This document shows positions 1-64,000 of a stretch of DNA of 64,000 nt, one piece after another. The notes beneath the pieces are model-generated. The model did not search any database. It saw only the letters and a program-made list of their open reading frames with translations, and had not been told where the DNA came from. Position numbers and translations under genes: made by a program. Location: NCBI GenBank assembly GCA_024336345.1, contig JANFOG010000013.1, positions 868,001 through 932,000 of the forward strand. The letters run 5' to 3'. Position 1 is the stretch's first letter; every line of letters begins with the position of its first letter. Source of the stretch: Mariannaea sp. PMI_226. Lineage: Eukaryota > Ascomycota > Sordariomycetes > Hypocreales > Nectriaceae.

Positions 1-1028
1 ATTAAGATGGGCTGAAAGGCCCCCGGAGCTGTGTTCATTCGACGAATACAGATTATGTAGGCATGGTGATTTACTCAAGCACATTCGTACGTATTGAGTA
101 GCTATCTGCATGGCAAGGTGAAAAGAAAAGGAGCTTGTACATACTATGGTACTACTATGTATGCAGTATGGTAGTAGGGCAGAGGCGTGGGAGGCGATAC
201 GGAGGCGAGCAACCATGGCCGCCACCCCGGTATCCCAGTCACCCAGCCCAATGCACCCCCCCCGGCTGTCATCTACTGCGTACCCAGTTTTTTCTTTTTT
301 AGTGAGAGAGTCCACCATCCATTTGCCATCGTAAAAGCGCCCCGTGCTGACGGTTGTTGGACCTTCATTTCCTTGAGCCCTGTTTTACACCTTGCAGTAT
401 TCACATCCATACCTTCCCCCGTGCCAAGTTCACTGGCCTAATTAGTTCTGACCGTAGAACTTTACAAGCTATCTACTGTAGCGCAGGTAGTCTGTACCGT
501 ACCGATGGCAATTTACAGGCGACTTTCTCCTCAACACATATAACCAATTGCTGACCCCCCCCTTTCCACCCTCCCTTCAATTTTGCTATCTAATGTATCT
601 CACATCTACAAAGTAGCTATCGCGCTGCCCATCCACACCACAACATCACCCACCCCCAGTCTCAACTCATCCTTGCTGGCCTCAATTTCCATAAAAGGTC
701 CTTTGCCTTGCTTTGATCTTGACCCTTTTTTTGCCCGTAACTGAGGCACCAGATATATATATCTCTCACCTCCAGCCTTCTCCTCTGTCCTCGACTACAC
801 TCACGCTCACATCACGTTGCGCGTCTAAGCTCCCAGATTGGCCCCATCGATACAGGGTTCACTCTCCACATCCGTACCGATTTATCGTCAACTGGGTATC
901 TTCTTGATAACGACAATACCGAACCTGCAACATCTGGACTTTTTCACACTCGACCGTGATTGACTCGGGATTGAAGTTATTCACTTTACCAGAATCCCAC
1001 GTTCGCTCAGATCTCGCAATCGCTTCCG
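1..1028. other. Intergenic / 5' flank, no gene seen
   Basis: No reading frame here has a plausible protein composition. The last 400 bases are rich in C and T, as expected for a fungal promoter and 5' leader feeding the gene that starts at 1029. Confidence 0.5.
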
Positions 1029-1646
1029 ATGGTCTCGTCATTAGGCAGTGCCCCCCACTTCTTCACCAGTCACAGTCGAACTGCTTCAACATCATCAACT
1101 TCCCCCAATAGCAACGGCTCAACTGCTTTGTCAGTAGCTGCATCAACAACCTCTAAGATGGACTGCGCGACCAACAACTATAGTTTTGCCCTTCAAAAAT
1201 ATCTGCTCCTCCAGGAACAACATCAAGAGCTGTGCAATCATCTCGATCAGATTCGGCCACAGCCCACCGGCTTCCGTTCCGTACGCACCACTCCCTCCTC
1301 GTCACCGACTCGATCATTGTCGTCGTCTTCTGCTTCCAACTCCTCCTCACCCAGGCGCCATTCGCGAAGCAGCGAACGCCGACACCGCTCGCACGCGCGG
1401 TGCAGCGGCTGGGACGATGGACAGCAGTTGAGCACGATTCCCGATGAAGAGACTCTATTTGAGATCTCGGCAGAGGAGCAGCGCCTTTTCGACGTCAACG
1501 AAAGTATCAAACGTGCATTGACCGAACTCCTCAACTGCAGCGCTGTTCGCAGTGACCGCTCATTACGAATGTGGGTGCAGACTCGCCTGATGGAGACGGA
1601 GAAGGAACTCCGCTCAGGACGCCGACGACGAAGCTGCAACGATTGA
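1029..1646 (+). CDS. Ser/Arg-rich small protein of unknown function
   Basis: Single-exon frame of 205 residues that I do not recognise. Residues 1-45 are Ser/Thr-rich, and a short amphipathic stretch with YLLLQEQHQELCNHL follows at about 58-75. Next comes a Ser/Arg-rich low-complexity block (about 85-125). The C-terminal part (about 135-200) is acidic then basic and probably helical, ending in RRRRSC. The helical parts look like real protein while the middle looks disordered. An internal Met at residue 44 (base 1158) is an alternative start. No signal peptide or membrane segment is visible. It could be a lineage-restricted nuclear or scaffold protein; that is only inference from composition. 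Confidence 0.55.
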   Translation: MVSSLGSAPHFFTSHSRTASTSSTSPNSNGSTALSVAASTTSKMDCATNNYSFALQKYLLLQEQHQELCNHLDQIRPQPTGFRSVRTTPSSSPTRSLSSSSASNSSSPRRHSRSSERRHRSHARCSGWDDGQQLSTIPDEETLFEISAEEQRLFDVNESIKRALTELLNCSAVRSDRSLRMWVQTRLMETEKELRSGRRRRSCND

Positions 1647-3421
1647 ACAGACCCACGGGTCACGAACGCTGCGTTGCACCCTACAGAATCAACAATACTT
1701 CTTTTTAATTCTAATCATACATTTCATGCGCTGGCGTTTTCAGGATGGAACGGCCCTTGTACTGGACAAGACGGGCTTGTCTGGGGGGCAAGTGATTTAT
1801 TTATTGGGATGGGCATATTTGAATGGGAAAAAAAGCACAGGCTCGTCAGGATTTCGACAGACCACCCCTTTGAGTGCTAGGATTGTTTTTTATGTTACGG
1901 ACTGGGAATTTGGCGGTTCAATTGGGCGCTGGCCCTGCGAGTTGCGGCATGGGCATAGCATTGGTTGGCATTTTCCTCTGGCATGAGCAGGGACACGGCA
2001 TGGAACACTTTTAGCCTTCTTTTCTTCTATTCTTGGGATGGGGGGCTGTGGATGGAAGATTCCATTCCACTGGCTGGCCCGAGGTACATTATTATTTGGG
2101 AGCTCCCCAGAGAGGGATGTTTGAATATTGTTACCTTTCTAGTACATAGCAATATCGGCTTCGGCCAACAATGAACCGTTCGTTCATGGATGGGACTATC
2201 ATCATTTCCCTGCCGCACAAATTTGCCCAATCTTTATTGTAGTACAGTATGTGGATGTGTCCGCCATTCCCCCTAGGAGCTATTACCCGCTAAAGAACGA
2301 AGCCCACTGATGAAACAGCTTCAAACCGAAGGATTGGTCATTTGACCATGAGACGCACGGGGTTGAAAGTCGGCGGACGAGACAATCTTGCACCAATCTT
2401 GCCGTTGTGCTAAACACCCCGTTGCGGAGGTATTCTTGGTTATAGTTGGGGAAATGAGGATCATTTCGCGAACCGGCGTACGACCATGCCCAAGCGCCAG
2501 TTTCCCCTGAAATGAAGTTTGACATTGAGAGGGCCCATGTCCAAGATGGCGCTTATCAGGGGAGACGCCTTGGTTTGCAGTGGCGCCCCCACCTCCATGA
2601 TTCAAGCCTATCGAGCAGGGATGAGCATCTTTATCTATCATGGGACAATGCTATACTACTGTACATAATTACTGTAGTTTCTTGTGCTAACCTTTTTATT
2701 TTTTTTCTCTAAAAACCGGCAGAGCTACAATACTACTGTGGCACGGGAGACATATTGACAGGATGATCTTAAGCATAAAAAACGGGCACTATTAGCACGA
2801 GTCTGGGGGACCTTTGCCTTGATGCCGAAGAGGCATGCGGAATACCGACTCTGTTTGTAGTTTTGTTTTCAGTAATTCAAATACACAAGTCTCCCTTTCC
2901 CCTCGTTCTCCTCCTTTCTTTTTCTTTTTCTTTTTCTTTCCTTTTTTCGTCTCCTGTTGTAAGATTTGATTGATTTCATCATAGACTTGAACTAACACTC
3001 ACGGATCCGTCCTCCCATGCGCCGCCCTTGTCAAAGCGAAATTTCCGAACTTCTAAAGATGGAAATGAAGACTGTGGAGGCAAATAGTTAGCTCGTATTG
3101 CGTGGCTTCTAAAAAGTGGATATGTGGCGCAAGGAAAAGAAAAAAAAAATACCAAAATTCACCATTGTTGCAACGCCTCTGCTGGTTATAAAAATTTAAG
3201 CCACATATGCTCAGCCACATATCCAAGTGTGGCGTAAACGTGCAATTGGCGTCATCTTTTTCAGAAGCTTGGTTCGCGACTTTGCAGATAACAAACAGTG
3301 CTTCAAGAGGTATCACAACGCGCTTCGCCTCGCTGTCGTTGAAAAAAGTGGCCACCTGGTTCCTTGCGTTTTGTCGCATAGCTCCTGAAAATCGGAAAAC
3401 GATACGATAACGCAAGTTACC
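1647..3421. other. Intergenic region upstream of cyp6
   Basis: About 1.8 kb with no convincing gene. It contains CT-rich tracts near 2900-2950 and a 12-bp inverted repeat around 3117-3225, listed separately. Short frames on both strands lack protein-like composition. Confidence 0.5.
3117..3225. repeat. Inverted repeat, 12-bp arms, upstream of cyp6
   Basis: TGGATATGTGGC at 3117-3128 is the exact reverse complement of GCCACATATCCA at 3214-3225. The first nine bases of the second arm (GCCACATAT) also occur at 3200-3208 as a direct copy. It lies about 200 bp before the cyp6 start and could be a pair of binding sites or chance. Confidence 0.45.
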
Positions 3422-4960
3422 ATGTCTGTCCTACTTGAAACCAGCGCTGGCGATATCGTGATCGATCTCTTGGTTGATCATGCTCCCAAGCTTTGCGAAA
3501 AGTGAGTGCGACGACACATCTTCTAAGAATTTATCAAATTGTCTTGAGCTAACGGATGAAATAGTTTTCTCAAACTCTGCAAGGTCAAGTACTACAACTT
3601 TTCCCCAGTCCATTCCGTCCAAAAGAACTTCTCTTTTCAAACCGGCGATCCCCTCGGCCCCTTATCAAACAATTCAGATGGCGGTTCTTCCATATGGGGG
3701 CACACGTCAGGCGACCCAGCTTTACGGACGTTTCCAGCATTCTTCCACCCTAAATTGAAACATCTAGAACGGGGGACTGTTAGTATGGCGACAGTGCCGT
3801 TGCCTTCAGACCCGGATACGAGAATGGCCGGATCGCAGTTCATTATCACACTCGGCGAGGACACAGATTTTCTGGACGACAAGGCAGCCATCTTTGGCAA
3901 GGTTGTAGAGGGTTTTGACGCACTGGAAAAGATCAACGAAGCGATTGTGGACGACAAAGGTTACCCTCTAATCGACATTCGCATTAAACATACCGTTATT
4001 CTCGACGACCCGTACCCTGATCCCCCAGGCTTGCGAGAACCAAGCTCAAGCCCGCCGCCGACTGAGCAACAACTAAAGACTGTACGAATCGCTGATGAAG
4101 CGGCACTACATGAGGATGATGATGTTGATGAGGAGGTGCTGGAAAAACGACGAAGGGATAGGGAAGCTCAGGCACAAGCTCTCACTCTGGAAATGATGGG
4201 TGACTTGCCTTTCGCAGAAGTGAAGCCACCAGAAAACGTCCTTTTCGTGTGCAAATTGAACCCTGTTACTGGGGACGATGATCTCGAGCTCATTTTTGGT
4301 CGGTTCGGCAAGATCCTGAGTTGTGAGGTTATACGGGATGCGAAAACGGGAGACAGTCTGCAGTATGCTTTCATTGAGTTTGAAGAAAAGGCGTCTTGCG
4401 AGGCAGCCTACTTCAAAATGCAGGGCGTTCTCATCGATGACCGACGTATCCACGTTGACTTCTCTCAAAGTGTAAGCAAGTTGAGCGACGTTTGGCGAAA
4501 CGATACCAACAACAAACGACGTGCCACTGCTGGCCGTGGAGGCTGGGGTGGAGTTAGGGAACTAGAGAAGAAGAGGCAGTATCGAGATGAAGGCGAGAGG
4601 AATACAGGAGATAATTATGGCATGGTCTACGGCACAGAAGAGATGAAGGGTCGACTCAAACGTAACGGCAGCGATCGACCGAGAGAAAGCGAAACCGGAC
4701 CGAGAGAGTCTGATCGATCAGGAACGCAGCAAAGTCGAAATCGGAGCCAAAGCCCTCCACGACGGAGAGATGGGAGCAGAGATCGACATCAAAGGTCGAG
4801 GGATGATCGAGGGGATAGGAGGGACTATGACCGCCGAGACCGAGGATGGGACCGACGGGACCGCAACGGTGGTCGTGAACGAGACAGAGAAAGGAACCGG
4901 GACCGGAATCGAGATCGAGACCGCTCTGGACGAGATGATTATCGAAGGTCGAGGAGGTAA
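3422..4960 (+). CDS. cyp6: Cyclophilin-type peptidyl-prolyl isomerase with RRM (PPIL4-like)
   Basis: Predicted 491-residue protein joined across one intron (3502-3564, GTGAGT...ATAG with a GCTAAC branch site). Residues 1-170 form a cyclophilin domain: the start resembles [16 protein letters not shown], a QTGDP motif is present, and the core has [10 protein letters not shown]. An acidic linker leads to an RNA-recognition motif at about 252-328, with RNP2 LFVCKL and RNP1-like LQYAFIEF. The tail from about 345 is an Arg/Asp/Ser/Gly-rich repeat region typical of splicing-associated proteins. This order matches the PPIL4/Cyp6 family, nuclear cyclophilins linked to spliceosomes and RNA polymerase II. 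The canonical cyclophilin active-site Arg region is altered ([14 protein letters not shown]), as is usual in this subfamily, so isomerase activity may be weak. The start is fixed by the conserved N-terminal strand. Confidence 0.93.
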
Positions 4961-7900
4961 AAGTTTTGAGTGGAATATTGGAATACAGTATAGAACAGTC
5001 CCCAGAAGGACACTGTACAACAGCACAGCACCCGGCGAACAGGATCAGCATATTACGGAGTTTAATGAAACGAAAGTTTGAATCAGTTTTAGCAACACGA
5101 TTTGCTTTCAGACTGAACAATGAGAATGAAGAATTTGCACACCCTTCCTGAGCGACCGGGGAATCTCTTCGGTCCCTTGCGCTCCCTTGCGCTTCCTTTG
5201 ATGCTGCTTTTTTTTCTTTACCCCTATTACCGCCATGCCGTACAATCTGAATGAAACCCTCTCAAAGAGATTATCTGCACCTTCGGACCGCCACAACTGC
5301 CCTCTTCATCTGTGCTCATCAATCCATGGTCCTGCGTCTCGTTTTTGCAATATGAGTATCCCACTTGTCTTTGATTATGGCCCCGCCAGAACTTGCAGAG
5401 TCTGGCTCGACCCGGAAACCAAACAAACGGCCCTTGGGATGGAGTGGGTGGTAGGCCCTCTCGATTACCATTCCTCGCTCGTTCTCAACTGTTGAATGGC
5501 CCGCGGGAGGTTTACGTACGGGCACTGTGATTCTGTACGACAGCATCTCCTGGAAAGGTCATATTTCTCTTGCGGCATGGCTTGAGTCTGTTGAAATCAA
5601 AGGGGCGAGGACCGAGCGAGGGATCGACCGTGAGTGCGAGGCAGTAGCAACAACAGCATACGTGATCAGACTGTGCAGACAGAAACGGGAAGACTGTCTT
5701 TTTTAGTGGAAATCCGTTGGCGCAGACAAGCGATCGTGGGTCGACCGGGGAATATCGATCTTGGCTCCCAGCTGCTGCGTAACCACATTGTGAATCTCAG
5801 ATAACACTCTATCCCTGGCCAATCTTATGTCCTGATGAGGTCGTCGCCGAAGCATGCGCACCGGCATTGCCCCGCACATACTTTACAGCACATTGCGATA
5901 GACGATGCTGTGCTACGAATCCAAGCTTGTTCGAGCTTTCTTAATCCTACCCAGATGCAGCTTCGCCAATAGAGGGCAAACTATCTTTCAGTCCCGTCAT
6001 CACCACCCCTTTGGGGGTAAAATGCCTACATTTACATGGGTCCCCTCACTTTTTGCCCGGATGCCATGGGCCGTCCGGGGCTATATCTTGAGTCGAGGCT
6101 GAGGTTGAACAAAGCTGGGGGAGGGTAGGCAGAGAGCGAAGTGAGGAGGGGGTGACTGCATGCGCCTGATACTATATCCCTCGCCTCCTCGGTTATAGTT
6201 GCTGCATATCAAACGCCAGGCCGTAGCACAGACTCAACCAGAGCGCAGTAAGGCTTCTTGCACTTTAAGGATGGATTGGACAAGTTTCTCTACTCGTATC
6301 GAGGAGCAGCAAACAACTGCGTAGGTGAAGGAGGGGGGGGGGGTTTTCCCCTTGAATCATCCACTAGGAAGAATTTCGTTTCGGCGTCCACAATAAATCC
6401 ACAAACCAGGTTCAGATTCTGGAGATCTGAGCCTGGGGGACAAACTTACTGCATGTCCCAGATACTTGTCCCAGATCTCGGCCACTTGGGGTTCGGCACT
6501 CGTCGATGCACGGTAAACGATTGGGTGTGCCGCCTTCCGAACGTACTTTGAATACGAGCTGGGGCGCTACGATTTCTTGTCAAAAAGTGCCAAAATGTCT
6601 GAGGCTGACGTATCCTTCGCTCATCCACGAATTTCATTGTATCATAAATATCTGCCAGGTGGGACATTAATCCAAAAGTACAATGGCCACTCCGTGCTCT
6701 CGACAGAGTACATGCCGACTTATGCTGGTCCTCTTCTTGAACTGGAAGCAAATGTGCTTGATAGTATCTGTGATACCAGAGAGGGGAACACTTCGGACAT
6801 GGAGCGACCAGGCGAGGTTTGTTTGAGCGAGCTAGTGTGCAACACGAGCCTTGGATCTATCAAGCAGGGCGATCGAGGCCATTCTTGCATCTTGTTTATT
6901 TGGGGCTTTGGGGGAGGGACGGGGGGTTTGGGCAACGACGATTTGGGGGCGCCCGTTAAGTGACGGCAGGCGACATAGGTGCCAAGTCAAAGCCCACGAG
7001 GCCTTGTGATAACCTTCTTTCTCTTCCCTCCCGCACTGGGGCGGACGCCGGCATAAGGCATCAGAGATTTCGAGAGCGTCTCCCCCCCTGGATCAGGGAG
7101 GGGTGAAGAGGGCGTGACTGACGGAGTCCGACCCCGCATGTGGCCATGGGGCCCGTTGAGACTCAGGACTGCTGATGTATTCTTTTCAGACTGCCCGGTA
7201 AGCTCAGCCAAGCAATTTCCCAGGTTCAAAGCCCAGCCTGTCGTGCCACAGCCCGGTGTCAGTACCAGCATGGCGTTTGCGGTACCATGAGGAACAAAAA
7301 GACAGAGAAACGTACCTCACCTTTCTCTAAGAGCGAGCCAATCGTTGTTGCACAGGTGTACGAAGTGCCGTTGCACAAGAGGGAACGGGAAGCTGCGCCT
7401 GTTTGACCCTTAAATGACAGGAGGGGAAGGTATCCGGCCTTGCTTTGCAACGCACGAAGCACAAAGGTGCCTCCAAGGCCAGGCGGCTTCGGCTCCGGGG
7501 AGAATGTACGGTCGGAGGTTTATACCCTGGGGATCGAATTGCGGCCCGGATCTGCCAAGCTTCCCGCCATCTATTGGCGCCTCGGCCTACTGTACTAGAT
7601 ACATACCTAGCTATCCAGGTAGGTAGGGTGTATAGTTGGGGATGAGTTCCAGAAGGGAACAAGTCTACGTACGGATCAGAGAGGGAAATCCAGCTCAGTT
7701 TCTTCTTTTTTACGCCTCTTCGTCAGGCACTGTGTCTCTTGCTTTCAGACCGGTTCAAGAAGGAGAAACCCCTTTCGTGAATACGAGAATCAATGTTTGC
7801 TGGGCAATGCGGGATAGGTCACACACTCACTCAACTTCGAGGATGACGAAAAGGCCAGCATACTACCTCTAGCTGATACGTTGCTGATTGGCAAGAAAGA

Positions 7901-10900
7901 GGTTTGCTAATGGAAAGGGGGATTCAAAGTGTCGGATGCGCCAAGGTACTCACAACTCAAAGGGGGGCTTGACTTCACTCCTTGGTCATGCTGTTGAGTC
8001 AATGCGAGTAAACGAGATAGTAAACGAGAGAATGTTCACCTGTGAGAAGTGCTGCCTTCTATGCAAGAAACCGACAGCTGTCAAAAAGAGGCAAGGCTTC
8101 TTTTTCAACCCTGAAACGGGAAGAGGGGAAGAAAAAACAGGACAACGTGGTTGGCAGCCGCCCGCAAGAGCACATGAACTTGGGCCGCCGTTTTGACATG
8201 TCGTTTTCCGTTTTTACCCCGCTGCCGTTGTCACCACCGTTGTCAAGCCTTGAGCATGGAGAGTGATTCAACGTATCCCGTGCGTATATGTGCCGGAGAA
8301 GGGAGGGGGGGAAAGAAAGCAGATATGTGCGTTTACACTCTGTCAGGTTTTTCGCCTCGCGCTCAGTTGATTGGAGTTTCAATATACACCGTACAAACGA
8401 AGTAGTTAGGTTTTGCCTTTTTCTAATAGGATTACAGAAAATAACAAGAAGAAAAGGGAATCTCTTGCAGCAGATGCAAACGAAGGATACGCCATTCGAC
8501 TATCAAGCAAATCAAATGCCCGTATTTGGCGATATCTTGCATGAGAACCCACTTCTGTGGCGTACTCTCTGGACCCTGTATCGCTTACACTCGTCGTTTG
8601 TATGCTGGTGTGCATGCTTTCTGGAATTTTTCTGTTGGTCGTTTGGTCGTATGTAGCGTCGTCGTGACCGAAGCCAGCCACTTCTTCTCTTAGGTTGTTT
8701 TCATCGAGATTACCCCAGTCTTCCTCTCCTTCTCCGGATTGTTCACTCCCCATTCGCCCTTCTGATGGTACAGGGTAATGGCCAGGGTCTTCTGTTATGC
8801 TCTACTACACCTTCGACGAGACTTAGCCGTTTGCACGGTGTAAATTGCCTGAGGGAAATGCAGACAGGTCCGAGAGCCTTTCTTGTTTTCCCCTGATAGT
8901 ACCCCCCTTCCTAGTTGCACGGTTGGCTGCTCTCTTCCTGAGAGAAAGCCCGGGAAAACCTAGGATCGGATGTTCTCTCCAATTGAGGGTCCAGGCAGGG
9001 GAAGCCCAAACTGGACTTGATTAATTTCGATTCGCGGCTATCTGGACTAGATCTTGCGAAAGAAACAAACTGCAACCTGGTACTTTGAGCTTGTGTAACA
9101 CAAGAAAGTGGAAAACGAAGAAAAGGGAAGAAGAGGAATTTATTTTGGTACAATCAAGTGCCTAATTCGTACTGTTACATGGAGATTTTGGTCGCAGCCT
9201 CGGATCTGAGAGTGGCGTTTGTGTGTGACTGATTATCTCTTCAAACTATGGATTGGTATGAGAAGGGATGTTCCTTACCTGGTTTCCAATCTATGTCTGC
9301 ATCATCGATAGGATCTTTGTACCTCACCACACACTCCCAAGGATGGTCGTTTGAAAAGAAGGCTCATCGTTTCTGAATCGAGTTAGCAGTGCCCGTTTGT
9401 GTGCCCACGGACATTTATCCAGTCTGTCGTTTTCTTGCCTCAACAGAAGCACAGGGGGGAGGGGGGGGTCTGCTTGGATACCGCTCTCGGCTCTGCCTCG
9501 CTGCTAAGAGGAAAAAGAGGAGCGTGCTTATGCATGCGTGTGTGGAAGTAGACTGACCGTAAGAAGAGAAAACCACTTGTTGCCTTTCGGCTCGGATAGT
9601 TGCTTACCTTGAGGCAAACTCACATCCTCTCTTGGTCTTCAACTAAAGTTGAAAGAAAACGATATGCAGGAAGAAACGAGTGTAGTTAGCAGGCAAACGT
9701 TTGAGGAAGTCCTCCAAACGGAGACTTCAGCTTCTCTATTGGATGTTGAAAGCTGCAAGAGGACTGCAACTACGCACCCTCTCTAATTGCCACTTGGTCT
9801 TCTGCGAAAGCCACACAAACCAGACTGAACCAGTTTGATGTTTTCCATGCCGATCTGAAATAGAGGTATCAACTACTTGTTGAGTCACTTGAGAAGTTAT
9901 GGCTTTCTTGATCTTAGCTGTGAATGCACCTCCAGGTACATTCAAAAGGGAAAAGGGGGTGTCCAGAATCGAAAGAAAAAGGTTCCGTGCTATTTGGTGT
10001 CACATCGAGTTCTGTAGTTTGCTAAGACACTGGAGTTGCAATGTTCTTTTCAGTCTCTTGGTCGTTTGTTTCTGTCCACTTTCATCATCATGCAGCTGGA
10101 CAACCCTCACCTCCCCTCTTTCGTTGGCCGTATGCTGATACATGCCTCCTCTTCAGGTTGGAGAGGACACAGACTAGTGGAAAGCGACATGCTCCTAAAT
10201 GGTCTATGCTAAACGAGCTCTGGGGGGTGTCCGGGATCCAGGGATAAGAATAGTTTCGATCTCGAGAGTCATTACGTAGGTGTATCAATCTCGAACAACA
10301 AGTAGGAAATGCATTGGCCAAATTGCACGAGATATGTTGTGCAGTGTCTCCGGCTGAGTTACCAGCCTCATAGAGATGGAGAGAAGAGTATCCAGTCGTT
10401 CAACAGCATAGGTGCGTCGAGAAAGGTATCTGATGTCTCTGAAAATACGACAATGGGAAAAAGCTTCACGCCTTAAACCTTCTAGTTTTACGGGAGCACA
10501 ACTACTTGTCCTAGGACCGGCTCATGGAGACATGTCGATGCCTTCATGAAAGCAACCCCTTGAGTTTCACTCGGCCTCTCGTTATTCCACAAAATGTATT
10601 GGCTTTTCCAAATCTCAGGTCCCCACGGCATAACGTCAAAAGTAACCACCCTTGCTGCATTACCTCCCACGTTACTCTAGGATAGGGGAACAAGGAAAAG
10701 GAACAGGATGGGGGATCCCGGCCACGAGCGGCCGTCTTCTGAAAGAGGGAGGATCGAGATACAGGTAGTGAGTCGCCAGAAAGTGACATCTTGTGTCACC
10801 CAAGTAAGTGGTTTGAGCGCCCCATTGAGAGAGCAAACGTTCTCAATTCAGGCAAAGCGTCAGTGTCTGTTTATGTAGATTACCCTGTGCGTTGGGATTA

Positions 10901-11183
10901 TTGATCACCTCGTTGGTCAAGACTGGGTGTCCTCCGTTTGTCGTTGGTCGAAAAGAATGTGGAGGGGGGTGTCCGAGAGGAAGTAAACGAGAGAGGCGTG
11001 CAGGTTGGAAATGGCAAACAACATCCCAGATTCAGATTGTGGTGGGCATACTGTGATGACTATAAGTAAGTGGCACGGCATGTCTCTGCCTCTCGAGATC
11101 TTCCCTTTCTTCTCTACCCTCTTCGGTCCTCAACATTGGTGTACTCTTTGCTCTTTTTGTGCATCACAATCTGGTGCTCCCCA

Positions 11184-11242
11184 GTGAGTCTTCTGTTTCC
11201 CTCCCCTCCTCTTCTTCACTTGACGGATACTGACAATCTCAG
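11184..11242 (+). other. Probable 5'UTR intron of the Zn2Cys6 regulator gene
   Basis: GTGAGT donor at 11184, TACTGAC branch-like site close to the 3' end, and CTCAG acceptor ending at 11242 give a 59-nt intron of normal fungal size. It lies 270 bp before the start codon in a CT-rich leader. Confidence 0.5.
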
Positions 11243-11430
11243 GATAAAATCCAGAGTAGAGACAACAACAAACTCGGGAACCGTCAACTTCCCCTTGCCC
11301 ATTGTATCATCTATTTACCCGCTCCGTTTCCCCTTTCAATTTCCCATCCTTCCCCTTGCCCATTCAGCAAACAAGTTCAAGTGTCGCCTTAAGCCAGCAC
11401 TTTGCCCGTAGACTCCTTCAAGATCCAAAG

Positions 11431-11460
11431 CACACACACACACACACGCGCACACGCACG
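11431..11460. repeat. CA-dinucleotide microsatellite in the leader
   Basis: Alternating CA run, partly CG-interrupted toward its 3' end, about 55 bp before the start codon at 11515. Likely in the transcribed leader and length-variable. Confidence 0.8.
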
Positions 11461-11514
11461 TATTCTATACCCCTTTCACTACACTGCCCAATCGTCAACA
11501 TCTTCGTAACCGCC

Positions 11515-13529
11515 ATGGGTTCTGCCAACAACTACCCGCCCCCGGAAGGCGGTCGCTGCTCAGACTCAAGCCCCGGTCGAGGCAATGCCTACCCGCCTCC
11601 GCATCCCGGGCGCCGGTCGATGGCATACCCGATGTACTCGGATGACCGAAGCCCGCCCCCGCCCCCGCCTCCGAACCCTCCCGTCAGTGAGGAAGAAAGG
11701 TCCTCGCAGCGCAAGAGGATTGCCGTGGCTGTAAGTGTTTTGTATATTCTTTTCATCAGGGCAATCATCAGGCGAAACGTCGTGGCGTCCCTCACGCCCA
11801 AGAATCGCATTGTTGTCTTGTGGATGATGGTGTGTACCCTTCTTCATTTCGACTTTTTCTTTTCTTGCCTGCCAGTCTGGAACATTGAGGAACACATTGC
11901 GAGCGCAGACTATAATGATTCATTTGGCTAACTTGTCTTGTCATTACAACAGTGCGGACGATGCCGCAAGAGAAAGATTCGCTGCAGTGGCGATAAGGGC
12001 AATGGAACTCCTTGCACCAACTGCCGCAACGCCGGTTATCATCCTTGCCAGTATCTCCGTGTAAGTCCTCTCCTCATCCTCCTCCTACAGTAAGGGGGCG
12101 GCCTTGATTGGAGCTCAATGTTTTGCTGACACACTGGGAGAACAAGGTCTCGTCCCAGGAAGCTCGAATGAAGCAAAACACCTTTGATTATTGTCTCGAA
12201 GCGTCTCGACAGTACCATGCCCGCAACTCTGCTTCTGCCGCTCTTCTCTCTGCCTCTGCCTCTGCTCTGTCTATCCAAGATCGATCCCCGTCTGCGACTC
12301 CTGTTCAACCTGCCCAGCCCGTCCAAGCCATCCAGACCGTCCAGACCGTTCAACCCACTGCATCTGGTCAACAGGTTTCCCAGTACCCCGATGGTCTCCC
12401 TGCTCTGCAAGCCAACGAAGCCCTGGCCTACCGCCACAACTCCGCTTCTTTCGCCTACAATGCCCGTCCCTTCGATCCCGTTGCTGTTTGGTCCAGCGGT
12501 GTTCCTATTGATCAGAACACCACCGTCTACAGCCTCTACAACCCCGAGTACGATCACGAGCTCAGTCTTCCTTACCGTCCCGGAAGCAACAACAGAAACC
12601 GCAACACTGGTCTTACTCCGTCCACTCGCGATGTTGGCACTTGCGTTAGCCCTGGACAGAGCTACGCCACCACTCTTGTCCATCGTTCGGCTTCTGGCAA
12701 CGGTCTCCAGCACAATTCGACCACCTTGTCCTTCCAGGGCTCGCAGATCCATGCTCACGCTCACACTCACGCTCAAGCTCGTTCTCATGCCCATGCTAAT
12801 GCAGCTGCCGGAACGACCCCGTCTGGAGCTATGACTGCAGGTTCTGAGCGCACCTTCCCTTCGCCCCATCGCGATACATCTGTTGCTCCCGTCTCAACCA
12901 CGAACCTGGGATCCTCCGCCTATCGAAACGGTCCTTCCACCCCATCCGGCAGTTATGAGAAGCAGGCCGCTGCATCGTCGTCCCAATCTCCGCAGACACC
13001 TTCTTCGGGTACGGCTACAGGTCCGGCAACTCCCGCATCCGAAGCTTCCTCGTCCTGTTACACAAGCTACCAGCCTTCAGCCAGCATGCCTTCCTCGGTG
13101 CCTGCTTTTACGCCCATGACGCTGGCCTCACAGTTGACTCGATCCAACGATCTGTACGGCCCTTCTTCCCCTGGAGTGTACTCGTCCGGCATTGCTTCGC
13201 CCGCCATGGATTCTTTCGGCGGTGCCAGCCCAGGCCCCAATATGACCTACCGATACACGGACACCACCATCCCTGACGAAGACACTCCCGCCGCTGTTCC
13301 AGTCCTGACCAAGTTCGAGCATCGTAGCTCTCCCTCTGCTGAAGCTTCTCTTGGCCTTGCCAATACCCACCATCGCCAGCAGGACCAGGGTCAGCATCAC
13401 AGACAGACGTTTGTGGCACGGAACCAGGGACAGCATGCTTCGTACATTATGCAGCGAGACGAAGACGCCTCCGGAAACGAGTCGACATCTGCTGATGGCG
13501 AGCGCAAGCCTGTTGTGCTCCATACTTGA
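11515..13529 (+). CDS. Zn(II)2Cys6 transcription factor
   Basis: Three exons (11515-11730, 11953-12060, 12147-13529) encode about 568 residues. Residues 1-72 are Pro-rich with a run of eight or so prolines, ending in basic KRIAVA. Exon 2 is almost exactly the zinc binuclear cluster: Cys73, Cys76, Cys83, Cys93, Cys96 and Cys104 with a basic CRKRKIRC core and an NGTPCTNC loop. The rest is Ser/Thr/Ala/Gln-rich, without a clear fungal-trans middle homology domain, and includes a His/Ala repeat (about residues 305-325). It should be a nuclear DNA-binding regulator; targets are unknown. Intron 1 (222 nt) stays open in frame until 11931, so intron retention would give a protein lacking the zinc cluster. 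The unusually long upstream region suggests complex control, as seen for developmental regulators, but that is inference. Confidence 0.88.
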
Positions 13530-16235
13530 ATTCTGAGCGGATATGGTGGGGAAGTTGTGTTGACAGGGGCAATATTTCTGACTGAACTTGGATAACCCTG
13601 TTGAAGACTGGATATGTGTGCGTGCGTGTGTGATTGGAGATCGACAGAGAACGACAGACAGACAGAGCGAGAGAGTTACAATCTTTGCTTCTTTCATTTG
13701 ATCCTTTTTTGCTTCTGCTACTTCCTTTTGGGAATACAGGGGTTTCTGAACCGCGATCATGCTGTCTCTTGGACATATCAGTCAAGCTGAGAAGAGATGC
13801 TGGTACTCCTCCCTTCTCAAATACGAGAGCAGGGGTGCCCTCTTACATGCCTCCTTTGTAGTTGAGACGTCATCGAACCTCGGTGGACGTTACAGCCACA
13901 GACGGCACCTGTCACGACCGGGTGTCATTCACGACGTGTCCGCAGTTTGGTCCGTCGCCAGCTCCGAGGGGAGGGGCCTGAGCATTTGGGATGACAAGTT
14001 TTATTCCTTGTTCTCTCCCCCGCTCCATTGCCTTGGCTTGGAATTGCTCGAGAGAATATGCGGCGGGTGAACGTTTGCGGGTGTCACCGCATGGACTCGG
14101 TGAGATGCCGGCTTTTTTTTTCTGACGTGCCCGGGAGTCTGCATAGTTGCAGGTTCTCTTTTCCCCTTTCCCTACTAGATAGATTAATTTCTTTGATAGT
14201 GTGTGCATGTTCTGTTTTGAATTCTCTTTTGTTTCCTTGCTTCTTTGTTTCTGTGCTTTTTCGTTTTTGTCATCATCTTACCTTCGGTTCTCGATCCTCC
14301 TTGATTTGTTCCGAACGCTTGAACGACAATCGGAAACGGAGGATTGGGCATACAACTGAGGGAAAGAGAATTGACGCTGAGAGGAAATGAGAAAATGAAG
14401 AAAGAAAAAAAAAAAAAATTCCACGACAACTTTTACTTTGTTTCTTGCTGCTTTTTATTTCTTTCGAACGATTCATGGGGGACGTTAACGAAACCGGCGC
14501 GAAAATCATAGAAAAAAGGGGACGACCTCGAGACAGTGGCTTTCAACTTCCAACTATAGTCATTCATTTCATTTCATTTCTTCTCTTTTCTCTTTCTGAC
14601 CCCCTGAGAGGAACATGATTTACAAAAGGAACAGGTCGAGCTTTTGTTTTTGCCCTTGTTCATATGTAAGTTTGCCCTTGAGGGGGGGTTGGAGTGGCGG
14701 ATATTCATCCGATGGATGGGATAGGTAGCTGTGCGGACAATAGTCTAATCACCGGGAAAACCTGTACGCATTACTTGGACATTTGCCTTTCACACTCTTG
14801 GTCAGGTAGTTGAGGTACAGGGTTGTAAATGAAATAGCTTTTCCCAACTTGTACCCTTTTTCGATTGAGTGCATGTCTGACAGACAGTATGGATCGAAAT
14901 GACACGCTTACAGATGCAATGAGTGAGATTTCGATGCGCAAAGATCCGAAGCCTCGATGTACGCCGGAGTAGCATCGGGAAGGATTACACACGAGTGGTA
15001 GCAGCAAGCAGGACGCCTTGGTTACAAGCCTGGTTCTGTTTCTCTGAGCACTAGTGGAATATCCAGATAGTGCTAGTAAAGGGCGCAGTGTTTGAACTTT
15101 ACAAAGTTATATCATGAAGAGGATAGTGATATTTCCGTACTGTCCGCCATGTCTGCGCAGCTCCAGCTGATCATGTACTCTTGTATCATCTTTTTTTGTT
15201 GCTTTGGCCAGGACACCAAGGGGAGCGGGTTGCAGTGTTATATGTTCAGCGTGATCGCTTATGGTTATATGCCAGGCATTATCCTACAAACGAGTAACAT
15301 GGGCTCACCAGGCCAGAGCCTTGCTCCTGATTCCATGGGAGGGTGTGACGTCGTGTTGCATAAAGTCGTAGTTATGAAAAGGAGCAACTATCACCTCAAG
15401 GAGCGTTAGGGTTCCTGAGGAAACATGTTGTAATGATACAGTCCGCTTAATCACTTTAATTGGTACAATGGTTTCCCGTTTATAAACGATTGGGGCCTTG
15501 CATCTGTTGCCAAGAAGAAGCCAATACTTACTTGAAAACTTAGGATTGCAATATACAGCTGGAGTATTGATAATGACTACTGAAACAACAAGTTGACGCT
15601 TGAGAGAAAAAGCAAACTGACACTTGATTGCAGCTGTCTACCTATCTATCTAGTTAGGCAGTATGATAGCAGAGACTCCTCGTGGTGACGTTCGGCAACT
15701 TCCAAAGGTCATACTGTGTATGAAGCAGTCCTCGGATAACTCTGCCGATGTGGCTGACTATGGTGGTTGGAGGTTGGAAACTAACCCAGTGTGCGCAAGT
15801 CAGGAACCAGGCGCGCCTCTGTTTCAGATGCCCGCGCGCTCCATAAATCTTCCTATTCCAGGTCATGCGTTCACCTTGATTGATTGGATACCTCACCGAG
15901 GGGCAAACTCAACTGTCGTACCTGAATGACACCATTGGTGTCTGCGCTTCCAGCTCCTATACAGTCATGCGGCTTCTTCTCGAGCGTGATACCTGTTGCT
16001 TGACGCATATTGTGCTTAAAAACCCCCTCTCCCCCCTCCAGTAGACTCCCCTAACTCACACATTTTTTGTTCTTCCATCCTAGTGATTACGTTTACTAGT
16101 ACACTCATTTTCTTGTCGAAGAAGTTAACTACTTTGAGGTATGTAATTCGTTTGAGATAAGGCTTATACAGTCGACTTCTTAAATCCAGCTTGTTCTGCA
16201 AACCAGCAACCAGGCTTTCCCTCAAGATCGGTCCA
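13530..16235. other. Intergenic region, no gene seen
   Basis: 2.7 kb with CT-rich and TTTC-rich tracts (14420-14600), one A-run near 14406 and scattered short frames without protein-like composition. The first few hundred bases are probably 3'UTR of the regulator gene. Confidence 0.5.
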
Positions 16236-17448
16236 ATGCTAATAGGCTATGTAGAACGACCGCCAATGGTCACATATATACACCTTGTTGGTGTCGGACT
16301 TTGTCTGAACTTTGGCGAGTGGATGGCCATAGTCTTCCTCGTCTGCATGATTGAGCAGAACGAGAAGCTATGGTATAGACTTGTTGCGTGGGCCGGAATA
16401 TTCCCAGCTGCTTCTCTACTTGTTGCCTTTATTCTTTTTACTACCCTCCGTCGACGCCGTCAGCAGCGGAGAGGTCGTCGTGCTGACTGCGTCCTATATC
16501 TATCTCGGTCCGCCAACGTGCTTATTGAGATTCTTGTCTTCGTTGCTGTTATTATCTACTTCGAATTTGCAGTACAAGTGTACAATTCATCTACCTGGGC
16601 GACGGCGGTTAAGTTCAACCCCGAAATTGTTGCGCCTGCAGTTATTGTATGCGGCGGGTATAACGACGCAACTTCTGCTGAGCAGTCAGACAATTGGAGT
16701 GTTTGTAACTTCCCCAAATGGTCCGATGATAATTCAACCACATGCAAAGGATACATCCAAAACAGGCTGCAAAAATTCACGACTGAAAGATATGGAACCT
16801 TGAAGTGTTACGACTTCAGACTGTCGAGTGATACAAAGTTCAACCTTACATCGAAGGAGCTCCTCATCAAGACTCTCGTTACTTGTAAGTATCACGCTTG
16901 TTGTTACATTTATTGAAAGCTTACAATTATCTCTAGGGAACTCAAGTGGTATTAAAGAGTTTTACAAAACTCTGGCACCCCTAGGGCCGTTTCTTTATTC
17001 GATATTCTACGACTCACGGCTACCCTTGAATGGCCTGATCCAGGCCATTGACTGTGGTATTTTGAGCTTCACAGAAATACCTGCAATTGACTCCAAGGCC
17101 TTCAACATTAGAGCCGTTCGAGTCCAAGATAAGCGTGGCGTAATCAGCTCTGCATTTACGGATCAGAATTGCACAAATTCCACTTTCTCCAATCTTTACC
17201 ATGATAAGGAGCCATACACAACGTACCCGTTTCAGTTGAGCTCGTCGAGCTCGGCCTATGGAAATGTCTGTGACGTTGGCCCGACTGGGAAAGCACAGCA
17301 AGCTTGTATTAGCCAGATGATCCTTCATATGGAACCTTTCCTGGTGGAAACTGTCAAAAGTGAGCCTGGTATAGGAAAGGTGGATATTCTGCTTAATATG
17401 GGCGGTGATACGTGCAGTAGGTACCTACTTAGTTTAATGTTGGTGTGA
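16236..17448 (+). CDS. Orphan multi-pass membrane protein with Cys-rich outer domain
   Basis: Two exons (16236-16884, 16937-17448; 52-nt intron GTAAGT...CTCTAG) join in frame at a Trp codon. The first ATG is at 16236, but the frame is open upstream to about 16191, so a 5' exon ending near the CCAG at 16189 is possible. Three hydrophobic segments lie at about residues 10-40, 48-72 and 90-112, with a basic RRRRQQRRGRR loop between the second and third. About 240 residues follow, with many N-x-S/T sites and several Cys, looking like an extracellular or lumenal domain. The C-terminus ends just after GGDTCS and may continue through another intron at 17416. I do not recognise the family. It is likely lineage-restricted. 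Confidence 0.6.
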
Positions 17449-18340
17449 ACTACCTAATTATCGATTACATTTGTTACTTCATCGTGAGGCCCAAGGCGGT
17501 GGAGAAATAAAAGCTACCCCGCCCTCTGGATAGTTTGCACCTGGGAAAGGAAACATGCCATGGCACCCCAGAGAGGAGGAATCAGGTAACTACATGGTAA
17601 TTAGTAGACCCCCCCCTTGGGAGCGACACTGGAACCCAATTGGAAGCTCTCCCAGGCACGCACGCGGGTGGTCTTACTAAGTATAAGCTTTCAACGCCCA
17701 GTGAAAAGCCACAGCTTGGCAACGGGGCCTCGGTGGGTTGACCGCCGAGATAGGTACTGTCAGCCATTGGAGCGACGAATGAGCCGCTTACATGGTACCT
17801 AAATAGGTACTTCCGCTAGGCGGATATAGAGACCAGAGCCACCCAGGGACACCCAGATTACAGTAGGTCCCCCACCAAAAATCCACCTTGACCTGATTTG
17901 ATAGCCGTCATAGAATGAGGTTATCAGTCCTGTCCCAAGGCCCAGCAAGTAAGGTATGTAATGTAATGTATCATTACGTAGTGTGCTTCTCTAATACACC
18001 CCCCCGCCTCTTCACCGTTTTGACCAACTTCGTCCACATTGAAACACCCCTCCTCTCCTCCCTTCTTCTCTACTCTTCTCCTCTTCCCTCCTCCCTTTGT
18101 CGGCCACTTCCTTGCAGCGATTCTCACTTTTTAATCTTCCTCTCAAGTTCTGCGTTTGTCGCGGCTTTGCTACAAGCTTAAGGCACATACCCCCGCTTGT
18201 TGGAGATCTAACCTAACCAACAAACTTGTCGATACCAAGGTCCAACTTTTCAACCACAACCGCCACCATCACCAACGCCGTGATAGGTTTCCCTACACAA
18301 ACACTTCTATCACGATTTCCACAATCGATTCCCGAACAAA
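17449..18340. other. Intergenic region with GGTACC-type palindromes; pmi promoter
   Basis: No gene is seen. Several AGGTACCT-type short palindromes occur (17414-17426, 17790-17812). From 18000 the sequence becomes strongly CT-rich and then CA-rich up to the start at 18341, a typical fungal core promoter and leader. Confidence 0.5.
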
Positions 18341-19760
18341 ATGCAGGTTCCTTTGATACGACTCCACTGCGGCGTCAACTCGTACGCCTGGGGCAAGCAG
18401 GGCCTTGACTCGGCCGCCGCCCGCTTCGCTGCTGCCACTCCTTCAGATGATTTGACCATCCAGTCAGACAAGCCCTACGCCGAGGTACCAAACATGTTAT
18501 GATCCGGCCACACGTGCCTTCGAAACACAAACAACATGCTGACCATGTATATAGCTATGGATGGGCACGCATCCCTCAAACCCCTCCCGGGATCTCGTCA
18601 CTGGCCACACGCTCCTCGACCTCTTCTCCGACAACCAAGCCCTACTCTCCTCCACCATCGCCTCCCATTACGGCTCTAAATTGCCCTTCCTATTCAAGGT
18701 CCTCTCTGTCAACAAGGCCCTCTCTATTCAGGCTCACCCTAACAAGTCGCTTGCTGAGCAACTTCATGCTCGAGACCCCCAAAACTACCCCGATGACAAC
18801 CACAAGCCCGAGATGGCAATTGCCATCACTCCTTTCGAGGGTCTCTGCGGTTTCCGACCACTCGCCGAGATTGCCCACTTCCTCAAGACTGTCGCACCTC
18901 TGCGAAGTCTTGTAGGTGAAGATGTTGCTCAAGAGTTCGCCCTGATTGCCGAGGACTCGACTGAAGTTGTTACAGACACCAAAAAGGCAGCCCTGAAGAA
19001 GGCCTTTGGTGCCCTCATGTCTTCATCTGCTGAGACCATTGCCGAACAGATCCCCAAGCTGGTTGAGCTCGCCTCTGGGACCGAGGACCTTGCCGCTGGC
19101 GGTGTGGCCTCCACCTCTGGCGAGACTCTCGCCAAACTGGTTCGCCGTCTCCATTCCGAATACGGCAATGACATTGGCCTTTTCGTCCTCTTCTTCCTCA
19201 ACTTTGTCACCCTAGAGCCCGGTGAAGCTCTCTTCCTCGTCGCTGATGACATTCACGCCTACATCTCTGGAGATATCATCGAATGTATGGCTGCCTCGGA
19301 CAATGTCGTCCGTGCCGGCTTGACCCCCAAGTTTAAGGACGTTGACACACTTGTCGACATGCTCACCTACAATTTCGCTCCAATTGAGGAGCAGAAAATG
19401 CGCCCCGTTGACTATCCCTATGCCACTCTCAACCGCGCCGGCTACTGCTCCGGCTCTGCTGTCACTCTCTACGACCCCCCGATCGAGGAGTTCGCCGTCG
19501 TTCGTACCGTTCTCCGCGGCGATGCAGCAAAGGCTACTTTCGAGCCTCTCGACGGACCTAGCATTATAATTTGCACTTCCGGAAAGGGTCGCATCTCCGT
19601 CGGCCCTACCAGCCATGAGATGAAGGAAGGTTACATCTACTTTGTTGGTGCTACCGCTGAGTGTGTTCTTGAGTCCGACACCAACAATGATGAGGATGAG
19701 TTTATTACCTTCAAGGCCTTTTGCGAGATCAGTAGCTCGAAGGATAAGCAGAGCCTGTGA
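18341..19760 (+). CDS. manA: Mannose-6-phosphate isomerase (type I, zinc)
   Basis: Predicted 449-residue cytosolic enzyme that interconverts fructose-6-phosphate and mannose-6-phosphate, feeding GDP-mannose for glycosylation and cell-wall mannans. Exon 1 (18341-18484) encodes the conserved start with NSYAWGKQG. The 70-nt intron 18485-18554 is followed by LWMGTHP. Zinc and active-site residues known from the Candida enzyme (Gln, His, Glu, His) line up with Gln107 and His109 in [11 protein letters not shown], Glu134 in HKPEM and His282 in [12 protein letters not shown]. The signature around [20 protein letters not shown] is intact. Length matches fungal type I enzymes (about 430-460), so the gene appears functional. 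Fungal synonyms include pmi1 and PMI40. Confidence 0.95.
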
Positions 19761-20170
19761 GCGTGGGATGAATGAGAACAGAGTGGATGTCATACGCACT
19801 CTCAAGAAGTAAAATAAAATAAAAAATGAGCAGACGAACGTATACGAAGAATACGGAAAGTGTTAATTTAAAAGTCAGGGTAATTTTTGGCACACAAGCT
19901 AGGTGGTGTAGTTAAATATTCTAATCATGTCAATTTTGAAGGGGTTATATCAATACCTCTTCAAAGACAAGGCACCTCTCATAGACTCGCAGCAAAAGAT
20001 GGGAACTCGGTTGTGTATTGGTCCAATAACTGAATTTGCTTGCATGTCGCTTGCAGCCTGATACAAAGATCGAAAGTAATGACACTCAAGTAGTGATATC
20101 GATGCGCTCACTGAACGGCCATGGGTCCTTCTTTCTTCTCCTGCTAAATGGGAATTAGCAACACTCCTGA
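19761..20170. terminator. Shared 3' region between convergent pmi and monooxygenase genes
   Basis: A 410-bp convergent intergenic stretch. AATAAAATAAAAAATGAG-like A-rich sequence at 19812-19828 is a plausible polyadenylation region for the plus-strand gene. No reading frame is supported. Confidence 0.4.
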
Positions 20171-21514
20171 TTATTGTCTGTTACGAATCTTCAAATACCT
20201 GGGAACCAACCGGTCCGGCTGCCATTTCGATCCATAATATCGAAGACCTCTCCAAAATACCCCATTGGAGGTGGCCATTGATGCGGCAAACTTGGCCGTC
20301 GTGGCCATCCTTTTCGAACGAGGTACTCGCGCTTTGGCGTACGCCTCAAGAGCGTCGCGCAAGGTGATATCCTTGGGCGCACTCGCATGCTTGAGTAGCT
20401 CTCTGGCCAAGACCGTTGCATCCTCAATGGCGAAACCAGTGCCTTGGCCGCTCGTGGGAAGCATGAGTCTGGCGGCGTCACCCACGAGAACCATATTCTG
20501 GTATTGAATCTCATCTTGTGCCCAGACACGCTGTCGTAATGGAGCACGGATAATGCGGTCTGCTGAATTGAAGAGCGACTTAAGAGTGCCGGCGTAAGGG
20601 TGAAAGATATCAATGTGCTTGCGGAGGATTTCGACAGTTTCATCATAGGGGTATTGACTTGAGACAATGGCTGACTGCCAGCGCTCTTCATCTGACCTTG
20701 GTTCAGACACTGATTGGATAGGAGAGGTTGAAGCTGGGGGTTTAGCTTCAGGCAAAACTAGATCCCATCGTATCTTGCCGTCTGGACATGGTCCGGACGC
20801 GAGGAAGCCGTTCTCCAGCCAGGTGCAATGGGAGTCACTGAACTGAGCGGAGGCTCCTTTGGCTTTCACGGCGGTCGAGACCGCATAGAATCCAGTCAAG
20901 CCCATATAATCTGGTAGCCATCTTGCTGACGCCGTTCCACGATGTTTCTGTTCAAGAATGAACTTACGGACTGATGAGAAACCACCATCTGCACCCACGA
21001 TTAGGTCTGCAAATACATGTGTTCCATCGTCAAAGCTAACCTTGACTTGGTTGTTGGCTAATGAATCAAAGCCGGTTGTCCTTTTCGCCCAGTGAATCTC
21101 ACCACCTTGTTCTTTGACCTGGTCTACGAGGAGCGACTGCAAGGTTCGCCGTTCAAAGTACATTACACCTGTCTGGATGTCATGACTCCACATAGCATCA
21201 GCTTGCGAGTTGAGTCGCTCGTAGCCTCCTGCATAGTCGCAACTCCAAGTCGTCATAAAGCCACATTCGTATCCCCGTTTCCGCATGACATCCTCAAGGC
21301 CGAGGCGGTAGAGCGGGTAGAGGCCATTTGCAAAGAGGCCAACAGAGGCTCCGGCACGGTTCTTCTCATTTTGGCTCTCGAGGCCTGGAGCAGCGGCTTG
21401 GTCGAAGAGAATGGGGCGGAAAGCAGACTTGAGCACCGGGTTGGATAGGATCTGGAGAGCGAGAGTTGGGCCGGCAATGGCAGAGCCGATGATCGCGATG
21501 GCCTTTGGAGGCAT
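20171..21514 (-). CDS. FAD-dependent aromatic monooxygenase family protein
   Basis: Intact 447-residue single-exon frame. The N-terminus has a Rossmann dinucleotide motif (IIGSAIAG, residues 8-15, a GxGxxG variant). A DG motif lies in LIVGADGGFSSVRK (171-184). The FAD ribityl-binding GD motif is VGDAARLMLPTSGQGTGFA (344-362). This order is that of class A flavoprotein hydroxylases such as salicylate hydroxylase and fungal secondary-metabolite monooxygenases. The aromatic substrate cannot be read from sequence. The gene is convergent with pmi and divergent from sgf29, with no other biosynthetic genes adjoining, so a standalone catabolic or detoxifying role is more likely than membership of a cluster. 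The second Gly of GxGxxG is Ala here, which occurs in the family. Confidence 0.88.
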   Translation of the reverse strand: MPPKAIAIIGSAIAGPTLALQILSNPVLKSAFRPILFDQAAAPGLESQNEKNRAGASVGLFANGLYPLYRLGLEDVMRKRGYECGFMTTWSCDYAGGYERLNSQADAMWSHDIQTGVMYFERRTLQSLLVDQVKEQGGEIHWAKRTTGFDSLANNQVKVSFDDGTHVFADLIVGADGGFSSVRKFILEQKHRGTASARWLPDYMGLTGFYAVSTAVKAKGASAQFSDSHCTWLENGFLASGPCPDGKIRWDLVLPEAKPPASTSPIQSVSEPRSDEERWQSAIVSSQYPYDETVEILRKHIDIFHPYAGTLKSLFNSADRIIRAPLRQRVWAQDEIQYQNMVLVGDAARLMLPTSGQGTGFAIEDATVLARELLKHASAPKDITLRDALEAYAKARVPRSKRMATTAKFAASMATSNGVFWRGLRYYGSKWQPDRLVPRYLKIRNRQ

Positions 21515-22535
21515 AAGAAGAGATTAATTCAAGAGAAGAGCTACCTGGATGAATCTTCGAGATGCATAATCAATGGGGAAGAGGAAACTTTGAATTTACA
21601 ATAGACCAATTTGAGGAGAAAGGTTATGGCGAGCTGTAGTAAGCTGAGGTTGATGGATGTTAGTTGCTGATCCCGACACGGCGACGCTGCCTCAGCGATG
21701 AGGCCATAACTGTGCGTCATTCGGAGGCCATTCCTTGAAGATGATGATGGATTCGAAACTGAGTTGCTTGAGTGAAACCTATGAGGCTCAGGCGGATTGC
21801 AATTCTGTGAGGCAGAAACCGAGCATTGGTCATGAAAATTTCTAATAATTTTTGTATAGGTTGCTGCTTTGAAGTCGAGCCGACACTTGTCAAGGTATCG
21901 ATGACTTATCATTGTAATCTGTATTGACCCTATACTTCTAGACAGTATGAAATACAGTCCGTGTCACAATCCGAACTGTACATCCCAAAACCAATGTGGC
22001 GGGGGAGCTTGTCCCCATGATTGATGCTCACCGCCCGAGTTCTGCCACAGTTCAACCCACTTTCCGCCATCGCAATCGTCACTTCCCCCATCATCTTGCT
22101 CTCTCAAGCTTCGTCGCGACATGTGAACCACCGTGTCCAAACCTTGTACGATATAACATAAAATGGGCTGAGCCCTTCCTATTTCTGCCTCATCATTCTT
22201 GCTCCTCATTTTTATCCTCCTCCCTATTCTTGTCCCTTCCGCCTACCGCCTTCTCCTCCGAATCTTGCCGCAGTCGCAGTCGCAGTCGCGCCTTGCCTCT
22301 GGTCTCGCGACTCAACTCCTTATACCTTCTGCCTCACAGGTTAGTATTTTTCTCATATTCCTTTTGTGGACATTGCGCAAGCTTTTCAGAAGTCTGTATT
22401 GTGCCTTGCATTGCCCCTTTTTTTCTTTTCCATTTTTCTTTTTTGGACCATCATCATTTCCTTATGCTCGAGTTGATTCTTATTTGCGAACATGGTATTT
22501 TAGGCGGATGGCATCTGGGCAAGAGACGGAGCGGA
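21515..22535. other. Divergent promoter region with sgf29 leader
   Basis: About 1 kb between the monooxygenase start (minus) and the sgf29 start (plus). It includes a CT-rich promoter (22180-22300) and a probable 5'UTR intron (22340-22503), listed separately. Confidence 0.45.
22340..22503 (+). other. Probable 5'UTR intron of sgf29
   Basis: GTTAGT donor at 22340 after CCTCACAG, and TATTTTAG acceptor ending at 22503. The 164-nt interval is T-rich and sits directly before a short upstream reading frame. Inferred by eye. Confidence 0.45.
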
Positions 22536-22543
22536 ATGGCTAA
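22508..22543 (+). promoter_or_regulatory. Upstream ORF overlapping the sgf29 start codon
   Basis: An ATG at 22508 opens an 11-codon frame (MASGQETERNG) whose TAA stop at 22541-22543 overlaps the coding start AUGGCUAA at 22536. Such termination-reinitiation geometry can dampen translation. It applies only if the leader intron is spliced as proposed and if 22536 is the real start. Confidence 0.4.
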
Positions 22544-23879
22544 CGGGTCGAAGCCTCGGGACGAACTCAAGAACCTCCAAGAGGATCTCGGACCGTACTT
22601 TCATACACCCCTCCTCCCTCGAAGGCGTGGAACCTCAACTGGCGAGGCGACACTTCAGGAGACTCTACGTCAACAGTCAAACACACCTGAACCTAAGCGG
22701 CAGAGGCGCGACACTTCTAGTAGAGATTCAACACCAGTTCAACATAACAGACAGCGATCTAAGGGCGGCGGCGGATCAAAGAGACAGACTCCGGGAGCTT
22801 CAACACCGAAGCGCACGCCGCCGCGAAGCGAACCAGCATCACAGAACACGCCAAAGCAGGACTCGGCCAAACAAGATCCACCAAGTCGCGAAATGTCGCA
22901 ACGAAACCGACCTGGACGCGGTTCCAACAGGAACAATGGCAATTCACATGGTGAAGAGGTACAAATCTGGGAGAACTGCAAGAGTCAGGTCAATGAGATC
23001 ATTGCGGGCATCAACCAAGAGAATGACAGCCTTGCGGAGCTGGTTGCTCTCGACAAACAAGTCGGGGCAATGGAGTCGGACAAGATACCCGGCGACTCTC
23101 TGCAGAATATGGAAAAGCTATGCCGTTCAGGGGTTAAGCTCTCCGAAGCGAATACATCCTCCTTGAACAACCTGATCGATCAACTTCGGGTGTTGCGTGC
23201 AGTTGTGGTAGCAAAGGAGCAAGCAGAGGCTCAAGCAGCAGGCCCGGGAAAAAGACAAGCTAGAGACAACGCAGCGGCGGCCTCATCATTATACGATTTC
23301 GACGGTGCTGGAGACTCGCCAGTGCCCAGTCCAATCGGTGGATCCTCACGGAAGTACGGTGATCGGTCCAGTAACCGAGATAGGGACAGCATGCCCCCAA
23401 AAGCGGACAGTGTTGAACCGCAAGGGTCGTCTGGAAGCGGTGCAGGGTCTGCGGGGTCTAACAAGTCCAAGGTGCTCTTTTCAAGGGGCGACGCCGTTGC
23501 ATTCAAACCCCGGCCGACCAACGGTGACCAGACGCAAGATTGGATACTAGGTGAAGTGGCGCAAGTCTTAGGAGAGGGCAAAAGCCGGCGCTACAAGGTG
23601 CTTGATATAGAGCCCGAAGACCAGAGCAAGCAGAAAGAATACAGATCGAGCGCCAGTAGCATGATACCTATTGCGCCAGAGAGCCAGGCAAGCACTCTCA
23701 AGCCTTGGGAGGCTGGCAAGGTAGTACTGGCACTTTACCCCAACACCACCACGTTCTACAAGGCCGAGGTGCACAGTATGGGGGATGATGGCAAAGTCAA
23801 CCTCAAGTTTGAGGGTGAAAATGACTCCACGACTTTGCAGCAAGTGGAGCGGAGGTTCGTCATTGAGTATAGGGCATGA
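22536..23879 (+). CDS. sgf29: SAGA complex subunit Sgf29 (tandem Tudor domain)
   Basis: Predicted 447-residue nuclear protein. The C-terminal 135 residues are the SGF29 tandem-Tudor domain, which binds H3K4me2/3 and helps recruit SAGA. Visible landmarks are GDAVAFKP, DWILGEV, the RYKVLDIEPED block and ALYPNTTTFYKAEV. A coiled-coil-prone segment around residues 130-225 (EVQIWENCKSQVNEI onward) matches the part that contacts the acetyltransferase module. The first 119 residues are Lys/Arg/Pro-rich and disordered. The ATG at 22893 (MSQRNRPGRG, giving 328 residues) is closer to the usual family length, so it may be the true start and the upstream frame leader only. Frame and composition upstream are also compatible with coding. 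Confidence 0.88.
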   Translation: MANGSKPRDELKNLQEDLGPYFHTPLLPRRRGTSTGEATLQETLRQQSNTPEPKRQRRDTSSRDSTPVQHNRQRSKGGGGSKRQTPGASTPKRTPPRSEPASQNTPKQDSAKQDPPSREMSQRNRPGRGSNRNNGNSHGEEVQIWENCKSQVNEIIAGINQENDSLAELVALDKQVGAMESDKIPGDSLQNMEKLCRSGVKLSEANTSSLNNLIDQLRVLRAVVVAKEQAEAQAAGPGKRQARDNAAAASSLYDFDGAGDSPVPSPIGGSSRKYGDRSSNRDRDSMPPKADSVEPQGSSGSGAGSAGSNKSKVLFSRGDAVAFKPRPTNGDQTQDWILGEVAQVLGEGKSRRYKVLDIEPEDQSKQKEYRSSASSMIPIAPESQASTLKPWEAGKVVLALYPNTTTFYKAEVHSMGDDGKVNLKFEGENDSTTLQQVERRFVIEYRA

Positions 23880-26780
23880 ATGAGTTGGAGTAATTGCAGA
23901 GTCGTGATTGGACACTGTGAGCTAACCAACTAACGACGTCATCGCTGAAGGGTACGGGTTCCAACGGGAAGCTACCTGTATGACGATAATATTGATTTAT
24001 GGATACGGCAAAGACATTTTCTGGCTGCTTCATCAACTCTTGGAAGGCAAGGCCTTACGGAGAGGAGGGAACAGAGGTCTGGCGTTGTAGGACATGATCT
24101 GAACGGTCTCTCAATGCGTGTGTATGTGTGTATTAGCAAGCAACTGACTTAGAGAATATGAACCATGATTAATGCCAAGTTTGACAAAGCATGATGGAAC
24201 GAGCAATCAGAATGATGATTATTCACACAAGGTCCAGATTAGCCTTTGAACAAGGCGAATGACTTCAAGGTAATGAAAGTAATCACAATGATATACTCTT
24301 GTATGTCGGCGTTGAGCCAATCCTGTAGAAAGCCTAGAAGTCAAGGCATGTGTGGTGTGAGGCCGGAGGTATGCCCATACGTAGATAGTCAGGGGCACGC
24401 CCGTTCTGGGGGAGCTAGCCAGGGTACGCACGTGCGGTCCATCGGATTAGTCGTGAGCAGCCTTTGTTGGTTCACTGTCGTATGCATTATTACTACAGAT
24501 GCAATAGTATGACAAGTCTGAACCACGGTACTGTACCTGACGCACTTTGTAGGTCTCGTATATGGTAACCTACTGATCGTACGGATTGGGTTGGATCCGC
24601 CCGTGTGCTATGTATAGTATAGTAACTAATCTATCTTGGGTCGTTGGGATCTCAATCAAGGCAGAACGGAGAGTCTTCTTTTGCGATATATATCTACTGT
24701 ACCATACCCCTGCCCATCAATCATGTTAGGTTCTTACTGCTTATGTGCTTGCGACGGTAACGGTAACAACGCGCCTCTGGGGGGGCTAAGTATGTATTTG
24801 TGTGCCTTCATGGGAAGGGGAGGTAGGGAGGTAGGGAGGGGCAGGGCTGGGGACAGGGCGGCAGAGAGGATGCATGGGATGAGATTGACGTGTGGTAGCG
24901 GCAGTATGCACATAGCATAATACCAGGGAATGGTATTTGAGGACGAGACGATGCAGTTAAGTTTTGGTAGCGAGGCTATATAGTGTTGGATTGAATGTGG
25001 TGATGTGGTGATGTCAGGTATTGAGTCTACCAAGATAGACGGATTGTTTTCTAGGTAGCTAACCGAAGATATACATGACCTCAGAGCATTTACAGATTAC
25101 TGTACATAGTAATACCCCCCTGGAGACAAGAGAGGGGCATCTCTCAGTGGACGCGGCGACCAATGATATTAGAAGCTCGCTTATAACTCCACCATACCCT
25201 ACTCTGTATATTATGAGGGGTACGGCAGCTACTATATGGTATTCGGTTAATGAGTTGAAGGGGAAGAGGAGGAGTGGGCTGTTGTCATTGCTCAAGACTA
25301 GTATAGCACTGAGATGCCCCCTTTTATGTTATTAATGTTATTATTCTTATTTTGATGACGGCGTTGGCAATGCGTAGTAATTAGCAATTGCATTGCATCT
25401 AGCAACGGATTTACATCCATTAACTACCTAGCACCAAGGTCGCGGATTCCGACGTGCATAGATAGTATGACGGAGCTCCGGTACATGAGTCGAAGTAGGT
25501 ACTGTAGTGACCTGTGACCTGTGACCTAGTCTATCCATTTCATTAGGTACAAGCTGTAGGTACCTTCCTAGGCACGGAGTAGGAGTCTCCGCGTAATTAA
25601 TTACTGTAAGGTATTTGTGGAGGGTAGCCTTTTCATTTGGTACCTACCTAAGGCAGGTAGGTTTGCGCTTCTAAAGGGTTCGTCCCAGGTTCTTGCTCAG
25701 ATGGTCCTGGCACAGGCCACTTTTGCCCACTAATTTTTTTTTTCTTACTTTGGGGCTGTTTGTCAGTAACGGTAGGTAAGGTAAGATAGGGTACCTCATG
25801 TACCGGGTACAAACTGCAGTAAGCTTGTACCTGTCTGTGCCTGTTCGCCTGTGCCTGCGCCAGTACCCTCCGGCCGTTGCCCCGTGCCAGGACTATGCTG
25901 CAACAGGGCAAGTTCAGGACCAGGGGAAGCAAGTGACCCGCCCAGGATCCTCTCCCAATCTTTCCCTTTCTCCCCCCTGACGGGGGCAACGCTGCGAAAA
26001 GCAAGAGAGCAACGTCTTGCAACAGAAGAAGAAAAAAAGGGAAACAAAGAAAATAAAGAGCGAAAAAAAAACGGGCGCAAGTTCAAAATCGATCGTAATC
26101 CTAATCCTCTTGCGATTTATCCCAGTTACCATTCGGCGCAGCCACTGTCGAGTTAGCATCGCACAGTGTCCAAGGATTCTACCTTATCACCAAGCTCGAC
26201 CAAACACACACGCGTGTTGTTTGTTTCATTTGCGGCGCAGCGCACCCCAAGTCTATCTTCCGATCAGTCTTGCAAACGAGGGGGAGACTATTCTGGTGAG
26301 TTTCACATCCACGGCACCAAGTGAAGAAGGAAAAAACAAAGAAAAGTGGCAAACCCGCAGGAGAAGAGGAGGAGGAGGAGAAGGAATCTGAAGAAGACGC
26401 GGGGGGGAGCCGAGCAAGAGAAAGTCGTGGTCATCGTCTGCAGGGGACATTACATTTGCGCAATTGCCTCGCTAACGCCAGAGCCTTTCCTCTCCTCAGA
26501 CCTTTGAAACGAAACAATCCGCCAATCAACCCTTCTTACCACGTACGCACACAGAGCTCGAGTCGACTTGAACTTTTCCCAACTCGATCTTTTCCTCTAA
26601 ACTTTTCACCCCCTCCGTCTCTTGTCGCGCGATACTATCCATCCGCCGTCTGCTACCTCCCATCTTCGCCGTCCTCTCCTCGCCAATCTCCCCCTCTCTC
26701 CTCCGAAGCCTAGTTCTACTGGCCACCACCGCCTATTCTATTCCTTTCCCGTCTCTCACAACCACACAAAAACAGCAATC
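23880..26780. other. Intergenic region upstream of arfB
   Basis: 2.9 kb with no supported gene. It includes a cluster of short GGTACC/ACCTACCT-type repeats (25490-25800), purine-rich tracts (26010-26070, 26330-26400) and a CT-rich leader immediately before arfB. Antisense frames across this stretch are compositional artefacts. Confidence 0.5.
25490..25800. repeat. Cluster of short AGGTACCT / ACCTGTG direct and palindromic repeats
   Basis: Multiple TAGGTAC, GGTACCT and ACCTACC units occur within 300 bases, plus two consecutive GTGACCT copies at 25508-25525 preceded by a near copy. They do not form a single clean tandem array. Similar units appear at 7600-7630, 17414-17426, 17790-17812 and 42700. 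Confidence 0.5.
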
Positions 26781-27515
26781 ATGGGTGGTCAACTTTCCAA
26801 GATGATGAGCAAGATCTTCGGATCTAAGGAGATGCGTCTGCTCATGCTCGGTCTCGATGCTGCTGGAAAGACCACGATCCTGTACAAGCTGAAGCTGGGT
26901 CAGGATGTCACCACCATTCCCACCGTCGGTTTCAACGTCGAGAGTGTCACCTACAAGAATGTCAAGTTCAACGTCTGGGATGTCGGTGGCCAAGACAAGA
27001 TCCGTCCCCTCTGGAGACATTACTTTAGCGGTATGAATTGCGCCCGCGCGTTGGCACGCCATGTTATGCGCCGCCCTTGTTGAAGTGACCAAAAACTGAC
27101 TTTCTTCTGCAGGTACCCAGGGTCTGATCTTCGTCATTGACTCTTCTGACCGAAACCGCATGAGCGAGGCCCGACAAGAACTTCACCGTATTATCAACGA
27201 CCGTGAAATGAAGGACAGTCTTTTGCTCGTTTTTGCCAACAAGCAGGATCTCAAGGAGGGTATGCGCACAAACTTCCGTCCACCCCCTTTTCCCCTCCTC
27301 CCTCCTCGTTGCCACAATCATAGTAGTGTATTGCTAACTCGATGTTTCCAGCCATGTCGCCCCAAGAAGTCACCGAAGCTCTCGAACTCTCCAAGCTCAA
27401 GGACAAGGTCTGGTACGTAGTACCTAGCTGTGCTACCACCGGTGAAGGTCTCTTGGAGGGTCTGGCCTGGCTTTCAAACAATGTCAAGGCCCCTCCCGCC
27501 CCAGTCAAAAAGTAG
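26781..27515 (+). CDS. arfB: ARF6-type small GTPase (ArfB)
   Basis: Three exons (26781-27030, 27113-27259, 27352-27515) encode 186 residues. Gly2 is in place for N-myristoylation (MGGQLSK). The GTPase boxes are intact: P-loop GLDAAGKT (24-31), switch [11 protein letters not shown] (45-54), [15 protein letters not shown] (66-80), NKQD (126-129) and SCATTGEG (158-165). The [13 protein letters not shown] stretch and the [14 protein letters not shown] interswitch mark it as the ARF6 class (Aspergillus ArfB, yeast Arf3) rather than ARF1. ARF6 proteins act at the plasma membrane in endocytosis, polarity and hyphal growth. A leader of several hundred CT-rich bases precedes it. Confidence 0.95.
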
Positions 27516-28688
27516 GAAGCCAATGACAACAGTTCGCTGTTGAGCAGCTTCTTCGCCCAACGATTTCCCTCGATCTTGAACACGACACGACAACACTTCC
27601 TTTTTCCCCGTTAAAGAGTGAAGATATCCCTCCAGATATCTCCCGATTTAGACCTGGATACCCCCCTCCGTCAGGGACTCTTTATACTCGATTTTCTCTC
27701 CTAAACTCTCACCAATTCGCCCTTTTCTCTCTCCCTCTCTCGAATCTCAGTCCCGCTACGTCGAAACGATTAGGCCCCAGATTTCTTTGCCAAGGCAGCG
27801 CATATGATTCTCAGCATTCGATATGGAGAGACTTTAAAAAAAAACGACGATGCGGATTCTAAATGTCCGCGTATTCTTAGGGCCCAGCCTCATCTCTCAT
27901 CCCTCCCAACGTACCACAGCAGAGTCCAACTCGCCACTTAATCTTCGAATTTCTATCGCATGCTACGCTTTACTATCCTAATTTTCCGTCTTCTCCCGCC
28001 GATACTGTCAACTACATCTTCGCTGTTGCCGCCTCCTGAAATTATTGAAATACCCTGTTTTATGTTTAGTCGCTGGTTCAAGTTCAGGGAGGAAGTGCAT
28101 AGGATGGATGTTGCCCTTCTAGTTAGACCAGAGATGGAGTGGGAAGAGAGGAGGAGAGAACAGATGAGAGTATGAGCAGGTGAACGAACATGTAGCGTGT
28201 GCGGAGCGTGTGATATTGTGGCCATGGCCCTTTCAATTGTTCTGTTACTTAGTCTTGTCCTAATTAATGAATATGTCTTCCGTTTTTCTGTTTTCTATGA
28301 CTACTCTGGGCCTTCTCATGGTGACAATCGTATATGAGAGGGCATGGGAGGACCTTTGCCAGATCGGTTGGGAGAGCAGCAACGAACATCAACCTGGTTG
28401 AGCCATCCAACTTTAGTTATCTGGTCTCACATTCTTCGCTTTAATATTTTCAGTTCTGCCTGTTTTCAGTACGTTTAATTGAGAAGTTAAAAGTATAGCT
28501 TCTTTCGTTTTCTAGATGAGAAATGACATAAAATAAAAAGTATAGACTCGTTCAGGCATATCCGTTTTGTCTCTTGTGTTCTTTGTTGCTGAACCCACCA
28601 CTGTAACCCAAGAACTGTCCTTTTGTTCATGTATTTTTTTCTTCTCTCTTACTTCTTTGTTTCCTTCTTTCCGAAAGAGAGACTAGTT
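27516..28688. other. Intergenic region after arfB; left edge of the accessory island
   Basis: The first 300-400 bases are probably arfB 3'UTR. No protein gene is supported. T-rich stretches at 28610-28680 mark a change of composition before the Cys-protein array. Confidence 0.45.
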
Positions 28689-29000
28689 TCATCTACATTT
28701 GTAACTTTTATTCTGCTTTCTTGCTTCCCTGGTTACTTGACAAGAGCGGCATTTGTCGCTGGGTATCTCGTCGATCAAGCGGTCTCTCACCTTAGTCGAG
28801 CAGGGTTTACCACTTCTGCGGTATGCGCGCCAGCACCACCGGTCTCGGTCAGAAGTGGAAAGCCCGTCGCCACAGTCTTCACAGATGAATGTCAAGTGAG
28901 GGATGAGGGTGGGTGGGACTTTATATTGTACTAGTGAACTGACAATCCTTTCTTGCAAGTTGGTTTTACAATGAACAGTGCAACTCGTCATGGAGAACAA
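28689..29000 (-). pseudogene. Degenerate copy of the small Cys-protein family (copy A)
   Basis: Open frame of 103 residues whose C-terminal two thirds carry the family signature: Cys40-x2-Cys43, Cys56, Cys67, then Cys84-x2-Cys87, with WRAY after Cys56 matching the conserved C-x2-A. The first 39 residues do not align: the Met-Cys start shared by the other copies is missing. A TATAAAG sequence lies at 28919-28925, only about 35 bases before the first CxxC codons, whereas in the sister copies the box sits 130-210 bases before the ATG. Likely a copy that lost its leader and start by deletion, or one with an unrecognised first exon. It is the first of nine same-strand copies. Confidence 0.55.
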
Positions 29001-29755
29001 TTGTTTAGTTTAGTCCATGGCATTTTTGTTATTTGTTCCGGCTTTTTTCACGACTCTAGTTCTGGAAACATTGAAATGAATCACGCAGCTCCTTACTTTT
29101 ATCTGTGTGCTTCTTGCATCTTTATTCAATACAGGGCCGGACTCCCTGCGTTGTTTCTTTTGGGTCCCTCCAGATGGGATATATTCCTGATCTTTGGCTA
29201 TCTGACACTATTCGCCAATTTCGCTTGCTGCGTTGGTGATAGTCCTCTCATTCACTAAGATGCGGCTCAGTGGCTTCATCTAGCCTATGTGGCTGTAATT
29301 GCCTTGGGAAATACGTGTGAATACGTGAACTACGTAGTCTTGGCTGTGGATTAAGAAATGCCAATACTCAACAACTAGTTATCGTCTGCCACTCTACATT
29401 CTTCTCCAGCTGTACATTTTCACTTATCAATACATTTGCCGCCCCTTCGATAAACATTGGTAAACTGCTTTCCATGCGGTAAGCGGTGGTGTGTAGCATG
29501 ATATGGCCTTTCTGTTTTTGTTTTTTTTACTTGCTCAATGGGTGATTACATTGTTGCGCTACTCTGTATCTAGTGCTATCCTAGGCATTTCTCTTTGATC
29601 ACTGATTCCTTCATGTTCATGGAGAACAGTTTGCAGCTCCAATTGTTCTCGCCCCCTGCCTCATTTGCCCACAGAGATGTCCTCTCATTATTAATCAATT
29701 CCTCTCCTATGAGGAGATGTAGGATTTTTTTTTTATCGAGAAGTCATCCTAATGG

Positions 29756-29986
29756 CTAGCGTCGGCGGCGAGCCTCCTCCTGTGCGCGCTTGATGCACTT
29801 GGGGCAGATATCAGGGTTGACAAAGTCCTCGAGGAACTCTGACTTGACTTGCTCACCATGCTTGCCACTTCGGCATGGTTGACCTCGTTGAGTGGCATCG
29901 GAGCACCAGACTCGGGGCTTCGCGTGCTTGTCAATGGTATAATCGCACTTGTCGCAGATGACCTTGATGATATACTTGGTGCACAT
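29756..29986 (-). CDS. Small Met-Cys zinc-ribbon-like protein (copy B)
   Basis: Intronless 76-residue protein, start ATGTGC. Cys at 2, 11, 14, 28, 38, 61 and 64; two CxxC pairs (CDKC, CPKC) and Ala31 three residues after Cys28, as in its sisters. The longest copy: the segment between Cys38 and Cys61 is extended, and the tail is strongly basic (EEARRRR). No signal peptide or membrane segment, so probably cytoplasmic or nuclear. The paired CxxC motifs suggest one or two bound zinc ions; that is inference. Function unknown. Confidence 0.72.
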   Translation of the reverse strand: MCTKYIIKVICDKCDYTIDKHAKPRVWCSDATQRGQPCRSGKHGEQVKSEFLEDFVNPDICPKCIKRAQEEARRRR

Positions 29987-30722
29987 TGTTACTCGTTTCG
30001 TTACGGGAACGGTTGAGAATGAGCTTGGGGAGCTTGATAGCTGGGTTATATGATGTGGTCAGTTGTGATGGTGAGTACTCGAAGGGAGCTGCTGGGTAGC
30101 TGCGAGAAGACGCTACTAGAGACTCAGTAAGTAAAGCAAGTATGGCAAGGCAAAGTGAGGCAAGGCAGCTTGGGATAGCTGAGGTCTGCTGGGAAGGAGT
30201 AGTGTGGTTGCTTGTAAGTCAATCCAAGGCTTGGAGAGGAAGGGGAAAACGACACGGAATAACAGGGCAGGGGACGTGGCTATATCCCTACGAAATGCGT
30301 ATTTGAGATCATGAATCATAAATTCCGATGTGGTTTCAACAGGGAGGAGAGGAGAACAATAGGAAAAGGGTTCAATGTATGGCGAGCTCTGGGTTGTAGG
30401 ACCTTGCAGGTTTACGTTGTGATTCATACTACCTCAATTCTTGCTCCCACCTCACGTACGTGTGGAAACCACTCAGGCAAAGGTATCAAGCTATCGGCTT
30501 ATTTCTCAGAAGCATTTTAGAGACAAATTCCAGCTCACTTTAAGGCAGAAGATGCACTGGAACACGTTGTTTTCTGCAGCGCGCTTCCCAATCCTCATTC
30601 GACGGACGGACAAGGAGATGGAGCAACTCCTGCTCATCAGACTCCCTACAACCCCAATGAACAGCCAAGCTAAGTAACCCTCATAACGACGCCACGCCGC
30701 ATCATGTATATGTCAACATATG

Positions 30723-30923
30723 TTATGAGACCCATTGGCTCCTCCGTCCTTGACATCTAAAGCAGAAAATAGGATCGAGGCGTTTCTGTTTAGTTCTTCC
30801 AGGTATGTCATCGCAAGGCCAGCGTCTTCTCCTCGCGCGACGGCACATTCGAGTTATCCTGTCAGAACTGAGAAACTCTCCACATTGCCGACAGAAGTAT
30901 TGGATTACGCGCTGCGTGCACAT
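30723..30923 (-). CDS. Small Met-Cys zinc-ribbon-like protein (copy C)
   Basis: Intronless, 66 residues, start ATGTGC. Cys at 2, 11, 14, 27, 37, 54 and 57, with CRQC and CFRC pairs. The segment after Cys27 is RRARRRRWP, so the central loop is highly basic and could contact nucleic acid; it keeps the family Ala at position +3. A perfect TATATAAAA box lies about 140 bases upstream (31062-31070). Sequence identity with the other copies is low outside the Cys frame, so the copies are old or fast-evolving. Confidence 0.72.
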   Translation of the reverse strand: MCTQRVIQYFCRQCGEFLSSDRITRMCRRARRRRWPCDDIPGRTKQKRLDPIFCFRCQGRRSQWVS

Positions 30924-31061
30924 CTTTCCGATCCTCGAGATTGGGGTTAAAATAAATATCGATTCTGGGAGGGCGGCAGGCGGTTTCGTACGAGAGTAGG
31001 AGTTAAGGGCTCTTTGGAGATCTACCTGTCGAAGTTGGCTGGAAACAGAGAAGGATTAACG

Positions 31062-31070
31062 TTTTATATA
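31062..31070 (-). promoter_or_regulatory. TATA box of copy C
   Basis: Minus strand reads TATATAAAA, about 140 bases before the copy C start codon. Confidence 0.5.
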
Positions 31071-31275
31071 GCCCCAATCAAGACCCTTAATCATGGTGAC
31101 AAATGTGCGAACGCCTTCGTTTTCCGGCGTGTATCAAGAGCTGGAGCTCGTGCATCAATGCTATTTCCATCACCCACGAGAAGTAAACTCTTAGACAGAT
31201 CCTATGCGGGTATTTTGATGAAATGTGATAAATTTTTAAACCGCTACCTACTGCTGTTCCCTCTATGGTTATTAT

Positions 31276-31485
31276 TTACTTTTGTTTACTCTTCCGTTTC
31301 TTCGTTCGGCATTTCTCGCAGTTCTTCCAGGAAGTCCATTTGGACTCACTGGTACGCATCTTCAGTTGGCATTCCGAGAGATTCTGGATCGCTTCGGGGC
31401 AGTATTGAATAGCTGTATCTTTTACGACACGCAAGACGTCTTCACAAATCTCGCAGAAGTAGACTTTTTGAGGACGGACACACAT
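31276..31485 (-). CDS. Small Met-Cys zinc-ribbon-like protein (copy D)
   Basis: Intronless, 69 residues, start ATGTGT. Cys at 2, 11, 14, 29, 39, 56 and 59, with CEIC and CEKC pairs and Ala32 in the C-x2-A position. The tail is very basic (RTKKRKSKQK), resembling a nuclear localisation signal. A CATAAAAAG sequence on the minus strand (31613-31621) occupies the place where sister copies have a TATA box. Only 352 bases separate it from copy C, so the two could share regulatory DNA. Confidence 0.7.
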   Translation of the reverse strand: MCVRPQKVYFCEICEDVLRVVKDTAIQYCPEAIQNLSECQLKMRTSESKWTSWKNCEKCRTKKRKSKQK

Positions 31486-31871
31486 CTTTGATGGTTCGGG
31501 TTCTAGGCGTTTTTGGGTCTTTTTTTTTTGTTTTGGCTTCTAGAGAGGAGGCAGATTGGGAAAGCGAGGAGTGGTTTGATTTGAAAACATTGTATAAAGT
31601 GTTGAGAGGATGCTTTTTATGAAAGAAGTTGTTGTCGAATCACAAGCACTGGTTCTCAGAAGAATGAAGCATGTGTTGCGTGAACACATCTATGCACTGA
31701 CAATTGAAGCCCCTGAATCAAACAACACTGTAAAGAATGAAAAACCTCTGTTACTGTACTAATGTTATCCAATTACAACCGGCTTCTAGAAATAGCATGG
31801 TGTCTACAAGTCACTCACTCCCGCAAATCACATCCAACCACGATATTGTCAAGTCTCTCAGGCCCGGCCTC

Positions 31872-32057
31872 TCAAGCTTCTTGACAACAGACAGGGCACT
31901 CCTCCTTCGGCACTAGCTTAGATCTTATCACGTGCTTCATTTTCTCACAATCCTTTTTCTTGGTCTTCGCTTTGTCGCACCGCTCGACAAACCTTCCGTG
32001 ACCTGCCAGACACCCAGACTGGGCACACCGGAGGCGTAACTTCACGTGAGTGCACAT
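31872..32057 (-). CDS. Small Met-Cys zinc-ribbon-like protein (copy E)
   Basis: Intronless, 61 residues. Cys at 2, 11, 16, 27, 37, 54 and 57 plus an extra Cys58. The first pair is C-x4-C (CAQSGC) instead of CxxC, a two-residue insertion that would disturb a zinc knuckle unless compensated by the shorter following loop. The C-x2-A-x6-C block (CDKAKTKKKDC) is intact and Lys-rich. A TATAAATAA box lies 210 bases upstream (32267-32275). Confidence 0.68.
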   Translation of the reverse strand: MCTHVKLRLRCAQSGCLAGHGRFVERCDKAKTKKKDCEKMKHVIRSKLVPKEECPVCCQEA

Positions 32058-32266
32058 TCTCGTGTCCTTGTTTCCAAGTTAGAAGCTAGAATAGGTGAGA
32101 AATGTGAATTATCTCAAGATTTTCTGGGAAACGAAAATAGTAATAGTACAAGGTATATTCTTTTTGTTCTCTGCTTTCGGAACAGAACTAGCGTTGAGAT
32201 ATGTTTTGTGGTTGTTCTTGGTTGTATTCGGAACGACTTTGCTAGAGAACAATCGAATCCTTTTTT

Positions 32267-32275
32267 TTATTTATA
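32267..32275 (-). promoter_or_regulatory. TATA box of copy E
   Basis: Minus strand reads TATAAATAA, about 210 bases before the copy E start. Confidence 0.45.
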
Positions 32276-32461
32276 GATGGAGGACGGACATGATTCATAG
32301 CCAAGAAATTCACTATCCAGATATAGGTGCATGCATCTTTCAAGGGCTGATGGCTTGATTTTGACTTCATGTGCTACCTCCATATTCCTTCGTCATCCCA
32401 CATATTGGTCTCGCGGTTCCCGGTGAAAACAGTGTGGCATTCTGCAAAGGGATACAATACA

Positions 32462-32482
32462 ACTCTCTCTCTCTCTCTCTCC
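32462..32482. repeat. CT-dinucleotide microsatellite
   Basis: About ten uninterrupted CT units followed by a longer imperfect CT-rich tract to 32530, just 3' of copy F (minus strand). Confidence 0.75.
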
Positions 32483-32537
32483 TCTCTTTATGTCTCTCTA
32501 TCTCCTCTTCCTTCCCTTCCCTCTCCCCGAACAGCGG

Positions 32538-32723
32538 TTACTGAGATATGCGAGTCGTGCAATAGCTACATTGACTGGGATGTATTCGAAGTGGCGGCAA
32601 ATATCGAGTACGTGCCGGCCGCCCACAGTAACCCCTCGGGCCGCAGTATCGTACATGTCCTTCGTAATGATCTATGCGCCTACATAGCGAGCATTTCAGT
32701 GGCGTCAACACTGTGTAACACAT
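32538..32723 (-). CDS. Small Met-Cys zinc-ribbon-like protein (copy F, divergent)
   Basis: Intronless, 61 residues, start ATGTGT. Cys at 2, 11, 14, 27, 33, 52 and 55, with CSLC and CSYC pairs. It is the most divergent intact copy: the fourth-to-fifth Cys spacing is 5 instead of 9 (CGPRGYC) and the conserved Ala is missing. The outer pairs keep their spacing, so the metal-binding framework may be retained with a smaller central loop. A TATAAAG box lies about 174 bases upstream (32896-32902). Confidence 0.62.
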   Translation of the reverse strand: MCYTVLTPLKCSLCRRIDHYEGHVRYCGPRGYCGRPARTRYLPPLRIHPSQCSYCTTRISQ

Positions 32724-32895
32724 ATTTCTCCGGCTGCTGTGATGAGACTGGTGGCAGAATATTGATATTGAAGAGATTCCGTTTATGGCTTCTTTGCCAT
32801 GACAAATGAGACATCCACAAAATTAACAGTATGGCTTTTGTTCTGACCTGAACGTGTTTTCAGAAGCCAGATCGTGAGAGAGCTTGGGGAGCCAA

Positions 32896-32902
32896 CTTTA
32901 TA
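32896..32902 (-). promoter_or_regulatory. TATA box of copy F
   Basis: Minus strand reads TATAAAG, about 174 bases before the copy F start. Confidence 0.45.
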
Positions 32903-35365
32903 ATTGCTGAGATGGTATGAATAACTGTACAAGTTGGCTTCTCCTCTTCGACATCAGGAAAAAAAACAATAAGTATCAGCATCGGTACGCGTTTCCAGCC
33001 TGCAGAATTTCCCATCCTCCCCCCTTTCAGCCAAGTGTGTGATGAGAGCCTCTGTGCTAGTAGAAAATTGCCCAACCCCTCGACCTTGTTCGAACTATTT
33101 CCGTGCATTACATTAGTTACGGCGCCACGGCCGTGTCTCGTCACTGCTTGCGCATCACCGCGTCTTTCCGTGTTCAAAGGCCTGTAGTTCCCATTCGCCC
33201 AACACGCAGGGCTACACGGTTGTGCGCGTGGCCCGCCAGATAGACCCAAGGCCTCATGTTTGCGGCGAGTTGGTGTAGCACAAGAGAGCGGACATCTGCG
33301 AGCTTGTGCGCCATTCGGTCATCTGTTAAATACGGGGAGGGGCCAATCATTCTAATGCGTTGAAATGGAGGAAAGCATTCAGTTCATGGCCCGTATTGTT
33401 GGCTCCAATTCGGCCAGATTAACTTACATGGTGGATGTATAAGCCTATCTGAAGAGTATAGAGCGTACCAGAACTTGATATCGTAACAGCAGTCAAGAAA
33501 AGCTGTGATACAAGGACATTCAAGCAGTTCATCCATGATCTCACTATCTACCACAAGACTCAGGTGGCTGATCACATACATATCACACTGCCACAGACCC
33601 GTATTGTGAGGCTTCACACGCACCTCAGATGAACTCAATGAGATTAGGTATAGTAACAACCGCGATGTGTGCTTAATAAATCAGTTTCGAGTGTTGTTCT
33701 TTCTCGTAGGCGTTGTGCCTGGAAAAACACAGTACAATTGACAATATGTCCCATTCGAGTGATGGGCCCAACGGAACCAGAAACGGCCTTGGCATGCTCA
33801 GTCCAGGCAATATGTACCAGCAAATACTATATTGCAAGAATATATAGTGTTTAACTATAATATTCCTGGATATTTTATAAAAGCTAAGGTAGCTTCACTG
33901 AGGGTTTTAGCCTTAACCTTACAACTTCTTGAACTAAATCATCATTTTAGGTGCGAAGTACTGACCTTTCGTTGACCCCATTCATTCTTATATAGAAGTC
34001 GACTTAGGCTACGTCGAATTATATCCAAGACTCCGTAGGTTGAAGTAGCCTTAATACATTTGACTTTACAAGTGTATTTAGGTTATAAATTATAAACCAT
34101 AGTATCAACTAGGCTTGGCAAGACAGCGAGCTGTATATGCGTTTAGCACGAAGTCCTCCTTATTGACCATGATATAGACATACGACATATTACCCTTAAC
34201 TGTTTATTGTCTTTCTATATTATCACAATTAGATCAATGGGCTATATGTATAGGACTAGATAATCTCCACAGCTGTCACAGGGCATATGTTACTTACACA
34301 AGTGCTCGCTGGTAATGTCCTCGCCGCCCCAGACAACTATGCTCCCAATAGCCTCCAGCTAGCAGGGTCGGGCCGATATTTTGAACAAATATTACGTACA
34401 TGCACATTGGCTGAGAGACACCGACTTCAATATCCTCCTACCGGATCTCCCGTTTTAAGACTTGTCTCACTCGATCTTACTCGAAGTGGCTCGTAGGGTC
34501 GATACCGAAGAGGTGGTTTCTTGTCGACAGGTTTATCAATGACTCTAGGATCACGCAGGAGCAAGGAAAGTAAGGCTTTTCCGAAGAATGATGGGTAACT
34601 CGTGGCACTCTCTCTCCTTTTCTTAGCTACAATCCTGGAGCGAGTGAAGCAAAACAAAATATGAGGCGAACTCGCCCATGATTTGAAGATATAATTTATG
34701 AGACGCCGCGCCGGCTCACAGGAGAGTCGGCCTCTATCACTCGAGGTCATTCATGGTTCCGAACTAGAGCAACACAAGAGGTTTGGATTGGGGAAATGCT
34801 ATCGGCATTCACCATGACATCCCGTTGCAGCCTTCTCCAAACCCCCACAACAGTAATGTGTTATCCGTTAAGATGCAAGCGGTATCATCTACCTTTGCAA
34901 TTGCCAATGGTAGTCTCTCCCGTTTTCATCGCTATAGCATGTCTTGTTACAGGCTAGTGGCATGTGGGCAATTGTACAGTTAGGTAGTGCATGCAGTATC
35001 CCCGCTCAGCAAAAAGACAATGTAAGAATGGTTTCAGTTCAGCTCTATGATGGCCAATCCGATTCTCCATGATGGCCCCCGCAGCCTCCAGCTGGTCAAT
35101 CACATCGATACACAATTTGGGCCCTAAGGATCTATCCAGTCGAGAGGAAAGTTGATCTACCTATAGAGAAGTGAAAACTATAAATGGCGACATTGCCACA
35201 ACTCAGTCTAGCCTACCTACCATGAAGGTATCTCTTCCCCTTAGCTGCCCCTTCAAGTCAGGCTGAATTAAGCAAGAAGACTCTCTGTTCAAGTAAGTAC
35301 CTGATGGAATGTCAACCGAAGAAATAAACCATACTAACCCATCGCCTAGAACCTGTGCCACCGGT
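32903..35365. other. AT-rich gene-free stretch splitting the Cys-protein array
   Basis: About 2.5 kb without a supported gene. From 33640 to about 34300 it is markedly AT-rich, with many TA steps and short TTATA/TATAA units, as in decayed and possibly RIP-mutated repeat DNA. No transposase or reverse-transcriptase motif can be read in any frame. It separates copies A-F from G-I. Confidence 0.45.
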
Positions 35366-35673
35366 ATGCTCATCTCGTCGATTCTACTTTTCGCTCCGCT
35401 TGTGCTAGCTGCACATGAGGTTGTGAAACCTAACGTATTGATGACCGATAAGCGCAGCATCGCTGAGGCCAACTCTTGTCGCTATAACGGTTGTAAATGT
35501 GTATCAAACGTGCGTCCTGGCGTATATTGCGGCTGGTGCGCGCTGCTGTTACGAACACTGGGAGTGGAGGCGCTTGGGGTGACGTTTTCCAGTGCGGTAG
35601 TGGCGGTAGCTGCTGCAACCATGGACCAAAATCTTCTTGTGCTAATTCTCAAAACTTCTCACGATGTGGATAG
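35366..35673 (+). pseudogene. Frameshifted small secreted Cys-rich protein
   Basis: An ATG at 35366 starts a clear signal peptide (MLISSILLFAPLVLA) followed by a mature start with Cys motifs (SCRYNGCKC, then YCGWC). After the last motif the frame becomes hydrophobic and Cys-free. Shifting frame by two bases at GCGCGC (35538-35543) restores a Gly/Ser/Cys-rich coding sequence (motifs QCGSGGSCC and SCAN, final RCG) ending at a TAG at 35671-35673. The simplest reading is a 2-base expansion of a GC repeat that inactivates the gene; a sequencing or assembly error is the alternative. A GTAAGT...CCTAG interval just upstream (35292-35348) may be a leader intron. It looks like a secreted effector- or antimicrobial-type protein; no function can be assigned. 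Confidence 0.6.
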
Positions 35674-36184
35674 CTGGGACACTTCAATATAAATATTACA
35701 CCTAACTGCCCATCTTAGGCAGGAGATTGCATACCAAGGAATGTTAGCCCAAAGAGTAGTTGTCTGACCTTGCCGCGTTATCGACGCCAAGAAAGGCGCA
35801 TCATCGCATCGGAAATAGGCCCCTCATATCATGTAAAGCAGCTTCAAGATAGGCCAAGATAAAGCCAGTAACATATAACTAAAGATGACAGTAGAAACAC
35901 GAAAAAGACGAACAATCGTGTCAAATCGCTGTTGTCTCTAGGGTAGCCCCGGGGCAAATCCCGACGAATTTGGGTAGTGAGGCCGCACCATACATACATT
36001 GCATGACACCCTTTCGATGAGACCAAGAAAGACCCTGGGCAATCTTCGTTGATTAGGCGCGAGTCGGGAACAGGCAAATATTGTCGGTTTTTTTTTATAA
36101 ATTGTAAATTGCCTACTTTTCCCTGTTCTTCAACCCCTCCACTGTCAGACACCCAGCCAGCTCAGGTGGCCCTCAATTTTCTTT
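35674..36184. other. Intergenic, no gene seen
   Basis: About 500 bases between the broken secreted-protein gene and the second block of Cys-protein copies. Only short frames without protein-like composition are present. Confidence 0.4.
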
Positions 36185-36379
36185 CTACGCTGAGCTCACC
36201 CTACAACTTATGCATCCGACTTTGCTCACTTTTAGAGGGGCTGATTGATCTGTTGTCACCGGATTGCAAGCTTGTCTCGACTGCCGGGCTTTTGAGCAGC
36301 TCTCAACGGGTCCCGTCAGGAGGCCTCGAAAGATCTCGCATTTCTCGCAGATGGTGGGGATGTAATATTGGACACACAT
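36185..36379 (-). CDS. Small Met-Cys zinc-ribbon-like protein (copy G)
   Basis: Intronless, 64 residues, start ATGTGT. Cys at 2, 11, 14, 28, 38, 56 and 59, exactly the majority spacing, with CEKC and CISC pairs and the C-x2-A-x6-C block CSKARQSRQAC. A TATAAATA box lies 151 bases upstream (36530-36537). First copy of the right-hand block and, with copy H 323 bases away, the pair most alike in spacing. Confidence 0.72.
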   Translation of the reverse strand: MCVQYYIPTICEKCEIFRGLLTGPVESCSKARQSRQACNPVTTDQSAPLKVSKVGCISCRVSSA

Positions 36380-36529
36380 GATTGACGATGATATTGAGGC
36401 TGTTGGATGGACAGTTTTGTAAAAGACTTTATTTGTGACAAGCTTGAGTGATTTGACTGTGCCTCTTGTTGAGATGGAGTGAAATTGGTTACCTCATTGG
36501 GACTATGAGTAGGGTAGCGTAGAGGGATA

Positions 36530-36537
36530 TATTTATA
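36530..36537 (-). promoter_or_regulatory. TATA box of copy G
   Basis: Minus strand reads TATAAATA, about 151 bases before the copy G start. Confidence 0.5.
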
Positions 36538-36702
36538 GAGGGCGACGCAGGAGTCTAACAATCCGATTGTCAAATTCGCCATTCGAAACTGAAATTTAAT
36601 TGCTTTGACTTGTATTCATCACTCCATCATGCTTCCTAGTGTGTCAACAATTTCTTCGCGCCTCCTGGTCTCTCAACTCCTTGAATCACACATGCCAGGG
36701 GG

Positions 36703-36903
36703 TCAATACTCCATCACCCCTCCCTTTTTGCATCTCATACAATAATTATAGCTCATCTTGATAGCCATATTCTTGACCGAAAGATTACGGCACTCTCTTC
36801 CCTCGCGGGCCGCTCGTGCACATTGACCGACCCGTGTCTTCGGGAGTGTGAGCGGCTTGTCGCACCTCTCACAGATCTGATGGTGTATTACTTTGAGGCA
36901 CAT
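36703..36903 (-). CDS. Small Met-Cys zinc-ribbon-like protein (copy H)
   Basis: Intronless, 66 residues, start ATGTGC. Cys at 2, 11, 14, 28, 38, 55 and 58, with CERC and CMRC pairs; block CARAAREGREC keeps Ala at +3. Cys positions 2-38 are identical to those of copies B and G. A TATAAAAGG box lies about 153 bases upstream (37056-37064), nearly the same distance as in copies C and G. Confidence 0.72.
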   Translation of the reverse strand: MCLKVIHHQICERCDKPLTLPKTRVGQCARAAREGRECRNLSVKNMAIKMSYNYCMRCKKGGVMEY

Positions 36904-37055
36904 GGTGGTGTATTTTCAGACGGAAATCTGCTCAAGGCAGATGAGTAAACAGTTAGCAAATTTATCCGGACTCTTGCTCTCTTCGGCTGTTTTGCTTTCG
37001 CTTTGTCGTTTCGGAAGCCGAGAAAAGAGTGCCAGGAAGCAGATCAACAGGAGTT

Positions 37056-37064
37056 CCTTTTATA
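37056..37064 (-). promoter_or_regulatory. TATA box of copy H
   Basis: Minus strand reads TATAAAAGG, a strong TATA match about 153 bases before the copy H start. Confidence 0.5.
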
Positions 37065-37715
37065 GTAATTATTTGGAGCAAATATTCACGCATGAGTCAG
37101 GATAAACATATCACATTGTAAGAGAGAGTTCAATGGGATACATAGTCGATTTGATTCAATGCTCTGGTTCAGCAATCAAGTTTCCATGTTCGTGGTGATG
37201 TAAAGACGGGGAAATGACAAATGACGCATTTGGACCTGGGTTAATATCATAATGTGCCGTGATCGCAAGTAAGAAGAATGTCTATCTTTCGAAAATACTA
37301 CTCTTTAATGATGATTCTTATTCGTGTAAAAAATTAGCAGATCTATCAGCTGATACTCGTATTGCTGTTCGCGAAACACATATCCCTGGTTGGTGAGCAT
37401 CATCCAACGGCTGGCTGCTTTCCCAACTCCTTACCTCGTTGCGCGCATTCCGTGTCTCCCATAATAGCCTCCTATGCTTAGGAGGAGGTTTTGCTATTCA
37501 GTCCGAATACACTTGAAATAAATATCTGGCTTACAAGGGTTGTCCATGCTGATTGACACAGAACGCCAGCTGATATACTATCACTAATCCCTAACCTTGC
37601 ATATGCTCAGGTTCGATGTCATTCTTCCTTATAAATAGTCCGTATTCAAATTCATCACTCGGCGTCTCAATTTCCCTAGTCGGCGCTCAAGAAGGCAAGG
37701 CCCATAATCGACATT

Positions 37716-37913
37716 CTATGCAGACCGCGGCCTGGGAGGGTTGCATTTCTCACAGTATAAGGGGCCGCACTTGGACGGGCTGTATTTTAACGGCGCTTTC
37801 CTGCACAACTTGCCTGTGTTCTTCGCCCTTGCGCATCTAATGAAATCGTTGCTCGATTTCGTGATTGTTTCGCACCCGGTACATGCTTCCATCCTGACCT
37901 GATAATGGCACAT
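37716..37913 (-). CDS. Small Met-Cys zinc-ribbon-like protein (copy I)
   Basis: Intronless, 65 residues, start ATGTGC. Cys at 2, 11, 14, 27, 37, 54 and 57 plus an extra Cys49, with CTGC and CEKC pairs; block CARAKNTGKLC is close to that of copy H. The tail is Pro/Arg-rich (PPRPRSA). A CATAAAG sequence about 180 bases upstream is a weak TATA candidate. It is the last recognisable copy before the core gene ssn3. Confidence 0.72.
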   Translation of the reverse strand: MCHYQVRMEACTGCETITKSSNDFIRCARAKNTGKLCRKAPLKYSPSKCGPLYCEKCNPPRPRSA

Positions 37914-38821
37914 ATCGGTATTTGAGGGTAATCAGTGAGAGTAGGCAATAGGCTGGGGGATGCGTGAAGCCGTTTTTGCGAAGTGTTGTCTCTAATTCTA
38001 GGTAGATTTCCTGACAACTGATGACGGTCGTAGAGATGAGGGTCTTGGGCTGTGCAAAGGTGTCGGATACTGAGAGAATGACGGGGCCTCTTTATGTCCT
38101 CGAGAATCAGACCAATTCATTCGCTAGTGTGCTCATAAGCACCCTTCCAATGAAGAAGGGTTAGTGACGAGAAGTACCTCTCTGCAGGTGAACTTTTGTG
38201 TGTTTCCATACCTTACGCACATTACTCTCGTTCCCTAGGACACGGGACAGTATTCGAGGGGCAGCAACGAAACCCATTTGGAGCACTGTGCATCCAAGCT
38301 GACTAGCTCATCTTGTATCATTTAGGATGATGAAGCCTAAATAGAGAATCTGAAAGCGCGGCGAGATCAAGTCTTTGTCTGTGAGAGAAACTCAAGTGAC
38401 ATCGTGTATCAGTATCCATTGATGAAGATATGGAGCTGCTTTCTGATCTTTCTCGCTCACAACTTGCCAATTACACTTGACTACCTGAACAAATGACTGC
38501 TCCAAAGAACGATTGGCCAAGTACCTATGAGCTTCTCCTTTAAGATATGTCTCAGGCCTAAGAATATATACACACAGCTCAAGACATCGCTGTCTAAATC
38601 ATCACACATCCGTGCTACCAGCTGCTTATATATACCGGGTATCCATCCAACCGTTGAGCAGATGTTTGTTCCAATGCGCAACACCATTACCACCGCCAGT
38701 GAAACCATTGTCCGTTTGTACAACGCCGTGAAATGCAATTGCGCCATCCTGTGCCCCGCCTTTCGTGATATCCATTTCACTTGAACCCTGAATCACAAAC
38801 GCGTCCTTAATGTTCCGTTTA
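37914..38821. other. Right edge of the accessory island, no gene seen
   Basis: About 900 bases. Two overlapping opposite frames near 38480-38784 lack domains, and neither shows the Cys signature. The end probably includes the ssn3 3'UTR. Confidence 0.4.
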
Positions 38822-40159
38822 TCACTCCTTGACTCGCTTAGAGGGTCGTATCAGCGAATCATCCGGCAATCCGCTTCGCTTCGTTCCAGGAAGACTACTT
38901 GTGCGGATGTCGTTGTCATCTTGGCTGACGCGACGGTGAGGGTATTCATTCTTACATCCCTCGAAGCAATTAGTGCTCACACGATCACCTGTGCTAAAGA
39001 ATGGTGACTGTAGCGCCTGAGCAGCTGTCAGACGCTTGGAGGGATCGTATTCCAATAAGCCAGCAAGAAGTTTGTATCCTTCGGCACCGAGAGACTGCAG
39101 AGGGGCGGAACCATTAGGGCCATTCGTGTGCGAAATAGTGCTGTAGTACCATTTTTCTAGGTTGGAGCTGGTCGGAGGATGCTGGGTGCGGTTGCCGTAA
39201 TGGCTGTGATGGTGACTACTGTGGTGATGATGGTGCGACGCCATGGAATTGGCGAGTGTATTGAGCTGATTGTATTCGGGCATGGTGGCTAACAAGGGCC
39301 ACCGTTCCTTAGTAGGCAACCCCATAATTTCGACAATCTTCTGCATCTGGTTACGCTGAAATGGAACTGTCTTCTTGCTATCCATCTTGGCCTCCTCGCC
39401 TTTGAAAATGGGCCGCAGAGATAGTAACTCGGCGAATATGCATCCGATAGCCCACATGTCAATGGCGGGAGTATAGTGGTAGGACCCGAGGATTAGTTCC
39501 GGCGCGCGATACCATATTGTTACGACCACCTTATCGCCGCTGAATAGGGAGTGCAGAGGTTTGTCGAACCGACGGGCCAGCCCGAGATCGCCAATCTTGA
39601 CCTCGCCAGCAGAGGTAACCATGATGTTTGCTGGTTTCAAGTCACGGTGCAAAACCCAGTTCGTGTGAAGGTACTGACAGCCGTTGAGTAGTTGAAACAT
39701 AATGCTTTTTACAGTTGCTGGAGGTATGGGATGCCGAGGTTGCTGGGTGTGATAGTGGATGATTTGAAGCAGGTCGTGCTCGGCAAATTCAAAGACCATG
39801 TAGATGCACTTATCCTCCAACATGATTTCGCACAGTCGGATAACATTGCCGTGACTCAGTTCGCTGCATAAACTCATCTCACGGATGGCACTTTGTGAGA
39901 TTCCGGTGTAGCTGATTTGTTCGCCCTCCTTGTCAGGCTTGAATTTTTTTATAGCAAACTCTCCGACAGGCTTGCCATTGCGACCGACAGCTTTATAGAC
40001 GCGTCCATAGGTACCAGAACTGATGAAACCGACAATGCGATATTTGTCGGTGATTCGAACTTTGGGTTGATATCCAGGTGAGCGATCGTGAGACTCTAGT
40101 GGCCGTGGCTGGTAAGCATGGGCTGGAAAAGCAACGCCATGACGAGGGCGGAGAGGCAT
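38822..40159 (-). CDS. ssn3: Mediator kinase CDK8 / Ssn3 (Srb10)
   Basis: Complete 445-residue cyclin-dependent kinase in one exon. It is the catalytic subunit of the Mediator kinase module, pairing with cyclin C to phosphorylate the RNA polymerase II tail and transcription factors in the nucleus. Visible features: glycine loop FISSGTYGRVYKAVG (45-59), Lys71 in FAIKKFKPDKEG, the CDK8-specific SQSAIRE helix (88-94, in place of PSTAIRE), HRDLKPAN (171-178), and DLG (191-193) instead of DFG, as in the CDK8 family. WYRAPELILG and the fungal CDK8 block FKGEEAKMDSKKTVPFQ follow. A His/Ser-rich insert (HHHHHSSHHHSH) near residue 325 leads into NLEKWYYSTI, a layout I associate with Sordariomycete CDK8 proteins. 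Length and motifs indicate a functional gene. Confidence 0.95.
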   Translation of the reverse strand: MPLRPRHGVAFPAHAYQPRPLESHDRSPGYQPKVRITDKYRIVGFISSGTYGRVYKAVGRNGKPVGEFAIKKFKPDKEGEQISYTGISQSAIREMSLCSELSHGNVIRLCEIMLEDKCIYMVFEFAEHDLLQIIHYHTQQPRHPIPPATVKSIMFQLLNGCQYLHTNWVLHRDLKPANIMVTSAGEVKIGDLGLARRFDKPLHSLFSGDKVVVTIWYRAPELILGSYHYTPAIDMWAIGCIFAELLSLRPIFKGEEAKMDSKKTVPFQRNQMQKIVEIMGLPTKERWPLLATMPEYNQLNTLANSMASHHHHHSSHHHSHYGNRTQHPPTSSNLEKWYYSTISHTNGPNGSAPLQSLGAEGYKLLAGLLEYDPSKRLTAAQALQSPFFSTGDRVSTNCFEGCKNEYPHRRVSQDDNDIRTSSLPGTKRSGLPDDSLIRPSKRVKE

Positions 40160-42895
40160 GTCCGGATCGATGACTGTAGGGAGACGACTATCCTTCCATA
40201 CAGAAACGATTACAGATGAACGTCATGAGCCACTTGGCATCAAAACGTCGCGTATATCCAACAGAGGAAGCGAAGAATGACGTTGGCGGGACGGAGAAAA
40301 AACAGCAAGACCGAGCCTAATTCAAATGGAAGTGAGGATGAGTCAAAGCCGAGAGAGGGGGGAAAAAAGGAGAAAGAAGTCTGGTCGATGAAGGAGATGA
40401 TGGCGATGATGATAATGATGATGATGAGGTTAATGGTTGTAAAAGATGATGGGAAGGAAAGCGGGCTAAGCTCCCCGTGTCTTTCTCTCCCTCTCAATGT
40501 GCAAGAGGAAAAGTCAGTGACATCGAGTCAGGTAAGATCTAGAACTGGGGAGACGGTGAGATCGCCCACCAACCACGCCACTGACACTAGGTAGGAAACT
40601 AGCTGTTGACACCTCAGGTCTCTAAAATCAAAAGACCAAAAAAAGCCAAGACCAGGCCAGTGGCAGCCAACAAGGGCACCAAATCAAGGCTGATTAAAAC
40701 GCACAGGCTGGGAGGAGAGACGGGTGAGACAGAGACAACCAGCGAAAAACAATCTCCGACCGATTGCCACGCTTGATTTGCAGAGGGAAGACTGCTGGCT
40801 GTGCAGTTTGATGCAGTTCCAATGCAAGCAGGGAGCACGTCCAAGGAATGTAACGGATAAATGGGGCAAGGAAGTGAGGCATGGGGGGGCTTTTGGGGTA
40901 AGAAAAGGGAAATATGACGGACGGGGACTTTCTTATATCTGAGAGAGGAGCCTATCGGCCGTACCGAGTGCTGCGATCAGGAGCAGCCCAACTGGCAGGG
41001 TGAGAAATGGAAATGGCAATGATGGGAACCCAAAAATAACACACACAGAGATCAATCAGGAAACAGACAAAGACCAATGGTTCATAACTTGGAAAAAATT
41101 ATACGTACCATCAAGAGCCGCGTGCAAGCTTCGCTTCAGTGAAGTTGAGACCCTTGCACCTCCGCCCGCACCGCCGCTCCTTGCGGATCCAGGCGCCGAA
41201 GCCGCCGCTCCCGTGGAGGAGGGTGGATTTGTCAACGGCATAACTAATGGGAGTTGTGCTCAATGTTGCGACAGGCTGCCCAACTGGTCGTCGACACCTG
41301 GTGAAAGGCCCGGGCTGGCCGGGTGGACAGACGATGGGACAGACGGCGCTGCTGAGTGGACTGCTTTGACTGGGTTTAAGCCTGAAGGGTGGAGATAGGG
41401 TGAAATACTGCACAATCAACAAATGGTTGTTGAGTGGATAAAATCAGGCGTTTTGTCTCTGCTTTTTTCCCCGCACAAAACTCGCCAATGCAATGACGGC
41501 AAGCTAGGAGAGCTATGCAGGATGTAGTAGCAACACCACACCACCAACCACGGGAATGAACAATATCGACGTCCCAGGTGAGCAAAATGAGACGCCTGGA
41601 TGGCCCGATGAACCTGTGAGCAACGTCGCGGATCCTGGTTTGTCTCAGTCCCACGTCTGCACGAGTATGCACGTATCCGTGTTTGTATCTGCGTTACTTC
41701 TTGTGCTTGTGCTTGTGCTCCAAATTCATGCTCCTAATGCACTGTGTTTCGCACGAATGCCTGATGTAATGAGCTGGCTGACGCCCAGTGGGCAGTTTCT
41801 CCCTCTCTTCTGCTGGCTGCTCCAACAATCGTTGACCCCAATGAACCCAATGTCGCTTGCCGGAACCGGGCGGGGACTAGCAGGTAAACCCGCTGTCGTG
41901 GAGCCGAAACTAGTCGTTTACGACCCCCTATTCCTCACTATTAACAGCGCCCGGGGGGCGTTTGTGGCGAGACCAGAGGGGAAGGTCGAGGGGAAGCTGA
42001 CCAAAGGTGGTGAACGAAGCAAAAGCGAGATTTGAGGCGAAATACGATTCGGAGACCTTTGCCTAAGACAAAGTGCGGAGACAAGACGTGGAAGAGCAGA
42101 AAATCTAGCGGATGGTAGTAGTCGCCGTTGTGAGCACGAACGCCTTCAGGACGACGGCGATGACGACAAGCTGCGTTTGTTCTCTGACTGATGATTTCGG
42201 TTATCGTTGTCTCCTTAGTCGCGATCCGTAATAAACAAACGCGCGGGTCTGAACCCTGGGAGAGAGTAATCGAATAGAGGAGATAATACAATTAGTATGC
42301 GCGCTGCGGTATGCTGAAAGCATGGATATTCTTTAGTGAAAAGCCCTGTTGTTGTTGTGGCGAAATTCATTCGGTACGATCGAGTTTCATCAATGTTCTG
42401 GTTGCCACTGCTCAACCTTCCCCAACCGAACCGAGTGACACGGTGAGTATGAAACCACATATGTCTGATGACTAAGCCACACTCAACCTCGACGGAATCA
42501 GCCAGTTGGATACCTAAGTCAGTACCAAGTATAAGTAGAATGATGCAAAAATGAGTGGAATAGAGATACAATGTGTATAACAATATAAACGGTGACCAAG
42601 CATGATTGTCCCTTCATATTTTTTCTCGTATCTTTACATTGACTAGCTCAATGAGCATGATGGATGCGTTAGTAGAGAAGCAATATCATCCTCATCATAA
42701 CCTACCTACCTAGAGGCTGTGACAATACATCATTGCAGTGCACCACATTCCGTCATATCATGTCCATACATTCACCGGACGTTTCAGGGTTTTCAATAGA
42801 AAGGCTTCTTTTCTGGTGTGTTGCTTGTAGCTAAATTCTCAAATCACGATTCCCCCTCCCTTTCTTCTCCTCAGGTTTATCTCCGTTCTTGTCAT
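40160..42895. other. Intergenic region upstream of ssn3
   Basis: 2.7 kb without a supported gene between the ssn3 start and the arp2 stop, both on the minus strand. Includes a GAT-rich trinucleotide tract (40396-40427). Long frames here are antisense to leader sequence or low-complexity. Confidence 0.5.
40396..40427. repeat. Imperfect GAT/ATG trinucleotide tract
   Basis: About ten GAT or near-GAT units in the ssn3 5' flank, roughly 240 bases before the start codon. Simple-sequence tract, likely length-variable. Confidence 0.6.
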
Positions 42896-44231
42896 CTATC
42901 GGGGTCCCAGCTTCTCCAACACCCGTGCGCCCTGCTCTTCCCATTCCGCCTTGGTAACCCACATGTTCTCCTTATCAGCCATAATGTTGGCCAGCACCGC
43001 TCCGCCCAAGAAGACCATATGTCTTCGTCTGGGAGGATCTTCTATCCGCACCTTGAACTTGCTCAGTCGCTCCGGATCGCCCTGCAGCGCCCTCGTAAGC
43101 CACAGCTGCTTCAGCTCCTTTTCCAGTCGGGACGGTAGGCCTGGGTACATGCTGCTTCCACCAGACAGCACAATAGCCTTGAAAAGTGACGAACGGATAT
43201 CCACATCGGCCGACTGGATCGTGTTGAACAAGAATTCGCCCAGGCCGGGAGACTCGCTATCTACCAAGTGAGGCTGGAACAAGCACTCGGGAGCCTCAAA
43301 ACGCTCGCTGCCTACCCGAATCACACGTCCATCCGGAAGAGTGTAGTCTTCGACAAGCACCGTAGTTTCCTCGCTCAAACGCTTGTCCAGCTCCAAGTCA
43401 TATGACACGTAACAGAGCTTCTCCTTGATCTGACGGACAGTCTCGAAATCGGCGGTTCGGTTGAGGGCGTAGCCGCGACGGAGGAGCAGCTTGATCAGGT
43501 TACGGGTAACATCGCGACCAGCAACGTCTAGCCTCTTCGTGAGATGGTTCAGGACCACGGATTCATAAACGGGGACAATATGGGTGACACCATCACCGGA
43601 GTCGACGACAACACCAGAGCTCAGACCTGCACGCAGACGACCGTTAGCATACACCAATGCTAGCTTGGCGACGGACTGAGACATAATAGAAGCTCTGGAA
43701 GCAACTCACCTTGTGCGTACAAAGCAAGGACCGCCTGAATCGCAACGTAGACACCGCCAAACTCATATCGATCAAACATGACCTCACACATCTTCTCCCG
43801 ATTCTTCAGAGGGTTCATCGGAGGCTCGGTCAAGAGGATCTTGCGGCCTGAGGGGTTGACCTTGAGCTTCTCGAAGAAAGTGTAGTCCCAAAGGTGCTCC
43901 ATATCATCCCATTTCTTGACGATACCGTTCTCCATTGGGTAGCTAATCTGAAGCATGGTTCGGGCAGCGGCGGCCTCGTCACCGCACATAATGTCCTTAA
44001 TAACAATATCGCTGTCGCCCTGCTCCTCAGATCGCAGGATCGGCCGACCTACGATGGAAGGGTACTGGTGCTCCGGGAAGTTTTGCGCGGCATATCCGAC
44101 CTTGAGGAAACCGGTACCGCCGTCGAGGACTAGGTAGCAGCAATGGGGTCAGCTTCAGGGGTTTGGCGGATTGGGCAATACAGCTTGGGAATGAAGCTCT
44201 AAAGCTTACCAATGGGAGGAGGGTTAGCCAT
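42896..44231 (-). CDS. arp2: Actin-related protein 2 (Arp2/3 complex)
   Basis: Three exons on the minus strand: 44231-44210, 44129-43710 and 43626-42896, giving 390 residues, the standard Arp2 length. The 22-base first exon encodes MANPPPI, and the splice completes [29 protein letters not shown] Arp2 N-terminal sequence (nucleotide-binding phosphate loop). Exon 2 carries the [10 protein letters not shown] and [12 protein letters not shown] blocks. Exon 3 starts in the second phosphate loop ([16 protein letters not shown]) and ends with the typical [18 protein letters not shown]. Arp2 nucleates branched actin filaments at endocytic patches. Intron 2 stays open in frame with an internal ATG, so a naive single-frame reading would give a false N-terminus; the protein alignment rules it out. 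Confidence 0.95.
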
Positions 44232-44620
44232 GGTTGCGACAGGTCGAGGTGCAGACCTGAAGCTCAGCTGGTATAGTGGAGTTGAAGATAGAAGTGAACG
44301 TTGCTGCCGCCGAGGAGCTCAGAAGGTTGAGGTGTTCGTCAGTGGTGGGGTTGGCGTTGGCGTTGTCCGGCGGCCTTGGAACCATCCACCATCGTCAGCG
44401 GTGGCTGAGCGGAGGCCGGGGTCACGTGGAGCCCCGCGATGGCCTCGTCAACCTCCGTCATCAAAGCTAGAGAACAATGGGAAGCCCCGCACAAAATGAG
44501 TAATTTGATAGCTTATCTCGTAGAAGCTCATCATAAGTTATTATATACAACCCTAGAAGCTCGACATCGCTGAGACGTGAATTCTGTTTCTGTGCAACCA
44601 TAGCTGGTGGTCTGCCCATC
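44232..44620. promoter_or_regulatory. Bidirectional promoter between arp2 and the racemase gene
   Basis: The 389-bp gap between two divergent start codons must hold both promoters. No coding sequence is seen. Confidence 0.5.
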
Positions 44621-45446
44621 ATGGCCCAATCTCAACCTGGTCGACGACAGCGCATCCTCGTCTTGAATCCCAACTCATCCACTTCCATGACTGAGGGCAT
44701 GGTGAACGCAGCCCAGCAACTCTCTCTACAAGACGTATGAGGTCCTTCGATCACACGCTTTCTTCGTCGCTAAAAGAGTCAAGTCGATCGAGATCCGAGG
44801 CTACACTGCCCCTTCGCCAGCCCCAGCAAGCATCAACGAGCAACACGACATAGATAGTAGCACAGCAGTCGTTCTTGAGGATGAAACTCTAAAAAAAGAA
44901 TTGAATTCTGGTCGGTATGATGCCGTGCTTGTGGCTTGCTTCAGTGTTCATCCCCTTGTTTCTCAGCTCTGCACGTACGAAGGCCTCGCCGTCACTGGGA
45001 TTCTTGAAGCAAGTATTACTACAGCGCTGTCTTTGAACCCTTCCCCTCTTCACAATGAGAAGTGGGGGATTGTTACAACCGGCAAGTTTTGGGAAGATCA
45101 TCTCGGCAGTGGCGTCAAGGGCTTCTTTGGCCAAGACATCAAATCTGAAAATGATAGGTTTGCTGGCGTCTACTCGACTGGTTTGAATGCCAGTGACTTT
45201 CACACCGTTCCCCCTGAGCAGGTGCAAGCCAGACTACAAGACGCTGCGAGAAAGCTCTTTTCATCCGGTAATGTTTCTTGCGTAGTCATGGGCTGTGGAG
45301 GTATGGCTGGATTAGAGGATACTATCCGGAAAACGGCTGTTAAGGAATATGGAAAAGCGGGCGAGCAAGTCTACATCATCGATGGAGTGAAGGCAGGCAT
45401 CCTGCAATTAGAGCAGACGATTCGCAGTAGAAAGGCCTTCCGCTGA
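44621..45446 (+). CDS. Asp/Glu/hydantoin racemase family protein (DCG1-like)
   Basis: Two exons (44621-44734, 44784-45446; 49-nt intron) give 258 residues. The N-terminus RILVLNPNSSTSMTEGM is the conserved first strand and loop of this family. The two catalytic Cys of a cofactor-independent racemase are present: Cys90 in LVACFSVHPL and Cys209 in VMGCGGMAGL. Relatives racemise hydantoins or amino acids in purine and allantoin catabolism (yeast Dcg1 is co-regulated with nitrogen catabolism), so a nitrogen-salvage role is a reasonable inference. It shares a divergent promoter with arp2 and ends 92 bases from the convergent sugar-porter gene. The intron acceptor was chosen because only 44783/44784 restores the frame. 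Confidence 0.88.
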
Positions 45447-45538
45447 AACGAGAATCAAATTTACAGTCGCTTCTAAATTGTAGCTCTAAAAAAAAGGAAT
45501 TGCGGATGTGCTATCACCCGATCCAATGCGGCATCTGT

Positions 45539-47126
45539 TTATTCTACTCGTCGGGTTCTGCCCCAGACCTCATCAGCATCTCGCTTGCCCTTGGTCTCGG
45601 GCACATTGGCAGAAACAAACACCGCCGACCCTGCTGCAAAGCCTGCAAAGATGAAGTAGACCCATCCCTGGCCTCCTAGCATATTGTTCAGCGCCGTGTT
45701 GATAATGGGAAAGAATTGGGCAACTAAAAAGGTAGCGAAGTAATTGGCTCCAAGACACCAACTCTGTGTAGCCCCAACCGCTTCCTGGCCAACTAACTCG
45801 GAGGCAATCATGAAAGGAACGGGGCCAAGACCGACAGCGTAGAATGCCACAAAGACAAGGACGGCAATCGCAGAGAGAATCTTAATTCCAAAAATGATTG
45901 AGAGAGCAAGGGCTAGCGCACTGCTGCCTTGGCCGATGATGGACATGAGCAAACAAGTTTTGCGTCCCAGACGATCTGGCAGAGGTGAGCAGGCAACTGT
46001 CGTGATTAAATTAACGACCGAGATTAGAGGGGTGAGTAAGGCAGAAGAGATGGGAAGCAAGTCGGCTAGAAGAGAAACCGAGTACATGATGATGGAGTTG
46101 ACTCCACAAAGTTGCTGCGCAAACATGATACCCACCACAGCGATGATGGCCGGTCGGTAAAAGGGATCCTTGACGACTTGGACAAATCCAAGATGGTTGG
46201 TACCGTTGTGAGGTTCGCTCAAGGAGAGCGCTGGCTCAGCCACAGGGTCAGCTTGCAGCAACGCTTCTTCTTCGGAACCAGTTCGCCCATCAGATGTCCA
46301 AGATTCAGTTTCCTCGCTGATGTCGTGCCCACTGCCTCTGATCCGCTGAAGTGTGCGTTTGGCCTGCGTTACGTCACCGTGGGAAGCTAGCCACGAGGGT
46401 GATTCAGGAACCAAAAAGAGACCAACAGCCTGCGCGGTTCCGAGGCAGATGCCGAGGCCTAGTATCCATCGCCAAGCGTTCCCATAGCTCAGGAAGTATC
46501 CAAGTATTTGAACCCCTAGAATACCAATGTTGATCGAGATCTGAGTCATGGTACCAAACAATCCCCTGGAAGTAGGTGGTGCAATCTCGCTGATATAAAG
46601 AGGCACAACAACTGTAGAAGCGCCGGCTCCGATTCCAGACATGAGACGTCCCAAAGCCATGACAAAGACGCTCCCAGCAATGGTCTCAATAGCGGCACCG
46701 ATGATATAGAGGATGGCGGTGACGCGCATGGCCAGAAGGCGGCCACGGCTGGACGATAGCGGACCGGCCCCTAAGGCACCCAAGAGACCTCCAACGGTAA
46801 ACGAGGATGAGATTGTAGCGAATGCGGCTTCGCTCATCGGAATGCAATCGGGTAGGAAGCCAGAGGCTTCATCGGTCGGGTGGACGGAGGTTAGCCATTC
46901 TCGAATACGGAGAAGGGTTGATATCGATTTCTTATTGCAAGTGATGACATCCTGGGGAGCGTTGAGCTCCGACTATGACGAAGTCAGTGTTGGAACTCTC
47001 TCACTTCTTCACGACACATACCAAATGATAGCCAAACTGCAGCGACCCTAGTGTCGACACAGTGATCAGAAGGATCAGGTACGCGCTGGTCCCTTTCAGG
47101 GACTGCCTGAGGCTTTCACCCGCCAT
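45539..47126 (-). CDS. Sugar porter family MFS transporter
   Basis: Two exons (47126-47022, 46972-45539; 49-nt intron) encode 512 residues with about 12 membrane spans. Sugar-porter signatures are visible: GSLQFGYHLSELNAPQ (helix 1, across the splice), a GRxxxG-like loop after helix 4 (GRLMSGIGAG), PLYISEIAPPTSRG (after helix 4), PESPSWL before the central loop, FAQQLCGVNSIIMYS in helix 7, DRLGRK in the loop after helix 8, and PETKGK near the end. The central loop is long and acidic (about residues 240-290). It resembles vacuolar or glucose/hexose carriers of the GLUT type more than high-affinity HXT permeases; substrate unknown. It ends close to the racemase 3' end (convergent). Confidence 0.9.
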
Positions 47127-47517
47127 TGTGATATACCTATCTACAACAACAGAATATTACGGAGAGTTGTTTGGTGATTGATCAAGAGCTGAGATCTGGG
47201 AGCTTGAATCAACTAGGGTGGGGCACGTGTCGATTGTGGCTGCATGGGGAAATCCCCCCTGCGTCATTCCTTCCCACCCACCTGCGAACTTTTGTTCAAC
47301 ATTTAGCATAGTGTGTAAGCACTTTACCTTGCAGGTTCAGCGTGTTCTCAGCGGGCATGCTTGTAAAAATTAGGGCTGTTTGTCAATTGCTATATCCATC
47401 CCAAATCTCAACAATGCATTATCTAGGGATGCTAGCGTAACGTGCCTATTGAGTTCACATGATACTAAGTATTATTTTCCCCTCAGTCGCCGACCTGCAC
47501 CTATTTTGCCAGTCTCC
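47127..47517. promoter_or_regulatory. Promoter of the sugar porter gene
   Basis: 391 bases between the sugar-porter start and the glutathione transferase stop, both on the minus strand. No gene seen; the 3' portion may be transferase 3'UTR. Confidence 0.4.
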
Positions 47518-48204
47518 TTACTGGTTCAAATCTTCCAGGACCTTTCGACCCTGGGCGCACTCTTCATCGCGGATAGGGTCCCTTCCCGCTTCTTTGAGAC
47601 CGTCCTGAACCCATTCCTGCACAGCAGGATGCTCCAAGAGTCTCTCCAAATACTCTTGTGCTGGCCCTTCGAGCTTAATGCCGTATGTCTGGCGTCGAGA
47701 TGCGATGGGGGCATACATGGCGTCCGCGATAGTAAAGTCCTTGCCAGCTAACCATGGCCCTCCAAACTTGTTCAGCCCCTCAGCGAAAAGCTCGTTGAAG
47801 CGGTTGATATCCCGCTGAAGGTCCTCGCCCGGTGTAGTAGGTTCGAAGCGTAAGGCGACGTTCAAGGAGCACTCGTTACGGATGGCGGGGAAGCCAGAGT
47901 GCATTTCGGCCGCTGCGGATCGAGCAAAAGCCCTGGCGCGCTGGTCGATGGGCCAGGCATTAGGGTGCTTTTCTGCGATATGTTCGCAGATAGCTAACGA
48001 GTCCCACACCACAATGTCATCGCTGTCGTAGAGGCAGGGGACTTTCCCGGTGGGAGAAAATGCCAAGAAGTCGGGCTGGCGGGCGGTGGGCTTGAAGAAG
48101 TTGAGTTTCTCGTCGAATGGTATGTTGAGGGCTCTGAGAAGGACCCAAGGTCTCATGGACCAAGAGGAGTACCGTTTGTTTCCGATAAACAGAGTATAGG
48201 TCAT
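47518..48204 (-). CDS. Glutathione S-transferase family protein
   Basis: Complete intronless frame of 228 residues. The N-terminal thioredoxin-like domain contains the candidate catalytic motif KRYSSWSMRPWVLLRAL (Ser at about 14 or 15) and the cis-Pro motif GKVPCLYD, followed by DSLAICEHIAEKHP, the glutathione gamma-glutamyl-binding loop. The C-terminal helical domain holds FTIADAMYAPI, the N-capping box. YSSWSxRPW is characteristic of a GST group common in Proteobacteria and also found in fungi. It probably conjugates or reduces electrophiles in the cytosol. The lack of introns among spliced neighbours is compatible with horizontal origin but proves nothing. Confidence 0.9.
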   Translation of the reverse strand: MTYTLFIGNKRYSSWSMRPWVLLRALNIPFDEKLNFFKPTARQPDFLAFSPTGKVPCLYDSDDIVVWDSLAICEHIAEKHPNAWPIDQRARAFARSAAAEMHSGFPAIRNECSLNVALRFEPTTPGEDLQRDINRFNELFAEGLNKFGGPWLAGKDFTIADAMYAPIASRRQTYGIKLEGPAQEYLERLLEHPAVQEWVQDGLKEAGRDPIRDEECAQGRKVLEDLNQ

Positions 48205-49989
48205 TGTGTCTGATCTACAAGAAATAATATTCGATACGAAAATTGAGTTGGATTGATTCTTTTTATTAGTCTAGGTAGGCCAGATGGTGACTTTCTCTGT
48301 TCTAGGTTACTCATCATTCCATTTGTAAAAGGTTCCACCACAGGGCTCTCTTCAACACCTAAAAGCTCCCCCGCCTTCTCCAAATAGCATAACTATGAAG
48401 TAAGAATCGTACAATTACTCAGCAATTCGATTAGATACTGTCTGAGTCGAGCTTCCGAATGAAAAAGGCAGTTGCTGAGTGTCTGATTTAAGCAGCGACT
48501 GTTGGCAGATCCACTATCGACTCCTGAGCAACTTCAACGACCTTTTGATGTACTCATTCTTGATCTGGACGAATCAGCGAGAGAAGGTAGAATAACTCCT
48601 CATTGCCAATTCAGGTTCTACTTTCAATTGAAAATTGGTGGGGTAGGTCGCAACATCCTCACAGAGGCCGTTATGAGTAACAGTTCAAAGAGGTGCTATC
48701 GGCCAAGGTGGTCGCCTGTTTCTCTCCAATCCACTGCTTGCAGGGTTTGTCGCGCATGAAATCCAGCCTTCGAACATTGCTGAGCTCTGGCTTGCTAGAG
48801 GTTGAATTTTGGGGGTAAAAGGCAGATGGAGCCATTTATTACTGTTGGTGGACCTTTCCACAGCAGGCAGCTCAGTAACTTTTGACGACTCGGCACAGGC
48901 AACTCGTTTTAAGAGCTATGTAGACCCCGCTAATTGCACAAGCTCGTTCTTAAGCATAGCTATATTGAGTAGGGGCGAATCCGGCGTGCGGGAGAGGACA
49001 GACCATCTCCCGCCAAAGCTCGAGTGAATAGGTTTTTGGGGCATGACTCCACGTGGTGTTGAATAAGATCACTTGTCTGATCTCTGATCCTCGGTTGAAG
49101 ACATGCTCTCAGGTGTCAGGTGTCTGAGGCTCACTGGGAAACCTCCGATTGGCTTCTTCGATCGTGAGATGGTACCTGTTGTAGCATGGTAGGGGCATGT
49201 GTCGGGGGTTCAATGGTCTATTCCCTGTTTGCATCAGGGATAACCGAATGATCGCAACTCAAGCAGCGGTGTTCCGCGGCTCAATGCGCCGAAATAATGC
49301 GGGGTGAGTTGCCGCAAACGCCGCAAATCGACTGGGGAAGCTGCATGCAGCAAGATGCAATTGGAGATCGTGAGTTGAATCAATTGACTGGATTATTGAG
49401 TCAGAGTAAATCCCAAAGGCTAAATATTATTGTTGCGAAGACTGCCGTGTAAACCATGGCTCTTCACTTTGGAACTGAATAATGCTCCCAGTTACCATGG
49501 TAGATGGTTAATCTCTTAGTATCAGAATGAAGGCGAGAGCTATTACAATTGCATAGCAATAAACCCGTGGTAAAGGCAGTTGCTAGCCCATATCTAATTG
49601 CTCGGCCTTGGACCCCCGGATGAGAGGAAGAATTCTTCCCTTGCTGCGGTTAGCTTGCCGTTGCTGATGAATCCATCACAGCACAACGTCGTCACGCGCC
49701 CTTCAGCACTGAAAACATATCTTCTGTGATTCGACAGAGCTCCAGTGTCTGTTGATCCTTTACCTACTGAACCCCAAGCGGGTCTTATAGTGCATCATTA
49801 AGAGGAGTCATTAACGGAGGTGGAACCCCGCTTGCTGGTTCATTCAACTTTGCGTGCTTGGCTAATCCGCGAAAGGGCGTGGGCCGGCATTTGGCTTTCG
49901 CCATGGTACATCTATCGTAACGTGCGCATCTCACTTTTTCAAAGAAAAAAAATGACGGCAGAAAATATTTCCAAGAGATATTCAATGAA
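48205..49989. other. Intergenic region, no gene seen
   Basis: About 1.8 kb between the transferase start (minus) and the MFS gene start (plus), hence a divergent promoter region. Small frames at 48500-49027 have no recognisable protein features. Confidence 0.5.
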
Positions 49990-51437
49990 ATGGCGTTGAA
50001 AGAGACGAGAATAGATAACCTTGATGCTGGCCATGGTGTGTCGAGGTTAAGTCCGGACCCTGAAACCTTTCACAACGAGGAGAAGAAGACGACCACGACA
50101 AACGAAAGAGACGAAGACTTAACCTCGACAATTAACGAGGGCGATGAAATCGAACCAGATGCTGGCCAAAATGTCTCATCAGTATCAGAACCCCCAGACG
50201 GTGGACTACGCGCATGGCTCCAGGTTGTTGCCGGGCACCTAGTGGTGTTCAATGCTTGGGGCTATACGATTAGTTTTGGCATCTTTCAGCCTTACTACGA
50301 AACCGAGTTGAACCTGCCCCCATCGACCGTTGCATGGGTGGGAAGCGTACAGATATGTCTCATCTTCCTAGTCGGGACATTTTCCGGGCGGGCCTTCGAT
50401 GCCGGATACTACAGACTTGCCCTGATAGTCGGCTTGTCAATGCAGATTTTGGGTATTTTCATGACGAGCATCGCCAAAGAGTACTGGCAAGTATTGCTCT
50501 CACAAGGGTTCTGCCAAGGACTAGGATGTGGTATTGTGTTTGCCCCGACAATTGCCAACATGTCAACCTACTTCTCGAAGAAAAGGACGATTGCCATATC
50601 AACTGCCGCATGCGGAGGCACAACTGGAGGGATGGTGTTTCCTCTGATTGCACAACAACTGTTGCCAAAGATTGGATTCCACTGGACCGTTCGAGTTATG
50701 GGTTTGATAGTTATGGTGACATCGGTTATTGTTCTTTGTCTTGCGAAGACTAGACTGCCTCCCCGAAAAGCCGGTCCTATTGTCGAGTTTGGGGCGTTCA
50801 AAGAGACGACATATCTTCTCTTTGCTATTAGCATGTTCTTTACATTATGGGCAACATGGTATGCATACTACTATGTAAGTTACTCGCTTCTTATTTCATC
50901 ATCTTCAAGGAGAGGGGGAAGCTAAAGTACAGCCAGGCGCGTACCTATGCACTGAGTGTTCTAAACGCATCGTCCTCACAATCCTTCACATTCCTCCTCA
51001 TCATCAACGCCGTAGGAATCCCAGGCCGAATGGTGCCAGCCTACCTCGCCGACCGCTACTTTGGTCCGATTAACGTCTTCATCCCTACGATCATTGCAGC
51101 GGCTCTGTGCATCTTCCTATGGGCCAAGGTCTCTACTCTCGTGGCAGATTACGTCTGGGTCGTTGTGTTCGGGTACTTTGGAGCAGGCATTCAGAGCCTA
51201 TTCCCATCGACAACGGCGAGTTTAACAAAGGACCTAAGCAAGAACGGCACACGAATTGGAATGGTCTTCACCATTATCAGCGTTGCGGCGCTGACTGGGC
51301 CACCCTTGGCCGGAAAGCTGATCGAAGTGACAGGAGGGAAATATTTAGCAGCGCAGATGTGGGGAGGAGCCTGTCTTTTGCTAGGGGCTAGCTTATTGAC
51401 TGCTGCCAAACTTATGGAAACTGGTAAAAAGAGATAA
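49990..51437 (+). CDS. Monocarboxylate-type MFS transporter
   Basis: Two exons encoding about 470 residues with 12 predicted membrane spans. The N-terminal cytoplasmic part is acidic and ends in the family signature PPDGGLRAWLQV (about 68-80). The helix 4 to 5 region has QGFCQGLGCGIVFAPT, and the second half has INAVGIPGRMVPAYLADR and SLFPSTTASL. This is the fungal monocarboxylate-porter-like family (MCH/riboflavin-type), whose substrates vary widely. The strongest donor (GTAAGT at 50875) gives an in-frame intron of only 35 nt to 50909. A 74-nt alternative (50859-50932) also keeps frame but deletes the conserved YAYYY of helix 7, so the junction is uncertain. A 5-codon upstream frame at 49985 overlaps the start. 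Confidence 0.85.
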
Positions 51438-51926
51438 ATAAAAGCACGATAACTTGATATAACTATAGATTGCTTAGCTATAAAGAGAGAGGAAACTCGG
51501 ATCAGAAAGTGGTCCTTCAGTTCATTGGATATGAGTTGCAACGCAAATAATAATAGGCGGCCAAATGGAAGGCTTGGATAATATGACAGAAGCCATCAAG
51601 ATAACAAGAATGTTTGCGTGGACGTCTTTTTTTCTTGCTATATCTTACTCCAAACCAGGTCCTGTTTACGCAGCATTTGATATTTTGATAAAAAACCTAC
51701 TTTATTTACTTATATTTTATGTTATGAAAACCACAAATATTCCTGTCAAGTGTTGGATGCTGCAACATTAGGTCAGGTGGGACCTGCAGCAAGGTATTGC
51801 GGCGGCCGGCAGCCCCACCAACATCATCACCCCGGATTTTCACAGACGCTGGTTCGATCATGATGGCATCTAAAAAAAACTCCAACTTCGGCACAGCGCT
51901 CCCCTCGCAACCGCGTGCACTCCACC
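51438..51926. other. Intergenic between MFS gene and MRF1
   Basis: About 490 bases. AT-rich up to 51730, then GC-richer promoter sequence before the mitochondrial release-factor gene. No gene seen. Confidence 0.45.
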
Positions 51927-53264
51927 ATGGCTGTGGCTCCATGGATATGCCGAAGCTGCACTAGAGCGCTGGCTCGCTCTCACACACGACAATTCGTCCG
52001 CTATGCCTCCAATGGTGCGCTTGCAAAGCTCCATGGTGCTTGAGAACAAAGATAGCTAACGCACGACATAGACACCTCCCTCCTCGCCCCCGCTCTCCTT
52101 CAGCGTGCTCGGTCGATGAACGCCGAGTACGATGCCCTCCAGAAATCCCTCAATGAATCTTTTGACGCTACAAAGGCCAAGCGTGTTGGTGAATTGTCCC
52201 GTGTCGCCTCAGCTCTAAAGGCATGGGAAGAGTCTCAAGCTTCGGTTAAAGAGCTCAAGGCCATGCTAGACGATCCAGAGCAAGACGCAGACCTGGCATC
52301 AATCGCTACGGATGAATTAAACACGGAGACGGGCAAGCTCGAATCGCTCGCCAGGAATTTATCGGCCAGCTTGACGCCTCGCCATCCCTTTGCCGACTTC
52401 CCCTGCATGATTGAGTTCCGACCCGGCCCCGGAGGCTTGGAGGGCAGGTACTTTACTGACAGTTTATTCAAAATGTACAAGGCATTGTGTATGCGCAAGG
52501 GCTATCGCCACAATGTCATGAAGTACGAATTCGCAGACACAGCGGGTGACAGCTCGTCCTCAGCCGGTGAGAACCCGCTCCAGGAGGCTATTCTGGAGAT
52601 CCAGGACCAAGGCGCCTATGACATCTTTCGCAGCGAGGCTGGTATGCATCGTGTACAGCGTATCCCAAGCACTGAGAGTAAGGGTCGCGTGCACACGAGC
52701 GCCGTGGCCGTGTGGGTGCTGCCGTCATTCCCTGAGAGCGGCATGACCGCCGACACCGCGGATTTTGATGATCCGGACAGCGATTTCTACGTCAACCCTC
52801 AGGAGGTGAAGATCGAGACGATGCGAGCACGGGGTGCCGGAGGACAGCATGTCAACAAAACCGAGTCTGCAATCCGCATGACGCACATCCCGACCGGCAC
52901 TACGGTGTCGATGCAGGACCACCGATCGCAGCAGAGAAACCGCGAGGATGCATGGAAGATGATGCGGTCACGCATTGCGGACCAGCGGCGTGAACAGCGC
53001 GAGGCGGAAGCCGCGAACCTCCGCAACAGTGTGCTGAGCCAGCACCAGATCACACGCGGCGACAAGATCCGCACGTACAACTACAACCAAGATCGGTGTA
53101 CTGATCACAGGGCGGGATTGGACGTACATAACCTGCCTGATGTTCTAGAGGGCGGCGAGACGCTGGACAGAATCATGACCGGAGCAAATGAATGGCTGGT
53201 GAACAAGGACATCTCGTTACTTGTTGCTGAGGAAGAGGCCAAGGAAAAGGCTGGAAAGAATTGA
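51927..53264 (+). CDS. mrf1: Mitochondrial peptide chain release factor 1
   Basis: Two exons (51927-52014, 52072-53264; 57-nt intron) encode 426 residues. The first exon supplies a basic, Ser/Arg-rich mitochondrial targeting peptide (about residues 1-29). The RF1 core follows: an N-terminal coiled coil, the PGPGGLEG stretch, EAGMHRVQRIPSTESKGRVHTS, and the universal GGQ motif at residues 286-288 in RARGAGGQHVNKTESAI, which triggers peptidyl-tRNA hydrolysis. The end has the QxxRGDKIRTYNYNQDRCTDHR block of organellar class I factors. It reads UAA/UAG stops in mitochondrial translation. Choosing the downstream ATG at 52116 would lose the targeting peptide. Confidence 0.94.
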
Positions 53265-53565
53265 TCATGACGAGGGTCTAGTTGTGAACTTTTGTAGAGA
53301 TATCTACCTGTGTAGACGTGTATAGAATTTCATGTATCATAGAATAGAAAGTGCTATTACAATGCGATCATCTCACATGACCACTACTAAACTGAGGTCA
53401 AGTCATGGCAAAATCCAAATCGGTGACGCCGTTTCTCCAAAAAAAAAAACTCCAGCAAGATCACCCCGCCTGGATATCTGCGTCTTGCTATCCAACCAAT
53501 AACTCCGACGCTGAATGCGACAACAATCATATGGACCTTTGAAACCTCACTCCGCTCTCCAGCTC
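53265..53565. terminator. Shared 3' region, convergent genes
   Basis: 301 bases between two convergent stops. It carries an A-run at 53439-53450 and AGAATAGAAAG at 53340-53350, consistent with 3' ends; no gene seen. Confidence 0.4.
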
Positions 53566-54900
53566 TCACATCAGACCACCGAGAACCACCTTTCCGATGT
53601 TTGCCACCTCTGCTTTGAGGTAACTTCGGCTATGGTCCTCAAACTCCCTGACGAGGCCTTGAACAATAATCTTACGCACTCGTGAGTCCGCCTTGCCAAA
53701 CAACTCAGCGACGGGGGCTGAGCACTCTCTTGTAGATGGGACGAGAGTTAGGAACCGATGATAGCAGTCGATCAGCACATCACATAGCGTCGCAAATGTC
53801 TCGAAGTAGTCGGGCTCAAATGGCAGTGAGGGAGTGAGCAAGTAAGTGTATTCCTCACCAGGGAGGAGGTCCGTCTCGGAGGCGGCAAAGTTCATGACGG
53901 CTGGGGCCGGGCCACCATTGGTAGGGAGAGGGGCGGATTCCTCGAGCATTGGGTGCATGTCGGCGGCCGAAGTGGACCGCCGGGACTTGCCAGCTTGCCG
54001 GCGGAACATGCTTGGAAGCCGGGCACGGGTCAGCGAGGCAGCTGTAGAGGAGTCGCCGTGAAGTTGTTGGAACGAGTCAAACTCGGTCAATAGAGAATTT
54101 AGGCTGCGGAGAAACTCGAGAGGGGTAGAGGAGTACAGATCGACAATGGTGGGTAGGGAGAGACCCAGGAGAAGGTAGTTTGTGGCCTTTCTACCAATCT
54201 TTCGAGGGTCGAAGTAGGGCAAGCGGTTGAGGTCGGGTTTCTCAAAGAGGTATGTGTTGAACCAGTATACCCGTCCTTCATGTCTGTAGAATCGTGAGCG
54301 GTTAGGATTGGTCGTCTTATTTCATAATCTCTTGTATACTAGGTATCTTAGAGAGGGCTTTACGTACGTTTTGCGCAAATATTCAAGGGTCGCAATGCGT
54401 TTATGAGCCACCTCAGTAATCTGCTGATGAGCAATCCCAGCCTCTGAGTGCCATGGACTGGTCGCACTACCAGGACCACCAGGTCCGCCAACGGAGGAGT
54501 TGGTTGACATGGTGGCCAGGTGTGTAGTAGAACCGGTTGCAGTGCGGCTCAACATATGGATGGTCGAATCGTTCGCAGTTGAATAAAGAGAAGCGTCTGG
54601 CTCCCTGCTAGGAACGTCCCCTCGAGGGGTAATCTTGGCAGCAGCGGCCAGGGCGTAGTCGGGGAGGGCAGGGGGAGCGGCGGCGTCGGTAACGTAGGCA
54701 TTAGGCCCGTTGCCAAAGGAGCTTCCTCGACGGCGAGAGTTGGATAGGGAGGACTTGCGCGAGAAGGAGGGTTTGCGATCCTTGGTGATGACGGGATCAA
54801 CGGCGCCGCCCTCACGAGTGGCAGGCCGGGAGGTTGACGAGGAGAAGATGGAGGAGGAGAAGATGGGTGTGTTGGACGAGTTGGGCGTCTTGGGAGGCAT
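53566..54900 (-). CDS. Conserved fungal protein of unknown function
   Basis: Two exons (54900-54368, 54283-53566) join in frame (LRK-T-HEGRVYWFNTYLF) to give 416 residues. The N-terminal 165 residues are Ser/Pro-rich and disordered. The structured part begins near residue 165 with HKRIATLEYLRKTHEGRVYWFNT and continues with PYFDPRKIGRKATNYLLLGLSLP and SSTPLEFLRSLNSLLTEF. After a disordered insert come SLPFEPDYFETFATLCDVLIDCYHRF-type helices and a final helical segment near KIIVQGLVREFEDHSRSYLKAEV. I recognise the pattern as a conserved ascomycete protein but cannot attach a function with confidence. No signal peptide; two hydrophobic stretches are probably buried helices. Not part of any visible cluster. 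Confidence 0.8.
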
Positions 54901-56855
54901 GTTTGGCTGTTGGCTCGGCTCGGAGACGCACGCACGTAGGGCACGCCCGATGGATCGAGACCGGACGGTGAGGGTTTAGACAGATGAACGACGTCGACGG
55001 CGTGGTGTGCGGTGTGCTTGCTAGAGTTGCAGTAATTTACGACTGGAGGCGCGGTTGCGGTGTGTGGGTGGGCTTTTCCACCGAGCAGGGGGGGGATTGC
55101 AATAGTCTAGAACGTGGATTATTGGAAATATTTATGATTAGGCCGCGTTGCAGCCGCTGCGGAGCTGGGCAAGAGAGTGTTGTGGTCTATCGGATAGGAG
55201 GCGGTTCACATTTCTGACAATATGCCATTTGCTGTAAAGGGGTTCAGTCAGGGGAGGGATCGGGAAGAAAAAAAAAGCCACGAGCGTAGTCAAAGGCGTA
55301 CCTGTAAAGAGCGTCAGGTGTTTAATGTTTCTGCATCCCTTGTTTCGTTAGGTGTCTGCAAGCGATTTAATTTTGGGGTGGCGCAGCGGGGTTTCCCGCG
55401 ACATCAGCCATCAGCAGCTTGACAGACAGGTACCATCAGTTGGGTCAGGTCCCGGTGTCTTACTCTCCAGTGGATGCCCCGCTGTGAGGTGCAGGCAACA
55501 GTCGCTAATCAACTGACGGGAACCTCCATCTAGGTTGCACCCACTACGCTGGATCGCCAGGCTTGAGGCTTGAGGGGGGGAAGACTGAGGGGGGACCCCT
55601 ATGGTTCATTCATTCCTTGCCCACAAACAAGGGGCAGGTCCTGGCAGGCTCCAATCCACGTGGGGTGGGTATTTATTTGCAGATGTGGCAATTGATGGGA
55701 TGGAGATGGACAATCCCATGTCTCTCGAGGTTGCTGTTTGAAGCAGAAAGTTTGTGGATCCTAATGGTTAGGAAATGATTGGCATAGGGACACACGATTG
55801 TCAGTGATTGGCGTTGGTAGACTCTTCGCTGGTTTGATGAGTTCCTAGTACTTCAATGATGAAGCTATTGCGACGAGGTACAGACCAACCTGCATGGATT
55901 GGGAGGCCAGGGATGCACCCAACAACACCTTCATGATAGACACATTGAGTCTTGTGACTTACAGGTAACTCAATACAAGGCAATTTTATCTAAGATAATT
56001 CGAAAGCCATTGATCGAAGCATGATTACCTCGAGTTAGGTATACATTAGTAAGCCCGTTGACTTGCCACTGACAGTCAAGCTGGCTAAAATCATCGCGTA
56101 CTTCTTCTCCCGTCCAATCCGTTATTCACCCAAATGAGATCACTGATCAAAGAAAATTATTTATTCATTCTTGGATTACTGTCATGGAATGGATTGGTCC
56201 TATATATAGACCAACTTGGGCCACAATGCATACAATTTGTGCATTATTAGTGTTGTTGTGCTGCACTACCACCCACTACAACCACCTGTCAACGGAGGAT
56301 TCCATTACTGAAACCGCGCTGTCAGTTCTCTGGCGGCGCCGATGCGACAATCGTCGCACAGGTAAGCATCTCTCCTATATCGAGCGCCTATGCTTTGACA
56401 TAGAATTTCAATCAATGGATAAAAAAAACATTGTTGAGCAAATAATCTTAGATGAAGAAATTTGAAAACTCATATAGAAATTCATCCCTACTTGACTGAG
56501 CTAAGTGGGATGAAACAAATGCTACGATTTTTCACCGTGCGTCCACACCATGGCTGCAGGTCAGTTATTGTGGCTGATGAATCGGAAATGAGGCGTGTCC
56601 GTCAATCACGTGGAATTGTTTCACCCTCCATGCCTAGGTATTCTCCAGTTGGGAGCTTGATAGTCGGTTGGAGTCATGCGGCGTGTGACCCTTGCAATTG
56701 TTGGAGCGATTTTCTCGTATCTACGGCACAGATAAAACGGGGTGCCTCTGTCATTCAAGTTCATATCAGGCAAGCTCCCCCAGACTTCATTCAGGCGCCA
56801 ATTCGTTTCGAGAAACCAAGTCCTCTCTTTTGTGCGACAAATAACGTCCATTGGA
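54901..56855. other. Intergenic region, no gene seen
   Basis: About 2 kb of divergent promoter space. Frames at 56184-56950 lack domains and run into the dienelactone hydrolase leader. GC-rich in its first 300 bases, AT-richer toward 56400. Confidence 0.5.
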
Positions 56856-57810
56856 ATGTCCTGTGCCGCTTGCTTTCAAGGGAGCGTTCACGATGGCGCT
56901 CCCCGAGGAAAAACGATCAAGCTCCATGGTTTGGATACATATGTAGTTGAGCCGACCCGTGAAGGACAGGTTAAAGGCATTATTGTCATCATCCCAGATG
57001 CATTTGGTTGGGAATTCAACAACAATCGGCTCTTAGCTGATCACTACGCCGATAAAAGCGATTACAAGGTCTATCTTCCCGACTTTATGAATGGTATGTA
57101 AGCTCTGCAGACAAAGACGGTTGCCAATGTACTGATTCGCAATCATTTCACTAAAAAATCACCATCAGGCCATGCTGCTCCCGAATGGATGCTCACAAGT
57201 CTCTTTACTGCCTTGCAAACTCATAATCCCCTGACAAAAATGTTCGTTTCGCTCACAATGATTGTATCGTATGCCACTGACAAACTGGGTCAGCTGGAAC
57301 TTCCTCAAAACTATCGTGGCTTTCATTCCGTTCATGTTTCATAACAACCCCGGCAAAACTCATCCCGTGGTGAAGGGCTTTTTTGAACAACTCCGAAAGG
57401 AAGAAGGCTCTACCTTACCTATTGGCGCCGCTGGCTTCTGCTGGGGTGGTAAACATGCTATCCTCCTTTCTCATGGCTCTACGATCGATGGCAAGACGCT
57501 TGTCGATGCCGTTTTCACAGGACATCCAAGTTTCCTAGATATCCCTGGTGACATCGAGAAGATCGCCTTGCCCGTGTCCATTGCCGTTGGCGACAAGGAC
57601 AACCAGATCAAGGCCAAGCACTTCGATATTATCAACAGCATTCTTGCTGGGAAACCGGACTCCGCTAAGAGTGTGATGACTGTCTACGAGGATGCCACCC
57701 ACGGGTTCTGTGTTCGTGCTGCTATCGATATGGAAGAGCTGGCCCAGAAAGCTGCTCGGGCGGAGGATCAATGCATTGAATGGTTCCAGGCTCACTTCAA
57801 GAGTACCTAA
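56856..57810 (+). CDS. Dienelactone hydrolase family protein
   Basis: Three exons (56856-57093, 57169-57241, 57294-57810) encode 275 residues. The second intron uses a GTTCGT donor and a CCACTGAC branch site. The alpha/beta-hydrolase triad of dienelactone hydrolases is present: Cys153 in GAAGFCWGGKHA, Asp204 in VGDKDNQIK and His240 in DATHGFCVR. The N-terminal GIIVIIPDAFGWEFNNNRLLADHYA and CAACFQGSVHDGAPRGK are typical of the fungal branch (yeast Aim2-like). Substrate unknown; relatives hydrolyse lactones or cyclic dienes from aromatic degradation. Choosing 56856 as start is supported by the usual fungal MSC-ACxxG opening. The neighbourhood with MFS carriers hints at catabolism, but no other pathway enzyme is adjacent. 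Confidence 0.9.
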
Positions 57811-58276
57811 TGGTCACAGTATTTCAAGTTGTTGCGCGAAGACTCTGAAAGACTCTAGGGTGAGAAACAGGTTTCATTTCGAGCAGCCAAATCTTTGATT
57901 CGTCGCATGATTGAAGTCAGACAAGGCTAGAGCCTACTGAAAATAACTCGAAGGGCTTTTTTTTTTGTGTTCACGGAGATAGTCTTTATCCAGTGAATGT
58001 TCCTTGGCTGAGCTGTTTGCTCACCGGGGATCTAGACATGCAGTTGCATAGCTGATAACACAGGGTCACAGTCAGGATATGATCATGATTCTGGTGAAAA
58101 TTACGGAGTAAATACATGTATTAATGATTAGAGTGTAGAGCAGAGATTCATTCCTATCTAACTTATGTCCAGGCCATTAGAAAACCATACAACTTCCCAG
58201 CGGTTATTGGCCGTTGCATAACACCAGTCAAGGCAACGCTACGTTATCATAGTCCTTTTTCAGACCATTGCTAAGT
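57811..58276. terminator. Shared 3' region, convergent genes
   Basis: 466 bases between convergent stops, with a T-run at 57958-57966. No gene seen. Confidence 0.4.
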
Positions 58277-59687
58277 CTATGCTACAATTTTGTCTTTAGC
58301 GTATGCATACCGTGCACGAGTGAGTAAAATAGCACCAGCTACTGTGACAGACGCGCTGAAAATGATGCCCTGAGTGTAGTTGTCGTAGGCGTTGATCATG
58401 GCACCTGTGATTGGAGTTCCTGCTAAGCCCGCAAAACCGACAACGAATGTTGACATTCCGATGTATGTGCCAATCTATAGATACCAGAGAAAGCTCTCAT
58501 ATTTGATATCTCGCAATACACGACATGCGTACATTGCTTGGGTGATCAGCAGTGTGTGCGACAGTAGACATCATCAAGGCGATGATGATGCCGCTTGCTG
58601 CTCCAAATAGAACAGAAAAAACGATAAGTCCAGAAGAAGTGGTTATCTTGAGCCAGCAAAATAGTAAAATCGCCGAGCCGTAGCATGCTAGTGTGATGAC
58701 GTTGAATTGACCGGCATATTGGGCGACGCCGCCTCCGAGTATTCGCCCAGCGAAAGACCCAGCATTGATCATAGCGAACAAATAAGAAGAGAGACTAGAT
58801 GGCATCCCATGCATTGATGCATACTCTGCAAGATAGAAATAAGGCGTCCAAATCCCTAACACAATCATGAATAGGCCCGCGACCTGGAAAGAGTATGCAG
58901 GCTTTCGGAAGGCTTCAAGTAGGATGAAGCTGCCCTTTCTCCTCACTGATGTAGGGCGAATGGTAAATGCAGCGAGTCCCAGCAAGAGTAAGCTCAAAGA
59001 GCCGCATACCCGTTGGGCCCAGCGAAATCCAACACTTGGATGATGGAGAAGATTTGTCATGATCACGGGAAACATGATGCCTCCGATGGGAGAGCCAGTG
59101 GAGGCGAGAGCCATGGCCATGGCTCGTTTCTTGAAGAAATAATGCCCAACAATAGATAGAGCTGGGGCAAAGATGGGGCCTGACGAGATTCCGGCGAGGA
59201 CACCCTGACAGAGAAGGAACTGGTAGAATTCAGTACACAGACTTGTAAGCATCATGGCGACCACAAGAAGAATGGAGAATGGCCAAATGAGAACCGAGCA
59301 CAATACAGTTAGTATTCTGAAAACCCCTTCAAAGGATTCATGCTTTACCATTGGGCCATATCGATCTGTAACTGAACCGCTGATCAGAGTAGCAGAGAAC
59401 TGGGCGAATGCTTGAATGGAACCAATCCACGCTACACTGGAGGGAGAATATCCCGACAGGTACGTGTGTAAGTAGTAGGTTTCGTAAACTCCGGAACAAG
59501 AACAGAACATGTCAATTACCATGTATTGAAGCTCGGTGAAGTCTAGTACTGGCCCAAAGGAATTTACATATCCAAAGGAAATAACAATAAAATGAGAATA
59601 AGAAATATACCTAATAAAATAGCGGATGACTTCTATATTTGCTTTTCCTATATTTGTGGCTTGCTTTAGTGGCTTGGTGGGATACAA
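58277..59687 (-). CDS. Monocarboxylate-type MFS transporter, N-terminus unclear
   Basis: Last exon 58474-58277 plus a long exon 59687-58533 (58-nt intron GTACGC...TATAG) encode about 450 residues. Family landmarks are SSVAWIGSIQAF (helix 2), SGSVTDRYGP, QFLLCQGVLAGISSGPIFAP (helix 4 to 5), a SFAGRILGGG-type loop, and the last exon IGTYIGMSTFVVGFAGLAGTPITGAM. The N-terminus is odd: the PDGG start of the family is missing, and about 20 non-family residues (PVLDFTELQYMV onward) interrupt NSFG...VYETYY. A further insertion-like stretch follows RYGP. Unspliced short introns or a decaying 5' end could explain this. Substrate cannot be inferred. It lies tail to tail with the dienelactone hydrolase. 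Confidence 0.65.
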
Positions 59688-60566
59688 CTTTTGAAATGCA
59701 CCTCCATATAGAGTAGGGAGAAGGCCTGATTATGCTCTATTGAAAAACTGCCTTATTCATGTCCGCGCGAGTGGAAGGGGTTCCTCAGCCTGTACGAGGA
59801 GCATTTCAAACATTTTGACTAGATTTTAAGCCACAATTTAACAGCAGCCAATCAGAAAAAGGCTAAGTACAAAAGGTACTTGAGTTATCTTAGGCCCTCT
59901 ATAAGCTCAATATCTATAGCAGGCGAAATAGCTACTGCTGAGTAGCCATAAGCGCCGGAGAAATTTGATGATATAGGGGTCGTAGGGGACGTGTAGAGCT
60001 GGTCTCTCCGAGGACTATGTATCCCTAGGTAACTGACAGGGACATCATAGTGTGGCGTCCTTAGCGCTAGTCAAAACTTCTGCAATGCTCCTCCGTAAAA
60101 TGAACAATGAACCCTGGCTGCCTGGATGATGCTTTGGTGATTTAAGTATAAAGGGGATGGGGAGATCCGGGGGGGGAGCCCACCAATAGACAATTCCCTA
60201 TCTCTATCCACATAAGAATGTTCATCAGAATCGGTGCTTAGCGCACCAAGCTAGCCTCTGGTGGCTTCAATAGTCTGCATGCAACGCCCTGGATCGCGCT
60301 GACAACGGTTGAGGCGAGGCTCTAGGCCGCTTTTCGCATCGCTACCCCTGCGTCTTGTTGGCGTCAAAAAATCGATCGATTTAAATACTTGCTGAGAAAA
60401 CGGCGGCTAAGATCACTTCTTCTCTTTCTTCTTCATCGATCACTCTAGCTCTGATTGATGCCACTCGTTTTTCCTACTCACACAGTCCTTGCACTGCTTC
60501 ACGCCACTCGTTCCAACTCCATATAATACTCTTCGCACTAATTCACGACGCTCGTTCCCACCTGTC
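59688..60566. other. Intergenic, divergent promoters
   Basis: About 880 bases between the MFS start (minus) and the secreted-protein start (plus). A CT-rich tract (60415-60490) and near-duplicate segments with TTCACGACGCTCGTTCC and TTCACGCCACTCGTTCC (60498, 60542) occur just before the start. No gene seen. Confidence 0.45.
60498..60558 (+). repeat. Short tandem-like duplication in the leader
   Basis: Two 17-base segments that differ at one or two positions (around 60498-60514 and 60542-60558), each followed by an A/C-rich spacer, sit in the leader just upstream of the secreted Thr-rich protein. The near identity suggests a local duplication. Confidence 0.5.
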
Positions 60567-61303
60567 ATGGCTGCTTCCAAGATGTTTGCTGCTCTTGTAG
60601 TTACTGCCCTCAGCATCTACGGTGCCAATGCCGGTCCTTGCAAACCTTTGACGACAACAACCGTAGCAACCTCGACCACCGCCGCTCCTACGGTCACGAC
60701 AACGGAACCCCCCTCAACCACAGCGACCTCGACTGCGGCTCCAACGACGACCGCCCCTGTCTGCCACGGGAACCAAATTATCATCAACCCTAGTTTTGAA
60801 GATAATAGTAGCGGAGCCCCATGGAGCGGGGATGTCTCGATTGGCCACGGTGACGGCCACACCGGTTCCGCTGAAACGTACGTTTTCTTTTCTTAGCATC
60901 TTGTAGTTAACTTGTGCTGAATGGATGGATTTTTAGGACCTTCCAAAGCTTTCAGGGTAATGGCGATGCTACTATCAGCCAGACTCTGTATAACGTTCAG
61001 CCCGGCGCGTATCAGTTGAGCTTCGCCTTCTCTGTGAAATCATATTCTCCCTGGGCCGATACCAGCGGCAGCTTTGGTTGCAGCTATAGTGTTCTTATCA
61101 ACAACCAAAACGTCGCTGGCAACGGTGTTAATCCTGAGAGTCCTTTTTATCCTAATTGGTCGACCAACAGCGCCGTCTGGATAACCAACGGCGCAGACCA
61201 AGCTGATTTCAAAATTCAGATCTCATGCGGCGGAGAATACAACTCTCTCGTTATTATTACCGATGATGTCACGTTGACAAGAGAATGTCAGGCCGCCACC
61301 TAA
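60567..61303 (+). CDS. Secreted Thr-rich protein with a CBM-like domain
   Basis: Two exons (60567-60877, 60937-61303; 59-nt intron) encode 225 residues. A signal peptide (MAASKMFAALVVTALSIYGANA) leads into a Thr/Pro-rich, probably O-glycosylated linker (about 28-65). A globular domain opens with IIINPSFEDNSSGAPWSG, the usual first strand of jelly-roll carbohydrate-binding modules, and continues with ISQTLYNVQPGAYQLSFAFS and ITDDVTLT at the end. This layout occurs in many secreted fungal proteins of unknown role, including some that bind cell-wall polysaccharide. The start at 60567 was chosen because the signal peptide begins there; the frame is open 26 codons upstream. Confidence 0.8.
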
Positions 61304-62010
61304 TAAGGGCGGGTAAGGCTTAGCTATTTGAGGTTCGGCACCATAACATAGTACCGTTTTGTATATCAAATGAATAGAGTAGAGTTTGAAGAGTGCCTTC
61401 AGCTTATATTAATGAACATTTCGATTATAATAATTATAGTTATGTGTTCAATATTCTTATTTCATTTTTCAAAGGTAGATACGCCTAGTATCCTTTGGGC
61501 AACCCTCATACTAGTGCTAGAAGAATCTATAGACAACCGGTTATATACATCAATTACCATTTGCATAATATTATAGAAAAGAACAATAGGCTTGAGGGCA
61601 ATAAATTAGAAGGTAAATAATAATTATTTAATATTTTAATGAGTTTTTATTTAATATAATCGTTACGCAAATATATATAATAACATTATTCTAACAAAAC
61701 TTAAACTACTATTGTTAGGATAAGATTTTGGGAAGATATAGTATGCTCTACTTTAATGATTTAATTATGTAAGAATTAGTCCCAGTTTACTTCCCAAAAG
61801 TTTCCCTTCCGGTCTGCTTCGTTAAGTCTAGTAATTGTATTAGAGATAATTATAATAGTATACTATATGTCACATAGGATAGGTGTTGACCGCTATTTGA
61901 CACTATAATTACTAGATCTAATTTAATGGTAAGGGTAATCTAATAAAGATATATAAAGTTATGGATTGGTAATGTAAAGGGGATGTTCTTTATCAAACAT
62001 TTAAGACTGA
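61304..62010. other. AT-rich block
   Basis: About 700 bases with long A/T stretches (especially 61570-61730) and many TAAT/ATTA steps. No gene and no transposon motif is readable. It resembles decayed repeat DNA, and the truncated regulator remnant begins right at its edge. Confidence 0.5.
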
Positions 62011-63116
62011 AGTGACTCTGGCCCTAAAGTCAAGTTATATAGCAGTCCCAAAGCTCTCAAGTATGAGGAGGTTTTACGGTACACTCACAAATTGACGCAA
62101 GCTGACGAGTCCCTGCCATGCAGGGATGTAGAAGCAGAAAATGGTGAAACCAGAAATAAACTAACATCACTCTCTCACGCTTTCCTCTATTTCCAGTTTG
62201 CTGAGTGTATCTTGGTCATCTATCGACCCTACGTCCAAAGCAATAAAAGCAAATTCGGACTCTCCGAGATTATTTGCTTCCAGTTCTCAAGAGATGTACT
62301 TCTTCTCAATAAGAAGCTAGGCTCAATGGGGATCCAAGGCCTGGCAGTCCTTCGAGACGACCTTATGCTGGCTTCCTTGAGTCTGGTGTGAGAGACCATG
62401 CTGCAGCCCAAAGGTCAGTCCTCAGTCTCTCGATCATCATTGACTTATAATGCTTATATGTAGACAATACCAACAAATACAGACTCAATCAGCATTGCGA
62501 TGATGAACTCGGAAGCCACAATTCATCTCTTAGAGGAGTGTCTACCGTATATGGAGGATCTGTACCTCCGCTGTGCTCATGGAGAACCATGGTGCTTTGT
62601 TACCATGTATGCCGCCGTCATGTTGCTGAAGGTACATATAAGAGGTGAAGCTTTACAACCAGCCAAGATTTTATTTGCACAGAGATTCTTGGACCTATAC
62701 TACAGACAAAATGGAAAGGAGCGTATCTCACTTTTGGGCAAACAACAATCTCTCACTTCGATATTGGGAGATCAAATTGAGGTAAGTCATCTTGCCTCAA
62801 TGAACCTGAGATGTGTCCTTCTAGGGATAAAGGGTATGCATTCTCTCGACTGTCGTGCTGACTAGCAGGTAGACTCAGGCAGGTTCTCAACCACCAATGT
62901 CTAGTACAGCGGCTTTCCCAATGTCATCATGGCTGCTGGATAGCAATTACCCTGACGTAAGTATAATATGTGATAGTATTTCTACAGTTTCTAACCCGAC
63001 AAAATTTTGATATCAATCCGTTTACTCTCAACATGGAGTTTGATACTCAATGGGAGTCGTTTGATTTCAATGTTTCCACCCAGCTGTGGGGGGGGGAGGA
63101 AGCATCACCTCTCTAA
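62011..63116 (+). pseudogene. C-terminal part of a fungal transcription factor, 5' end missing
   Basis: Exon-like segments 62011-62385, 62464-62781, 62873-62956 and 62988-63116 join in frame. Their products look like the C-terminal half of a Zn2Cys6-type regulator: LYSSPKALKYEEVLRYTHKL, SLSHAFLYFQFAECILVIYRP, then helical segments and a Gln/Ser/Trp-rich acidic tail (FDFNVSTQLWGGEE). No zinc cluster or start codon precedes it; a stop at 62008-62010 and the AT-rich block lie immediately upstream. The last proposed intron would be only 31 nt, unusually short, and a G-run of nine (63087-63095) sits near the stop. The most likely reading is a 5'-truncated, decaying gene; an undetected first exon farther upstream is possible. 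Confidence 0.5.
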
Positions 63117-63779
63117 TGCGTCTTTGTAATAATGATGATATTATCAATAATTTGAAATAAGAGAATCTCATTTTCATCCATTATATGTCGAAGATCATTT
63201 CCTCTTTATTTCTTTCCAAGGTGGTAACGAGATGTTGCTGTACTATCTTTGGAATATCCATACGAACAAGTATTATCGTCTCCCCAACGACCGCAGACGA
63301 TCGAGATAGACTTTGTCTTCATTAATTCTCACTTTCGATTATACGCTCGGTCTTGCCCCACCAAATGATCCGATTCCAAAATCTATTACGTTTTTGATCT
63401 TGATACCAGCACGGGAATATGGGCCTTAGGCTATGCCGATTAATGTCACCGAACTTCTATTTGTTCTTTCCTCTAATTTATTCACTATAAGCTGACAAAG
63501 TGAAAAGCCATCGGTATCAACCTTGCTAGGACATTGTCTCGGCGACGATAATCCAGGACTTCTCAAAACATTGACGCAGTTATTGTAATAAAGACTGGGC
63601 AGTGATTAACTTGACATGAAGTAAAGCTGAGACACGAGACTAGGTACGAAGCCGAACAGAGCATTGCAAGAATCAGTCGCTCCGACTTCTGAGCTACGCC
63701 AAACCACAAGAAAATTGAACCCCCCTCCCCCTCCCCCCCTTATTCGTCCATATAGTACTTCTCCATAACATGACATAGG
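63117..63779. other. Intergenic, no gene seen
   Basis: Low-complexity and AT-rich sequence with a C-rich run at 63721-63739. No reading frame with protein features. Confidence 0.4.
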
Positions 63780-64000
63780 TTAACCACAAACAATGAAAAT
63801 ACACTGCCAACCAAAGCCTTTGTCGCCACCGATATGAGCTTCAGAGTCAAGTTTAGTGCCTACATTTGCTTGGCAGTTGTCGGCAAAATTGCTCGCCCAA
63901 GCACCCTGTCCTGTACCACTCCAAGACCAATTATTGTCGTGATTTGTAATAACATTCTTGCCACATGCGCAATAGGCATGATTTCCAGAATAAAAACAAC
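63780..64000 (-). CDS. Secreted Cys-rich small protein, C-terminal part (runs off the window)
   Basis: The minus-strand frame from the window edge to a TAA at 63780-63782 encodes a Gly/Asn/Trp/Cys-rich sequence: NHAYCACGKN, NWSWSGTGQG, NFADNC, and a final FGWQCIFIVCG. The even Cys spacing and small polar residues are typical of secreted fungal Cys-rich proteins (effector or antimicrobial type). The signal peptide would lie beyond 64000, so the gene is incomplete here. It is the second gene of this general class in the window, but I see no close relation to the broken one at 35366. Confidence 0.55.
   Translation of the reverse strand, partial: CFYSGNHAYCACGKNVITNHDNNWSWSGTGQGAWASNFADNCQANVGTKLDSEAHIGGDKGFGWQCIFIVCG

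Follow-up and report, generated by a model that had tools for sequence, protein, structure and literature searches.

The fourth ligand of bL36 proteins is a His that lies at or near position 33 and follows the third Cys by five or six residues. Short fungal hypothetical proteins include some with an MC-x8-C-G-H start, a C-x-x-ligand motif, a later Cys and a final CxxC. In PerR, two CxxC pairs (C96 and C99, C136 and C139) form a Zn(Cys)4 site. Here we describe a row of short genes in a 64,000-nucleotide stretch of DNA (the window) from Mariannaea sp. PMI_226. They carry a Cys frame, and the proteins they encode are under constraint. We think it somewhat probable that they are a birth-and-death tandem family of basic, presumably intracellular miniproteins held by metal, most likely zinc, with a two-pole Cys anatomy.

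Eight intact ORFs of 61–76 codons span positions 29756–37913 of the window and, with one decayed copy (A), form a head-to-tail row with all copies on the minus strand (Table 1). A first-pass annotation of the sequence had proposed a nine-member minus-strand array here; the observation is confirmed in place and strand for the eight intact copies, and copy A was recovered by a profile of the other eight, built with A excluded (E 2.5e-4). Copy A retains CxxC, C, A, C and CxxC within its family-like stretch. The pattern scan showed no MC start for it, and visual inspection of the 500 upstream bases revealed no ATG-TGY. The row is broken by a gap of 3,461 bp between copies F and G; the remaining gaps between intact copies measure 323–812 bp. 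When the frames of this hole were read through stops, the best profile match reached just 0.4 bits (34703–34774, E 0.28) and is unconvincing as a decayed copy.

Table 1 Members of the array, with coordinates in the window
Copy	Position	Strand	Length (aa)	Frame pattern	Held-out profile E	Remarks
A	28689..29000 (ORF)	-				Decayed or start-less; family-like stretch 28692-28916
B	29756..29986	-	76	match	9.9e-9	
C	30723..30923	-	66	match	3.1e-8	
D	31276..31485	-	69	match	0.0047	
E	31872..32057	-	61	match	0.0086	Third Cys at 16
F	32538..32723	-	61	match	50	Fifth Cys at 33; weakest of the intact copies
G	36185..36379	-	64	match	1.6e-9	
H	36703..36903	-	66	match	1.2e-7	Lead sequence, first model
I	37716..37913	-	65	match	1.1e-4	Lead sequence, second model

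The intact copies share the frame M1-C2-x8-C11-x2-C14, with further Cys residues at 27–29 and near 33–39 and a final CxxC. C2, C11 and the Cys at 27–29 are present in all eight, C14 in seven (C16 in copy E), and the fifth Cys follows the fourth after nine residues in seven (after five in F). An Ala three residues past the fourth Cys is likewise found in seven copies and is absent from F. These positions bear out the frame as first read, including its exceptions in E and F and the Ala in seven of eight copies. The accompanying description as two CxxC pairs holds for the final CxxC (8 of 8) and for C11/C14 (7 of 8) but undercounts the frame; C2 and the fourth and fifth Cys make up a third group, as conserved as the pairs. 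Both TGC and TGT occur in each of the seven Cys columns. The tail beyond the last CxxC varies from 4 to 12 residues, and Cys2 is fixed at the N terminus in all eight copies. Going upstream from the MC Met, no intact copy has another in-frame ATG before a stop is reached, and the base at -3 is A in seven and G in one.

A loose pattern applied to all six frames of the window matched the eight copies and nothing else, and it gave one match in total across 200 windows simulated with a first-order Markov model. Leave-one-out profiles recovered seven of the eight copies (E 1.6e-9 to 0.0086), with the best match outside the array at E 0.34 to 1.1. The exception was copy F (rank 160): missed by the held-out profile, it owes its membership to its Cys frame and its position in the row. 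No family member turned up when the pattern and the profile were run over 24 additional 10-kb stretches (240 kb) of the same contig. The copies themselves served to define the pattern, and short ORFs abound in the stretch (58 of at least 50 aa), as would suit chance ORFs matching a pattern drawn up with them in view. That reading is already contradicted by the simulation, in which eight matches on one strand stand against one in 200 windows, by the held-out profiles and by codon-position asymmetry, and we give it almost no credence.

In the 46 non-Cys columns free of gaps, codon positions 1, 2 and 3 had identities of 0.316, 0.337 and 0.268, respectively, compared with means of 0.277, 0.276 and 0.257 in 200 shuffles in which Cys was fixed and the sequences were realigned. 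Second-position identity lay above all 200 realigned shuffles, and non-Cys amino-acid identity (0.119) above the shuffle maximum (0.105 in 200 shuffles). This second-position excess, together with the mixed TGC/TGT columns, upholds the early suggestion that the Cys frame is under protein-level selection. The first-pass annotation had also held that codon patterns like those of intergenic DNA would speak against the genes. Codon usage does resemble non-coding DNA in seven of the nine copies; the other two are copy B, with clear support (score 0.35 versus a null 95th percentile of 0.07), and copy D, with marginal support (score 0.09). Such usage, and the lost start of copy A, would fit an array that is dead or dying, with most copies now silent and the Cys frame a memory of past selection. 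We regard this as very unlikely: third positions are saturated, so unconstrained copies would long have gained stops and lost Cys, whereas the open frame, the start, all seven Cys and the purine at -3 are kept in all eight intact copies.

Pairwise identity to the lead sequences is only about 18–26%, and among DNA repeats of at least 20 bases (eight direct families and nine inverted pairs) none joins two gene copies in register. Taken with the birth-and-death picture given by copy A and the 3,461-bp hole, this divergence would suit rapidly evolving conflict genes, for example allorecognition, drive or antiviral parts, with a fixed Cys scaffold and a diversifying surface. We judge that distinctly unlikely. 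The divergence may just reflect age, with little apart from the fold being constrained; the nine neighbouring ORFs given a family or name include no known conflict gene; and saturation of the synonymous sites (third-position identity 0.268) precludes a test for positive selection.

Of the 53 word-sharing candidates that the eight-copy alignment drew from a protein database, by a method that is weak for divergent short proteins, none scored E 1 or below, and copy H had no candidate sharing three words. No annotated relative was found although Nectriaceae proteins are in the database, so the genes are either unannotated or too divergent, and the result is not evidence of absence. A neighbouring kinase is 93% identical to that of Thelonectria olida and 91% identical to that of Neonectria ditissima (both Nectriaceae, Hypocreales), in keeping with the Hypocreales placement guessed in the first-pass annotation. 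The array sits between SGF29 and SSN3. Searching the genome with each of the nine proteins A–I returned only the queries themselves, copy G with query B (E 0.448) and copy B with query G (E 0.342); most known siblings were missed too, making the search uninformative on dispersed members. Word-based searches show almost no relation even between neighbours because the members share little except the seven cysteines.

At the DNA level, no second genomic copy of the array was found. Two DNA matches of 47–58 bases (E 8.3e-6) fall at 32462–32519 of the window, a CT-rich run. A search of the 250 upstream bases for a shared promoter motif turned up no k-mer above the shuffle range, and the dinucleotide indices used to detect repeat-induced point mutation resemble, in the array, those of the rest of the window. 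No account of the family was recognisable in the open-licence literature, a scope that does not show the family to be unpublished.

The computed charge of the proteins (+3.4 to +11.4) agrees with the basic character first ascribed to them, copy C having the highest computed pI (11.0), and GRAVY values of -0.91 to -0.01 indicate that they are not hydrophobic. Secreted small cysteine-rich effectors carry an N-terminal signal peptide; here Cys occupies position 2 and no hydrophobic leader is visible by eye. Two predicted models, led by H (pLDDT 79.8) and I (pLDDT 82.8), agree on the order strand, strand, helix, strand, a prediction of moderate confidence.

Under the birth-and-death reading that we favour, paralogous genes from an old tandem duplication would now be evolving by birth and death, each making a basic protein of 61–76 residues, presumably intracellular, with a fold held by metal, most likely zinc. 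The chain would run from strand 1 (2–11) through a CxxC turn, strand 2 (17–25), a short helix (28–34) and strand 3 (41–50) to the last CxxC. In copy H numbering, we infer one pole with a Zn(Cys)4 site of C11, C14, C55 and C58, and another with a three-Cys cluster of C2, C28 and C38. The fourth ligand of the cluster, not conserved in the chain, might be water, a partner or, once Met is removed, the free alpha-amine of Cys2. Specific contact with nucleic acid or a protein partner may be made by the basic face and tails, which would be free to diverge. We also entertain, as an outside chance, an unnamed fungal family of two-pole metal miniproteins in which Zn(Cys)4 is joined by a second site of three Cys and the processed N-terminal Cys amine, the scaffold is fixed, the surface diverges fast and the array amounts to a repertoire of binders. 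The MC start would then never move because the free amine of the N-terminal Cys would be a metal ligand.

Genes of 60–75 codons are easily missed in fungal annotation, and the array illustrates how an entire multigene family can go unnoticed there. The proteins, if they are made, would offer a compact natural scaffold on which almost any surface is tolerated; the fixed MC start raises the directly testable question of an N-terminal Cys as metal ligand.

In line with the initial view that no named family applies, no Pfam family was reached by the nine proteins. The same genes could instead encode a zinc ribbon resembling that of bL36: C11, C14, C28 and C38 would share one metal and C2, C55 and C58 would hold or complete another, in a fold of ribosomal or RNP-binding type. 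The best 13 PDB sequences found by the profile are all bL36 (E 0.0051 to 0.091), in alignments that cover positions 3–35 with C11, C14 and C27 in register, and none of 100 Cys-fixed column shuffles reached the true score of 19.1 bits (best 16.0). Like bL36, the array proteins are small and basic, and the spacing of C11, C14 and C27 from the start Met matches PF00444 (C11 in 8 of 8, C14 in 7 of 8, the fourth Cys at 27–29 in 8 of 8). We nevertheless consider this reading unlikely. An E of 0.005 is marginal, the His ligand has no counterpart (none of the eight copies has His between positions 24 and 41), C2, the fifth Cys and the final CxxC are extra, and both models place a helix rather than a strand after C28. 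PF00444 was not listed for any of the nine proteins at E up to 10 (HMMER filters apply), and a search of the genome with it led to three places, none in the array. A PF00444 match above the cut-off lies on contig C1, outside the array.

The double zinc ribbons DZR (PF12773) and DZR_2 (PF18912) also have paired Cys motifs; against a curated cut-off of 27.3 bits, PF12773 gave sub-threshold scores for B (10.4 bits, E 0.79) and C (10.8 bits, E 0.59), with the other copies not listed, and PF18912 was sub-threshold for H (E 1.4). The C-x-C motif of metallothioneins is absent: none of the eight copies has a Cys two residues from another. The short fungal proteins with an MC-x8-C-G-H start would have in common with the array the MC, the x8 spacing, the C-x-x-ligand motif, a later Cys and the final CxxC; the pattern MC..C[GE][HC] had no match in the 24 stretches (240 kb) of the same contig.

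The top Foldseek chain for both models was PerR (PDB 2fe3), in a weak structural alignment. Residues 5–63 of model H aligned to PerR 90–144, and, by the end offsets, C11/C14 would fall on 96/99 and C55/C58 on 136/139. Both CxxC pairs are present in seven of the eight copies (the first is CxxxxC in E), a likeness to be read with the weak alignment in mind. At 61–76 aa, with the aligned part beginning at residue 3–6, the array proteins are without the N-terminal winged-helix DNA-binding domain of Fur and PerR. What they have in common with the C-terminal dimerisation domain and its structural Zn(Cys)4 is a pair of CxxC motifs separated by about 40 residues and, in the predicted models, the same strand-strand-helix-strand order.

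Eight minus-strand ORFs in the window, the intact copies B to I of the small-protein array, fit the pattern MC-x(6,10)-C-x(2,4)-[CH]-x-C-x-C-x-CxxC, and a six-frame scan of the whole window found no match besides these. A slightly narrower pattern had 8 matches in the window, compared with 1 in total over 200 first-order Markov windows, and 24 further 10-kb stretches of the same contig held no match to the pattern. As the pattern had been taken from the description in the first-pass annotation, we also ran profile tests that are independent of it. Leave-one-out profiles recovered seven of the eight copies (E = 9.9e-9 for B, 3.1e-8 for C, 0.0047 for D, 0.0086 for E, 1.6e-9 for G, 1.2e-7 for H and 1.1e-4 for I) and missed copy F (E = 50, rank 160); beyond the array, these searches gave a best match of E = 0.34 to 1.1. 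The eight-copy profile also picked up the start-less copy A (E = 2.5e-4). Identity to the lead sequence in the alignment was 18-26%. The eight pattern matches and seven held-out recoveries bear out the earlier proposal that intact minus-strand copies share a Cys frame and, at the level of sequence, confirm the array as a real, unnamed multigene family.

Each of the seven Cys columns (C2, C11, C14, C28, C38, C55 and C58 in copy H numbering) mixes TGC and TGT. Identity in these columns at codon positions 1, 2 and 3 was 0.964, 0.929 and 0.505; choosing the columns for Cys makes the values for positions 1 and 2 partly circular, but the mixing seen at position 3 does not share this circularity. The 46 gap-free non-Cys columns gave 0.316, 0.337 and 0.268, against means of 0.277, 0.276 and 0.257 for 200 shuffles in which codons were exchanged between the fixed Cys and the proteins realigned. 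All 200 shuffles fell short of the observed identity at position 2 and of the observed amino-acid identity, which was 0.119 against a highest shuffled value of 0.105; position 1 stood 2.8 standard deviations over the shuffles, yet was reached by at least one, and position 3 fell within 1 standard deviation. Third positions are therefore saturated while the protein pattern persists, and the TGC/TGT mixing, together with the excess in position-2 and amino-acid identity, supports the previously suggested selection on the Cys frame. In all eight intact copies the MC Met is preceded by no in-frame ATG, and the base at -3 is a purine (A in seven), as expected of fungal starts.

Codon usage was scored with a synonymous-codon measure, for which eight conserved ORFs from the window (own scores 0.02-0.26) served as the training set, and compared with 1467 stop-free stretches of the region (95th percentile, 0.07). 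Codon patterns like those of intergenic DNA, which the first-pass annotation had named as evidence against its reading, were found in seven of the nine copies (A, C, E, F, G, H and I; -0.17 to 0.01), indistinguishable from non-coding by this score, but not in B (0.35) and D (0.09), which exceeded the percentile. Because weakly expressed small genes often lack codon bias, codon-position asymmetry and intact frames would, in our own weighing, outweigh its absence and argue for coding.

The genome comprises 42.2 Mb in 25 contigs, and the window covers positions 868001-932000 of contig C5. To one side of the array is an SGF29 tudor-domain ORF and to the other an SSN3-type kinase ORF, the latter 93% identical to a protein of Thelonectria olida and 91% to one of Neonectria ditissima, both Nectriaceae (Hypocreales); the host therefore probably belongs to the Nectriaceae. 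Judged by similarity, these and three further named neighbours are ordinary genes.

Named neighbours of the array, with window coordinates
Feature	Position	Strand	Basis
SSN3-type kinase	38822-40159	-	homology
SGF29 tudor (PF07039)	22536-23879	+	Pfam
Phosphomannose isomerase	18561-19760	+	Pfam
Peptide chain release factor (PCRF/RF-1)	52116-53264	+	Pfam
Actin-type ORF	42896-43684	-	Pfam

Between copies F and G, the otherwise tight array has a 3461-bp gap (32724-36184), in which a scan for decayed family copies yielded no convincing one. Inside this gap, on the strand opposite to the array, lies an ORF (35309-35692, +) that starts like a hydrophobic leader and continues into a Cys-rich stretch; it had no match in Pfam and could be a gene, intact or not, for a small secreted Cys-rich protein. 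A CT-rich run at 32462-32519 has short matches on two other contigs, C20 and C2 (E = 8.3e-6).

The encoded proteins are basic, with computed pI values of 8.8-11.0 and charges of +3.4 to +11.4, and their GRAVY values range from -0.91 to -0.01. No pointer to a role was found among the neighbours, motifs and literature searched. From their charge, small size and lack of a leader, we think intracellular binding of a nucleic acid or protein partner most likely; nucleic-acid binding in particular we regard as less likely than not. Strong divergence, one decayed copy and the hole in the row suggest birth-and-death turnover; genes under conflict often evolve in this way, but such turnover is not in itself proof of conflict. 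Hidden families of short genes such as this one are plausible and probably not rare.

M1, C2, C11, C28, C55 and C58 are invariant in the alignment, C14 and C38 are kept in seven of eight copies, and a search for a conserved His in the eight intact copies found none. With copy H placed first, AlphaFold2 predicted strands at 2-11, 22-26 and 41-50 and helices at 29-34 and 56-63 (pLDDT 79.8, pTM 0.50); with copy I first, it predicted strands at 3-11, 17-25 and 42-49 and a helix at 28-33 (pLDDT 82.8, pTM 0.49). The remaining four models of each job were weaker (58-72). Metal chemistry is plausible for these proteins, and we favour an arrangement in which C11, C14, C55 and C58 would form one site and C2, C28 and C38 a second; a fixed N-terminal Cys with this predicted four-plus-three arrangement is unusual and testable. 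A rival pairing, in which C11, C14, C28 and C38 would form a bL36-like zinc ribbon, draws on the best PDB matches of the eight-copy profile, 13 bL36 sequences (E = 0.0051-0.091), whose true profile score was reached by none of 100 Cys-fixed column shuffles. The ligands of bL36 are, however, C11, C14, C27 and a His that is absent from the array copies, and the array proteins did not qualify as members of the bL36 family (PF00444). Elsewhere, PF00444 matched two adjacent loci, L034 and L035 (contig C1:2665623-2665869; E = 5.1e-8 and 1.3e-3), which have the appearance of a pair of exons from the bL36 gene of the fungus itself. We continue to prefer the four-plus-three pairing, and the likeness to bL36 may come from a hairpin-and-knuckle start that the two have in common, not from descent.
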